Origin: Candidatus Endomicrobiellum calonymphae
Lineage (GTDB): Bacteria > Elusimicrobiota > Endomicrobiia > Endomicrobiales > Endomicrobiaceae
NCBI GenBank assembly: GCA_031269945.1
Contig: JAISYK010000007.1
Location: 174,255-238,254 of the forward strand
Direction of reading: 5' to 3'
Length of the DNA: 64,000 nt
Of this stretch, positions 1 to 64,000 are shown piece by piece. The notes beneath the pieces were generated by a model. It was not told the origin of the DNA and made no database searches. It saw only the letters and a list, made by a program, of their open reading frames with translations. Within the stretch, counting starts at the first letter, position 1. Each line of letters begins with the position of its first letter. Made by a program: the position numbers and the translations under genes.

Positions 1-1100
1 ATCTTCTCAGATTAATTTAATACAAGTGCGATATATTCCATGAAATTATTTTTGTTGCAATATTCTCTGAATACCTTTTGGAATTAAAGCATTTTCGCAT
101 TTTTTTTTCATTAATAAGCCAACTAATCTGTAATCTTCTATTATTTTTACTCCTTTTTTAACAATGATCCTCTTTTCATCAATCAGCACGACACAGAGTC
201 GGTGATGAGAGCTAGAGCACATAAATCAAAATTTTCTTTTGCGAAAATTCTTTTTTTTTATTTTTGTTGAGTTTCTTTGCCTTAATCTTGAAAAAGTTAT
301 CAATACCATCTACTTTACTACTTTCAGACACAATTATTTCTTTATTCTAATAAGACCGTCAGTTTTAATTAAACCATTTCTAATATTAATACTATTTATG
401 TAGATTTTAAAAACTTTTTCTGCAATTTGAGTTATTTCGGCCATGGGTTTAAAATTTTTTATTTATAAATCATTTTCTTTCTCTCTATCAATTCTTGAGG
501 CTTATTGTGCATGAATTCTGCACAACATCCGCGGCTTCCTCAATGCTTTGTAAAGAATTATACAAGAACTCAGACATGACCTCATCTTTTGCAGTGTAGT
601 TATTTGTTTTTTTTTGTAAAATAAAATTACTGCTGAATAGTCAATATTGTCATCTTTCTCCTCTCATCCAACTCCTGCTAATATTTCCGTTATACCTATC
701 CTTCCTATCTTCATAGCTAAAACACAGTTTGTTTTTAAGATCTTATTTTTATCGATTCCTTTGCTTTTGACAGTAAATCCTCGAGACAATCTACGACCTT
801 CAGATTCCCGCCTTACATTCGAGTGATTTGTTCGGATTTTTCTGGGACATCCATGTTGCTAGTCTGTTTTTTAGCAATTTCAAACACTTGTTCCAAATTG
901 TCAACCTTTTGAAATTACAGATCATCAACGCTAAAAAAATATATAAAAATCTTAGTCAAATCATTTCTAAAATTATCTTTTAATATATCCTTTATAGCTT
1001 GCTTAATCTTAAGCGAATTAACAGCACTATTCCCCTAACAAAACAATGAACGTCCCTGACCTATCTTATAACAAGCCAATCTTGTGAGCTTTCAGGATGC
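1..1100 (-). pseudogene. Eroded protein-coding remnants, unidentified
   Basis: Minus-strand frames give coding-like fragments broken by stops and frameshifts, e.g. LIDEKRIIVKKGVKIIEDYRLVGLLMKKKCENALIPKGIQRIL (about 50-190), MAEITQIAEKVFKIYINSINIRNGLIKTDGLI (about 350-445), NSAVNSLKIKQAIKDILKDNFRNDLTKIFIYFFSVDDL (about 925-1040). No intact ORF. Confidence 0.35.
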
Positions 1101-2149
1101 TTAAAAATTCTTTTTTACTACAAAATATATGCTTTAAATCCTGAAACCGATTCTAATTTAGCGCAAGGGTTACACTACCTAATCTTACTCGGTCGACTAT
1201 TATATACAAATACCACACAGACTGAATACTTATCTGCAAACGGCAACCCTAAGTAAGACAAGTTGGACTCTTACCCCAAAGTTACAACCATTGTACTTAT
1301 GTACTTATCGACACGAACATCTTTTCTGCATTTATTTCTGTAAAAAAAAATAGACACCAAAAAGGTAGGCATTTTGTCAATCCGGCATATTGCCATTATT
1401 ATAGTCAAGATATCTCGCATTATGAGTCAAAAGCACACAGAAACCAACAAGATTAGCAAAAAACTAATTTTTATCTGTCAGATTTCTTTTTATTTTGCTA
1501 ATAGGTTGATTTCGTACTATTTAAATTATTTTTTGGATGAACAACAAAAATTACTTATTCCCTCACTGTTATATTAAATTATACCTACTATTTCTCCATT
1601 TCAGCAGCGTATTTATCCATCTTCACCATTTCATCTTCATACTTTTTTATAGTTGACATTTAACCCTACAAAAATCTTACAACAACCCTTCTTTAAACGT
1701 TATCGTCACCCCTTAAAATATTTCTGCAGATTTGCACATATTTCATATAACTTATTTAACTCAAAAGTCTCATTTACTTGTGCTATCTAAAAATCCGAAT
1801 AGCTTAGGGTGAAAACAACAGAATAATTCGTTCCTTTTTTTAATGAGCCAATTCAAATTATTTCAGTTCTAGAAGCACCACAACTATTTGTTATTTTTTT
1901 CATGGAAATTGCCCACGTATACAATAAGCGGTTTTCCCAAGGTTATACCAAATAATTCTCAATACCTTTGCTCTGGCTTACAGAGTTAATTTTTGGCAAG
2001 TGATTTTCATGCCACTTCGCTTGTTTTGTTATATAATATTTGTGCACCGGACTTTCCGTTTTGTCATTGTAAATAGTAGCTAACACCCTGAAGCTTCTTA
2101 ACAGCTCCAACACACCATCTAAAATTATTAACATAATCTTTTTCTCACA

Positions 2150-3094
2150 TTATTTTCTTTTAAGAACTTTTAAAACTGCGTTTACAATATTTGTATCTTT
2201 TAATCCAAATTCACAGATTAGATCATAAGCGTCACCAGATTCGCCAAATCTGTCATTGATCCCGATCATTTCAATAGGGACAGGGTAATTTTTTACTATC
2301 ACTTCAGAAACTGCAGATCCGAACCCTCCATAAATTTGATGCTCTTCTGCAGTTACTACTGCTCCACATTCTTTTGCGGTACTAATAATTACTTCTTCAT
2401 CTATGGGCTTAATCGTATGTATATTTATAACCTTTGTTTCTATACCTTTTTGCTCTAAAATTTCAGCAGCTACTAAAGACTCGTATACCATTGTTCCACA
2501 CGCCATAATTGCAACATCATTACCTTCTCTTAAAATGTTCGCTTTACCTATCTCAAATGGAGTCTCTCCGTTCGTAAATATTGGTGTATCTTCTCTTCCA
2601 TATCTTATGTAAATAGGTCCATCGACATAAGCACTCGCTATTACAGTTTTTTTTGTTTCAATAAAATCACACGGTACTACAACTTTCATTCGTGGAAGGC
2701 ATCTCATTATGGCAATTTCTTCTAAAGCCTGGTGTGTTGCTCCATCAGGCCCGACCATAAGTCCCGAATGCGATCCAGCTATTTTTACGTTTAAATTTGA
2801 GTAACATACTGTTGTTCTTATTTGTTCCCATGGTCTTCCAGTTAAAAAAACTCCATAAGTCGATACAAATGGAATGAATCCAGCGATGGCAAGCCCTGAT
2901 GACATTCCTATTAGGTTGTTTTCTGCTATACCAACATTGATAAATCTTTCAGGAAACCTTTCTTGAAAATTATTTATTAAAACCGAAGAAATGGTGTCCG
3001 CTCCTAAAACAAAAACCTTAGGATTTTTTTCACCAAGTTCAACAAGAGCTTCTCCAAAACCAAATCTTGTAGCTTTTTTTTCGCAAACTTTCAT
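2150..3094 (-). CDS. Transketolase, C-terminal (pyrimidine-binding/C-terminal domain) subunit
   Basis: 314 aa ORF with FINVGIAENNLIGMSSGLA, GPDGATHQALEEIAIMRCLPRM and AEEHQIYGGFGSAVSE motifs; overlaps the upstream N-terminal half by 4 bp. Confidence 0.93.
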   Translation of the reverse strand: MKVCEKKATRFGFGEALVELGEKNPKVFVLGADTISSVLINNFQERFPERFINVGIAENNLIGMSSGLAIAGFIPFVSTYGVFLTGRPWEQIRTTVCYSNLNVKIAGSHSGLMVGPDGATHQALEEIAIMRCLPRMKVVVPCDFIETKKTVIASAYVDGPIYIRYGREDTPIFTNGETPFEIGKANILREGNDVAIMACGTMVYESLVAAEILEQKGIETKVINIHTIKPIDEEVIISTAKECGAVVTAEEHQIYGGFGSAVSEVIVKNYPVPIEMIGINDRFGESGDAYDLICEFGLKDTNIVNAVLKVLKRK

Positions 3095-3957
3095 TTTATT
3101 TTTCTCTTCTCTTTGATTTCAATCTGTTTTATTATGCAATTTTTTGCTATTTCAGCTAAGGCTTTCTTAGTTAATTCTTTTGAAGGTATTTTCCCATGCC
3201 ATTCAATTATATTCTCCATGAAAGAAACCCCCTTACCTTTAACAGTTTTTGCTATTATAGCGGTAGGCTTTTCTTTTTCAATTCTAAATTTTAGATATGC
3301 CCTATCAATTTCTTTTAAATTATGTCCATCTATCACTATAGTACTCCATCCAAAAGCTTCGTATTTATGTGTTAAAGGTTCAACATTCATTACACTTTTT
3401 GTAGCACCATCTATTTGCAAACCATTATCATCAACAATTGCACATAGATTATTGAGCTTATAGTGAGCTGCTGACATAACAGCTTCCCATACGCTGCCTT
3501 CTTGTTGTTCTCCATCTCCCATAAGTACATAAATTTTATTGTTTTTATTCATTTTTTTCATCCCTAGCGCAATCCCTGCTCCAATTGACAAACCATAGCC
3601 CAATGAACCAGTAGATACCTCTATCCCTGGAAGCTCTCTATCTTTTGCTGGATGTCCTTGCAGTCTACTCCCAACCTTTCTTAAAGTACTTAGTTCGTTA
3701 TAATTAAAACATCCAAGTTGAGATAGAATTGCATAAAGAACAGGACAAACATGTCCTTTAGATAAAATAAAGTAGTCTCTATCAGGATCTTTTGTATTTT
3801 TAGGGTCAAATTTCATGTGATTTAAATACAATGACACTAGAAGTTCAACGGATGACAAACTTCCACCTGGATGCCCAGAACCTGCACTATAAAGCATTTT
3901 AATAATATCTCTTCTGACATTGGCACATGTTACACTTAAGTCTGATACTTCAATCAT
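3091..3957 (-). CDS. Transketolase, N-terminal (TPP-binding) subunit
   Basis: 288 aa ORF with SAGSGHPGGSLSSVELL, LSKGHVCPVLYA and the TPP motif GDGEQQEGSVWEAVMSAAHYKLNNLCAIVDDN. Confidence 0.93.
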   Translation of the reverse strand: MIEVSDLSVTCANVRRDIIKMLYSAGSGHPGGSLSSVELLVSLYLNHMKFDPKNTKDPDRDYFILSKGHVCPVLYAILSQLGCFNYNELSTLRKVGSRLQGHPAKDRELPGIEVSTGSLGYGLSIGAGIALGMKKMNKNNKIYVLMGDGEQQEGSVWEAVMSAAHYKLNNLCAIVDDNGLQIDGATKSVMNVEPLTHKYEAFGWSTIVIDGHNLKEIDRAYLKFRIEKEKPTAIIAKTVKGKGVSFMENIIEWHGKIPSKELTKKALAEIAKNCIIKQIEIKEKRKIK

Positions 3958-4114
3958 TGTTATGTATAATCTCTCTTTTAATTATTATTACTTCAATAAA
4001 ATATATCTCTCACCTTGTTTATACTAAAAAATATTTAAATATAAAAAATATCATCCAGTAGAAAATGAAAACCATAACACAAGGATACTAAGAAGAAAAC
4101 AATTTTAATATTAG

Positions 4115-4582
4115 TTAATATTGTTTTTCAATTTCTTTAATTTTTTTTATTCTTTGAGAATGTCTTTCTTCAAATTGAGTTCTAAGAAAAATTTCTATCC
4201 TATGACAAATGTCATCTAAAGCGGTAGTTCTTGATCCCAAGCATATAATATCTGCCGCATTATGTTGAGCCGCAAGTTTTGCAGTATTTTCGTCCCAGCA
4301 AGTTGCCGCAATTACATTTTTAATTTTATTTGCAGCAATGGACATACCAATTCCTGTTCCACATATAAGAATTCCCTTATCTGCCCTTTTAGTAAGAATA
4401 GCTTTCGACACTTTTAGGGCAAAATCTGGATAATCGCAACTACTGTCTCCATTGAAACCAAAATCTTCAATTTCATATCCACTGCTCTGTAAATAATTTT
4501 TTACTTTACCTCTTATTTTGGTAGCGGTATGATCAGTACCAAAAGCCAACTTTTTAATCTTGTGCGTAATAATATTTCCCAT
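4115..4582 (-). CDS. rpiB: Ribose-5-phosphate isomerase B (RpiB/LacAB family)
   Basis: FGTDHTATKIRGKVKNYL, DYPDFALKVSKAI, GILICGTGIGMSIAANKIKNVIAATCWDENTAKLAAQHNAADIICLGSR. Confidence 0.93.
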   Translation of the reverse strand: MGNIITHKIKKLAFGTDHTATKIRGKVKNYLQSSGYEIEDFGFNGDSSCDYPDFALKVSKAILTKRADKGILICGTGIGMSIAANKIKNVIAATCWDENTAKLAAQHNAADIICLGSRTTALDDICHRIEIFLRTQFEERHSQRIKKIKEIEKQY

Positions 4583-4628
4583 TGTTACAAGTAGCTCATG
4601 CTACAAAATATACTATATGTATGTGCGG

Positions 4629-5384
4629 TTATTCAAAAAATCTAATAAGTTTGATGAAAGATTCGGCTTCCAAGCTTGCTCCCCCTACCAAACCACCATC
4701 AATATCTGGTTTCTTCATAAGATCTGATATATTATCTGGACTTACAGAACCTCCATAAAGAATTCTTACTTCATAAGCAACATCTTTACTGTACATTTGC
4801 TCATATATTTTTCTTATGAAGTGATGTATTTGTTGAGCTTGGTCTGGAGATGCAGTTTTACCTGTCCCTATGGCCCACACAGGTTCGTAAGCTATGACTA
4901 GTGAAGATGCTTGTCCCAATGTAAGTCCAAACAAACTTTCTCTTATTTGCTTTTCTATAACCTTAGAAGTCATGTTACTTTCTCTTTCTTTAAGAGTTTC
5001 TCCTACACAAACTATAGGCGTAATAGTGGTTGAAAAAGCTGCTTTTGTTTTTCTATTTACGATTTCATTAGTTTCGACAAAATATTGTCTGCGTTCTGAG
5101 TGACCTATTATAGCGTAAGAACAACCTATATCTTTTATCATTGTTGGAGAAATTTCCCCGGTGAATGCCCCTTTTAATTCCCAAAAAAGATTTTGTGATC
5201 CTAAATTAATATTTGAACCTTTAATTTCATTATTTACTGCATATAGTGCTGTAAAAGCAGGACAGACCAATATTTCAACATTTGTTACATAGTGAACCAT
5301 ATTTTTAAGTATTTTTATGAGTTCAACAGATTCTGAAACAGTTTTATTCATTTTCCAATTTCCTGCCATTAACGGCTTTTTCAC
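4629..5384 (-). CDS. tpiA: Triosephosphate isomerase (GTG start)
   Basis: MAGNWKMNKT, YAIIGHSERRQYF, AYEPVWAIGTGKTA, YGGSVSPDN, GLVGGASL. Confidence 0.96.
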   Translation of the reverse strand: MKKPLMAGNWKMNKTVSESVELIKILKNMVHYVTNVEILVCPAFTALYAVNNEIKGSNINLGSQNLFWELKGAFTGEISPTMIKDIGCSYAIIGHSERRQYFVETNEIVNRKTKAAFSTTITPIVCVGETLKERESNMTSKVIEKQIRESLFGLTLGQASSLVIAYEPVWAIGTGKTASPDQAQQIHHFIRKIYEQMYSKDVAYEVRILYGGSVSPDNISDLMKKPDIDGGLVGGASLEAESFIKLIRFFE

Positions 5385-5526
5385 AAAACTTCACCCCCCC
5401 CTCTTTTTATTATAAAGTTCCACAACTCTGCCGCCTCATTGTATTGAATCATAACCAATTTTTCAATACGTTTAAATTAAATTCGTCACTTAATAAGCTA
5501 TTTTATACAAAACCTAAGATATTTAA

Positions 5527-5880
5527 TCATTTTTTCAAACTTGTTTGAAAAATAAATCTTTTTTTGCAAATTACTATTTTGTATTTATTATACATTCTTT
5601 TTATAGGTGAAAAACGCACTTCAGAAAAAATCTCAAATACTTTTTCTATGTCTATGACACCTTGAAAAACGGATATCGCAACGGATTATTTTGCAATACC
5701 GTAATTTGTTATATATACTTTAAACTCAATGGCTTCATTTTGGTCTAGAACGTAAATACATATAATTTTAATAGCCTGTTGCAACACAACATCTTTAGGG
5801 TATCTCTCTTCATCAGACACATAACCTATTTTCTTTTTTTATACTCTTCGTAAAATTCATTTTTGGAGTTTTTGTATTAT
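5527..5880 (-). pseudogene. Unidentified decayed gene
   Basis: Minus-strand EFYEEYKKRK then, after a frameshift, IGYVSDEERYPKDVVLQQAIKIICIYVLDQNEAIEFKVYITNYGIAK*SVAISVFQGVIDIEKVFEIFSEVRFSPIKRMYNKYKIVICKKRFIFQTSLKK*. One frameshift and one in-frame TAA in an otherwise protein-like frame. Confidence 0.5.
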
Positions 5881-6582
5881 TCATGTCGTGTATAAAAGTG
5901 TATATGGTACTTATGCAAACTTAAATAATCAAAATTTTATCGCCATTTTAAAGCGGCACCTAAATACAAAATCTTTTAGAATTCAAACTTGTGGACACTA
6001 TTATTCCACAACGAAGAGCACATAAATCTATGGGTATGGTCGAAATAATTTCGTCACATTTTTTAATTATGAATTTTTGAAAAGTGTATTCTCTTAAAAT
6101 TACATTTTAAATTTGAGTACTTTTTCTTAACTTAAATGATTATAAATTCTGATTATCAAGTAAAGTCTTTTGAATTTTTAAATATTCATGAAGCTATCCC
6201 TGTTCTTATTCACACCAGGAAACGCCAACACGTGACTCCGCATTTTTTAGTTTATATGGGAACTTTCTTACTAGGCTACTTTAAATTAATTTTATTCACA
6301 ACAATTAAACAAAACGCGTCGTCTCCTCTTTTTAAGTACCTTTTAAACTTATATAGGCCCACTCGCAGCGATCTCCGCAGTAACAAGTAACCTCATAAAT
6401 CCCAAGGTGATTGATTATATATAAGTTCTATTTGTTTACAAACTGCATCTTGTTGATAAGGGGAATACTACCTGCCGCCATTTCAGCACACTTTGGTTGT
6501 AAAATTCATCCGTTCTGCCAACACACTCATAATTTTTATTACCCTGATGGTACCTTAAAATTTTCAATTGTGCCCAGTTAAA

Positions 6583-7944
6583 TTATCTTTTAAGATATTT
6601 TTCTATTTCTCTTGCTGCTCTCTTTCCCATACCCATTGCTTCTATAACGGTAGTTCCACCAATAATGTCTCCTCCTGCGAAAATACCAGGTAGTGAAGTC
6701 ATGAGACTATTATCGGTTATAACATATCCGCTGGTGTCGGTAATCAAACCGTCAATAAGTGATGGCAAAATCGGATTTGGATGTAAACCCAAAGCCAAAA
6801 CTACCATGTCTGCCTTTATAATATAATTAGATCCAACAACTTTGTGAAAATATCTTCTACCTAAACTATCAATATTTGCTAGTTCTATTTTTATACACTC
6901 AACGGCTTTAACGAATCTTTTTTCATTTCCGATGAATTTCACTGGACTTGTCAAAGTTACAAACTCTATTCCTTCTTCTTTTGCATGAATTTGCTCTTCT
7001 TCCCTTGCTGGTATTTCGTCTTCGGTTTTTCTATAAACGAGTTTAACATTTTCTGCACCAAGCCTTAGCGCTGTTCTAGCTGTATCCATCGCGGTATTCC
7101 CTCCGCCTATAACCACTACATTCCTGGCTCTATATACAGGCGTGTCATAGCTAGGAAAATCGAAAGAATGCATAAGATTTACCCGCACTAAAAATTCATT
7201 TGCAGAATAAATGTGATTCAAATTTTCGCCTGATATTTTAGGAAATATAGGAAGTCCAGCACCAGTAGCAATAAATACAGCCTTGTATCCCTCATCAAAT
7301 AATTCTTTTATTGTTTTCGTTCTTCCTATAAGGACGTTTAAAATTATTTTCATTCCAAGTTTTTTTAAATTGTGTAATTCCAAATCTAGAACATCCTTAG
7401 GTAGTCTAAATTCAGGAATTCCATAACGTAAAACTCCACCAACGTCATGTAAAGATTCGTAAACTGTAACATCGTATCCAATTTTTAACAGCTCCCCGCC
7501 ACACGTTAGGCCGGCTGGCCCAGACCCTATAACAGCAATTTTAATACCATTTTTGTTAATTGCAATATTTGAATTATCTCTAGTGCTAGCATCTGCTGCG
7601 TATCGTTCTAAATTTCCAATACTAATACTTTCATTTCTTTTTGATAAAACGCAAAATTTCTCGCATTGATTTTCTTGAGGACAAACTCTGCCACATACTG
7701 CAGGGAGGTTGTTTCTCCGCCTTAAAACTATTGCAGCTTGTTTAGGATCGTTTTGAGTAAGATATTTTATAAACCCAGGTATATCAACTCCAACAGGACA
7801 ACCACGAATGCACAACGATTCCTGACATTGAAGACATCTTTTTGCCTCTTTTAGCATTTCACTTTGAGTATAACCACAATTTACTTGTTCGAAATCTTTT
7901 TTTCTAATATTTGGATCCCTCGCGGGCATTTTTATTTTTTGCAA
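6583..7944 (-). CDS. NADPH-dependent glutamate synthase small-chain-like / NfnB-type (SudA) FAD-NAD(P) oxidoreductase
   Basis: 453 aa; N-terminal CLQCQESLCIRGCPVGVDIPGFI cluster, CGRVCPQENQCEKFC, GSGPAGLTCGGELLKIGYDVTVYE, GGGNTAMDTARTALRLGA, FAGGDIIGGTTVIEAMGMGKRAA. Confidence 0.9.
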   Translation of the reverse strand: MQKIKMPARDPNIRKKDFEQVNCGYTQSEMLKEAKRCLQCQESLCIRGCPVGVDIPGFIKYLTQNDPKQAAIVLRRRNNLPAVCGRVCPQENQCEKFCVLSKRNESISIGNLERYAADASTRDNSNIAINKNGIKIAVIGSGPAGLTCGGELLKIGYDVTVYESLHDVGGVLRYGIPEFRLPKDVLDLELHNLKKLGMKIILNVLIGRTKTIKELFDEGYKAVFIATGAGLPIFPKISGENLNHIYSANEFLVRVNLMHSFDFPSYDTPVYRARNVVVIGGGNTAMDTARTALRLGAENVKLVYRKTEDEIPAREEEQIHAKEEGIEFVTLTSPVKFIGNEKRFVKAVECIKIELANIDSLGRRYFHKVVGSNYIIKADMVVLALGLHPNPILPSLIDGLITDTSGYVITDNSLMTSLPGIFAGGDIIGGTTVIEAMGMGKRAAREIEKYLKR

Positions 7945-8777
7945 CAGTTACACTCCCGATTATGTTTAAATTTATCAATTGCTATCTTTTCAAAATTTTT
8001 AAACAAGTCTAGTCTTGAAACAAGCTCTTCCCAATCTACCAAACTAGCATCAAATTCAGGACCGTCAACGCAAGCAAATTTAGTTTTATTATTTACAGTA
8101 ATTCTACAAGCTCCGCACATTCCAGCACCATCGAGCATTATAGGATTCAAAGAAACTATAGTTTTTATATTTTTTTTTCTTGTAATTTCAGATATAGCTT
8201 TCATCATGTATACTGGCCCTACAGCATATATAATATCCACTTTTTCTTTGTTTATAACTTTTTTTAAAACATCCGTGACGTATCCTTTTATGCCATATGT
8301 TCCATCATTTGTGGCGAAAAAAACAGAGCTGCTACATTGTTTTAATTCATCTTTAAGTATTATTAAGTCTTTACATCTAGCACCTATTATGGTAATGATT
8401 TTGTTGTCAAGGTTTTTTAATTCTTTTATAATTGGTAAAATTTCAGCTGTCCCTACACCTCCAGCAATTGCAGCAACAGTGCCGTACTTTTTTATTTCTG
8501 TAGGATGCCCTAGCGGACCAGCAAAATCCTTTATATATTCTCCTATAGAAAGAGAAGCAAGTTGCATCGTAGTTTTGCCTAGTTCTTGAAAAATTATTTT
8601 CACTAAACCCTTCTCTAAATTTGTTCCAGCTATAGTTAAAGGGATACGTTCACCTCTATCATTAATTCTAAGCATAACAAACTGCCCGGCTTTTGCGTTT
8701 TTTGCAATGTCAGGAGCATAGATTTCATAACTTTTTATTTTTGGTCCAATTTCATCTGTACTAATAATTTTATACAT
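7932..8777 (-). CDS. Ferredoxin-NADP+ reductase alpha subunit / NfnA-type (SudB) FAD/NAD-binding, 2Fe-2S C-terminus
   Basis: FVMLRINDRGERIPLTIAG, AGPLGHPTEIKKYGTVAAIAGGVGTAEILPI, C-terminal LDGAGMCGACRITV...FACVDGPEFDA; overlaps the following gene by 13 bp. Confidence 0.9.
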   Translation of the reverse strand: MYKIISTDEIGPKIKSYEIYAPDIAKNAKAGQFVMLRINDRGERIPLTIAGTNLEKGLVKIIFQELGKTTMQLASLSIGEYIKDFAGPLGHPTEIKKYGTVAAIAGGVGTAEILPIIKELKNLDNKIITIIGARCKDLIILKDELKQCSSSVFFATNDGTYGIKGYVTDVLKKVINKEKVDIIYAVGPVYMMKAISEITRKKNIKTIVSLNPIMLDGAGMCGACRITVNNKTKFACVDGPEFDASLVDWEELVSRLDLFKNFEKIAIDKFKHNRECNCCKK

Positions 8778-8938
8778 TTACACATTTTCTACCTTTAACA
8801 TGTTATCGCAAGATGCACTTCGCAAACAATCTTATACCGTTGCATTATTATTATGTTACAATCGTCCGATCTCAGTTTAAATCGTACAGTCACGCAACAC
8901 ATGCCTTCAAAGTATAAATAAGCACGAAAATCCAAAAC

Positions 8939-10117
8939 TTAGACTTTGAAATTTTTAGAGAAGGGTATTATTTTTTTAAATTTTCTTTTCCCTATTTGTA
9001 GTATGATTTTTTCTTTATAATTAACAATAGAATCATCAAATAACTTTTTTGAATCTACCTTAATACCTCCTTGCTGTATAAGACGTCTAGCCTTGTTTTT
9101 GCTTGATACCATACCGCTCTTAGTAAGTAAGTCAGATAACCTCATCTCTGCTTCTTGAATTCGATACTCTTCTATATCACTTGGGACATTTTTTTCTGAA
9201 AAAATTTTACTAAATTCTTCTTTTGCCTTTACTGCTTCCTCATCACCGTGATATTTTTCTACAATTTCCCTAGCCAATTCTATCTTTGCATTTTTTGGAT
9301 GCATAGCTTTAACTATACTTAAATTCGTTTGAGTAAGAAGTTCGTAATACTTATACATGAGAGTATCTGAAATTGACATTATCTTTCCAAACATATCTTT
9401 GGGCGAATCGTTTAAAGCTATGTAATTATTATAAGATTTTGACATTTTCTTAATACCATCTGTCCCTTCTAAAATCGGCATTGTGATTGCGATTTGAGTA
9501 TCTTTAATCCCATAATTTTTTTGTATTTGTCTACCTAAAAGAAGGTTAAATTTTTGATCGTTTCCCCCAAGCTCTATATCTGCGTTTAAAGCTACAGAAT
9601 CATATGCTTGAAGCAAAGGATAGAGAAACTCTACAATGTTTATTGGTTTATCTTCATTATATCTTTTCGCAAAATCATCCCTTGCAAGCATTTGAGCTAC
9701 AGTACTTTTTGAAACGAGAGTTAAAATTCCTTCTACGCCAATTTTATTAAACCATTTACTGTTATAGATGACTTCGGTTTTTTCCTTTTCTAGAATCTTG
9801 AAAACTTGATTAGTATATGTTTTTATGTTTACTTTTATTTGTTCGTCTGTAATAACAGGTCGAGTTTCGGATCTACCGGACGGATCGCCTATCTTTGCAG
9901 TAAAATCGCCAATCAAGAATATTATTTGATGTCCTAGATCTTGAAAAGTTTTTAATTTATTAATAATAACACTATGACCTAAATGTAAATCTGGGGCAGT
10001 AGGGTCAATTCCTAGTTTTACTTTTAATTTTTTACCTGAAACAAGTTTTTTTTCTAGTTCTTTAATGGAGATAATATCATTTGTCCCACGTATAACTTTT
10101 TCCAATACATCATTCAT
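8939..10117 (-). CDS. tyrS: Tyrosyl-tRNA synthetase
   Basis: [57 protein letters not shown] (KMSKS), C-terminal S4-like domain. Confidence 0.95.
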
Positions 10118-11426
10118 AATTAACCTTTTAAAAATTTAACTACCTTCGCGTGGTATATTCTACCATTAAAATGACAAAATATTTCAATGAAAGTATAACC
10201 TTTTTGTAACAATGATTGATTTAACAAAACAACCAACAGAACAATTACTTTTTCTATACTTGTGAAAATTTGGACCCACTATTGTTTATTATGACGATTT
10301 ATTGTTCGAATTGATTTTCTATAAAACAATCCAAAATATAAAAAGTATTGCTAAATAAGCACTATTATACTAACTTCGGTACAACTTTGTTTGTATTAAT
10401 AGCTGCTTTTACGATTGTATAAACAAAGTAAGTGTCCCTCACTGTATAAAACATCAGCATAATAAAGCAGGAGGTGTATACTTTCTATATATAATTAACA
10501 AAACACTTTTTTGCACAAACAACGAACCTCATAAAACTCAAATTATTAATAATGAAGTGTGTTTTATAGTGGCGTTTTTTAATGGCAACAAAAAGTAACA
10601 AATGGTTCAAGAATGGACTTTAGAGTCGACCCTGATTAATTTTCTAACCTACAAAGATTACTTTAGTTCGTTGTTTTATCCATAATATTCATATATTGTT
10701 GCTCTATTGTGTTCCCTGAATTACTACATTTTAAGGCAGTCTACGTCAGATATATATTTCTCATTCATGCCAATCTGCATCGCTTCACTAGGTACTATAG
10801 AAGATTATCTTCTCTTTTTAAAAATCTATTTTGTATTTTCTGTTCGAATTCATCAAAATTTTCATAGCTACCCAATAGCCGTAATATATACATTTAAAAC
10901 CCATTAATTCCAATGTCTGAAATCTATAAAAACTTGTTTGTACTATTCAATAACAAACATTTTGTTTCTATGTGCCTTCCGCTGTCTTTCGAATTCAACC
11001 AACAGGTACAGTGTGACTAAAATTGCAAAAACAAATATATTTATAAAAACATCAATGATCAAAATATATTGTTTGAAATTTATCGTAAATTTTTTCATTA
11101 ATCCAAAAACAAATTAGTACAACAAGACGACTCATAAAAACCATGAAATGATCCCTGGACAGTAAAAATTTTCTACTTGGTGACAGTGCACAAAACGAGA
11201 AATAACAAAAAGATCCCATGGAAATCCTCAATTTTAGACTGCGTTACTGAAAAACCGGAACTTTCACTTCATTTACTAAGTCATATAGCTTGGACCGGTA
11301 AGTAAAAATGAATGCTTCAAATCGCAATCAGGTGTGAGCACAACACAGAACAATTACTTTGATGATTCTAAAGACCACTATTTACTTTTCCTTTATACCG
11401 TAATAACAATTACTGTGATTCATGAT

Positions 11427-11843
11427 TTACGAAACACTGGCATTATCAACTGCAAGAGCAAACTTTGTCGCACCTGCTTTTTTAGCCTTATCTATAAAAC
11501 GTACTACATGCTCATATAGAACCTGCTTATCGCCTTTTAAAATTATAACTCTATTATGATTTGAGGATATAAGATTACTTATGACATCTTTAATGGTTAT
11601 ACTATCAACTTTCTCCCCATCTACATAAATAGATCCATATTTTGAAATCAAGACTTCAATATTTGAACCATCTTCACTACTAGATGACACTACTTGTGCC
11701 TTTGGAAGATTAACTTTTATAGAAGATGTATGCGTAAGCATCATGGGTGTAGTCATCATAAAAACAACAAGAAGAACAAGCATAACGTCAGTAAATGGCG
11801 TTATGTTAATCCCCGACATGATAATACCTTTTTTTTTAATCAT
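11427..11843 (-). CDS. tolR: TolR/ExbD biopolymer transport protein
   Basis: NITPFTDVMLVLLVVFMMTTPMM plus C-terminal VIILKGDKQVLYEHVVRFIDKAKKAGATKFALA. Confidence 0.9.
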   Translation of the reverse strand: MIKKKGIIMSGINITPFTDVMLVLLVVFMMTTPMMLTHTSSIKVNLPKAQVVSSSSEDGSNIEVLISKYGSIYVDGEKVDSITIKDVISNLISSNHNRVIILKGDKQVLYEHVVRFIDKAKKAGATKFALAVDNASVS

Positions 11844-12481
11844 CTATTTTTTTTATTTTCTAAAACGCCTTTAATCACAGAAGAACAATATTCCATGTCT
11901 ACAACGAACTTATCTATAATCTTTACAAAAAAATTATATGCAATAACTGCAGGAATTGCCACAAAAAGACCTGCTGCAGTTGCAATAAGTGCTTCTGAAA
12001 CACCTTCAATAATAATTGACATATTTTCACTTCCTAGATTTACTTTTGAGATGTCATGAAACGCTCTTATAATACCCAAAACTGTCCCAAATAGTCCTAT
12101 ATAGACAGTAATATTGCCAAGCGTTCCTAAAACAACGATAAAACGTTCAAGTTTTATCGTTTGAAGCATTATCTCTCTTTCCATAGCTGCTTCACCCAGA
12201 TCATTTTTATTTTCTTTAAAAGCAATAATACCTGCTCTTACAACTGGAGCCATGGGAGAGTTAATGGTATCACAAAAACTGATAACTTCATCAAATTTAT
12301 CCATTTTTACTTCTTTTAGCAATTTGTCCAAAAATTGAACTTTTGTCATTTTAGACTTTATCCAAAATTCAACTAATTTAAAACAAATCACTGTTATTGA
12401 AAGAATTGATGCTCCTAAGAGAACGTAAAGGGTATATCCACCCATATTTATTACATCTATAAAACTCTTACCTTCAAACAT
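11840..12481 (-). CDS. tolQ: TolQ/ExbB (MotA/TolQ/ExbB proton channel)
   Basis: LGNITVYIGLFGTVLGIIRAFHDISK...VSEALIATAAGLFVAIPAVIAYNFFV; 4 bp overlap with tolR. Confidence 0.92.
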   Translation of the reverse strand: MFEGKSFIDVINMGGYTLYVLLGASILSITVICFKLVEFWIKSKMTKVQFLDKLLKEVKMDKFDEVISFCDTINSPMAPVVRAGIIAFKENKNDLGEAAMEREIMLQTIKLERFIVVLGTLGNITVYIGLFGTVLGIIRAFHDISKVNLGSENMSIIIEGVSEALIATAAGLFVAIPAVIAYNFFVKIIDKFVVDMEYCSSVIKGVLENKKNR

Positions 12482-12512
12482 AATATCAACATCCTCTCTA
12501 CTTAAATTCCAA

Positions 12513-13829
12513 CTAATTTAAAATTGGGGACCACGATGGAGTGTAAGAATTGCCTGGTATTTCCAGAAGCTTTCTCGTACCCGAACCGTCAATTGCCGTT
12601 ATATATATTTCCCCTCTTCCAGATCTATTCGAATAAAACGCTAGAAATCTTCCGTCAGGGGACCACGTAGGATTTTCATTGTTTTTTTGATTACGTGTAA
12701 GTCTTATAATTTTTGCAGTAGTTAAATCATAGGTATAAATATCGTAGTCCCCTTTAGCTTGTTTCATTGTAAAAGCAATTTTATCACCACGTGGAGACCA
12801 TGCTGGAGAATCACAAAAACCATCCGTGGTAACTCTCCTCACATTTTCACCTTTAGCATTCATTATGTAAATTTGAGGATATCCTGATCTATCCGAGATA
12901 AACGCTATCTCACGACCATTAGGGGCAAAAGATGGACTAGTGTCAATACATGTATTTTCAGTCATCCTTTTTAGTATTTCGCCACGCATATTTATCATAT
13001 ACAAATTTGGATATCTACCTTTAGATAAGGTAAGAATTAATTTCTTGCTATCAGGAGAAAATGAACCTGTGACATTTAATCCTTGACATTTTGAAACAAT
13101 AATACGTTTATTTTCAACAAAATTTAACGCGAATAAATCAGGGTTGTTATACAAATAGCCTGTATAAATTATTTGTCTCCCATCAGGAGACCATTTTGGA
13201 AGAATATTTATTTTATTATCTCTTGTTAATCTTCGCAAATTATATCCATCGTAATCTACAATATATAACTCTTTAAACCTTGTATTGTCGTTCGTAAAAA
13301 CTATTTTTGAACACGCTATACCAATTTCCCCTTTTATTTTTTTTATTATTTCATCACTTACTTTATGAGCCATATATCTACAACTTGAACGTTCATGTTT
13401 ATAATTATGATTCCATATTACTTCGCCTGTAACAACATCGATCATTTTTATTTCAAGAATAATGTTACACTCATCATTACTTACAGAGGCAGCGATAAGA
13501 ATTGATGTTCCTTTTTTTTTTAAAGAAAGTAGCTGGTCCTTAAAGTTATTTCTTTCTACAACCTGTATTATATTGAAGTACCTGGAAAAAACAAGATCGT
13601 TTTTAATAATTTTTCTAAGAAGTTTTGCTAATTTTACAGTATCTTCATTTTTATTTACAACACTAAAATCTTCTATGGCTATATCAGATTTTTTACTAGT
13701 CGCATAAAGTGAAAGGTAAATATCGCTACCCGCATAGATCGCCACTGTAGAAAAAAGAATTGTGAGAACGCATAAAATTGAAAGATATAAATTTTTTACT
13801 AAATCAACCTTTATCACATTTAAATTCAA
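12513..13829 (-). CDS. tolB: TolB, WD40/beta-propeller periplasmic protein
   Basis: Repeated PD40 motifs WSPDGRQIIYTGY, FSPDSKKLILTLSKG, FAPNGREIAFISDRSGYPQIYIMN, WSPRGDKIAFTM, WSPDGRFLAFYSNRSGRGEIYI. Confidence 0.93.
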   Translation of the reverse strand: MNLNVIKVDLVKNLYLSILCVLTILFSTVAIYAGSDIYLSLYATSKKSDIAIEDFSVVNKNEDTVKLAKLLRKIIKNDLVFSRYFNIIQVVERNNFKDQLLSLKKKGTSILIAASVSNDECNIILEIKMIDVVTGEVIWNHNYKHERSSCRYMAHKVSDEIIKKIKGEIGIACSKIVFTNDNTRFKELYIVDYDGYNLRRLTRDNKINILPKWSPDGRQIIYTGYLYNNPDLFALNFVENKRIIVSKCQGLNVTGSFSPDSKKLILTLSKGRYPNLYMINMRGEILKRMTENTCIDTSPSFAPNGREIAFISDRSGYPQIYIMNAKGENVRRVTTDGFCDSPAWSPRGDKIAFTMKQAKGDYDIYTYDLTTAKIIRLTRNQKNNENPTWSPDGRFLAFYSNRSGRGEIYITAIDGSGTRKLLEIPGNSYTPSWSPILN

Positions 13830-14487
13830 AATAAACTCCTAGAACATCATTCCTATAATCCTCAGGCAAATCTGGAAAAGGTGCCGTTCTATGTATTGTA
13901 TCTAAAGCATACCTATCGTATTCTTTGTTACTTGAAGATTCTTTGATAGAAACATCAAAAACTGAACCGTTTCTGCGAATTTTAAAATATACAATCACCC
14001 TGAGTTGCCCATAATTTTCGATCCATTTCCATTGTTCACTTATTTTTTTTACTATCTCTCCTGCATAATAAGAATACCTAAAATCCGGAGCATCAAATGA
14101 AAGTGCCCCATAATGAGAAACTGTTTTACTAGAGATATTACTAGAATTCGGAAACTGAAAATTTTTGGCACCACTACCATCTTCCGAAGTTTTTGTGACA
14201 CGGACTTCTTGATTATTTTTAAATTTTTGAAATTTTCTTTCTTTTTTTAAGATACCATTTCCTACTTTGTCTCCATCCATAGTATCCAAATGGCTAGACT
14301 CTTCCTTATTAGCTAAAACTCCAGATCGTCCAACTACTCCATGTCGAAATTTAGAATAAAAAGAAACTTCTACTGGCACAGGTAAAAACACTGGCTTTTC
14401 TCTGATATTAAAAACAAAACTAATAAACATAAAATGAAAAAAAACTGAAATCAGCAAATAAAGGAATAAATTATTTCTCTTAATCAT
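13804..14487 (-). CDS. TolA/TonB C-terminal domain protein
   Basis: N-terminal membrane anchor; C-terminal VIVYFKIRRNGSVFDVSIKESSSNKEYDRYALDTIHRTAPFPDLPEDYRND typical of TonB/TolA C-domains; sits directly upstream of tolB. Confidence 0.85.
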   Translation of the reverse strand: MIKRNNLFLYLLISVFFHFMFISFVFNIREKPVFLPVPVEVSFYSKFRHGVVGRSGVLANKEESSHLDTMDGDKVGNGILKKERKFQKFKNNQEVRVTKTSEDGSGAKNFQFPNSSNISSKTVSHYGALSFDAPDFRYSYYAGEIVKKISEQWKWIENYGQLRVIVYFKIRRNGSVFDVSIKESSSNKEYDRYALDTIHRTAPFPDLPEDYRNDVLGVYFEFKCDKG

Positions 14488-14505
14488 TGATTTTTTATAC
14501 TAATA

Positions 14506-14994
14506 TCATGATCCCTCTTTATCAAACATTTTTAGACATTCATCCATATAAAGTCTAGCTTCAACTGCCCGCACATCATTCGGATACCTACTTACAAATG
14601 ATTCAAATCCAGAATACGCAAGCTTGTACTTTTTTGCTAAATAATCGCCATAAGCTCGTCCGTAAATGCACGAAGATGAACTTGGCTCATCCTCGACTCC
14701 ATTTATTAAATGTGGTTTACTTAACAAAAAAACTTTATTTTGTAAATCTCGAATTGAGGCATCAAATGCTTCACAATCAGTACTAATTTTTGTACATAAA
14801 TCAGCGTAGTTTTGTTGAAATTCTCTGTATTTTATGTTCAGCTGTGAAATTTCGTCCGTTAAGTCTACAATTTTATTGTAACCTGACAAAGTGCAACATC
14901 CCGCAACAAATACAACCACAAAACACGCTATACTGAGCAGGCTCCCATTCAATACATGACTATTAAAAATCCTAGGCAAAATTTTAAACTGCAT
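14506..14994 (-). CDS. CpoB/YbgF-like Tol-Pal system protein (coiled coil + TPR)
   Basis: Lipoprotein-like N-terminus (VVFVAGCC), coiled coil, then YGRAYGDYLAKKYKLAYSGFESFVSRYPNDVRAVEARLYMDECL (YbgF-type TPR). Confidence 0.75.
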   Translation of the reverse strand: MQFKILPRIFNSHVLNGSLLSIACFVVVFVAGCCTLSGYNKIVDLTDEISQLNIKYREFQQNYADLCTKISTDCEAFDASIRDLQNKVFLLSKPHLINGVEDEPSSSSCIYGRAYGDYLAKKYKLAYSGFESFVSRYPNDVRAVEARLYMDECLKMFDKEGS

Positions 14995-15015
14995 AACAAT
15001 ACACTTTTATTGTCC

Positions 15016-15501
15016 TTAGTTTAATAACTTTTTTATTTCCACTCTTCTATTTTTTGACCATGCTGACTCATTACTTCCTATGTCAGCGGGTTTTTCTTTT
15101 CCGTATGAAATAGTCGCGATTCTGTTAGGCACAATTCCTAGTCTAGTATAATATTCTTTGACTTTTAGAGCTCTACGTTGACCCAAAGAAAGGTTGTATT
15201 CAGTTGTACCTCTCTCATCTGTATGTCCCTCAAGGATAACTCTTATGTTAGAATTACTTATTAAATATGATGCATTTTCCTTCAAAGTTTCGATTGAATG
15301 TTCTGTTAAATCGCTTTTGTCAAATTCAAAATATACAGTCTTAAGATTAATATCTTCGTTAGAATTACCCCTTATTGATGGCTCATCATCAAAAGTAGAT
15401 GTTTTTGTATCATCTGTTGACTCATGTTTGATACCCTGCCTTTTACAACTCACAGTAAAAATAAACACACCGACTATGGCAAACAACAAAATTTTTTTCA
15501 T
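15016..15501 (-). CDS. pal: Peptidoglycan-associated lipoprotein Pal (OmpA family)
   Basis: MKKILLFAIVGVFIFTVSC lipobox; ILEGHTDERGTTEYNLSLGQRRALKVKEYYTRLGI and SYGKEKPADIGSNESAWSKNRRVEI. The start is set at the internal Met after a G7 SD-like tract; the ORF track extends to 15540. Confidence 0.94.
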   Translation of the reverse strand: MKKILLFAIVGVFIFTVSCKRQGIKHESTDDTKTSTFDDEPSIRGNSNEDINLKTVYFEFDKSDLTEHSIETLKENASYLISNSNIRVILEGHTDERGTTEYNLSLGQRRALKVKEYYTRLGIVPNRIATISYGKEKPADIGSNESAWSKNRRVEIKKLLN

Positions 15502-17029
15502 ACAATCCCCCCCTAATCCTATATTGCTCACTCCACACATTTTTTTTTCAACGATCTACTTAAAGCACTACATACACACAGCGGGAACAATCGTTCACTA
15601 ATTTAGCAATATATTTCTAAACATCCACTTAAATTCACACAACGATACTCCGTAATTTTAATTTTTCTCAACAAACTACTTAAGTTACATAAATTACATC
15701 GTACATAAATTTGCATCATCTCTCTTCCATTTCCATGCTTATTGTATATTTATTTTTCTTAATTGTCACACAAAAACATTAAATATTTCTATAAAACTTT
15801 TCGCCAAAAACTATCCTTCCCATTAAGCTCCATATGTCGCGCTGTACACGACAACTATAACCTTACGTTACAATTTAAGATGTTAGATCCACACATCACA
15901 AATCAGCAAAATACAAAAACAAAATTTATTTACTTTTTCATTGAATTTCAATATCCATTTCAATGAATTTTATAAAACAAAAAAAAAACACCACCAATAA
16001 AAACACAAAATTACAACAAACTTGCATCATCAAATAAATCAGAAAATCTTATCATTTGTTAAAATCCGACGATGTATTTGTTTATTAAATATTTCATCTG
16101 CTTTTACTGTGTTAGATAAGTTTTTTCAACGTAGTAACCAATAATCCTTTTAGCTACAACAAATACAATATCATATGGAATACTTAATAATGTTTTTTAG
16201 CCATCACATCATTCTTTTTGTTTTTAATGTTAAAGAACAACCCTTTGTGTCAATATTTAAAAATTTATAAGCAGTACACCATATCCTATCATGATTCCTA
16301 ATTCGGCATCAGCACAAAACTAACCATTACCCGTTTGCAATAAATAATCAAGAGAATTCCACAACATCTTCCCATACGCATCAGCGAGCAACCTCAAACT
16401 AAGAGCACCAAAGCGCCTTCATTGGGAAGTCCTAAGCGTACCCATTGCAACTATTTTTGCCTCACAACTTTAAGCTTGTTCTAACAATTTACAATTTGCG
16501 AATTTTAGCCGTGGAAGAAACGTCAACACCTTTTATGACACACTTTGGAATTTTCAACCAAATCTTTTATTACTAAAAAGCTTAGAACTTGCACCAATTT
16601 TTACCATTTTCTTTTCAAAACATCCCCCGGGCTTACGTCTATTGCATTAATGTCCATACCTGAAATAAGTCCTTCTACTACTTATGCCATTAAGCAATAG
16701 GCACATTACCACAAAAAAGTCTGAACCAAAATGACTTATCGTCTCATGATACTCTAAAAAAATCTTTTCCACCCTCGATATCATACAAAATACATTCCGA
16801 AAATATCATTTTTACATAAACAAAACTTGATCCGCCACTTTTTTCAAAACATCGTGAAGGTGAATCTCTTATTCCTTCTTGTTCCTGTCACAGGTACAAT
16901 ATATTATTGCCAAATTTAATATTTCCATAATACTTAACTAGTTATTTTTATTATTCGCAATCAACTACCTCTGATTTTAAGCTTTATCTAAGATGCATTA
17001 AAACACCACGTATGATTTTAGCTCCAGTT

Positions 17030-18127
17030 TTAATTATACCGCCAATTTTCTAAGTTGAGAGATGGATTAGATTTAAGCTGCGCATCATTGTATTTCAAGC
17101 CACATTTTACGTATTTTAAATATGCCACACATCCAATCATTGCTGCATTATCAGTACAGTAAACAAGCGATGGCATAAAAATCTTTATTTTATTTTCGGA
17201 ACCAATTTTCAAAAACATTTTTCTTATCAGATAATTTGAACTTACGCCTCCACCCAAAACAATTCTTTTTAAATTGAATTCTTTCGCAGCTGAAAAAGAT
17301 TTAAAACAAAGCGTTTCAGATATAGCCTGCCTAAAAGAAGCACAAACATCATTTAAATGGTTTTCGCTTTTAACTGGATTCAGTTTGAGATAATTTAAGA
17401 ATGCTGTTTTAATTCCTGAAAAAGAAAAATCCCAACTTCCTTTTAAATAAGGTCTCGTAAATCTAATTGCTTCTGGATCCCCTTTTTCTGCTTTTTTATC
17501 TATAATGGGGCCCCCTGGATAAGAAAGCCCTAACATTTTAGCAGCTTTATCAAAAGCTTCACCTACCGCATCATCTCTTGTCACTCCTAGTACTTTATAT
17601 TTTCCAAAATCTTTCACTAAAACAAGCTCCGTATGGCCTCCAGATACTATTAAGCTTAAAAAGGGGTGCCTTATAAGTTCATTTTTAATAAACGATGAAT
17701 AAATATGTCCTTCCAAATGGTTTACCGGTATTAACGGCTTTTTATAAATAACAGCAAGAGATTTTGCAGCAATTGACCCTACAAGTAAAGCTCCCGCCAA
17801 CCCAGGTCCTGTAGTAAAAGCAATAGCATCTACCTTCTTTGAAAAATTGTCAAAAGTTATTCCACTATTACTCAAAGCTTGAGAGATTACAAGATTTATG
17901 TTCTCTACATGTGCACGACTTGCAAGCTCTGGAACAACGCCAAAAAACTTAGCATGTATTCTCGCTTGCGAAGAAATTACAGTCGATCTTACTTTTACTC
18001 CATTTGTAACTACAGATGCAGAAGTCTCATCACAAGAAGTTTCTATTGCAAATACATTCATATCATATTTATAAAATATATATAGATTAATATTTTGCGT
18101 TAACAAAAACGCAAGTGTTTTTTTCAA
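17030..18127 (-). CDS. tsaD: tRNA N6-adenosine threonylcarbamoyltransferase TsaD; true start probably MNVFAIETSCDETSAS
   Basis: FAIETSCDETSASVV, PGLAGALLVG, VNHLEGHIYSSF, LIVSGGHTELV, DDAVGEAFDKAAKMLGLSYPGGP, DNAAMIGCVAYLKY. Confidence 0.95.
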   Translation of the reverse strand: MKKTLAFLLTQNINLYIFYKYDMNVFAIETSCDETSASVVTNGVKVRSTVISSQARIHAKFFGVVPELASRAHVENINLVISQALSNSGITFDNFSKKVDAIAFTTGPGLAGALLVGSIAAKSLAVIYKKPLIPVNHLEGHIYSSFIKNELIRHPFLSLIVSGGHTELVLVKDFGKYKVLGVTRDDAVGEAFDKAAKMLGLSYPGGPIIDKKAEKGDPEAIRFTRPYLKGSWDFSFSGIKTAFLNYLKLNPVKSENHLNDVCASFRQAISETLCFKSFSAAKEFNLKRIVLGGGVSSNYLIRKMFLKIGSENKIKIFMPSLVYCTDNAAMIGCVAYLKYVKCGLKYNDAQLKSNPSLNLENWRYN

Positions 18128-18603
18128 TTTTGATTTTTAGAACGTACAAAAGTTACATTGTAGTAATTCCTACTTGGGGAATAAAATTTATATGTCACAG
18201 AACCATCTCTATTATTCACTTTATTTAGGCCCATCTTCATAGAACAAACAATATTTTTGAATTTTTTTTCGAGAAAATGCATAGTCTTATCAGATCTAAG
18301 TTTTAGAGTCTTGTAAAATTCATTCCATTGAGCTGTTTTTGTACTTCTCTCCACAACATATTGACTTAAAATATCATTTTGAACAATACCGTTTGAAACT
18401 AAAACATCTACTATTTTTTTATCTATTACTATATCTGTATGTGCTTCCTGACTTTGCATAAACTGCGAAGAAAACCATACGCTCATACCAAAAAGGAACA
18501 ATACCACCATGTACACTTTAATACACACGTTCATTTTTTTTTCTTTGCTTGCCACCACACATACTCTCCAGTTAATTAACATTAACATGCTGAACTTAGA
18601 CAT
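18124..18603 (-). CDS. Hypothetical secreted/membrane-anchored protein in the ftsX-envC-tsaD cluster
   Basis: ORF with an N-terminal hydrophobic segment (VYMVVLFLFGMSVWFSS); overlaps tsaD by 4 bp; no family recognised with confidence. Confidence 0.6.
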   Translation of the reverse strand: MSKFSMLMLINWRVCVVASKEKKMNVCIKVYMVVLFLFGMSVWFSSQFMQSQEAHTDIVIDKKIVDVLVSNGIVQNDILSQYVVERSTKTAQWNEFYKTLKLRSDKTMHFLEKKFKNIVCSMKMGLNKVNNRDGSVTYKFYSPSRNYYNVTFVRSKNQN

Positions 18604-18688
18604 CTACATTATACATCAACTCTTAATATACCAAACAAATCCCCTTCCCCCCAACTTAATTCTCTGTCACTTACAGTAAAATACTTGT

Positions 18689-19798
18689 TTACTTAAGCCA
18701 CAACACTGGATCATAAGAAACTCCGTCACATCTTAATTCAAAATACAAAACATTATCTTCTCCAGAACCTAATTCTGCAATTACTGTACCCTTCGAAACT
18801 TTTTGATTTTCTTTCACAAAAATATTGCTTAGTAGACCGTAAACACCTAGAACTAAATTCCCATGGTCTATTATAACAACTCTTTTATAAGAACGGAATC
18901 TTCCAACAAAAACTATAACTCCAGAGTTAACACTCTTCACTTGACTAAAATCGGCCGCTTTTATCCTTATACCATTTTTAATTATATAAGTATCAAGTTC
19001 AGGATGTTTGCTTTTCCCGAATTTTTCAACAACTCTCCCATTCGCGGGCCACGAAAATATTTTTTTTCTTTCTCTTTGCACCATTGTGCCTGTTGAGCTC
19101 TTTTGCTTACTTATCATATTTATTTTATTTATTAATGTTTGTAAAGCTTTAGCACTTTCGTTTAAAGCTTTTATTTCTTTTTCTGTAATAAGCCTCTTAC
19201 TAAGTGTTGTTTTTAAAAGCTTTTCTTTCTCTTTAAATTTATTTCTATTTTGTGCTATTAGTTTTTTTTCTTGCGATTGTAAATACAGAATATTTTTTTT
19301 AGATTTTTCCCATTTTTTCACATTTGCTGAAGAAATTTTTATTATGTTTTTTTCTTTTTCAAAATTTCTTCCCTTGTATTCCAAAGATTTTCGTCTTATT
19401 TTATATTCTACAGGATCTTGTTCGTAAGGAAATTTAAAGCTCATTTTGTTAAAAAGCCTTATTTCTTTAAATATAATCTTATTCAAATTAACACTTTTTA
19501 CCAATGCAGAACTATAAATTTTTGAAGATTCTTCAAGATTATTTTGCATAATTTTTATATTCTTTGAATTCTCGATAAGTTTTTTCTCGTTTTGTTCTAT
19601 ATTTTTATTTATGGATACTAATTCTTTTTTGAAAGTCTTTTCTTGCAACACAAGTTCTTTTTTTTTAAGCTGTTTTTTTTTAATAGACCCTTTCACTTCT
19701 GAAAGCTGTTTTGCATGACTCTTAATACTTTCACTATGTCCCAATGTTAACATAAAAGGACAAAACAAAAATAATAAAAATAGAACGAATATCTTCAT
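18689..19798 (-). CDS. EnvC-like murein hydrolase activator (coiled coil + degenerate LytM/M23 domain)
   Basis: Signal peptide, about 200 aa coiled coil, then WPANGRVVEKFGKSKHPELDTYIIKNGIRIKA...VIIDHGNLVLGVYGLLSNIFVKENQKVSKGTVIAELGS...LYFELRCDGVSYDPVLWL. Confidence 0.85.
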   Translation of the reverse strand: MKIFVLFLLFLFCPFMLTLGHSESIKSHAKQLSEVKGSIKKKQLKKKELVLQEKTFKKELVSINKNIEQNEKKLIENSKNIKIMQNNLEESSKIYSSALVKSVNLNKIIFKEIRLFNKMSFKFPYEQDPVEYKIRRKSLEYKGRNFEKEKNIIKISSANVKKWEKSKKNILYLQSQEKKLIAQNRNKFKEKEKLLKTTLSKRLITEKEIKALNESAKALQTLINKINMISKQKSSTGTMVQRERKKIFSWPANGRVVEKFGKSKHPELDTYIIKNGIRIKAADFSQVKSVNSGVIVFVGRFRSYKRVVIIDHGNLVLGVYGLLSNIFVKENQKVSKGTVIAELGSGEDNVLYFELRCDGVSYDPVLWLK

Positions 19799-19872
19799 AG
19801 ATGTAAAAAATCCTTCTACTTAGTTTTAGTAACAAGATAATCTAAAGCATTAATCTTCGCGTTTTATACCAA

Positions 19873-20634
19873 CTAATTTAATATTATTCCAAGAGCTGCT
19901 ACAAAAATTACTATTGACAATACTGTAGCAATATCATTGATTAGTATGGGACAATACATATAATTACAGACAATCCAAAAAACAATAAACGCAAAAACTG
20001 AGTATGATAAGTATAAAAAAACATTTGTAATAAGTTTCTTTATATTTAACTTGCACTCTATAATGAGGAAAATACATTTAAGAATGAATAGAATAAAAAC
20101 AACAACTTCAAAAACAAGAAAGATTTTTTTGTAAACTGAAAGTAAATTTTTAGTTTTCGCATATTGTTCAAAAATAGACATATCAAATATTACTTCATCA
20201 ACACCCGAAATTTTCTCTAGTATTTTTTTCATATTTAACATTAAATTCTTTTTGGGGATAAACCTAGAAGTAGCTATAGCATATGCCTGAATTGACGATT
20301 CAGTGTCACTTAAAATTGAAATGTCTTTTAAAAACGGATTTTTTTTTATAGATTTCAAGTATGCTCCATTCGCATCTACATACTCTTTTATAAATACTAA
20401 ATTTGTTGATTTAATTTCTTTTAGAACATCACTATGTCTGCCATGGGAATTTTCAGTAAAAAAGATAATTATATTAAGACTTTTATATAACGCTGTAGCA
20501 TAATTTTTAATTTGACAATAATGCCTTGAAACTAAAATACAAAAAAGACATAAAAGTACAACACTGACGAATTTTACTACATTATTTACCATTTTCATGA
20601 CAGATTTTTTATAAACCATTGTCAAACTCCACAT
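19873..20634 (-). CDS. ftsX: FtsX-like cell division permease
   Basis: 253 aa, N-terminal TM, extracellular domain with ECDs pattern (NIIIFFTEN...AIATSRFIPKKNLMLNMKKILEKISGVDEVIFD), multiple C-terminal TMs; immediately upstream of envC-like gene. Confidence 0.7.
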   Translation of the reverse strand: MWSLTMVYKKSVMKMVNNVVKFVSVVLLCLFCILVSRHYCQIKNYATALYKSLNIIIFFTENSHGRHSDVLKEIKSTNLVFIKEYVDANGAYLKSIKKNPFLKDISILSDTESSIQAYAIATSRFIPKKNLMLNMKKILEKISGVDEVIFDMSIFEQYAKTKNLLSVYKKIFLVFEVVVFILFILKCIFLIIECKLNIKKLITNVFLYLSYSVFAFIVFWIVCNYMYCPILINDIATVLSIVIFVAALGIILN

Positions 20635-20743
20635 AAAAATAAAATCTTAACAACCATTTAATTTTGAAACATTTTAATTTTTTAATCAATAAATAATAAA
20701 TTACATTAGTATCAGTAGATATTTTTCTTTGTTGATTCTTAAT

Positions 20744-21276
20744 TTATTGCAACTTTCTTAATATATTTTCGATTAGAAGGAATTCATTCAAATGGGCAAA
20801 TCTAAAATATTTCAAGAAATTTGGTGGCGTTGTAGCATAAATATTGGTTCCTCTAAGACTTTTTTTCTGATAATTGTTTTTGTCATTTTTTTTCAAGCAG
20901 ATCATCTTATATATGATATCAGAAGATTTAACTACTATAATTCCGTCAATTTCAGCTCCTTTTGTGGCTTGTTTACATGCGATCATAGCTCTAGAATTTC
21001 AAGGGCTGAAGAGAATAATCCTAACATATGTTTCTCTTTAAGAAATTTTTTTATCCACGGAGTATAATTTTAGTTTGGAAGCAAACATCCAACCGGTTAC
21101 TACAAATTTGACTTCATATGGACTTACTTGAGTCCATTTAAAATATTTTCAAAATTACCTATATTAACACTAACACAATTTTCTTTTATTACTTTTCTCA
21201 ATTCTTTTAAACTTTAAGTCCCTTCATAAACAAAAAATAATGCCTCTAAAATTTGCTTTGCTTTAAACACTTTCAC
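20744..21276 (-). pseudogene. scpB: Decayed scpB (segregation and condensation protein B)
   Basis: Fragments in different frames in the right order: VKVFKAKQILEALFFVYEGTL / LKELRKVIKENC / YEVKFVVTGWMFASKLKLY / (A)MIACKQATKGAEIDGIIVVKSSDIIYKMI / RGTNIYATTPPNFLKYFRFAHLNEFLLIENI, matching ScpB ILEALLFvsgEPL, AiiAYrQPiTraEIe.IRGVds and GRP.lYgTTpeFLeyFGL blocks. Confidence 0.85.
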
Positions 21277-21391
21277 TATTTTTATTTTCTTTATAAATTA
21301 CACATCACATTAAATAAGTACATTAAATAAGTAGGTTCTTTATGAACAAGCCGCAACTTTAATACGGCAGATTTTAAAAGATTGCTCCTAT

Positions 21392-22105
21392 TTATCTTAT
21401 GCAATACACTTTCGCCAAAATCTTGTAAATTCTTACCTCAGAAAATAATTCGGACCGTTTTATAAAAATTTGCTTATCTTTATAGAATCTCTAAAATGGC
21501 CATAAAACAAATTAGTGATGCTATCTTAGTTTTTTGTTTTTTCAATATGTCAGTGGAAGAAACATATTGCTTGCTTTTTAAAACATTAAGGATCTTACTC
21601 ATTTTTGTTTCAATGTAAACCTTCTGATATACAATTTCATTTACACTGCCAGCAAATTTTTTAAATCTTATAAAAACTTTTTACCAAATCAAAAAGCATT
21701 TACATTTTAAATAAAATTTTGATTATTTGATACCACGATAGGCTTGTAATAAATTTGTAAATTTTTAACAATTTCATACGACACAATAGCCCATTACAAT
21801 TTCTTAATATTTTTGATACTCTGGAATTTTATTCTCAAGTTGACCAAAAGTATCATCTTATTCAGCCTCTTTTCCAAATAAGGTATTTCATTTTAATTCA
21901 CACAAAAGTCGATGCTCCAAGAATAAATTCACTCGCTAATTAGTATTAAATTTTTGCATTAGAGTGACGAGACACGTTAAACTATCAGCTGTTATTTCAG
22001 CTATCTTTAATATCACCAATTTCCAAATCATTTTTTTCTACTAAAAGATGCAAGAGAAGCTTCAGTGATTCTTCAAATATGCCAACGCGTATATTTTATA
22101 AACAT
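21392..22105 (-). pseudogene. scpA: Decayed scpA (segregation and condensation protein A, kleisin)
   Basis: Fragments: FEESLKLLLHLLVEKNDLEIGDIKIAEITAD, then LASEFILGASTFVRIKMKYLIW (across frames), then KMSKILNVLKSKQYVSSTDILKKQKTKIASLICFMAILEI and DKQIFIKRSELFSEVRIYK, matching ScpA FeGPLDLLLhLI...IaeIT, EFLvmAatLl.iKSrmLLP and FLAlLELvk. Lies between trpS and decayed scpB. Confidence 0.82.
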
Positions 22106-22114
22106 ATAATTATC

Positions 22115-23113
22115 TTAAAATTTTAATACCTTATGAATTTCTTCTATAGTTTTTTGTGCAATTTCTGTGGCTTTTTGACATCCCATTTCAATTATATTTT
22201 TCAAATGAGTCTTATCAGAAATTATATCTTTCCTTTTTTCAGATAAAGACTTCATGAATTCAGAAAGTACTTCAACTAATTGTTTTTTACACGACACACA
22301 ACTTATTTTACCTGTTCTACATTCTTCTTCTCTGTTTTTACAATCTCTATTTAATGCTTTATTGAATGAAAAGACAACACAACCATCAGGGTGACCAACA
22401 TCATCTTTCTTGATTTTTAGAGGATCAGTAAACATATTTTTAACTTTAGCTTTTAGAGTGATATCGTCTTCACCTAGTAAAATTGAATTATTATAAGATT
22501 TTGACATTTTCCTACCATCTAAGCCTAAAAACTTAGCGGTTTCAGTGAGTTTTCCCTCTGGTTTTACAAGAATTTCGCCATAGAAACTGTTGAATCTCCT
22601 TGCTACCTCACGTGTAAACTCCAGATGTGACACTTGATCCTCCCCCACTGGAACAATATCTGACTTATAAAGTAAAATATCTGCAGACATTAAAACAGGG
22701 TAACCCAAGAAGCCGTAATTATACAAATATTTATTCTTAATTTCTTTTAGTTGTTCTTTGTATGTAGGACATCTGTAAAGCCGTTTCAAAGGAGTTAACA
22801 TAGAAAGTATCAAAAACAACTCACTATGTTGAGGTACTTTCGATTGCTTGAAAATTACAGTTCTGGTAGGATCTATACCTACAGTAATCCAATCGGCAAC
22901 CATATCCAATGTATTCTTATCGATTTCGGAAGTATCAGAGTAATCAGTAGTCAAGGCGTGTAAATCAGCAGACATATAATAACATTCGTAGTCATCATCA
23001 TTGCCAAGCTTAATCAAATTCTCTAAAACACCAAAATAATGTCCTAAATGAAGCCTTCCCGTTGGACGCATAGCTGAGAATACTCTTTTAGTCATAACAC
23101 CTCTCTTCTTCAT
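22115..23113 (-). CDS. trpS: Tryptophanyl-tRNA synthetase
   Basis: [73 protein letters not shown]. Real start probably MTKRVFSAMRPTG. Confidence 0.96.
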   Translation of the reverse strand: MKKRGVMTKRVFSAMRPTGRLHLGHYFGVLENLIKLGNDDDYECYYMSADLHALTTDYSDTSEIDKNTLDMVADWITVGIDPTRTVIFKQSKVPQHSELFLILSMLTPLKRLYRCPTYKEQLKEIKNKYLYNYGFLGYPVLMSADILLYKSDIVPVGEDQVSHLEFTREVARRFNSFYGEILVKPEGKLTETAKFLGLDGRKMSKSYNNSILLGEDDITLKAKVKNMFTDPLKIKKDDVGHPDGCVVFSFNKALNRDCKNREEECRTGKISCVSCKKQLVEVLSEFMKSLSEKRKDIISDKTHLKNIIEMGCQKATEIAQKTIEEIHKVLKF

Positions 23114-23609
23114 TTAGTTTAGCCAATTTTTTTAAAAATTTAATAAAGCCCACCTGTAAAAAGTTTATTATTTGACAACACTTAACAACATAGAGCTAAA
23201 TTTTTTTTCAAGTTATTAAAAAATCTTCAAGGTATCGATTATAACAAAAAATGTTTGTTTCTTTAACACTAGTATTAATATATCATTCAAATATTTAAAT
23301 ATAAAAGACTTAATTTGTAACAAAAATTATTGCTATAAATACAACTCTCTCTTTCATATGTGAGAATAAGTTTTTATGTCACAATAATAACATTATTGAT
23401 GCTCTTAATGCTCTTGGTAATTTTATATTTTTTTGATTTTTTTACAAAAAAATTAGTTAACAAATTGATTTTTGCAAAACAAAATTATAGAATCTGAGTA
23501 CAATTGGTGCGTTGTATCAGAGCATACATTTGAATTTATTACTAGCATATGTAAAAACTTTTTATGTCAGATTACTTTTATTATATGTTGTAATTGTGGT
23601 TGAGATGTA

Positions 23610-25412
23610 ATGGAAAGGAAGTCCCGTGTAGTAGTTGTCGGAGCAGGGCATGCTGGCTGCGAAGCTTCTTTAGCATGTGCAAAATTGGGGGTGAAGACTC
23701 TAGTCATAACACTCAGCGTTGATTCGATAGCAAAAATGCCATGCAACCCAGCTATAGGTGGAATTGCAAAAGGACAGATGGTTAGAGAAATTGACGCTTT
23801 GGGTGGAGAAATGGGAAAAGTAGCCGATCGTGCAGGCTTACAATTTAAAATGTTAAATAGCTCAAGGGGTCCGGCAGTTTGGTCTCCAAGAGCACAATGC
23901 GACAAAGAGCTTTACTCAACCTTGATGTCAAAGTCTCTTCAAAATCAACCAAATCTTGATATATTGCAATCCGAAGTTAAGTCTTTAATAGTAAAAAACA
24001 ATAGAATATGTGGAGTAAGGATCCTTACAAATGAAATAATATATGCAGAAGCCGTAATAGTAGCTACAGGAACTTTTTTAAGAGGGAAAATACATCTCGG
24101 TAAAGTACATTTTAATGGCGGAAGATTTAATGAACGACAAGCATCATACCTTTCAGAATCTCTTACTAAAGATTGTGGAATAAAACTTGAAAGATTTAAA
24201 ACAACCACTACTCCAAGGATCAATGCCATCTCAATAGATTACTCAAAAATAATAGAACAATTTGGAGATGAAAGGCCCATACCTTTTTCTCACTTCACAG
24301 AAACTGAAAAATGGAGAAAAAACCTCAAGCAGCTTTCATGTTGGCTTACTTACACTAATGAAACAACACATAAAATAGTTAGCGACAATTTTGCTTTCTC
24401 ATCTATTGATATAGGAGAGGTAAATAGCAAAAGTCCCAGATATTGTCCTGCTATAGAGGAAAAAGTAAAACGTTACCCTGAAAAAGCAAGTCATCACATT
24501 TTTGTAGAGCCAGAAGGTTATAATACTAACGAAGTTTACTTGAATGGACTCTATACTGGACTTCCGTTTGATTTGCAACAGCAAATGATAAATTCGATAG
24601 TTGGCCTTGAAAATGCTAGAGTAATAAGGTATGGATATGCTGTTGAATACGATTACTCAAATCCCTTGCAAATAAAAAAGACCTTGGAAACAAAAACTGT
24701 TAAAGATCTTTTTTTGTGCGGGCAAATAAACGGAACAACAGGATATGAAGAAGCAGCAGCACAAGGTTTTATTGCGGGTGTGAATGCTGGACTTAGAATT
24801 TTGAATAAAGCTCCGCTTATACTTGGGAGAAATGAGTCTTACATAGGAATACTTATAGATGACATAACTACAAGGGGTATGGATGAGCCTTATCGAATGT
24901 TTACTTCTCGAGCAGAATACAGACTTTCAATAAGAAATGATAACGCGGACTTAAGACTCATGGATATAGGAAAATCAATTGGCTTAATATCAGGTAGAAT
25001 ATATAAAAAATTCGAACTTTATAGAAACACACTAAAATATATATATGAGGGTAAAAAGGAAAACTTGCCAAGCAATGATGATTTATTGCCATGGTCCTTT
25101 GAAAAAGCAAATAAAGAAATTTCTATTTACAAAAAATATAAAGGTTACATTGAAATTCAAAATAAAATGGCAAGTAAAGTAAAAAAAAATGAAGATCGCA
25201 AAATTCCTGAAAGTTTTGATTATAATAGACTTGAATCACTATCTGCGGAAACAAAGCAAAGACTTTTGAAAATTCGTCCTCAAACAATAGGACAAGCTTC
25301 TATGATACAGGCAATAAAGCCATCTGATATAGCAGTATTAATTGTCTATCTTGAAAAACAAAAAAAAGAAAGAAAGAAAAGAAAATATGATTTTAATAAT
25401 ATAAGTCAGTGA
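23610..25412 (+). CDS. mnmG: tRNA uridine 5-carboxymethylaminomethyl modification enzyme MnmG/GidA
   Basis: [123 protein letters not shown]. Confidence 0.98.
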
Positions 25413-25496
25413 TTCATCAATAAAACCTTTCATTCATATGCAAATACATAATTCTTTTGAATATATAAAGTATTTTACTTAGCGAGGGTGTAAAGA

Positions 25497-25779
25497 ATGT
25501 TTTCCTTGGAAATAGTAGGATTTTTTGCTGGATGTGTTTCTACAATATCTTTTGTTCCTCAGGTCTATAAGACACGGAAGACAAAATCAGCTGAAGAGAT
25601 TTCAATTGAGATGTTTATCATCTACACGATATCTCTTTTGTTATGGATAATTTATGGAAAAACACTTAAAAAAACCAGCAATCTATGTACCGAATTTATT
25701 AGTTCTTATTCTTGCTTCTACTCAGATTATTTTGAAAATAAAATATGATAGAGAGAATAATTTCGAAAAAAAACAATAA
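25497..25779 (+). pseudogene. SemiSWEET/MtN3-type sugar transporter, frameshifted at an A7 tract (pseudogene or programmed/slippage-corrected)
   Basis: MFSLEIVGFFAGCVSTISFVPQVYKTRKTKSAEEISIEMFIIYTISLLLWIIYGKTLKK in frame 1 (PQ-loop motif); after A7 at 25668-25674 the next frame reads PAIYVPNLLVLILASTQIILKIKYDRENNFEKKQ* to 25779, completing the third TM helix. The annotated 83 aa ORF instead ends TSNLCTEFISSYSCFYSDYFENKI. Confidence 0.85.
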
Positions 25780-26100
25780 AGTAAATAAAATTATAACAAG
25801 TTTTTTTTATTGCAGTTTTTATTTTCGTAATAGCAAATTTTTTTGCTGTACAAGGATCTGGCTATCGAAAAGATAGTTTGAAAAGATTAAAACTGAAGTT
25901 AGTGAAATGATAAAAAGTTGCACTTCTGAAACAAAAAATTAAGAATATGAAAAAAGAAATCTATTTCAGAAGTTAAAATATCAAAAAAAATAAATCGAAA
26001 GTCATAATGAACAATGTGAAAATTTAAGTACAGATAAAGTAGAGTTATACCATAAAAAAAGAAATGAAAAAAAATTCAATAAAAAACATTAAAGATAGAA
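25780..26100 (+). pseudogene. Remnant of a small secreted/TM protein
   Basis: NKIITSFFIAVFIFVIANFFAVQGSGYRKDSLKR followed in another frame by KIKTEVSEMIKSCTSETKN; no intact ORF. Confidence 0.35.
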
Positions 26101-26103
26101 TTT

Positions 26104-26895
26104 TTGTGTTGTTATCATGTAGTTAGCATCCAAAGACCATTTATGGGAAATAAAGAATTATTCAAAGAGTTTCATAATTATGTCAAAGAAAACATCGTAT
26201 CATTTTTCTCAAGAAAAATGTGTCGAAAATTTAAGGTATATTTTTATGAAATTAACAAGTGGAGAAATGTACTCAACCTCATTTCAATCAAAAACGAAAA
26301 AGATATAATATACAGACATTTTTGCGACTCTCTGTATAGTACAAAAGCTATAAATAATATTACGAATAATAAATGTTCGTATTTAAATATTGCAGATGTT
26401 GGAACAGGCTCAGGAATGCCTGGTATACCAGTAAAGATTTCGCTTCCCAATATTAAACTTACCCTAGTTGAATCTATAGCAAAAAAATGCAACTTTCTTG
26501 AGAATATAAACGATAAACTTGAGCTCAACGCAGAAATACTAAATAAAAGGGCTGAAAGAATAGGGCAGGATTTACTATATAGACAAAAATATGACTTTGT
26601 TTTATCAAGAGCTGTGAGCAAATTTTCCACTAATCTTGAAATTTCAATACCTTTACTAAAAGTCGGTGGGTATTTTATAGTTTACAAAACAAAAAAATCA
26701 ATGGAAAACTTTAAAAATGGAATCCCATCGATAAAAAACGCTCTTGAATGTCTAGGTGCAAGATTTGAACAAGCAATATTCTACGATTTACCTGAGCAAA
26801 AACTAGATTATTGTATTTTAATTTTCAAAAAACACAGAAATACTCCACCTCTGTTCCCTCGTAAAGCAGAAATATTCAAGAAAAATCCTTTATAA
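26104..26895 (+). CDS. rsmG: 16S rRNA (guanine-N7) methyltransferase RsmG/GidB; start probably at 26143 (MGNKELF)
   Basis: NKWRNVLNLISIKNEKDIIYRHFCDSLYS, NIADVGTGSGMPGIPVKISLPNIKLTLVESIAKKCNFLE, FVLSRAVSKF. Confidence 0.9.
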   Translation: MCCYHVVSIQRPFMGNKELFKEFHNYVKENIVSFFSRKMCRKFKVYFYEINKWRNVLNLISIKNEKDIIYRHFCDSLYSTKAINNITNNKCSYLNIADVGTGSGMPGIPVKISLPNIKLTLVESIAKKCNFLENINDKLELNAEILNKRAERIGQDLLYRQKYDFVLSRAVSKFSTNLEISIPLLKVGGYFIVYKTKKSMENFKNGIPSIKNALECLGARFEQAIFYDLPEQKLDYCILIFKKHRNTPPLFPRKAEIFKKNPL

Positions 26896-26896
26896 T

Positions 26897-27781
26897 CTAA
26901 ATTAGCATCATTTTCATTTCATTGGGTAATTCTGCAGTAAATTTCATGATTTTCATAGTTCTAGGGTGCATAAAGCTTATATTGTATGAATGTAACATTT
27001 GCCTGTTGAATTGTTTCCCATTAATAGTTTTAGGACCACCATATTGCTGGTCACCTACGACTGGATGGTTTATATATTTCATATGACTTCTTATTTGATG
27101 TGTTCTACCGGTAATAATTTTTACTTCCAATAAAGTGTACCCGTCACATCTCAAAACAGTCTTAAACTCTGTAATAGCCATTTTTTTTGCAAGAGAATTT
27201 ACTGTCATAAGCTTTCTATTTTGCGGTGATCTACCTAATGGGGCTTCTATTTTTCCCCTATTTTCAATAATAATACCTTTAACTGCAGCATAATATATTT
27301 TCTTCACATTCCTATTCTTAAATTGCTTTGAAATATCGACCTTGGCTTTTTCATTTTTTGCGAAAATAATGACACCCGATGTATCTTTATCAAGCCTATG
27401 AACCAAATATGGCAACTTATAGTTCCCATTAGAATATCTAATTAGAGCGTTAAGTAAAGTTCCTGAAGAATGACCATAAGACGGATGAACTACAATACCT
27501 GCAGGTTTATTAACAACAATAATATCAATATCTTCATATATAATATTGAATTTTATGTTCTCGGGTCTTATCGATAATGACTTTCCTTCCTCAAATTCAA
27601 ATATTATAACATCACCATACTTAAGCTTATAACTTGAAAAAGAAATTTTATTGTTTACTAAAATTTTTTTCTTATACATAAGTTTTTGAAAATAAGAACG
27701 AGAATAATCTTTATATATCGAAGCCAAATAAAAATCTAACCTCTTCTTTTCAAACTTTTTGTATACAACTTTTTCTTCCAT
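26897..27781 (-). CDS. rluD: 23S rRNA pseudouridine synthase RluD family
   Basis: IIVVNKPAGIVVHPSYGHSSGTLLNAL, LVHRLDKDTSGVIIFAKN, LEVKIITGRTHQIRSHMKYINHPVVGDQQYGG. Confidence 0.93.
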   Translation of the reverse strand: MEEKVVYKKFEKKRLDFYLASIYKDYSRSYFQKLMYKKKILVNNKISFSSYKLKYGDVIIFEFEEGKSLSIRPENIKFNIIYEDIDIIVVNKPAGIVVHPSYGHSSGTLLNALIRYSNGNYKLPYLVHRLDKDTSGVIIFAKNEKAKVDISKQFKNRNVKKIYYAAVKGIIIENRGKIEAPLGRSPQNRKLMTVNSLAKKMAITEFKTVLRCDGYTLLEVKIITGRTHQIRSHMKYINHPVVGDQQYGGPKTINGKQFNRQMLHSYNISFMHPRTMKIMKFTAELPNEMKMMLI

Positions 27782-28524
27782 ATTATTAAGACTCCAATGA
27801 TAAATAGAAAAACCGATATTATTTGCGAAATAGAAAAACCCAAATAATGATTTCCTCTATAATCATCACGAAAAAATTCAATAACAAACCTCGAAATGGC
27901 ATAAATTACAAGATAAATTGCAAGAGATATTCCAGGTATCTTACTATTTTTCCCGGAATAAAAATACAAAAATATAAATAATATAAAGTTTGCGATAGAT
28001 TCATAAAGCTGCGTAGGATGAAGACGTACTCCTTTAACAGCTAAGGAATGTTTATCTGTGAACATTACAGCCCATGGAAGATTACTTACTTTGCCATAAC
28101 AGCAACCTGAAAAAAAACAACCAATTCTTCCTATAGCGTGCCCTAAAGCCAATGCTGGAGCAAAAAAATCCCCTAAATTATATAGAATTATTTTTTTTCT
28201 TTTTACATACATCAACATAAACACAACAGCACCAATAAAGCCGCCATAATAAACTAAACCGCCATTCCATATCTTAAAAATATCTAAGGGATATAAAACA
28301 AAATCTCTTAAGTTTATAAGGACAAAAAATAATCTTGCACCAATTAATGAAAAAACTATTATATACGTAAGCATGGAGTACAACTCATCAGGCGAAACCA
28401 ATCTTTCTTTCAATTTTTTCATTGAATACGAAAGGTAAGAGACTGCAGTTACAAAAGCCAACGCTACAAAAACCCCATAAGTATAAATTTTAAAATTTCC
28501 TAAATCGAGAAGAATTGGATGCAT
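27736..28524 (-). CDS. lgt: Prolipoprotein diacylglyceryl transferase
   Basis: YGVFVALAF, ALGHAIGRIGCFFSGCCYGKVSNLPWAVMF, RLHPTQLYESIANF, RFVIEFFRDDYRG. Confidence 0.95.
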   Translation of the reverse strand: MHPILLDLGNFKIYTYGVFVALAFVTAVSYLSYSMKKLKERLVSPDELYSMLTYIIVFSLIGARLFFVLINLRDFVLYPLDIFKIWNGGLVYYGGFIGAVVFMLMYVKRKKIILYNLGDFFAPALALGHAIGRIGCFFSGCCYGKVSNLPWAVMFTDKHSLAVKGVRLHPTQLYESIANFILFIFLYFYSGKNSKIPGISLAIYLVIYAISRFVIEFFRDDYRGNHYLGFSISQIISVFLFIIGVLIIWKKKLYTKSLKRRG

Positions 28525-28526
28525 AC

Positions 28527-29000
28527 CTATGAATGAATATCCTTATTAAAATCTAGAATATTAACAAAAAAAACAAGAATAACAGCAACACAAATACAAC
28601 TATCAGCTATGTTAAATGATGGCCATCTCAAGTGATTAATGCCAAAATCAAGAAAATCTACAACCCCACCATACAATAATCTATCCATTAGATTTCCCAA
28701 TCCACCTGAAATTATTAGACAAAAAGCATATCTTTGAGTCTTATGCATTTTAGTCAAATTTTTATGAAACCATAATGATACAATAACTAAAAATGAAAAT
28801 ATTACAAAAGAAAATAATAAATTTTTACCCTTAAGAATACCCCAAACTATTCCCGTATTACGAATATTTGTAATATTAAAAAGATTAAAAAATGGAATAA
28901 TATTTATACAAGAAGCATAATCTACAAATTTATCTACAAGGAGTTTCGTAAATTGATCAGTAATAAGAACAATTGCACTAAAAAATATCATTTTTTTCAT
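28527..29000 (-). CDS. lspA: Lipoprotein signal peptidase (SPase II)
   Basis: VLITDQFTKLLV, NIRNTGIVWGIL, LIISGGLGNLMDRLLYGGVVDFLDFG, FNIADSCICVAV. Confidence 0.94.
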   Translation of the reverse strand: MKKMIFFSAIVLITDQFTKLLVDKFVDYASCINIIPFFNLFNITNIRNTGIVWGILKGKNLLFSFVIFSFLVIVSLWFHKNLTKMHKTQRYAFCLIISGGLGNLMDRLLYGGVVDFLDFGINHLRWPSFNIADSCICVAVILVFFVNILDFNKDIHS

Positions 29001-31792
29001 TTACTTAATAAAACCTCTCTACATCTAGGACATAAATCATCTTTTATCCCATCAATATATTTCCAACATCTTAAACACTTTTTTAATTTGGATTTTGTTG
29101 CTTCTATTAAAAAATCGTTTTCCTTACTCGAGAGATTAAATTTTATATCCCAATTGCCAAGAATTAAATTGATAAGTTTTAAATTTTCAAAAACTTCAAC
29201 GTATTTTTTACCGTAAACAATATTCAACGAGGCTTCAAGATTTGAACCTATAATCTTATTCTTTCTTAATTTTTCATAAATTATCAATGCTTCTTTTCTT
29301 ACGTTGAGTATTTTAGTCCATCTTCCAAGTACTTCAGTTCGAAGAAGATATTTATTATTTACCATAGGAAAATCTTCAAGAAAAATAGACCTGTCTTGTT
29401 GATCATTTATAAATTTTCGTATCTCTCTCCAAGCTTCTTCAGCTGTAAACGAAAGCACAGGAGATACAAGTCTTGTTATAACCGAACAAATTTCAAACAT
29501 TGCAGATATAGCACTTACTCTAGCTTTATCATACTTCATATCACAATATAGAATATCTTTTAAAACATCAAGATAAAATCCACTTAAAAAGACTGTACAA
29601 AAATTACTAATTAAAGTTATGACTCTATAAAACTCATATTTCTCATAAGCATACACAACACTTGAAACAAGTTGCTGAAGATTATTTAGAGCGTATTTAT
29701 CTATCTCGCTCATCTCTCTGAAAGGTAGTGCTTTTTGTACATTAAAATCACTAATATTCCCCAATAAAAACCTTATCGTATTTCTAATTTTTCTATAAGT
29801 ATCACTTGCCCCTTTTATAATTTCTTCAGATACTTTTATATCTTCTCTATAATCACTTGAAGCTATCCAAAGGCGAACAACATCAGCTCCATGTTTATTT
29901 ATAAGCTGGCTGCTCGACACGACATTACCAAGTGACTTCGACATCTTTTTTCCTGCCCCATCAACAACAAAACCATGTGTTAAAACACTTTTATACGGCA
30001 CTTTGCCTTTTATTGCAACAGACGGTATCATAGAGCTTTGAAACCATCCACGATGCTGATCACTTCCTTCAAGGTATAAATCTGCAGGATAATCTAAATC
30101 TTTATAATTTCTACTTGATAAAACAGCTTCGTAGGAAACTCCAGAATCAAACCATACATCTAATATATCTTCTTCTTTTTTAAAGTTTGTAGAATTGCAT
30201 ACTGAACACTTCATATTAGTTTCTATAAAAAAATCCTTTTCGCTTATCTCAAACCACGAATCAGACCCTTTTTGAGTAAATAGAAATTCTATTTTATCTA
30301 TAATTTTTGAATTAAGTAACGGTTCTCCACATTCTTTACAGTAAAATATTGGTACAGGAACTCCCCATAAACGTTGGCGACTTAAACACCAGTCTGGACG
30401 ATTTTTAAGCATTGCCGTCATTCTATTTTTGCCATATTTAGGAATCCAGCTCACATTTCTTGATAATTTCAATAGTTTTTTTCTTAAGTTATCATGCTCT
30501 ATTGACAAAAACCATTGCTGTGTAGCTCTAAAAATTATCGGGTTTTTACATCTCCAACAATGTGGATAAGAGTGACTTAATTTCAACTTTGCAAGAATTT
30601 TGTCTGCTTTTTCAAGTTTATCTATTATCAAAGAATTGGCTTTAAAAATATGAATATTATAAAACTCTTGAACCTCTTTTGTATAGAAACCTTTGTCGCT
30701 AACAGGAGATAAAATCTCGAGATTATACTCTAAACTCGCTTGATAGTCCTCAGGTCCATGGCCTGGAGCTATATGCACTATCCCAGTTCCATTTTCCATG
30801 CTAACAAAGTCGGCAATTATACATTGAGACTTCTTGTCCATAAGCAAAGGGTTCTGGCAATTCATCCCAATAAAATCATCACCTTTAATCTCCAAAACAA
30901 CTTTAAAATCCACAGCTCTTATTTTATCTCTAACATTTTCAACTAAAACTTCAGCAACTATAAGTCTTTCATTTTTTTTATTCTCAAACTTGTAAACAAC
31001 AGCTACATATCTAAACTTTCCATTAAAAGCGAGTGCAACATTAGCAGGAAGAGTCCATGGACTCGTTGTCCATATTAGCACAGAAAAATCTTTTAAAACA
31101 GCTCTTCTTTCTTTAAGTTCTTCAGGAAGAGATATTATTTCAAATTTCACAAAAATAGAATCTGAAATAGAATCCTCGTATTCAACTTCAGCTTCCGCCA
31201 TGGCTGTTTCGCAAGTCAGACACCAATGAACAGGTTTTTTTTTTCTATATATAAACCCCTTCCTTAGCAGATCGCTAAAAACCTTTATTATTGACGCTTC
31301 ATATCTAAAATCTAAAGTTAGGTAAGGATGATCCCAATCTGCTATAATCCCCAGTCTCTTAAACTCAAGCTTTTGTATTTCTACAAATTTTTTTGCAAAC
31401 TTAGCAGCTTGCTTTCTAAAAACAAATTTGTTTACCTTATTTTTGTCTAACTTCATTTCTTTTAAAACAAGCTGCTCTATAGGAAGTCCATGACAGTCCC
31501 ACCCAGGAGTAAAAGGCACATAATTACCTGACATAGAGCGATACTTTACGATAAAATCTTTCAGTACTTTGTTAAGTGAAGTCCCTATATGTATATGTGC
31601 ATTTGCATAAGGAGGCCCATCGTGAAAAATAAATTTTTTTTTGTATCTATTTTTTTCGCAGATTTTAAAATAGAGCCCCACCTTGTCCCACTCATCAACA
31701 AAAGCAGGCTCTTTAAGAGGCAAATCGGCTTTCATCTGAAAATCAGTCTTAGGAAGATTTATCGTTTTAGAGTAGTCTTTTTTTTCATTCAT
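28997..31792 (-). CDS. ileS: Isoleucyl-tRNA synthetase
   Basis: FHDGPPYANAHIHIGTSLNKVLKD, GWDCHGLPIE, DVWFDSGVSYEAVL, GKKMSKSLGNVV, C-terminal zinc-binding CLRCWKYIDGIKDDLCPRC. Confidence 0.97.
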   Translation of the reverse strand: MNEKKDYSKTINLPKTDFQMKADLPLKEPAFVDEWDKVGLYFKICEKNRYKKKFIFHDGPPYANAHIHIGTSLNKVLKDFIVKYRSMSGNYVPFTPGWDCHGLPIEQLVLKEMKLDKNKVNKFVFRKQAAKFAKKFVEIQKLEFKRLGIIADWDHPYLTLDFRYEASIIKVFSDLLRKGFIYRKKKPVHWCLTCETAMAEAEVEYEDSISDSIFVKFEIISLPEELKERRAVLKDFSVLIWTTSPWTLPANVALAFNGKFRYVAVVYKFENKKNERLIVAEVLVENVRDKIRAVDFKVVLEIKGDDFIGMNCQNPLLMDKKSQCIIADFVSMENGTGIVHIAPGHGPEDYQASLEYNLEILSPVSDKGFYTKEVQEFYNIHIFKANSLIIDKLEKADKILAKLKLSHSYPHCWRCKNPIIFRATQQWFLSIEHDNLRKKLLKLSRNVSWIPKYGKNRMTAMLKNRPDWCLSRQRLWGVPVPIFYCKECGEPLLNSKIIDKIEFLFTQKGSDSWFEISEKDFFIETNMKCSVCNSTNFKKEEDILDVWFDSGVSYEAVLSSRNYKDLDYPADLYLEGSDQHRGWFQSSMIPSVAIKGKVPYKSVLTHGFVVDGAGKKMSKSLGNVVSSSQLINKHGADVVRLWIASSDYREDIKVSEEIIKGASDTYRKIRNTIRFLLGNISDFNVQKALPFREMSEIDKYALNNLQQLVSSVVYAYEKYEFYRVITLISNFCTVFLSGFYLDVLKDILYCDMKYDKARVSAISAMFEICSVITRLVSPVLSFTAEEAWREIRKFINDQQDRSIFLEDFPMVNNKYLLRTEVLGRWTKILNVRKEALIIYEKLRKNKIIGSNLEASLNIVYGKKYVEVFENLKLINLILGNWDIKFNLSSKENDFLIEATKSKLKKCLRCWKYIDGIKDDLCPRCREVLLSK

Positions 31793-31851
31793 TATTCATA
31801 CATGCCATATCTTCAATAACTTATTTGCTTTATGATTAAACTCACAGCCAT

Positions 31852-32115
31852 CTATGGAATTGTATCCAAAATTTCATTAAATTTCTGATCAGGACGTCCT
31901 ACTATCTCAATAGTTTTTTCTCTACCTCTTTCCCCTTTTCTTAAGAAAATCATTGATCTTTTTATACCAAAAAAATCTGACAAAAAACCACATAACTCTT
32001 CATTTGCTTCACCTTCTACCGCTGGAGCTGCAACTTTTATTCTCAAAATAGAACCAACTCTGCTAACGACTTCATTTCTTTTTGAGTTGGGTATCACCCT
32101 AACTTTAATAATCAT
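31852..32115 (-). CDS. DUF167 (YggU-like) family protein
   Basis: RVIPNSKRNEVV, LRIKVAAPAVEGEANEELCGFLSDFFGIKRSMIFLRKGERGREKTIEI. Confidence 0.88.
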   Translation of the reverse strand: MIIKVRVIPNSKRNEVVSRVGSILRIKVAAPAVEGEANEELCGFLSDFFGIKRSMIFLRKGERGREKTIEIVGRPDQKFNEILDTIP

Positions 32116-32164
32116 TAACGTTCTCCATTATACTGTATAAGAACCACGGGAAGTAGAAATAAAT

Positions 32165-33007
32165 TTATTTACTCAGCTCTTTAGATCTTTTCATAGCTCG
32201 TTCCATAGCTCCATATACAATATCCGAAAAATTTTTGGATTCAAAGTACTTCAATGCCGCTTCAGTTGTACCATTCGGAGATTTAACTTTTTCTTTTAAT
32301 ATTTCAGGAGACTCATTCGTAATATAAAGCATTCTGCCCGATCCATAAACTGTCTGAACTGCAAATTCTCTTGCCGTTTCTTCGTCAAGTCCAAGCTTCT
32401 CAGCGGTCTTCTGCATAAGTTCACAAAAATAGAATATATATCCTGTTCCTGAACCTGATAGTGCTGTAACAGCATCAAACTTTACTTCATCAAGAACTTT
32501 CACCTTACCAATAGCTGAAAATAAATATTTTGTCTCCTCAAGCTGAGCATCAGAAACAAACCTTCCCTTACACAAAGCCGTGGCACTAGAAAGAACAAGA
32601 GCTGAAGTATTGGGCATAGCTCTAATGATTGCATTTCTATTTTGCACATTATTCTCAATAAATTTTGTAGTTATTCCCGCGACGATCGAAATAATAATTA
32701 TTCCTTCCTTTATCAACCCTTTTATCTCGCTTAAAAGTTCAATCATATTTTGTGGCTTAATAGAAAGGATAATTATATCCGCACACGATATTCCTTTATT
32801 CTTATCTTCACTTATAGATATACCGAACCTCTGCTGAAGTTCCAACAATCTTCCTTTAACAATGTCATTGCAAATAATATTTTCCCGCACTACAAGTTTT
32901 GATTTTAAAAAACCACTTATAATAGCCTGTGCCATATTGCCAGAACCAATAAAAAAAAGTTTTTTACTCATTCCCATATTCTCTTTCTCCAAATATCGCT
33001 GACCCAA
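32165..33007 (-). CDS. proC: Pyrroline-5-carboxylate reductase; real start probably MSKKLFFIGSGNMA
   Basis: FFIGSGNMAQAIISGFL, IILSIKPQNM, RAMPNTSALVLSSATALC, VTALSGSGTGYIFYFCELMQKTAEKLGL, SPNGTTEAALKYFE. Confidence 0.95.
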   Translation of the reverse strand: MGQRYLEKENMGMSKKLFFIGSGNMAQAIISGFLKSKLVVRENIICNDIVKGRLLELQQRFGISISEDKNKGISCADIIILSIKPQNMIELLSEIKGLIKEGIIIISIVAGITTKFIENNVQNRNAIIRAMPNTSALVLSSATALCKGRFVSDAQLEETKYLFSAIGKVKVLDEVKFDAVTALSGSGTGYIFYFCELMQKTAEKLGLDEETAREFAVQTVYGSGRMLYITNESPEILKEKVKSPNGTTEAALKYFESKNFSDIVYGAMERAMKRSKELSK

Positions 33008-33659
33008 CTCTTATCATATTTGAACCTTCTTCAATAGCAACTTTGTAATCACTAGACATCCCCATAGATAAAACATCAAATTCAGGATCGTTAAAAGATT
33101 TTTTAATATTTCTAAACAACTCATACACTTGCTTAAAGTAATACCTTGAACCTTCAGACCCCTTACTAAAAGGAGTTATAACCATCAATCCTTTTATAAA
33201 AATATTGGGAATTGACAAGCACTTTTTATAAAAATCTCCTACTTCATCTGGAGCAATGCCTATTTTATAAATTTCACGCGAAACTTTTACTTCAATAAGA
33301 CAATTTTGTAGTTTATTCAAATTTTTTGCATGACGACTTATATTATAGGCAAGATTTATTGTGTCTAGAGAATGTATCAAGTCAAAATTTTCTACTACCT
33401 TTCTTACTTTATTTGATTGTAAACGTCCAATAAAATGTTTTGTAATTCCTTTGAGAGAAAGGCCAAGTTGCTCAAATTTAGGCAATGCCTCTTGTACTTT
33501 GCTTTCCCCTACGTGAGTTATTCCACATTCCAAAGCTTCCAAAACACTCTGATATGGAAAAGTTTTTGTCACAACTACAAGCTCAACGAGACCACTTGAA
33601 CTTTTAGTTAAATTCACAACATCTTTAATAAATTTTATATTTTCCCTGATATTTCTCAT
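32964..33659 (-). CDS. YggS-family PLP-binding (PLP homeostasis) protein
   Basis: ELVVVTKTFPYQSVLEALECGITHVGESKVQEALPKF, HFIGRLQSNKVRKV, HSLDTINLA, LSMGMSSDYKVAIEEGSNMIRVGSAIFGERE. Confidence 0.94.
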   Translation of the reverse strand: MRNIRENIKFIKDVVNLTKSSSGLVELVVVTKTFPYQSVLEALECGITHVGESKVQEALPKFEQLGLSLKGITKHFIGRLQSNKVRKVVENFDLIHSLDTINLAYNISRHAKNLNKLQNCLIEVKVSREIYKIGIAPDEVGDFYKKCLSIPNIFIKGLMVITPFSKGSEGSRYYFKQVYELFRNIKKSFNDPEFDVLSMGMSSDYKVAIEEGSNMIRVGSAIFGEREYGNE

Positions 33660-33753
33660 TTTCTAATTCACTTTTTAAGGGGCAACCGTGATTATAACAT
33701 ATTTTTGATATTTTAAAATTCTCACTATAATTTTAACAATAAACTAAATACAC

Positions 33754-33961
33754 TCAATTATTTTTATGATCTTTAATAAGCTTACTTAGAATAATCTTTG
33801 CTTTTTGATAATCAGGATCAAGCCTTAATGTATATTCTAATGTTCCCTCAGCTTAAAATTATTCCCATTGCACGTAAAATAAAAAAGCTCCTATGGGGGT
33901 ATAATCCTCATTAGCAGCTATTTCGGCATATTCGAATCCTTCTTCCATAATTTTTAGGTTA
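33754..33961 (-). pseudogene. Decayed TPR-repeat protein fragment
   Basis: GFEYAEIAANEDYTPIGAFLFYVQWE*F*AEGTLEYTLRLDPDYQKAKIILSKLIKDHKNN*: TPR-like LEYTLRLDPDYQKAKIIL with two stops. More fragments continue toward about 34700. Confidence 0.5.
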
Positions 33962-36550
33962 AAAACTATTGTTTTTTATTTGTATTTTTAGATAATTCAC
34001 AGGTTTGTCTATGTATTTTCTTGTCTATATGTATTTTTTTTCGCTTTATCGCGGTATCCTAGAATTTTCTAAAATTATTTTCGCTTACAAACTTTTTAAA
34101 TTCCTCAATTTTTTACACTTCGCATCTATCTTTATAAATTATACTTTTCAATTTCAATTTTAAACATTTTTTTTTGATTTTTCTCCAAGTTCTATCTTTT
34201 TTTTCTTTAATTTCTTAAGTCCTAATTCTCGTATTTGTTTTTTTATATACTCTTTTATTCCTTTTGTTCCATCTTAAAAATCTATATATATACTCTCTCC
34301 ACTCAACGCATTCTCATAACATGCTTCGTGGCAATCATATGACCTTTGTGCATGAATGATCCAGCTCTCTAAAACTCGATAAACAGAACAAACTATTTGC
34401 AGTTTCTTTCATAATAATTTACAATTTCTTTGTAAAAATGCCGTAGAAAATTTAGTGTAACCTATATTTGTGATAGCACATCCAATAGTTTTTAAGTACT
34501 CTCTTTTATTTCACAAATGCTTTACAGCTTTGAATTTTTATTTCATATACTTGCTCAAAATTAACCTTTTCCTTGATAAAAATCTGATTTAATTCCCTTT
34601 TGAAATTTACTAGAGCTATCAAACAGCCATCTATAAATTTATTTATTAAACCCGTTTTAGAAAAATCGAAAGTGTAATTAAATGTTAATGAATAAAAATT
34701 TATCCATACACAAAAAGTAAAATTTTAAGGATAGTATCCGACATACAAAACATGTTTATTTGTATTTGTAATAACATAAACTAAACCAAGATAAAAACTT
34801 GTAGACCACCTTTACAATATGTTATATCAACGTAAGTATTTATTTTACTATCACGATACACTGTGATAAAATAAAAGCAGAGCCAAATCCACAAATTATC
34901 GGTATTTGTTCTATAGTGTTATCATTATCTTTCGGTTTATTTTTAACATTGGGAATAAAGTTTCGAGCCGCTACTTTTAACTTTATTCTAAAAATATTGC
35001 TAGTAACATCAAAAATTTTAAAAACCAACAACAAATGAAATGCACACTTATGATGCAAATCATAATACACATATTTAGTGCTCAATCCACAATAAATATT
35101 TAAGTAATCTATACAACTTGCAAAAGATAAAATATGGACGAACTTATTCATCTTAATAAATTCTATTTATATCTATATTATATTTTTACCTTAGAAATTT
35201 AAGATATAAGTATACTAAGTGAAATCTCATTGCCTAAATCTACTGTAGTTGAAATTGATTTACAAGAAGAAGTTTCTCTAAACATATTAAACATTGGAAA
35301 ATCTATAACATTATCGCTGAAAACGCTAAAACGATAGATGATTATAATGCGAGCCCGCTGGGATGGATATGTAGTAAGCAGTAGGCACGCTCTGGGAATT
35401 GGGCACGCCAACACCAAGCAAAGCCACACTTAAATTAACACCACAGTAAAAAAATATTTTTCTCTTCCAGATTTACTATAAGAAACTTGAATGGTTGCGG
35501 TTACAAAGACAAGTGATAGAACTAGCGTGAAACAATGTACCATATCGGTTTTTAAGCAAGTTTATATTACCCCCCCCCCATTGCAAAGGAAAATAAATCA
35601 CTTACACTTAGCACAAGTGTAATCTATCATGTTACTGTTACAAAGAAAATCGTGGTTTGCAAAAATTTTACAAAACTTCCAAAATATCAATACCCGGTAC
35701 TTTTTACATAATTTTCTAAACTATTATTCCCCGTATCAACGAAAAGTACAATAAAATTTAGTCTATTAGGTAGGTTACCAGATCACATCAATTTTTTATA
35801 ATAATTTAAACAATTCAAATATGAAGCAATTGCTTTTGCTAAAAGCTGACGCAACACAAACTATCAACGTGTCAGTATTAGTTCACAATACCTGCATACT
35901 TTACAAATGCTACAATTTCTAAAATTGACTAACTAAAATTATGCTAGTTTTATTTTATTTTCTAACCCTTTTAACTTTACAAAATTAATATTCCTACGGC
36001 CATTCGCCCCCAAATGATCTAAAATCCCATACTTTTCACATAATATTTTTTAATTAATTTAAAAGCCTTTCACTCTTTCCTAAAAAGAAGTTTTATGAAA
36101 AATTAATAAAAGCTCTTAAAGTTTAAGTCTGACCGCAGAAAAAAAACCTACAGCAACGCTCATATTTTACATTAGTATTTTTAAAGAAATATTTTTTAAA
36201 AATCTTTTTTCAGTTTTACATATTCTATCAACATTGCTATTATACGCTATATCTTTCTTATTCCTACTAAAAAGCATCACAATTTTGGCATTGGGGGGGG
36301 GGATTTTTTTTTCATTTTTCTAAAAAGTAAAGTTGAAATTACAACATTCCAAATCTTATAATTGTGTCAAAAAAAAATACCCTAATTTTATTAATACATA
36401 AAACCTCAATAGACTCACTTTTTATCAAAAAATTTCTTCATCAAATATTTTTCAAATAAAGTCTATTGCCAATTTTATATTTTAAATCTAACCGCTCAGC
36501 GTTAATTTTTTATTTTTAGATAATCGTACCGTATAAAGAGTTATATAAAC

Positions 36551-37726
36551 TTAAATTTTATTTTTGAATTCTTGTCTTAACTCATCAATTTTGTTTACTT
36601 TTTCCCAAGTAAAATCTTTTTCATTCCTCCCAAAATGTCCATAAGCAGCAGTCTTAGAAAAGATAGGCTTGCGAAGTTGTAAATAATCCGTAATACCTTT
36701 GGGAGTAAGCGGAAATATCTTTTTTACAACAGGCTCTAACTCTAATCCTGAAATTTTACCAGAATGATGCGTGTCAATCATTATAGAAACAGGGTCAATC
36801 ACCCCAATCGCATAAGCAAGTTGCACCGTACATTTATCAGCTAGACCTGACGCGACTATATTTTTCGCAATGTGTCTCGCCATGTAACAAGCACTTCTAT
36901 CAACTTTAGTTGAATCTTTCCCGGAGAACGCCCCACCACCATGTGCAGCCATTCCGCCGTAAGTATCAACTATTATCTTTCTTCCAGTAAGACCAGTATC
37001 TACCGCTGGCCCCCCAAATAAAAATTTGCCAGTAGGGTTTATATATATTTTTGTATCTTTATCAATGAGATGCTCGAGTGTAGGTTCAATTATATTGTTA
37101 AAAATCTCTTTTTTAGATTCATTTGTTATATGGTCACCTATCTCATCTAAAATTTCTTTAGTGTGCTGTGTTGACAAAATAACAGTATCTATTCTTTTAG
37201 GTTCCCAATCTATATATTCAACAGTTATCTGGGTTTTTCCATCTGGTCCTAAGTAGGGTAAAATATTTTTCTTTCTTACTTCAGAAAGTCTCATCGCAAG
37301 TTTATGTGCCAAAATTATAGGCAAAGGCATAAATTCAGAGGTTTCTCTACATGCAAAACCTATCATCAATCCTTGATCACCAGCTCCCCCAATGTCAACA
37401 CCCATGGCAATATCCGGAGATTGTGCGTTTATGGTGTCAATTATCGCACACATATTATAGTCAAATCCTAACGACAAACTATTATAACCTATTCTTTTTA
37501 TGGCATCTTTTATAATATCTCTCGTGTTAATTCTTGCAGTTGTAGTGATCTCTCCACCTACAATAAGTAGGCTTTTGGAAATAAAAGTTTCGCAAGCGAC
37601 TCTTGCATTTACGTCTTGTTTTAAAATCTCATCCAAAATAGTATCAGAAACTATGTCACATACCTTATCAGGGTGACCTTCTGTAACAGATTCAGACGTA
37701 AAAAAATAACCACATTTGCCTAACAT
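36551..37726 (-). CDS. metK: S-adenosylmethionine synthetase
   Basis: [76 protein letters not shown]. Confidence 0.97.
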
Positions 37727-37832
37727 AAAAAACCTCTATTATTTCTGCTTCTTTAGTAGTTAATATACTGGAAATTTTTTTCATATTTTAAAATATCACA
37801 TGCATAATTCTACTTTATTTTGTTAAAAATAT

Positions 37833-38900
37833 TTATTTTTTTGTATTTACACATATTTTTTTTTCTTTCACAATTTCTTTTTCTACTTCATCTTTTTTCA
37901 TATCAATTTTTCCAAAAACTTTCTCTCTTATTCTAGTTTCTATTTCTTCTGTAATCAGAGAATTTTTAGATAAATACGTTTTTACATTATCTCTTCCATG
38001 TCCAAGTTTTTCATTTTTATAACTAAAAAATGCCCCTGTTTTCTCAATTATTTCATAACTTACACCCATATCTATCAAGCATCCAAGTCTATCAATACCT
38101 AGCCCAAATATTATTTCGAACTCAGCCTGCTTAAACGGTGCTGCAACTTTATTTTTTACTACTTTAACTCTTACTCTATTACCCAAAATTTCATCACCTT
38201 TTTTGACAGATTCAATTCTTCTTATATCTAGTCTAACAGAAGAATAAAATTTGAGTGCAAGTCCTCCCGGAGTTGTCTCAGGACTTCCCCACATTACACC
38301 TATTTTCTGTCTTAATTGATTTATAAATATTATTGAAGTTTTCGATTTGGAAATGTTTGATGTAAGTTTTCTGAGAGCCTGACTCATAAGTCTTGCCTGA
38401 AGGCCTAAAAAAGTATCTCCCATCTCCCCCTCAATTTCAGCTTTAGGAACAAGAGCTGCAACGGAATCAACAATTATAATATCAACCGCACCTGATCGTA
38501 TAAGCTTATCAGCAATTTCTAGCCCTTGCTCACCTGAGTCTGGTTGCGATACCAAAAGATTGTCTATACACACACCAAGCTTTCGAGCATATTCAGGATC
38601 CATCGCATGTTCAGCATCAATATATGCCGCAATACCACCTAATTTTTGTGCTTCGGCAACCATGCACAAGGCCAAGGTCGTCTTCCCTGAAGCCTCAGGA
38701 CCATAAACTTCAATTATCCTCCCACGCGGAATTCCACCTGTACCTATAGCCACGTCAAGAGCTAAGGCACCAGTTGATATCGAGTCAATTTTTTCCTTTA
38801 GACGCTCGTCACCAAGTCTCATAATTGCCTCTTTACCAAAATCTTTCTCAATTTGCAAAAGAACTAAATCCAACGCCTTGAGTCTCTCATCCTTTTCCAT
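37833..38900 (-). CDS. recA: Recombinase RecA (start at MEKDERL, 38900)
   Basis: [95 protein letters not shown]. Confidence 0.97.
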
Positions 38901-39252
38901 ACTCCCCCCATTTAATGTCAACTTTTTACTCTGCTCTAATTTTTATAAATCATGTTAATTAATGCTAATTTTCAACCTCACTATCTTCAAAATCGTTAAA
39001 TTTTAAGCTAACAGTTAAATCAAAAGTTACTACATATTTACAACATCAATAAGAAACTGATGTATATGAATCATCACTAAGGTGTTCATGGCACAAATAC
39101 TTTAGTAAATTATATCTTGTTTTATTTTTTTTATTATCGCATAAGTCCTATTGCCATATAAGTGAAAACAGCCCGCAGCACCTCTACCATTTTTAATTTT
39201 TTAAGTGAAAATAGAATAACCCAGTTTAAGAATTAATATCGAAGAACTTTTT

Positions 39253-39411
39253 TTATAAGTATATACGACCACAAAAATTTACATCATAATAATTTTCTCT
39301 AATAAGCAATTCTAAATCTAAATATCCTTCCATTCTAGCTATTTTATCAAGTCTCTTAGATAAACAAGGAAAATATTCATAATATTTAAAATAATGATTA
39401 GTATAAGTCAT
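39253..39411 (-). CDS. Short hypothetical ORF (52 aa), translationally coupled (TAATG) to an upstream decayed frame
   Basis: MTYTNHYFKYYEYFPCLSKRLDKIARMEGYLDLELLIRENYYDVNFCGRIYL*; ATG overlaps the stop of upstream KLVIAENILDHYKYITDHRKDCRHEVTEKFIERLGLEGVA*. Confidence 0.35.
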   Translation of the reverse strand: MTYTNHYFKYYEYFPCLSKRLDKIARMEGYLDLELLIRENYYDVNFCGRIYL

Positions 39412-40390
39412 TACGCTACACCCTCTAACCCTAAACGTTCAATAAATTTTTCAGTGACCTCGTGTCTACAATCTTTTCTGTGATCAGTAATATATTTGTA
39501 ATGATCTAAAATATTTTCTGCGATAACCAGTTTTATCTATTTATTGGGAACTGAGTTAAGGACTGTGTATTAGCCCCTATGTCTTTACATAAAGGGAACG
39601 CCGTACGACCCGTATTAGCCTTATCCAAAATAAAACTAGATGGAATTTTGCAAATCGTATCAGCTCCTAATTCTATTAACTTCTCAATTAAAGTATTTGA
39701 AAAACGTGGTAGATAAAATATATGATTCTTAACATATTTATCCATACAACCATTAAATATACATGACAATTTTTATAATTTTTATTCAGATAAAGTCTCT
39801 GGATACCCTTAGATTTAATTATTTTAAAAATTTCATCAGAAAGAATCAAAAGCTCACCATTTCTCAATTCAACTTTCTTGGTACAATTTATCACTTTAAA
39901 AGACTTTGATACATACACATACCTAAACGATAATCGTTAGTACAAGTAAAAAAGAACATACTTTTGTATATTTAAACCAGCTTTGCCCAAACCTATTGCA
40001 TCAAAAGAGATGTCATTAATATACTTAAATTTATTTGTATTTAGTACTAGATTTAACTCCAAACAAGGATAACGCAACGCATTGTTATCGCCCCTTTTAA
40101 GCATGTCAATTTTTGTCAAATAAGCACTTACAATAAAAGAAGTTTCGTAAATTGTTTTGACATTTGGATCAAATATTAATTTCCTAGTGTATCAATGTTG
40201 CAGTGTCAGTTTTTAATTTCCAAGCATTTATTCCATTCGAAAAAAATTGCTGCGACATTTTTCTGAACAACTTTTCTCTCAAATTTTAAAAACCCATTAT
40301 CGAATCCTCTAGATTTTTGGACCATACTTATTTTTGTCATCCAACCTAAAGTAGGGGCAGCACAAACAATTGATAAAAACCGTTTTATTT
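39411..40390 (-). pseudogene. Unidentified decayed gene(s), several frameshifts
   Basis: Ordered frames: CAAPTLGWMTKISMVQKSRGFDNGFLKFERKVVQKNVAAIFFEWNKCLEIKN / DPNVKTIYETSFIVSAYLTKIDMLKRGDNNALRYPCLELNLVLNTNKFKYINDISFDAIGLGKAGLNIQKY / VSKSFKVINCTKKVELRNGELLILSDEIFKIIKSKGIQRLYLNKNYKNC / CIFNGCMDKYVKNHIFYLPRFSNTLIEKLIELGADTICKIPSSFILDKANTGRTAFPLCKDIGANTQSLTQFPINR / KLVIAENILDHYKY...GLEGVA. Confidence 0.55.
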
Positions 40391-41357
40391 ATATATTTCA
40401 TGGATAATTTCAAAGAAGAGTAAAGTTAATGAATAAAATATAAGTGGAGTTATTTACAAAACGCCAATTACACAATTTAATTATCTTTAAGGCTTATTTT
40501 TGCAACGAACATGCCATTTATGTGAGACAAAACTAAAAGAATATTTAAAAAAATAAAAAACCACTTGTTTTTAACACTCCCTTCCCACCTTCGTTATTAT
40601 ATCAAAACCAAATTAATTATTTTAACTGATTTAATTCACAACTGAGCTTGAAATTTTTTCAATTAAACTTGGAATGGATGTGTTACGTATGGGTTATGCC
40701 CCGATCTTATGGAATAAAGTCTTTTTATATTTTGCATTTTGTTATACAGCGTTGTTTTATAAACTTTATAATCAAAAAAATAGTTAAACAAATGTACAAT
40801 AAATGGGAGAAAGATGCTATGCTACCAAATTTATTAATTGGATAAATCCTTATCCAGATACGAAAGACTTACTAAAAGACGAAAAACAAGTTGGCAAGGC
40901 TAAGGAGGTCTATTATATACTTTCAGTATACTCTCACAGTATGTATTGGGGGGGGGTGATCGTGTATATAGTGTGTATTACTTTACGCGAGAAAGTTTGT
41001 CATTTATCACACCTCTCCCTTGCATAAAAAATATTAGCATTATAAAAATGGGGTTTGTTACTTTAAATTCAGCAATGTATATAATATCTTAACTTTTAAG
41101 TGGCGTATTTATCGACAAATGAAATGTAAGAGAGCTTCCATGTTTATAGTATTATACATTTATATATCATCCCCATCATCTGCAGTGAAGGAGGAGAGGT
41201 GATTGTTTTAATCGGATCTTCTTAATTTATAGCCTCTTCTTTTTTAGGTTTCTTCCATCATCACTTTTACTAATTTTTTATAGAGTGGTATAAAGTAATG
41301 AGCTGCAGGTTTGTTGGTGTTCTTTCAAGCAGCAAAAGAGCTTGTTGCACCGCTTGT

Positions 41358-41448
41358 GTGGTGGGTGGTGGATTGGGGTGTATAGAAAGGAGGATTGGGC
41401 GCGGTTTGCTATAATGTTAAGCTCGTTTGAGGGTGGTGGGTGGTGGAT
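41358..41448 (+). repeat. Two identical 16-bp G-rich repeats (GTGGTGGGTGGTGGAT) spaced 75 bp
   Basis: Copies at 41358-41373 and 41433-41448, read directly. Confidence 0.9.
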
Positions 41449-41589
41449 ATTATAAAAATAACTTTGCTTTTTATTTTAACAGGCAGGCAAATCTTTTGTC
41501 GCTACTTTATAGTACAAGGTATATTTTCTTCGGGTTAGATTTTTGATAAATTTTTCACAATCTCCCACACGCCTTATTTGTGTAGCATG

Positions 41590-41603
41590 CATCATGCATG
41601 ATG
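41590..41603. repeat. Perfect 14-bp palindrome CATCATGCATGATG
   Basis: Identical to its reverse complement; in the non-coding region upstream of the porin-like gene. Confidence 0.9.
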
Positions 41604-42101
41604 TACATCTGTTTTGCTTAATTTTAGATATTATATATCATGATGAACTTGAACTTATGGGGTATTGTTTATTATATTCCTTCCTCTAGTTGGGTTCTTA
41701 GTAGACGGTCAACAAAATCTTTTGTGAATTAGGTGCAAGTTTTACGTATCACACATACGCTTTTGCCAAAAAGTCTCTTTCGAAGTCGCTTGTGTAGTTT
41801 CACAGGAATGTTTTCGGCTATTTAGGTGCATCTCGTAGATTGTTAAAAAATAGGTGTGGCTTTGGTATATTTGTATTTTGTAGAATATTTGCTTAGTAGT
41901 AATTTTATTTATTGATATCACTTAGATAAAAAGGAATATCAAACCGACAATGGCTGTAAGCAATTAATTTCTAATGTACTTATTACAATTTTTTTGCTTT
42001 AATTTGCATATGATGTAATGTAAAAGGAGGAAGGTTACTTGTTAAGCAAGGTTATACTCATTTTGATAAAGCTCTAAACACATTTTAAAAATGGAGAGAA
42101 A

Positions 42102-43172
42102 ATGAATAAAAAAATAACAGCAAGTCTCCTCGTTACAATGTTGTTGTCAATTGTGTGCGTAGACAAAGTTACGTTTGCATCGAATGACTTTGCAAAAGGG
42201 TTGCAACTCAATATTACCGCAAAAAGTATATTGACTCTAAATAGACTTTACGAAGCAATATACACAATGGGCTTAGATATTTCGAAAGAATTTAAAAATA
42301 ATAATAAAATTACGGTAAGTCTTAAAGGTTGCGGCATAAACAATAACTATCCAAAAGATTTATATGCCGAAATTATATGGCAAAAATCATTTTTTGATAA
42401 TAAGCTTAATGTAAATTTCGGAAAATTTGGTTTTAGTAAATATTTCGACAAAAATAGCTACACAGGTGATGCATCCACTCAATTTTTAACAGATTTTTTT
42501 ATTTTTAACAAAACAATTGAAAGTCTTGGCGATAGGGTAGGGTTAAGGTTAAACTATACATTTGAGAAATTTGATATTGACTATGGTTATTTTAGATTGT
42601 TAGATAATAAATTTGCTAAAAATGGATTCAATGTTTTACAGATCAATTATAAACCCTCTAAAAAAGAAAATTACAGAATTTATGTATGGAAAGATGATAG
42701 AAAGTATTATGTCTGCGAAGAGAAAGAAGACGAACTTAGATGTAGATCAGGGATTTCTGGATTAGGCGTAAGTTTAGACCGTGAAATAAACAAACAAATT
42801 GGTACATTTGCCAAAGTTGGATACAAAAATCCCTTTATTGGAACAATTGTTAAAAAAGAAGGTACTGGAGACATCTCTTCATTATCGTTGCTTTGGAATA
42901 CTGGGATACAGGTTAAAAGTTCATTATGGTCTAGAAAAGACGATGTAATAGGACTAGCAGTAGGCCAAACATACAGATCATCCGATTATAAAGAACAAAA
43001 TAAATTCTCTAAGAATTACCGTCAAAAAACACAAACAGAACTGTATTATAAATTTACAATAAACAACAATTTTACAATCACCCCAGTGTTACAATATACT
43101 ATCCCAAGTGAAAATAATACTAAAAATGGCCCACTTATCTGGGGAGGCATAAGGACTTATTTTAAATTTTAA
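42102..43172 (+). CDS. Outer-membrane porin-like beta-barrel protein
   Basis: Signal peptide MNKKITASLLVTMLLSIVCVDKVTFA, alternating amphipathic strands, C-terminal aromatic residue (GGIRTYFKF) typical of OMPs; AAGGAGG-like site upstream. Confidence 0.7.
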   Translation: MNKKITASLLVTMLLSIVCVDKVTFASNDFAKGLQLNITAKSILTLNRLYEAIYTMGLDISKEFKNNNKITVSLKGCGINNNYPKDLYAEIIWQKSFFDNKLNVNFGKFGFSKYFDKNSYTGDASTQFLTDFFIFNKTIESLGDRVGLRLNYTFEKFDIDYGYFRLLDNKFAKNGFNVLQINYKPSKKENYRIYVWKDDRKYYVCEEKEDELRCRSGISGLGVSLDREINKQIGTFAKVGYKNPFIGTIVKKEGTGDISSLSLLWNTGIQVKSSLWSRKDDVIGLAVGQTYRSSDYKEQNKFSKNYRQKTQTELYYKFTINNNFTITPVLQYTIPSENNTKNGPLIWGGIRTYFKF

Positions 43173-43194
43173 CTAGCCAAATTATTTATTTTAA

Positions 43195-44787
43195 TTATAA
43201 CCCTTCCCTCAACGTAGCTTTAATAAACCCTTTAAAAATAGGATGAGCTTTCAATGGTCTTGAGGTGAATTCAGGGTGAAATTGTACACCTATAAAAAAT
43301 GGGTGTCCCTTCATTTCAATAATTTCGGGAAGTACTCCTTTATGATATGCACTAACTAAAAGTCCGACCTTCTCCAATATATCTATAAATTCAGGATTCA
43401 TCTCATATCTGTGCCTATGTCTTTCCTCAATTTCTGTGTTCTCATACAAATTATATGCTAAAGTGCCCTTTTTTACTTCAGATTTATAATTTCCAAGCCT
43501 CATTGTCCCGCCTTTATACTTAATTTCTTTTTGCTCATCAAGAATTTTTATGACAGGATATTCAGTATTTTCATTAAATTCGGTAGAATTTGCATTTTTA
43601 AGTTTTGCTAAATTTCTTGAAACTTCTATGACACTGCACTGCATTCCCAAACATATTCCAAGAAAAGGAATTTTATTTTTCCTCGCGTAAGTTATAGATT
43701 TTATTTTGCCCTCTATACCTCTGTTCCCAAACCCACCTGGTACCAAAATAGCATTACAATCTCTTAATTTTTTAATCAAATTTTCATCCTCAGCATCAAT
43801 GTAATGGATATCAGCTTTCGCATTTAATTCCGCTGCAGCAATATTTAAAGATTCGTCAATAGACTTATAAGCATCTTTTAAAGTTGCATATTTTCCCACA
43901 ACCGCAATATTAATCTTTCTATTAAACTCAAATTCGCTCAACGATTTGATCTTAACAAACCATTTTTTATCAAACCTTTTAATAGGCTCCATATTAAGCT
44001 TTTCTAATATCAATAAATCAACATTTTGCTTATGTAAAGCTTCAGGAATAAAATAAATACATGGACTATCTAATGCCTCAATTACACAATTTTCATCAAC
44101 ATCACAAAAAAGCGATATTTTTTTCTTTAAAGAATCGTCAAGCTTATATTCAGTTCTACATATTATCATACTTGGGGGAATGCCTATTTCTCTTAATTTT
44201 TTGACCGAGTGTTGCGTGGGTTTAGTTTTCAATTCGTTAGCCCCAGCAACATATGGAACAAGAGTAACATGTATGTTACAAATATCTTCCTTTCTATTTT
44301 CAAGTTGAAATTGCCTCGCAGCTTCTATAAAAGGAAGACTCTCAATATCTCCAATTGTTCCTCCAATTTCAATTATAGAAACATCAAAATTATTTTTTAA
44401 AGCTTTAAAACGCTTTTTTATTTCATCTGTAATATGAGGTATGACTTGAACCGTATTGCCGCCATAGTCACCTCTTCTTTCTTTATTAATTACAGTTTGA
44501 TATATATCACCAGCAGTATTTGTATTTGCTTTACTTGTATAGATATCTAAAAATCTTTCATAAGTACCCAAATCTAAATCTGATTCTGTCCCATCCACAG
44601 TCACGAATACCTCACCATGCTGATAAGGATTCATAGTCCCAGGATCCACGTTTATATAAGGATCAAATTTTATCATAGTAACCTTAAACCCATGAAGCTG
44701 CAAAAGTTTCCCGATACTCGCACCAGAAATACCCTTGCCAAGCGAACTTACAACTCCTCCAGTAATAAAAATATACTTTTCCATCAA
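43195..44787 (-). CDS. pyrG: CTP synthase
   Basis: KYIFITGGVVSSLGKGISGASIGKLLQLHGF, KFDPYINVDPGTMNPYQHGEVFVT, GFGNRGIEGKI, PFLGICLGMQ, GVQFHPEFTSRP. Confidence 0.98.
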   Translation of the reverse strand: MMEKYIFITGGVVSSLGKGISGASIGKLLQLHGFKVTMIKFDPYINVDPGTMNPYQHGEVFVTVDGTESDLDLGTYERFLDIYTSKANTNTAGDIYQTVINKERRGDYGGNTVQVIPHITDEIKKRFKALKNNFDVSIIEIGGTIGDIESLPFIEAARQFQLENRKEDICNIHVTLVPYVAGANELKTKPTQHSVKKLREIGIPPSMIICRTEYKLDDSLKKKISLFCDVDENCVIEALDSPCIYFIPEALHKQNVDLLILEKLNMEPIKRFDKKWFVKIKSLSEFEFNRKINIAVVGKYATLKDAYKSIDESLNIAAAELNAKADIHYIDAEDENLIKKLRDCNAILVPGGFGNRGIEGKIKSITYARKNKIPFLGICLGMQCSVIEVSRNLAKLKNANSTEFNENTEYPVIKILDEQKEIKYKGGTMRLGNYKSEVKKGTLAYNLYENTEIEERHRHRYEMNPEFIDILEKVGLLVSAYHKGVLPEIIEMKGHPFFIGVQFHPEFTSRPLKAHPIFKGFIKATLREGL

Positions 44788-46238
44788 CTTTCCCTATCTA
44801 TATCATTTGGAATTTTTGTAGGATATTTACCAGTAAAACATGACGTACAAAAGTCATTGTCCTTCCCAACATTTTTTTTACAACCAAAAGAACAGGCTTT
44901 AATAAGATTTTCTAAAGTTAAAAAAAACAAAGTATCAACATCTAAATATTTTCTTATTTCTTCTATTGAATTATTGGCAGCTATTAAATTCTCCTTATTC
45001 GGAGTGTCAATACCGTAATGACATGAACTAATTATGGGTGGACAGGATAAAGCAAAATGTATTTTTTTTGAACCTGCTTCTTTTAAAATATTTACTAATC
45101 TTCTTGAAGTGGTCCCTCTTACTATCGAGTCGTCGATAAGCACTATTTCCTTACCATTTATAACATCTTTTATAGGACGAAGCTTAAACCTTGCAATTAA
45201 ATCTCTTAAATTCTGCATAGGTTTTATGAATGATCTCCCCACATAATAATTTCTTACAAGACCATTTTCAAAGAGTATATTTGAGATTCTTGAAAATCCA
45301 ATCGCAGCACAATAACCGGTATCAGGAACAGGCATTACAATATCAGCTTTTATATCTTCCATCTGTAGTGCGAGATACTCCCCCATCTTTACCCTAGCTT
45401 CCTTCACGGTATGTTTAAACATTATACTATCAGGTCGTGCAAAATAGACTTGTTCAAAAATACAAGTATTTTGTTTTTTGGAACTATCATATACGAAAGA
45501 TTTCTTTATTTCCCCGTTTTCTATTACGATAATTTCACCAGGTTCTATATCTCTAACGTATTTTCCACCTATAACTTCAATTGCAGGAGTTTCAGAAGAT
45601 AACACATATGACTTACTGTCTACTTTCCCTAAAACTAAAGGTCTAAAACCATTTTTATCTCTTGCACCTATAAGGGTTTTGTCTCTAAGTATGACAAGCG
45701 AGAAAGCGCCATCAAGCTTGTACATTGAACTCGCAATTATATCTGAGAGTTCACCTTCAGACATTGCTATAAGATGCAATAATATTTCGGTATCCGATGT
45801 ATGATTAAAAATTGCTCCTTTTTTCAAAAGCATCTCTTTAATTTCATAAAAATTCGTAATATTTCCATTATGTGCTACAGAAATGTTTCCGTGAATACAG
45901 CTCATTTGAAAAGGTTGAGCGTTTATCAAAGAACTTTTTGAAGAAGTCGTATAGCGAACATGCCCTATGGCGGCAGTTGCTGAAAGTTTTTTTAACAAAA
46001 TTTCATCATCAAAAACTTTGGAAACAAGACCCATATATTTTAAAGTCTTCATCTTGTCTTTTCCACTTAATGTAATACCAAAAGATTCTTCTCCTCTATG
46101 TTGCAAGGTAAGAAGTCCAGCAGCAGTCAAAACTACAGCATTTTCATTGTTTTCAATACCGATTATCCCACACACAATAATGCCCTCTTTTGTAAAAACA
46201 CAAACACATAACAATAAAAGTTTTTTTATGATATACAA
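44784..46238 (-). CDS. purF: Amidophosphoribosyltransferase
   Basis: CGIIGIENNENAVVLTAAGLLTLQHRGEESFGI, GHVRYTTSS, VMPVPDTGYCAAIGFS, EIVLIDDSIVRGTTSRRLV, CPPIISSCHYGIDTP. Start probably at VCGIIGIE; 4 bp overlap with pyrG. Confidence 0.96.
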   Translation of the reverse strand: MYIIKKLLLLCVCVFTKEGIIVCGIIGIENNENAVVLTAAGLLTLQHRGEESFGITLSGKDKMKTLKYMGLVSKVFDDEILLKKLSATAAIGHVRYTTSSKSSLINAQPFQMSCIHGNISVAHNGNITNFYEIKEMLLKKGAIFNHTSDTEILLHLIAMSEGELSDIIASSMYKLDGAFSLVILRDKTLIGARDKNGFRPLVLGKVDSKSYVLSSETPAIEVIGGKYVRDIEPGEIIVIENGEIKKSFVYDSSKKQNTCIFEQVYFARPDSIMFKHTVKEARVKMGEYLALQMEDIKADIVMPVPDTGYCAAIGFSRISNILFENGLVRNYYVGRSFIKPMQNLRDLIARFKLRPIKDVINGKEIVLIDDSIVRGTTSRRLVNILKEAGSKKIHFALSCPPIISSCHYGIDTPNKENLIAANNSIEEIRKYLDVDTLFFLTLENLIKACSFGCKKNVGKDNDFCTSCFTGKYPTKIPNDIDRES

Positions 46239-46363
46239 CTTTTATCATCACATAATTTAAAAATTAATGTTCAATTGATAACATAAACCTATCTGCAACC
46301 TAATTTAAATTAATTATAAAAGTTATCTTATAGAATACTCTATGGAATCTATTTTAGAGAATC

Positions 46364-49300
46364 TTATAAACTAATACAAGTCTCAATATTCTGCAATTCT
46401 TCATACGAATCGCATGCTCTTAAATAAGCAATAACTTTTTCAAGATTTGTTAAAATAGAACACCCACACTTGACAGCTATTTTTCTTATTTCAGAATTGT
46501 TATGTAGCTCATCAACGCTTAAACTTTTATTTATATTTATTACAAAGTCAACTTTCCCATCAGTTATAACATCAATTGCACGAGGACATCTATTCCAATG
46601 TACGGCATTAACTTCATAACCTCTACTTCCCAAATATTTAGCAGATCCTTTTGTCGCATAAATCGGTACAGAAAGCTTATAAAGACTATCCATCACTTCC
46701 ATAAATTTAACCTTGTCTTTTTCCCTACCCGTACTTAATAAAATTCCCTTTTTAGGTCTTTTTATCTGAGTCGATTCCATTGAAAGAAGAAGAGCATGAT
46801 TGAATCTTTTTCCCAAACAGCCTACTTCACCGGTAGATGCCATTTCTACACCAACAACCGGATCTGCTCCATCTAGTCTTTGAAAACTAAACATCGAAGC
46901 TTTAACTCCAACATAAGGTATCTCACTTTCATCAATTAAAATCTTCTTTATTTTTTCACCATTCATAACTTTACATGCAAGTTCGACAAGATTTATACCA
47001 GAAACTTTAGAAATAAACGGGAATGACCTGGAAGCTCTTGCATTACATTCTATAACCTTGACATCGTTATCCTTAGCTATAAACTGAATATTAAAAGGTC
47101 CATTCAAATTAAGATCTTTGGCTATTTCCCTCACTATGTCCCTTATAATATTTATTGTGTGTACATATATTTTTTGAGCTGGAAATACCATTGTTGCATC
47201 TCCACTATGCACACCAGCGTTTTCAATATGTTCACTTATCAAAGAAAGAATAACCTCGCCATTTTTAGCAATTCCATCGCACTCTATTTCCTTTGCATCA
47301 AGAATAAATTTCGAAATAACAACCGGGAAATCAGTTGAAATATTTTTTGTAAGAGATAAATAGTAATCTAGACTTTCCTGATCATTTGCGACATTCATAA
47401 GGGTTCCAGAAAGAACAAAACTAGGACGAATCAAAACAGGAAATTTAACTTTTTTTATAAACTTTTCTATATCCGCAATAGAAATAGCAGAAATCCACTC
47501 CGGTTGATCTATGCCAAGCTTATCAAGCATAGCAGAAAATTTTTCCCTATCTTCAGCTTTATCAACACTTTTTTGATCATGTCCTAATATATTTACTCTA
47601 GCTTCACTTAATGGTTGAATTAAGTTATTGGGATTTTGCCCACCCATACAAGCAATTACACCTTTTGGATTTTCGATGTCAACAATATCTAAAACTCTTT
47701 CAAATGACAACTCCTCAAAATAAAGTCGATCTGAAGCACTATAATCCGTAGATACTGTTTCAGGATTACAATTAATTATAACACTATCGTTTTTTTTGTT
47801 TTTAAAATAACTACTAGTCATAACAGAACACCAGTCAAATTCTAGACTACTGCCTATGCGATAACTACCGCTTCCTAAAGTTATAATACTCTTTTCGTTT
47901 TTTTTTGTAGATACATCATCACTACACATACCATCATATGTAAGATATAAATAATTAGATTTTGTAGGATATTCTGATGAAGTTGTATCTATCTGTTTCA
48001 CAACAGGCAAAATTCTCAATTTTTTTCTCAATTTCCTTACACCAAAAGATAAACTTCTCATTTCTCTTATTGTTAACTTTATTTTACTATCCAAACATGC
48101 AGAAAGATATATTTTTGTAAGTTGAAAATCGGAGAAACCCCTCGATTTCAGACGTTGTAGTTTCTCCTTTGTAATCATCTTATAAGAATCATATATTTCC
48201 TGAACTGTAACATTATCCCTCTTAACTTTCGGTTTAAAAAAATCTAATAATTCCATTTCGACATTAGCAAGATACAAAACATGTGACAAAAACCAATAGT
48301 CTATTTTTGTTTCTTCATATACATACTTTAAAGTCTTACCTCTCCTAAATGCTTCATAAATTGCAAAAATTCTTAAATTTGTAGGTATTAAAAGTTCCCT
48401 TTCAAGAATTTCATCTGAAGCATCTTTAAAAACATTTGCAGTTATACCATCTTCATTTTCATTAACCATTCTCAAAGCTTTTTGCACAACTTCGCAAAAA
48501 TTTCTTCCTATAGCCATAACTTCACCTACAGATTTCATCTGCGTCCCAAGATTTTTTGACACTCCACTAAATTTATTTAAATCCCAACGAGGAACTTTTA
48601 AAGTAACGTAATCAAGCGATGGTTCGTAAAATGCTGAAGTTGTTCCAGTAACGGGATTTTTAAGTTCTAGCAAATCAAATCCTATAACTATTTTTGCAGC
48701 TATATATGCAATAGGATATCCAGTAGCTTTGCTTGCTAAAGCACTTGAGCGTGACAATCTAGCGTTAATTTCAATAACATAAAAACTATAATCCCTTGGA
48801 TTTAAAGCATACTGTACATTACACTCACCAACAATACCCAAATTTTGTGCAATTTTTATAGACGTATCTCTCAACATATTATTCTCAACGTTATTTATCG
48901 TTTGACAAGGGGCTATAACTATAGAATCACCCGTATGTATACCCATAGGATCAAAGTTTTCCATGTTGCATATAGTTATGGTATTACCTGTCTTATCGCG
49001 CATAACCTCATATTCTATTTCTTTCCAACCATGTAAAGACTTCTCAATTAAAAGTTGAGGAGAACTCATGAGTGCAGCCTGCGTAAGTTTTCTCAATTCA
49101 GTTGCAGTTCTAGCAAGCCCACTACCGAGTCCTCCAAGAGCAAATGCAGATCTTGTTATGACAGGGTAACCAATTTTTTCTGCAGTTTTTAAAGCTTCAT
49201 CTACAGTGGAAACAGCGTGGCTTTTCGCTATAGGAGCACTTATCGATTTCATCTTTTTTGCAAAAAGGTCTCTATTCTCAGACATCTCAAGAGCATTAAC

Positions 49301-49678
49301 TTGAGTTCCCAAAACTTTTACATTATATTTATCTAAAATTCCTTTTTTTGACAATTCTATAACACAATTTAAAGATGTCTGACCACCAAAACTTGAAATA
49401 ATCGCAGCAGGCCATTCAATTTTAATGATTTTTTCTACCCAAAAAGGAGTAATGGGATACAAATAAACTTTCTTATTTAATCCTTTGTTTGTTTGAACAG
49501 AAGCAATATTAGGATTGATAATAATAACTTCAAGTCCCTCTTCTTCCAACGCTTTTACTGCTTGGGACCCCGAATAATCAAATTCTCCAGCTTGCCCTAT
49601 AGATAAAGCTCCTGAACCTAAAAGAACCACTTTTTGTTTTTTCTCGTTTTTCGGTAGCAAAAAATCTAAAATTGGCAT
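46364..49678 (-). CDS. carB: Carbamoyl-phosphate synthase large subunit
   Basis: 1104 aa with duplicated ATP-grasp domains: VVLLGSGALSIGQAGEFDYSGSQAVKAL, IINPNIASVQTNKGL, YVIEINARLSRSSALASKATGYPIAYIAAK, GSGSYRIGSSLEFDWCSV, VIECNARASRSFPFISKVSGINL. Confidence 0.97.
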   Translation of the reverse strand: MPILDFLLPKNEKKQKVVLLGSGALSIGQAGEFDYSGSQAVKALEEEGLEVIIINPNIASVQTNKGLNKKVYLYPITPFWVEKIIKIEWPAAIISSFGGQTSLNCVIELSKKGILDKYNVKVLGTQVNALEMSENRDLFAKKMKSISAPIAKSHAVSTVDEALKTAEKIGYPVITRSAFALGGLGSGLARTATELRKLTQAALMSSPQLLIEKSLHGWKEIEYEVMRDKTGNTITICNMENFDPMGIHTGDSIVIAPCQTINNVENNMLRDTSIKIAQNLGIVGECNVQYALNPRDYSFYVIEINARLSRSSALASKATGYPIAYIAAKIVIGFDLLELKNPVTGTTSAFYEPSLDYVTLKVPRWDLNKFSGVSKNLGTQMKSVGEVMAIGRNFCEVVQKALRMVNENEDGITANVFKDASDEILERELLIPTNLRIFAIYEAFRRGKTLKYVYEETKIDYWFLSHVLYLANVEMELLDFFKPKVKRDNVTVQEIYDSYKMITKEKLQRLKSRGFSDFQLTKIYLSACLDSKIKLTIREMRSLSFGVRKLRKKLRILPVVKQIDTTSSEYPTKSNYLYLTYDGMCSDDVSTKKNEKSIITLGSGSYRIGSSLEFDWCSVMTSSYFKNKKNDSVIINCNPETVSTDYSASDRLYFEELSFERVLDIVDIENPKGVIACMGGQNPNNLIQPLSEARVNILGHDQKSVDKAEDREKFSAMLDKLGIDQPEWISAISIADIEKFIKKVKFPVLIRPSFVLSGTLMNVANDQESLDYYLSLTKNISTDFPVVISKFILDAKEIECDGIAKNGEVILSLISEHIENAGVHSGDATMVFPAQKIYVHTINIIRDIVREIAKDLNLNGPFNIQFIAKDNDVKVIECNARASRSFPFISKVSGINLVELACKVMNGEKIKKILIDESEIPYVGVKASMFSFQRLDGADPVVGVEMASTGEVGCLGKRFNHALLLSMESTQIKRPKKGILLSTGREKDKVKFMEVMDSLYKLSVPIYATKGSAKYLGSRGYEVNAVHWNRCPRAIDVITDGKVDFVININKSLSVDELHNNSEIRKIAVKCGCSILTNLEKVIAYLRACDSYEELQNIETCISL

Positions 49679-49806
49679 AACATAACCTTTCTCTTTAATA
49701 CTTATCTGATACTTATTTAACTTAATCTAGACTTAATCTTCGACTATATTCTATACACTCACTCACATTGCATTTCTTTTCATTCATATGTTCTTTTATT
49801 TACCTG

Positions 49807-51228
49807 TCAATTTTTATTTAATTTTTTTTCATTAACAAAAAACTTATAAATACAATAAAGCAAAATTAACCAAATTGGTCCTACTATAAAGGTTGTACGT
49901 GTCTCATTTTTCACAGCAAGCATAACCGATACAATTACTAGAGCAGCAAGAACTATGTAGTTAGAATAGGGATAGAATAACATAGGATACTTCAACTTTG
50001 CAATATCGTCTGCACTTTTTCCACGTCTTGAATACATTTGCACTACTATTATGGCACCCCAAATAAAAAGTCCTAAAAAAGTTGTAATACTTAATAACAT
50101 CATAAATACGCCTGCTGGGACAACAACATTTAACACCACTCCTATCAAACAAAAAATAAATGAGGCAATAACAGCATTTGACGGTATTCTTCTTGAATTA
50201 ACTTTAGCTAAAAATTTTGGTGCTTGTTTTTGCAAAGCTAAACTATGAAGCATTCTACCGTTACTAAACATTCCACTATTAGCCGTTGAAAGCGAGGCGG
50301 TAATTATTACAAAATTTATTATCGCTGCAGCCTGCTTTATGCCCAACCCCGCAAACGTCAAAACAAAAGGACTTTTTTCCACTCCACCTCCCTGTGAAAA
50401 TTCAGGCCATGGGTACATACACATAATTATAAAAAGCGTACCAACATAAAGAGACAAAGTTATTAATAAAACTCTGTTAATTACAGAAGGAATAGTTTTC
50501 TCAGGATTTTCTGCTTCTCCTGCGGTTATACCTATAAACTCAACGCCTATAAAAGCAAATGTCACCATAGTTAAAGCAAAAAATACTCCCTTAAGTCCAT
50601 TAGCGAAAAATCCATACTTGAACAAGTTGGATATTCCTGGTACATTGCCATCGCCACTTCCCAAACCAAATAATAAAATTATCGCTCCCACAATTATTAT
50701 AAGTACAATTGTTATAACTTTAATAATTGACGACCAAAACGCAATCTCACCAAAACTCTTTACACTTAAAAGGTTAGACACAGTTATACATACTAGTGCA
50801 GCAAGAGCAGGTATCCATCGTGGAAGCTCAGACCACCAAAAATTACAATATATTCCAATTGCTGTAACTTGTACCATACAGCTCACGGTCCATAAAAGCC
50901 AAAACGTCCAACCCACAATAAACCCCGCACATGGACTTATAAATTCATGGGCATAAGCACTAAAAGAACCAGATATAGGATACTCGACCGCAATTTCTCC
51001 TAAGGCACGCATAATAAAATAAATAAAAAATCCCCCTAAAAGATATGACAATAGTAACGATGGTCCTGCAGAAGCAATAGCATCTCCTGAGGCGAGAAAC
51101 AAACCGACACCAATAGCTCCACCTATAGCTATAAGCTGAACGTGCCTCTTACTCAAACTCCTCTTTAAACCTTCTCCACCAGATTGCACCATTTCATTCT
51201 CCCAATTTTCAAATTTACAATTCATCAA
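49807..51228 (-). CDS. Amino acid permease, APC superfamily (AAT/GABA permease-like)
   Basis: LIAIGGAIGVGLFLASGDAIASAGPSLLLSYLLGGFFIYFIMRALGE; AFIGVEFIGITAGEAENPEKTIPSVINRVLLI; 12 predicted TM segments. Confidence 0.92.
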   Translation of the reverse strand: MMNCKFENWENEMVQSGGEGLKRSLSKRHVQLIAIGGAIGVGLFLASGDAIASAGPSLLLSYLLGGFFIYFIMRALGEIAVEYPISGSFSAYAHEFISPCAGFIVGWTFWLLWTVSCMVQVTAIGIYCNFWWSELPRWIPALAALVCITVSNLLSVKSFGEIAFWSSIIKVITIVLIIIVGAIILLFGLGSGDGNVPGISNLFKYGFFANGLKGVFFALTMVTFAFIGVEFIGITAGEAENPEKTIPSVINRVLLITLSLYVGTLFIIMCMYPWPEFSQGGGVEKSPFVLTFAGLGIKQAAAIINFVIITASLSTANSGMFSNGRMLHSLALQKQAPKFLAKVNSRRIPSNAVIASFIFCLIGVVLNVVVPAGVFMMLLSITTFLGLFIWGAIIVVQMYSRRGKSADDIAKLKYPMLFYPYSNYIVLAALVIVSVMLAVKNETRTTFIVGPIWLILLYCIYKFFVNEKKLNKN

Positions 51229-51300
51229 ATTTACAATTCACTAAGTATTATGTCGTCATTGCTTCATATAACTTAACCCCAAAATTTAAGTTAAAAACAA

Positions 51301-52461
51301 TTACAATAAACCAACAAATTTATTCATTATCCACGATGTGTCATTAGGACCGCTTGAAGCTTCTGGATGAAATTGTACCGACATAAATGGTTTTGTCTTA
51401 TGCTTTATCCCTTCTACAGAATCATCATTTGCATTTTCAAACCATAATTCCCAACCTGACTGTATAGAGCTTTTTTCAACAGCATATCTGTGATTTTGAC
51501 TAGTCATATATGCTTTTTTATCAGGAATTGAAAAAACAGGTTGATTATGACTTCTATGCCCATGATTAAGTCTTTTAGTTTTAGCTCCAGAAGCTAAAGA
51601 TAACAATTGATGACCTAAACATATTCCTAAAACAGGTTTACCCGAAGCTAAAACATGCTTTTTTATCCTTTCAACTAAATCATCAGTATTTTTAGGATCA
51701 CCTGGCCCATTACTTATAAGCCAACCATCACATTTTACTTCGGAAAAATCACTATCCCATGGGAGAAGTTCAACTTCACAATTTCTTTCCACAAGCATTC
51801 TCAAAATATTCCATTTTGCACCACAATCTATAACAACAATTTTTTTTGACCCATTGCCCATAATCATTTTTTTCGTAGTCGACACGGAAGGCATTAAATT
51901 ATATTTTGATGGATCGACATATTCACTATTCCCAAAATTTTTTAAAAATTTAAACTTATTTTTATTTTGCTGAGTTGCATTTTTAGATATAATTCTTCCG
52001 AAAAGATTTCCGTTGTCCCTTATTATTTGCACTAAATATCGCGTATCAATACCTGCAATTCCAGGGACACCCTGATCTTTCATCCAATTTTCAAGAGAAA
52101 TCCCACTATCGTGATGATGATAACCGTCATAAATATCAGAAACTATAATCCCCTGCGTTTTTATCGATGAGCTTTCATGTCCTTTAGACATAAAAAAATT
52201 CTTATTTTTAAAGTAAGGAATACCGTAATTGCCAATGAGGCAAAAACTAAAAACAAGTATCTGTCCCAAATATGATGGATCCGTCATAGCTTCACTATAT
52301 CCTAACATACCAGTATTAAAAACCATCTCACCACTCACGTTCACATTCGCCCCGATAGAACTTCCTTCAAATTTCATTCCATTTGAAAGTTTAAGGTACG
52401 CTTTTTTATATTCTTTAGTTAAAATTTCCTTTTTTTTACTCACCTCACATTCTCCTAACAC
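51301..52461 (-). CDS. carA: Carbamoyl-phosphate synthase small subunit
   Basis: VFNTGMLGYSEAMTDPSYLGQILVFS, GIAGIDTRYLVQIIRDNG, SNGPGDPKN, KPVLGICLGHQLLSLASGAKTKRLNHGHRSHNQPV, SVQFHPEASSGPNDTSWI. Confidence 0.96.
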   Translation of the reverse strand: MLGECEVSKKKEILTKEYKKAYLKLSNGMKFEGSSIGANVNVSGEMVFNTGMLGYSEAMTDPSYLGQILVFSFCLIGNYGIPYFKNKNFFMSKGHESSSIKTQGIIVSDIYDGYHHHDSGISLENWMKDQGVPGIAGIDTRYLVQIIRDNGNLFGRIISKNATQQNKNKFKFLKNFGNSEYVDPSKYNLMPSVSTTKKMIMGNGSKKIVVIDCGAKWNILRMLVERNCEVELLPWDSDFSEVKCDGWLISNGPGDPKNTDDLVERIKKHVLASGKPVLGICLGHQLLSLASGAKTKRLNHGHRSHNQPVFSIPDKKAYMTSQNHRYAVEKSSIQSGWELWFENANDDSVEGIKHKTKPFMSVQFHPEASSGPNDTSWIMNKFVGLL

Positions 52462-52786
52462 ACATATGCCTCCCCCCCCACTCTAAATTTTTTTCTTATT
52501 CAAACGTATGTCCATTAAAATTTTTACACTTTTTACTTTCGTTTCTAGACAGCTTCAAACGCAAAAAAAACGACACATAACAACATACCACATTTCGCCC
52601 CGTATCCTACATGTAACAATATACACCACGCTAGACATAATTCTTATTTACGTCATGTGGTCTCAATCACTTAATGAAAAATCACAGAAAATCTCAAACC
52701 AACATAATTAAAATTCTCACGGTTGCTTTTTTTATTTATGAACCAAACAAACTGAAAATTAATTTCAAAATTTAACAATTTTATTG

Positions 52787-53548
52787 TTAATAAGTACAGT
52801 ACATATTTAAATAAGGATTCTTATTGACCGCAACGTATTTCGAAAACACCTCTATTTTTAAATTGTCTAATTGCTTATTAAACATTTTTTTATAAAAATT
52901 AATATGTTCCCTTAAAAATAAAATATCTTCATCAGTAACATCAACACTTTTTACAATTTCTTTCCCAAATTTATATTCATCAGGAGATCCATTTAAATAA
53001 ATAACGCCACCATGCATGCCTGTCCCACAAAATCTTCCAATTACATCCTCACCTTTTACAAGATTTAAACCAAGTAAAATGATAACACCACCTGCCATAT
53101 ATTCACCCAAAAAATCACCGGCCTTCCCTCCTATGACAATAACAGGCTTCATTTCTTTATACTCTTTCATATGAATACCAACTCTATAACCAACATTCCC
53201 TTCAACATAAATTTCCCCACCTCGCATAGCATAGCCCAGAGTATCTCCACAATTACCATGAATCACTATTTTCCCATAATTCATAGTATTTCCAACAGCA
53301 TCTTGACTGTTCCCAAACACTTCAATTTCAGCACCATCCATATACGCTGCCATATCGTTTCCCGGAGTACCATAAATCTTTAATTTAGCTTTTTTAGGTA
53401 ACCCCCTACCTATATACCTTTGCCCAAAAACATTTTTCAAAGTAATATCATTGTTATCTGTTTCAATTGAATTATCTATCAAACTATTTAAATCATAATA
53501 ACAAACATTTAAAGCATCTATAGTTTCCATAACTTTGTAACCTGACAC
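52787..53548 (-). CDS. Glutamate synthase alpha-subunit domain 3 (GXGXG/GlxC-like) protein
   Basis: GRGLPKKAKLKIYGTPGNDMAAYMDGAEIEVFGNSQDAVGNTMNYGKIVIHGNCGDTLGYAMRGGEIYVEGNVGYRVGIHMKEYKEMKPVIVIGGKAGDFLGEYMAGG (GXGXG repeats). Confidence 0.92.
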   Translation of the reverse strand: MSGYKVMETIDALNVCYYDLNSLIDNSIETDNNDITLKNVFGQRYIGRGLPKKAKLKIYGTPGNDMAAYMDGAEIEVFGNSQDAVGNTMNYGKIVIHGNCGDTLGYAMRGGEIYVEGNVGYRVGIHMKEYKEMKPVIVIGGKAGDFLGEYMAGGVIILLGLNLVKGEDVIGRFCGTGMHGGVIYLNGSPDEYKFGKEIVKSVDVTDEDILFLREHINFYKKMFNKQLDNLKIEVFSKYVAVNKNPYLNMYCTY

Positions 53549-53675
53549 ACACCCTTTTATATCTAAACAAACATTCGCGCTTTAAAAAAATCTCAAGAAT
53601 TAAATTATTTTTCAAAACCACTACACCAATATTTATTCCCATAATGCACAAATATGACAATATAAACGTATCAGA

Positions 53676-54950
53676 TTAATATCCCCCATTACAGTCAAAT
53701 ATTTTTTTTGTTCTTTCTTCTGCAGAATATACGTTAAACCCAATATCTTTTGAAGTTATGTCATATGCAAGAGCTGAAAGGTTAGTCTTATCATTTATAA
53801 GAGATGTATATATCCCGGCTCTTTGATTATCATTAATAAGAACAAATCCTATTAAATTGTCATTAAAAATATTTAATTTGTGCAATTTATTTTTCGTTGA
53901 ATCTACAAAAACACCGCTCGATCTGGAATCACTTATGACACCAGCTGAAATAAGTTGCAACCCAAAAAATGAAATTGAATTCATTGCAAAAATCTTGGGG
54001 GCTTTTATCTTTGCCCCAGTCATGTTAAACCCCGCTATTTCTCCTTGATTTGAAGCATTAGGCCATAAAGCAAAAACTCTATTATTCTCACTTGAAAACA
54101 AATCCAAAGACTCAACACAATCTCCAGCTGCATAAACGTCCTTTATTGAAGTTTGCATATATTCGTCCACAACTATCCCTCTCAAAGTATTTATGCCAGC
54201 TTCTTTTGCAAGAACAACATTTGGACGAACCCCAACAGCAACTACTAAAATGTCGCAATCAAAAGTTTCTCCATTTGAAAGAGTAACTTCACTTACACTG
54301 CTCTTGCCTTGAACTTCACAAATACTCATCTGAAGCTTGAAATTAATAAATTTTTGTTCTATATGTTCTTGTATAATATCAGCTTCAGACTTATCTAAAA
54401 CCGATGCCATGACCCTATCAGCTAAATCCACAACTGTTATACTTGCAACTTGTCCAAATAAACCTTCAGATGCTTTCAACCCTACAAGTCCTGCACCCGC
54501 GATGACAACTTTTGAATTCCCAGTTATTTTCTCCTTAAGCCTTATACTATCTTTATAAGTCAAAAAGGTAAAAACATTTTTTTGCCTATTAAAATCCAAA
54601 TTCTTAATTAATGGGATAAATGGACTACTACCAGTAGCAATAAGCAGCTTATCGTAACTAATTCTTTCACCTAAACTCGTAAGAACTTCTTTCTTCACCG
54701 TGTCTATTTTCTTTGCTTTAGTATCCAAAAGTACCTTTATGTTCTTAGATTTATAAAATTCTTCGTTACGATAATAAATATTCTCAGGCTTTACTTGTCC
54801 ACTTAAATAATAAGAAATTAAAGGTCTCCCATAAAAATTAAACTCTTCATCCGAAATTATTTTTATACTACTCGTTTTATCATTTGCTCTTATAGCAACA
54901 GCTGCGTTTACTCCTGCAGCACCATTCCCTATTATTAAGTATTTTTTCAT
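53676..54950 (-). CDS. FAD/NAD(P)-dependent pyridine nucleotide-disulfide (NADH oxidase/rubredoxin reductase-like) oxidoreductase
   Basis: YLIIGNGAAGVNAAVAIRANDK, LLIATGSSPFIP, VVIAGAGLVGLKASEGL, DILVVAVGVRPNVVLAKEAGI, DVYAAGDCVES. Confidence 0.92.
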   Translation of the reverse strand: MKKYLIIGNGAAGVNAAVAIRANDKTSSIKIISDEEFNFYGRPLISYYLSGQVKPENIYYRNEEFYKSKNIKVLLDTKAKKIDTVKKEVLTSLGERISYDKLLIATGSSPFIPLIKNLDFNRQKNVFTFLTYKDSIRLKEKITGNSKVVIAGAGLVGLKASEGLFGQVASITVVDLADRVMASVLDKSEADIIQEHIEQKFINFKLQMSICEVQGKSSVSEVTLSNGETFDCDILVVAVGVRPNVVLAKEAGINTLRGIVVDEYMQTSIKDVYAAGDCVESLDLFSSENNRVFALWPNASNQGEIAGFNMTGAKIKAPKIFAMNSISFFGLQLISAGVISDSRSSGVFVDSTKNKLHKLNIFNDNLIGFVLINDNQRAGIYTSLINDKTNLSALAYDITSKDIGFNVYSAEERTKKIFDCNGGY

Positions 54951-55408
54951 TTTAGTGCCCTTGCCTCACCTTCATTAAGAAACTTTATAGCTTCATTAGG
55001 ACAATTTTCAACACAAAAAGGTTCACCAAAATCTGCACACAAATCACATTTCGAAACAGATTTACCATCATCATTCTTTTTTATAACACCAAAAGGGCAA
55101 ACTAAGATACACGACAAACAGCCAACACATTTTTCACTATCATTACGCACAATACCTTTATCGTTTTTATACATTGCTCCCGATATACAAGCTTTTATGC
55201 ATTTAGGATTTTTGCAATGACGACACTGCAACGCAAAATATGAAATATTATTAGGACCCAAAACTTCTTCAACAATTATTGCGGAAGTTATATTTTTCCG
55301 CTTATGAGCTTTCACTACATCTTTTGACTTAAAACGGGCCGTTCTACAATAAACCTCACATAACCTACACCCTAAACATCTGCTTTCGAACGCATAAATC
55401 TTTTTCAT
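54947..55408 (-). CDS. 4Fe-4S ferredoxin, DmsB/HycB-like electron-transfer subunit
   Basis: CLGCRLCEVYC, CRHCKNPKCIKAC, CVGCLSCILVCPFGVI, CDLCADFGEPFCVENCP cysteine motifs; 4 bp overlap with the downstream oxidoreductase. Confidence 0.93.
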   Translation of the reverse strand: MKKIYAFESRCLGCRLCEVYCRTARFKSKDVVKAHKRKNITSAIIVEEVLGPNNISYFALQCRHCKNPKCIKACISGAMYKNDKGIVRNDSEKCVGCLSCILVCPFGVIKKNDDGKSVSKCDLCADFGEPFCVENCPNEAIKFLNEGEARALK

Positions 55409-55576
55409 ATTTCCCTCTTACTTTCGTCCTTGCCAAATCAAACATAAAACACTCCCCTGCCTTTCACTTTCATTTATTAAGCCAATATCTTTTTATCTTA
55501 TAGTGATAAAAATATATTCAAATGAACAAAAAAAACTATTACCCATCTTCTTCCTTTTATAAAAAGTTGAATAATT

Positions 55577-57082
55577 TTATTCTCCTGCATATTTTATGCC
55601 TAACACTTCCAACTCCTTTTCATTTAAATCTACACCTCTAAGCATAAGTCTATTGCCCCTTAGACTTTCAATGGCATTAATTCCCATTCCACCAAGAAGT
55701 TCTTGAATTTCATTGTTCCATGCAGAAATTAAATTCACAAGTCTTTTATACATAATGTCGGGATTAAGTCTTTTTACAAGTTCGGGATATTGTGTAGCTA
55801 TCCCCCAGTTACACTTGCCGGTGGAACATGAGTGGCACATATGGCAACCCAAGGCTATAACAGCAGCTGAACCTATATAAACAGCATCTGCACCCAAAGC
55901 AATAGCTTTCACTACATCGGAACTATTCCTTATACTCCCAGCAACAATAAGAGAACAATAATTTCTTATACCTTCTTCTCTTAATCTTTGATCTATTGCT
56001 GCCAAAGCTAGCTCAATTGGAATTCCGACATTATTTCTAACTCTAGTAGGAGCTGCTCCAGTTCCCCCACGAAACCCATCGACCACAATAGCATCAGCAC
56101 CAGCTCTTACCACACCTGAAGCTATAGCGGCTGAATTATGAACCGCAGCAATTTTAACAAAAACAGGCTTTTTATAACCTGTAGCTTCTTTTAGCGAAAA
56201 TATAAGTTGCCTTAAGTCCTCTATAGAGTAAATATCATGATGCGGAGCCGGAGAAATAGCATCAGAACCCACAGGTATCATCCTTGTTGCTGAAACATCT
56301 TCTCCCACTTTTTTGCCAGGCAAATGACCACCAATACCAGGCTTTGCACCCTGACCTATTTTAATTTCGATAGCAGCTCCAGCATTCAAATATTCCTTAT
56401 GCACACCGAATCTTCCCGACGCCACTTGAACAATAGTGTTTTTACCATACTTATAAAAATCTTTACTTAACCCCCCTTCGCCGGTATTATAAAATATGCC
56501 AAGCTCTTCTGCAGCTCTGGCAAGAGATTCATGGGCATTCCTTGAAATTGAACCATAACTCATTGCGGAAAACATTACGGGAACTTTTAATTCAATATTC
56601 AGAGGCATTTTTGTTAAAAGTTTGCCATTAGCGTCAAATTTAAGCCTTTCAGGTTTCCTACCTATTACAACTTTCGTTTCCATAGGTTCACGCAATGGAT
56701 CTATAGAGGGATTTGTAACCTGACTTGCATTTAGTAACATCTTATCCCAATAAATAGGAAAAGGCTCGGGATTCCCCATACTCGACAGCAAAACACCCCC
56801 AGTTTGTGATTGTTTATAAATTTCTTTTATCGCTTTGCCATGCCAATTGAAATTTTCTCTAAATTCAAGAGGATATTTTCTTATTACTAAAGCTTTCGTA
56901 GGACAAAGAGTAACACATCTATGACAGTTAACGCACTTTGAATCATCGACGCAAACCACATCATACTCTTCATCATAAAAATGCACCGCATTGGCACACT
57001 GATGCACACATACTTTACACTGAATACATCTATTCCCATTCCTTATTACTTCAAAATCAGGAGTATTAAAATCCAAACTCAT
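55577..57082 (-). CDS. Glutamate synthase, FMN-binding central domain (archaeal-type GltB) with N-terminal 4Fe-4S domain
   Basis: CIQCKVCVHQCANAV, CVNCHRCVTLCPTKAL; SAMSYGSISRNAHESLARAAEELGIFYNTGEGGLS, GQGAKPGIGGHLPGKKVGEDVSATR, VVDGFRGGTGAAPTRVRNNVGIPIELAL. Confidence 0.95.
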   Translation of the reverse strand: MSLDFNTPDFEVIRNGNRCIQCKVCVHQCANAVHFYDEEYDVVCVDDSKCVNCHRCVTLCPTKALVIRKYPLEFRENFNWHGKAIKEIYKQSQTGGVLLSSMGNPEPFPIYWDKMLLNASQVTNPSIDPLREPMETKVVIGRKPERLKFDANGKLLTKMPLNIELKVPVMFSAMSYGSISRNAHESLARAAEELGIFYNTGEGGLSKDFYKYGKNTIVQVASGRFGVHKEYLNAGAAIEIKIGQGAKPGIGGHLPGKKVGEDVSATRMIPVGSDAISPAPHHDIYSIEDLRQLIFSLKEATGYKKPVFVKIAAVHNSAAIASGVVRAGADAIVVDGFRGGTGAAPTRVRNNVGIPIELALAAIDQRLREEGIRNYCSLIVAGSIRNSSDVVKAIALGADAVYIGSAAVIALGCHMCHSCSTGKCNWGIATQYPELVKRLNPDIMYKRLVNLISAWNNEIQELLGGMGINAIESLRGNRLMLRGVDLNEKELEVLGIKYAGE

Positions 57083-58179
57083 TCTTGTTCTCCTTCAAGT
57101 AAAACAACAACTGGCTCTCCACCCCTAGGCGACCACACTCTTTCTGGATTATTGCATATTATTCTTATTGCACTTTCTTCACTCGCAACATAAATTCTAT
57201 TACCTTTTTCAGCAGCAACTAAAGGGCGAAGTTTAATTCTATCGTTTAAAGCTATCATCCCCTTTTCATATCCTAAAATTATTGAAAACGGCCCATTAAC
57301 TAAGGCATTTGCATAAACTGCTCTAATACTTTTTAATTCATTTTTAACTTCTTCGCTTTTTTCTCTTTCAATATCATCCCAAAATGGGGCAGAAACTACT
57401 TTTATAGCTTTTTCAATAGGTAACTTATGTTTTCTCACAAGCATATCAAACAAATATGTTATTACTTCTGTATCTGTCTTCAGTGTACATTTATATCCAT
57501 ACATTTCGACGAATCTTCTGTTGGTATCATAAGAAGATATTTCTCCATTGTGTACAACAGACCAATTGAGTATTGTGAAGGGATGAGCCCCCCCCCACCA
57601 ACCCGGAGTATTTGTAGGAAATCTTCCATGTGCAGTCCACATATGAGCTTCATAAGTATCAAGCATGAAAAACTCACCTATATCTTCAGGGTAACCAACA
57701 CCTTTAAATGTCCCCATATTCTTCCCACTAGAAAAAACATATGCTCCTTCATAATCTGTGTTTATTTTTATAACGCATTTTGACGTAAAATCAGATTCAT
57801 CCACACAATCATCTTTTGATACACATGCTTGTGCTTGTGGACGAACAAAATAACGCCATATCAGTGGTATGTTTACAATACTAAGTACAGGCCTAGTTGG
57901 AATACTTTCTGCCTTTTCAACATCAAAATGTCTTTTGATAAAATTTTCTGTCTGAGCTTTAACACTTAAACTCTCGTAAAATATATGAAGCGCATAAAAA
58001 TCCTTATAACTTGGATAAATACCGTAAGCAGCGAACCCGCCCCCAAGTCCATTTGAACGATCATGCATTAACGCAATGGACTTAATAATTTCTTCTCCAT
58101 TAAATTTATTCCTTTTCCTATCTATTATGCCGCTTATGGCACATCCAGACGGTATTCTTAATTTACCTTCTCTTAACAT
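57079..58179 (-). CDS. Glutamate synthase glutamine amidotransferase domain (GlxB-like); start set at MLREGKLRIPSGCAI
   Basis: CAISGIIDRKRNKFNGEEIIKSIALMHDRSNGLGGGFAAYGIYP, HGRFPTNTPGWWGGAHPFTILNWSVVHNGEISSYDTNRRFVEMYG; GGAGG site upstream. The ORF track extends to 58233. Confidence 0.93.
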   Translation of the reverse strand: MLREGKLRIPSGCAISGIIDRKRNKFNGEEIIKSIALMHDRSNGLGGGFAAYGIYPSYKDFYALHIFYESLSVKAQTENFIKRHFDVEKAESIPTRPVLSIVNIPLIWRYFVRPQAQACVSKDDCVDESDFTSKCVIKINTDYEGAYVFSSGKNMGTFKGVGYPEDIGEFFMLDTYEAHMWTAHGRFPTNTPGWWGGAHPFTILNWSVVHNGEISSYDTNRRFVEMYGYKCTLKTDTEVITYLFDMLVRKHKLPIEKAIKVVSAPFWDDIEREKSEEVKNELKSIRAVYANALVNGPFSIILGYEKGMIALNDRIKLRPLVAAEKGNRIYVASEESAIRIICNNPERVWSPRGGEPVVVLLEGEQE

Positions 58180-58432
58180 TCCTCCCTCCACCAAGCACAC
58201 ACACACAGATACATTTCTTAAAACAAACAGCACTTTGAATTACATATACTTCTTTCTCCCACTAGTAAATTGTAATAAAATATTCAGAAAAAATACAACC
58301 TACTTCATATAGAGTTTTAATGTTTTACTTCTAAATTAAATATCGATAAATAACATTTTTTTATCATGACATTTTCCACTCTTAAGTTTCTGTTTTAATG
58401 TTGATGTATTTATCTTCGAACATAAACAAAAT

Positions 58433-58517
58433 GGGCGAGGAGGGATTTGAACCCTCACGACTCTTGCAAGTCCCAGGATTTTAAGTCCTGTGCGTCTGCC
58501 AATTCCGCCACCCGCCC
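58433..58517 (-). tRNA. tRNA-Leu (anticodon UAA)
   Basis: Minus strand GGGCGGGTGGCGGAATTGGCAGACGCACAGGACTTAAAATCCTGGGACTTGCAAGAGTCGTGAGGGTTCAAATCCCTCCTCGCCC: paired acceptor, long variable arm, anticodon loop CTTAAAA, T-loop GTTCAAATC. 3' CCA is not encoded. Confidence 0.96.
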
Positions 58518-58604
58518 TAACTTAAAAAACGACAAAATAACAATCTTAAGAACCCGCATTGTACTTTGTTTTTATAAAATCTTTTAATCAAAATCAATAT
58601 AACA

Positions 58605-58904
58605 CTAATTTTTTTTTTGATTCAATTTAAATTTTTCCACTTCCTCAGCATAATTAATTTGCAAATTTGAAATTGTTGAATTTAACATTTCTTCTTCTTT
58701 TTTTGTTAAATTATTCATAGTTTTACTACGAAGCGCGAGAAGCATATCAATTGCTATTTTTGCATTTTGCAAATCCACATGTATTTTATCAGAAGCAGAG
58801 CCCTGCATTTTGCCAAGATAACACCAAACTGAAGAAGCAAGCATTGTCATTAGATTTAAAAAATCTGAATCAATATCAAAAGTCTCTCTCTCTATATCTG
58901 ACAT
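58605..58904 (-). CDS. DUF1844 family protein
   Basis: FLNLMTMLASSVWCYLGKM...VDLQNAKIAIDMLLALRSKTMNNLTKKEEEMLNSTISNLQINYAE resembles DUF1844; 99 aa. Confidence 0.8.
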   Translation of the reverse strand: MSDIERETFDIDSDFLNLMTMLASSVWCYLGKMQGSASDKIHVDLQNAKIAIDMLLALRSKTMNNLTKKEEEMLNSTISNLQINYAEEVEKFKLNQKKN

Positions 58905-58912
58905 TTCTGTTC

Positions 58913-60397
58913 CTATGTGAAAAATTTATTTATCGTAACATTTATTCTTCTAACTACCTCTTCTCTGCCCATAATTTCCATCATATGGAATAAACTTGGA
59001 CCTTGTTTCCTTCCAGAAATCGCAACTCTTATAGGATGAAACACTTGAGAAGTTTTAATATTTTTATCCATAGCAAAATGTCTTGCATACTTTTCTAAGG
59101 ATACGGCCGAAAAATCTTGATGATTAGAAAGTCCTATTAAACTTTTAGTCAGCACAAGTTCCGCAACGTTTTTTGACTTTTCAGAGAGCAACACCGTCCG
59201 TATTGCATCTTCCTCATAATCTATGTCTTTAGTAAAAAAAAAGTCTACAAGAGATGGAATATTTTTTAACAATTTTATTTTGTCTCGTTCTAAAAAAATA
59301 GCTTTTTTTAATAATTCAGTATCCCAATTTTTTATTAACTTATCATTACCCGTATAATTTATCCAATCAATAAATAATTCATAAATCTGATCAGAACTCT
59401 TTGAACGAATTTTCTCGCCATTAAGCCATAGCAACTTCGCAGAATCAAAAACTGACGGACTGGCACCACATCTTTCAATAGAAAACTTTTGCTTCATATC
59501 CTCCATCGTAAAAATCTGCTGACTATCCTCAGTAGACCACCCAAGCAACACTAAATAATTTATTAATGCCTCTTGTAAATAACCTTCTTTCCTATACTCC
59601 AAAACAGATATATGTCCATGCCTCTTCGAAAGCCTTGACCCGTCAGAGCCTAAAATCATAGCTAAATGTGCAAACTCAGGCATTTCCCAATTCAAAGCAT
59701 TATAAATATGCATTTGTTTGGGAGTATTTGAGATATGATCATCCCCTCTTAAGACATGAGTTATTTTCATAAGATAATCATCTACCACACACGCAAAGTT
59801 ATATGTAGGCGTACCATTCGCCTTAATAATTACAAAATCATCGAGCAAAAAGTTGTCAAATTTAATTTTACCTCTTATAATATCGTTCAAAACAACAATA
59901 CCTGTATCTGGCATTCTAAACCTGACGACAGGTACTTTGCCTCTTTTTTTTTGTTGTTCTCTTTGTTCGAGCGTGCTGTACCTGCACCTACCATCGTACT
60001 TAGGAGGAAGTTTATTAATCTGTGATTTTTTTCTAATATCGTCAACTTCTTCCGGATCACAATAACAGTAATATGCAAGTTTCCTAGTTACAAGTTCATC
60101 CGCGTACTTTTGATATATTCCTTTTTCTTTGCGCTCCATCTGATAATATGGTGAATATTTTAAATTTTCATTATCTGGCTGTCCCTCATCCCAATCAAGC
60201 TGAAGCCATTTCATGGCATCTAAAATAACTTTTACAGAAGCTTCAGTAGAACGAACTTCATCTGTATCCTCGATTCTCAAAATAAACTTACCTTTCCTAT
60301 TTTTCGCAAAAAGCCAATTAAATAAAGCCGTACGTGCACCTCCAACATGCAAATCACCAGTAGGAGATGGTGCAAACCTAACCCTTACATCAGCCAT
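58913..60397 (-). CDS. gltX: Glutamyl-tRNA synthetase
   Basis: [91 protein letters not shown]. Confidence 0.97.
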
Positions 60398-60547
60398 TAA
60401 CTATTCCTTATACACTCGATACGAATCTAGATAGAGAACAATCCGCACAACTAGAAGAAATATACAATTAATCAAAAAAGTACCGGCAACAAAAAAAATA
60501 AAACTTAAATTAAATTAAATAAACACTTTCGCTTTTAGTTTTGTTCA

Positions 60548-61423
60548 CTAATAAATTACCTTATTTAATGAGTATTCAATAATACCAGTGGCTCCGGATC
60601 TTTTTATAGCAGGTATTATTTTTTTTACAGTTTTTTCTTCTAAAACAACCTCTAGGGCAACCCAGTTCTTATCACTCAATTGAGATATTGTAGGTTTTTT
60701 AAGAGCCGGTAGAACAGATACAACTTTTTCTAGAGATCCAATAGGGATATTCATTTTGAGACCTACCATTCCTTCAGAAGCAAGTGCTCCCTTCAAAAGC
60801 ATAGCCATATTCTCCATTTTTTCCCTTTTCCATCTATCATCAAAAGCTTTAGCATTTGTGATGAATCTTGTGGTTGAAACAAGCATTTCATCTATTACTT
60901 TCAATTTATTAGCTCTTAAAGATGACCCTGTCTCAGTAAGCTCAACTACCGCATCAACAAACTTACCAGCTTTTGCCTCTGTTGCTCCCCACGAGAATTC
61001 AATATCTACCCTAACCTTGTTTTTTTTAAAATATTTTTTCGTATAGCTTAAAAGCTCTGTTGCGATACGTTTGCCCTGCAAATCATTCACTGATTTAATT
61101 TTTGAGTCCTCAGGCACAGCTAAAACCCACCTCACGGGTTTGAATCCTGATTTTGCATAATTTAACTCGCATACCTCCTTAACCGTAGCACCACTCTCGC
61201 ATATCCAATCATAACCTGTAATCCCAGCGTCAAAAAAACCATTTTGAACGTATATAGCCATTTCTTGTGAACGCATCAACATTATTTCCAGCTCGTCATC
61301 ATCAGATATCGGATAATATGATCTAGCCGATACATCTATTTTTATACCTGCCCTTCTAAATAATTCAATTGTCGGATCTTGAAGACTTCCTTTCGGAAAC
61401 CCTAATTTCAATTTTTTCATCAC
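60548..61423 (-). CDS. hisG: ATP phosphoribosyltransferase (long-form HisG)
   Basis: [66 protein letters not shown]-terminal regulatory domain ([42 protein letters not shown]). Confidence 0.93.
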
Positions 61424-61428
61424 ATCCC

Positions 61429-61905
61429 TTAATCGGCTTTATCTTTATTAAAATTTTGTAATTTTGATTTCAAATGAGCATACGAAAAAACATAGCCTTT
61501 AAATAAAGGAACTTTAGATTCTATAAAACAAGATACAGTTCTACATATCTTGCCGCTTGATTTATCTAACACATAATTCTCGTAGACCATGATGGGGACT
61601 ATGACATTTGTACACAATATAAGCCAAACGCAAACACTCAACACCAACCCACCAATTTTATCTAAAAAATTCATACACAAAAAATCAACTAATCTTACAA
61701 TAAAACAACCCAATACAATGGTAAGCACCGCGACCACTACAAATGTTAAATATAAGCTTAATCCTTCTCGATACGAATATTTACTTGAAATAAAAGCTGC
61801 TAAAAACCCTGCGAGAATCGTAAAAAAAATTTTTGTAAAACCAACAGACCAACCCACTCTAACTATTACAATTACACCCAATATCAAAAAAATATCTATT
61901 AGCAA
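61429..61905 (-). CDS. CvpA-family membrane protein (putative)
   Basis: 158 aa, four predicted TMs: [44 protein letters not shown]...[43 protein letters not shown], CvpA-like topology. Confidence 0.65.
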
Positions 61906-61908
61906 AAT

Positions 61909-63165
61909 TCATACCGTCCTTATTACCATTCCGCTTGCAACCTTGGGATAAAAATATGTTGACTTCTGAGGCATCATTTCATTATTTAAACTGATAGCTC
62001 TCAAAGATTCAACAGGAGTTGGCGGTACTATAATCGCAATTTTTCCAGTTTTTTTAGCAAGCAACACGGCTTCTTTATCATTTTTCACGTAAGTAAATTC
62101 TGAAGCGTCAATATTTGGCACAAGTGCACTGTGTAAAATGCTTACTGCTAAACTTCTGTAAGCTTTACTATTATTAGGCATTATTTTTTTAAGAAGCGAA
62201 TCTTTTTTTATGGTTAAAACTCTATATTTATCATTTTTAAAAACCATCATAGGCTGAACTTCTTTTTTAGAAAGTTTTTGAAAATTTTTTACTGAATGTA
62301 TATCAAAATATCTGTAAACGTTTGACTCCAATTCTATAGGTTCTTGAATAACTCTGTGTGCAGGCCAAATTGAAATACCTGGATCTTTCATTGAGCAAAA
62401 ATAAGCTAAAACATAATTATAATCTCTTTCTAAAGAATAATTTTTATCTTTTGCCTTTCTTTCTTGACTATAACTCCAAGCAGTTTCGTATCTGTGATGC
62501 CCATCTGCTATAAACATTTTTTTACCAGACAAATATTGTTCTACAGTCTTAATTACACATTCATCGTTAACAGTCCACAATTTATGGAAAGTACCATCTT
62601 TGTCTTTTGCAGTTGACGAGGTTACTTTTCTGCATATTTTTCTGTAAATATCTTTGATTATAAAATCTTCATCTTCAAATAAACAAAAAATAGGACTAAT
62701 ATTCGCCTTCGTAGCCCTCAAAAGGTCCAGTCTATCACTTTTTGGACCTTCAAGCGTTTTCTCATGCGGCTTTATTGAGCTTTTATCAGAATGAGGATCA
62801 TCAAGTTTCAAAGCTGCAAAAAAACCTTCCCTAGTCATTTTAATTCCATGATCATCAAAAACTTGCTCATAAAAATACAAAGAAGGTTTCTCATCCTGCA
62901 CAAGTGTGCCCCCATCTTGCCATGCCTTAAACAAGTCGCTAGCATTTTCATATTTATTCCTTTCACCCAAAGAATCAGATAATTCAACATTGACCATATT
63001 AAAAGGTGACAACTTTCTAAGTTTCTTTTTTTCATCAGAACTTATAACATCATAAGGAGGACATATAAAATCAGTAACGTCACTTTCCGAAAATCTAATA
63101 GCTCTAAATGCCTTTACCTCTGCCATAACCACTTCCTCCAACTCACTTAACTGACTAATTGACAA
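61909..63165 (-). CDS. DUF1015 family protein
   Basis: FRAIRFSESDVTDFICPPYDVISSDEKKKLRKLSPFNMVNVEL, KMFIADGHHRYETAWSYSQE; start probably MAEVKAFRAIRF. Confidence 0.9.
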   Translation of the reverse strand: MSISQLSELEEVVMAEVKAFRAIRFSESDVTDFICPPYDVISSDEKKKLRKLSPFNMVNVELSDSLGERNKYENASDLFKAWQDGGTLVQDEKPSLYFYEQVFDDHGIKMTREGFFAALKLDDPHSDKSSIKPHEKTLEGPKSDRLDLLRATKANISPIFCLFEDEDFIIKDIYRKICRKVTSSTAKDKDGTFHKLWTVNDECVIKTVEQYLSGKKMFIADGHHRYETAWSYSQERKAKDKNYSLERDYNYVLAYFCSMKDPGISIWPAHRVIQEPIELESNVYRYFDIHSVKNFQKLSKKEVQPMMVFKNDKYRVLTIKKDSLLKKIMPNNSKAYRSLAVSILHSALVPNIDASEFTYVKNDKEAVLLAKKTGKIAIIVPPTPVESLRAISLNNEMMPQKSTYFYPKVASGMVIRTV

Positions 63166-63240
63166 TTTTAATAAGTCACACTCGCCACAGATCTTATAAT
63201 AAATAATTGAATATTGTCAAAAAGTTTGAAATCTTATAGA

Positions 63241-64000
63241 ATGATCCGATTGATGGAATTCTCTAAAAAAAAAACTTTTATCTATCTTACTTTTATCGTA
63301 TTAATCACATTAATCTTGTTTCATATAGCCGATAAATTAGCATTTACAAAAAAAAAATCTGACGACGATAGAAAGCCATACGCCGAGAAAGTAATAATAA
63401 AACAGGGGGACATTCTCACTTCAACATTAAGCAACACAAGACTTTCACCTAAAGATTCTACAGAAATCGTCGAAAACCTCACAAAATTATTAAATGTCAA
63501 TCACTGTATGCCAGGAGATTCCTATGAGATAATCTATGACTCCAAAACTGGACAGTGGAAAGATTTTAGTTATTATCCGCCAGGAATTTCATATTACTTA
63601 CTAACTAAAGTTCCCCACAATAATGAAATAAAAATTGAAAAAAAAGATCTTAAAACAGTTATAAAAAAACACAAAGCACAGGGAATTATTTATTCGTCTT
63701 TATGGACGGCTATGACATCTCAAAACATACCGTTGAAAACAATACATTCCTTTACAGATATATTCGCATGGAAAATAGATTTTCTCACGGATACAAAAGA
63801 TGGGGATAGTTTTAAAATTGTATACGAAATAGAAGAAGTAAATAAAAAAAATACAAAATTACCATTAAAAATCATAGCAGCACAATATAAAACATCTTCA
63901 AAGACCTATAATGCATTTTACTTCAAAATAAAAAATTCAAAAAATGGAAGTTATTTTAATGAAAATGGTAAATCACTAAAAAGTGCATTTTTAAAATCTC
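63241..64000 (+). CDS. OapA/Csd3-like N-terminal part of a putative M23 family peptidase, truncated by the window end
   Basis: ATG at 63241, open to 64000 (absent from the ORF track because no stop): N-terminal TM, GDILTSTLSNTRLSPKDSTEIVENLTKLLNVNHCMPGDSYEIIYDSKTGQWKDFSYYPPG, SLWTAMTSQNIPLKTIHSFTDIFAWKIDFLTDTKDGDSFKIVYEI, which typically precedes an M23 domain. Confidence 0.7.
   Translation, partial: MIRLMEFSKKKTFIYLTFIVLITLILFHIADKLAFTKKKSDDDRKPYAEKVIIKQGDILTSTLSNTRLSPKDSTEIVENLTKLLNVNHCMPGDSYEIIYDSKTGQWKDFSYYPPGISYYLLTKVPHNNEIKIEKKDLKTVIKKHKAQGIIYSSLWTAMTSQNIPLKTIHSFTDIFAWKIDFLTDTKDGDSFKIVYEIEEVNKKNTKLPLKIIAAQYKTSSKTYNAFYFKIKNSKNGSYFNENGKSLKSAFLKS

Follow-up and report, generated by a model that had tools for sequence, protein, structure and literature searches.

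Among bacterial SemiSWEETs, the protein of Escherichia coli has a proline, P21, that acts as a hinge, and its sucrose uptake is lowered by the N66A substitution (PMC4309421). One-base shifts at A runs are known from the genes of AT-rich endosymbionts. In Blochmannia vafer, eight genes are shifted in this way, of which some are essential or common to a second species, and slippage has been proposed to correct them; the same authors point out that an unchanged rate of protein change does not discriminate between a recent break and rescue (PMC3017870). At the homopolymers of Buchnera, insertions dominate during transcription and deletions are fewer, with no case in which a frame is restored (PMC5574713). 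Lastly, gene loss during genome reduction has been described in the Endomicrobia (PMC11257099), the lineage and setting of the locus considered here; the words SWEET and pseudogene are both absent from the main text of that paper.

The window, by which we mean the whole stretch of 64,000 nucleotides that was analysed, spans positions 174255-238254 of a 238-kb contig in a draft genome of 808 kb (13 contigs, 83% complete). Its MnmG protein is closest to those of Endomicrobium and 'Candidatus Endomicrobiellum' metagenome genomes and is 83-84% identical to those of the related loci L032, L033 and L058. These bacteria are symbionts of termite-gut flagellates. Judging by this kinship and by the size of the genome, the window probably comes from an endosymbiont-type Endomicrobium relative living in a termite gut.

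The SemiSWEET gene in the window is split between two reading frames of the + strand. Translation in frame 0 from the ATG at 25497 gives MFSLEIVG...SFVPQVYKT...LLLWIIYGKTLKK, which comprises helices 1 and 2 and the PQ motif, and then an unrelated, out-of-frame tail of 24 residues; this ORF of 83 residues ends at 25748. Helix 3 and the C-terminus, PAIYVPNLLVLILASTQIILKIKYDRENNFEKKQ, are encoded at 25675-25779, in the frame one base on from frame 0, with the stop at 25779. The first 59 residues match the Pfam models PF04193 (PQ-loop, E 6.5e-12) and PF03083 (E 3.6e-6), both above the cut-off. We also built a SemiSWEET profile from 19 related sequences, with the window excluded, and searched it against all 1750 stop-to-stop fragments from the six frames of the window. 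Exactly two fragments matched significantly, one in frame 0 (E 7.7e-28, profile positions 1-67) and one in the shifted frame (E 5.6e-12, positions 57-87). The presence of the two SemiSWEET halves on either side of the A run is not due to chance, and the split reported in the preliminary description, at an A7 run at 25668-25674, is borne out in both sequence and coordinates.

When the two frames are joined, the gene resembles other bacterial SemiSWEETs in profile, PQ motif and residue numbering. In the joined reading, P21, Q22, W50 and N66 are numbered as in the E. coli protein, where they are functional residues (PMC4309421), and the SemiSWEET structures 9kax, 4rng and 4qnc in the PDB were matched by sequence. 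Unlike in the E. coli gene, however, helix 3 and N66 lie past the shift and are out of frame, and thus the gene as written encodes no SemiSWEET. Whereas 19 orthologues have three transmembrane helices in one frame, here helix 3 is in the other frame and the frame-0 tail is not hydrophobic (maximum hydropathy over 19 residues, 0.14 versus 1.98 in the other frame). Without rescue, the frame-0 product would be a two-helix fragment that lacks helix 3 and the substrate-pocket Asn, and it should therefore be non-functional and should not transport sugar.

Apart from the single homopolymer shift, the gene is clean, with no added lesion. Mean protein identity to relatives is 0.58 before the run and 0.61 after it, and the corresponding values for pairs of intact copies are 0.59 and 0.61. 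The window copy has no raised rate of protein change. This fits a working gene as well as one that broke very recently, so it does not discriminate between them, and to that extent it counts against reading the gene as a pseudogene. The combination of a one-base shift at an A run, an otherwise clean gene, an AT-rich endosymbiont and an unraised protein rate is also what has been described for the poly-A frameshifts of Blochmannia and Buchnera (PMC3017870).

The surroundings of the gene are less well preserved. In many genomes of the lineage, mnmG is followed at this locus by an EFR1-family ferredoxin gene and then by SemiSWEET, after which come a small gene whose start resembles a signal peptide, and rsmG. 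The two anchors are intact on the + strand of the window: mnmG upstream, at 23610-25412 (NCBIfam TIGR00136, 753 bits, and orthologues), and rsmG downstream, at 26104-26895 (TIGR00138, 144 bits), although the start of rsmG may be a later ATG at 26143, where the match to G001 begins. Comparison with relatives indicates that the ferredoxin gene, which encodes about 263-275 residues there and is named EFR1 by NCBIfam NF038196 in L047, has been deleted, leaving a spacer of 84 bases (25413-25496). On the other side, the small gene is reduced to rubble with stops and frame changes at 25788-26020 (+ strand; tblastn with L034 7848-8294, E 1.5e-5). The earlier statement that everything else is intact is thus right where SemiSWEET is concerned and wrong for the genes beside it. 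With the ferredoxin gene missing on one side and only remains of a gene on the other, the break lies in a stretch that is already eroding. A single tRNA-Leu, distant from the SemiSWEET locus, was the only hit when the window was scanned with Rfam and for tRNAs.

The SemiSWEET gene between mnmG and rsmG has been lost repeatedly in related genomes. Nineteen related loci retain it intact, and in others it is disrupted or missing. Intact copies are present in L034, L036, L037, L039, L042, L045-L051, L053, L059-L062 and L091, and the copy in L044 is nearly intact, with a stop just past the last helix. Ten related loci have a broken gene or none: L035, L038, L040, L041, L043 and L058 have broken copies with differing lesions, and no copy was found at the locus in L032, L033, L052 and L054. 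On the mnmG tree the window clusters with L058, L032 and L033, with L041 next, and none of the three closest relatives has an intact SemiSWEET at the locus. Counted by eye on this tree, there have been at least seven separate losses: in the window; in L058 together with L032 and L033; in L041; in L054; in L038 together with L040; in L035; and in L043. As the window copy has no lesion other than the shift, the ancestor shared by the window, L058, L032 and L033 had a working SemiSWEET. At 4640-4831, where the L038 contig ends, part of the locus is repeated in inverted orientation, perhaps as an assembly artefact.

The closest relatives show what follows such a break. The L058 copy still aligns with that of the window at the DNA level, but it has lost its start codon and has several stops and about 10 indels; it represents the next, later stage of decay. 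L032 and L033, in which the mnmG and rsmG matches are about 130 and 210 bases apart, respectively, represent the final stage. If lesions accumulate as fast as in L058, a rough estimate is that the window copy has gone without selection for less than about 0.25-0.38 of the period that has passed since the L058 copy died. In L058, rsmG is itself apparently decayed (about 7571-7720; a partial match with 48% identity, versus full matches elsewhere).

The L058 copy also helps to place the shift. There the GKTLKK frame is preserved as far as the A6 of that copy, so the A run at 25668-25674, which is exactly A7 in the window, is favored as the site over an A5 upstream of it, which we consider less likely. 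L058 does change frame at the KK-P junction, with the sign opposite to that of the window and among many other lesions. The shift seen in the window was found in no sampled relative, and the SemiSWEET alignment has no A7 at the corresponding position in intact relatives.

For a draft genome of 13 contigs, the A7 could be an assembly or consensus error, or a variant from a minority of the population, with A6 in the real gene. We consider this very unlikely. Among the genes sampled on the contig, the 71 intact orthologues contain 190 A/T runs of at least 7 bases (7-10 bases; 151 A and 39 T on the coding strand), all in the correct frame, and 71 of the 74 orthologues of the G001 contig, which holds L033, are uninterrupted in one frame. 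(In the remaining three, there is a stop at the very start of the match, the gene is heavily decayed, or the match is cut by the window edge.) Homopolymers therefore appear to have been called well. The number of runs in intact genes is near to or somewhat above that expected from synonymous shuffling, and the A7 of SemiSWEET is unremarkable for this genome. A homopolymer within the coding region of a membrane transporter might also act as a reversible switch that replication slippage turns on and off (phase variation). However, the genome has many runs of such length all over, and intact relatives lack the run at this position, which makes such a switch extremely improbable.

The preliminary description left two choices: either the gene was inactivated very recently, or polymerase slippage or frameshifting keeps it alive. 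The first is upheld by the repeated decay in the genus, the eroded neighbours and the lack of any intact copy in the closest relatives. We conclude that the window SemiSWEET is very probably a very recent pseudogene that arose by a one-base change at the A run, and the comparative anatomy of the relatives is the weightiest evidence for this. An ordinary, very recent gene loss is preferred over a special mechanism of upkeep because related symbionts have broken or deleted the gene repeatedly. We postulate that SemiSWEET was already dispensable in the lineage before the mutation, which would explain why the mutation was tolerated; that the change itself came most likely from strand slippage during DNA replication; and that the locus may be heading for deletion, as in the sister species. 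We infer both replication slippage as the cause and the absence of rescue.

The second choice fares less well. Enough full-length SemiSWEET to keep the gene under selection might come from RNA polymerase slippage on the A7 or from ribosomes that slip +1, AAA to AAA, ahead of ACC. To restore the frame, one A must be lost from the transcript (or two gained), or the ribosome must shift by +1; a -1 shift is excluded from the sequence, as it reaches the third frame and not helix 3. The clean sequence, evolving no faster than intact copies, is compatible with rescue; slippage on A runs has been proposed for Blochmannia genes with frameshifts, in a paper that also reports it for Buchnera (PMC3017870); and in AAA AAA ACC, tRNA-Lys could re-pair one base on, with ACC the rarest Thr codon in the sampled genes (106 of 1167). 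A very recent break, however, explains the clean sequence equally well. The shift is limited to the window lineage, SemiSWEET has been lost in all close relatives, and the slip required is of the deletion type, a minority class at the homopolymers of Buchnera, where no frame was restored (PMC5574713). In addition, whereas Blochmannia and Buchnera have several shifted genes, some of them common to more than one species or essential (dnaX, dnaG), the shift in the window affects a single, expendable, unshared gene with a short run.

A genome-wide habit of rescue might be expected to leave further split genes. We surveyed the 238-kb contig by tblastn with ORFs of relatives, covering genes that have relatives in the sampled sequence, and found no second clean two-frame split besides SemiSWEET. 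Other matches were old rubble, partial, spurious antisense, or with stops at the match ends. Genes with one or two stops were considered as split genes and rejected, as the stops are at match ends except for one within a 30-residue L042 match. As this contig has no further clean split, there is no sign that the genome relies on frame correction. Rescue by slippage or by a +1 shift is thus without specific support, and we regard it as unlikely.

The window has other decayed or divergent regions. A decayed gene related to that for ScpB, a condensin-type subunit (SMC_ScpB in L045), lies at 20762-21258 (- strand), with seven stops and in two frames. A heavily decayed gene with nine stops lies at 39434-40401 (- strand); in G001 (L124), where the gene is intact, it has weak matches to models for DUF2779 and Cas4-type nucleases. 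Two long AT-rich regions, 33660-36562 and 38901-42101, have no gene conserved in the G001 contig and are probably pseudogene rubble. An OprB-family porin at 42102-43172 (+ strand) is about 50% identical to its G001 copy, versus 80-90% for its neighbours.

SemiSWEET may plausibly be dispensable, and selection on it relaxed, because carbon uptake is redundant. The assembly, which is 83% complete, has no second PQ-loop protein. It has three intact MFS transporters, two of which resemble organophosphate transporters of the UhpC/GlpT type but score below curated cut-offs. Because the genome is incomplete, another sugar transporter may be missing from the assembly. In Endomicrobiellum mixotrichae, import of glucose-6-phosphate by a UhpC homologue is thought likely, as predicted in other Endomicrobiellum species (PMC12483993).

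We know of no slippage-rescued gene reported so far from an Elusimicrobiota endosymbiont, and if the SemiSWEET of the window were rescued, it would be the first described. As a very recent pseudogene, it is instead an otherwise ordinary event of genome reduction. It resembles the gene losses described in the Endomicrobia (PMC11257099) in lineage and setting, and it differs from them in that the gene appears to be at the very first stage of loss. Although SemiSWEET was suggested to be a host-interface gene, which is possible, its repeated loss indicates that it is expendable in these symbionts. We suggest that the window copy captures gene loss at its first step, and that the later stages can be seen in the sister species.
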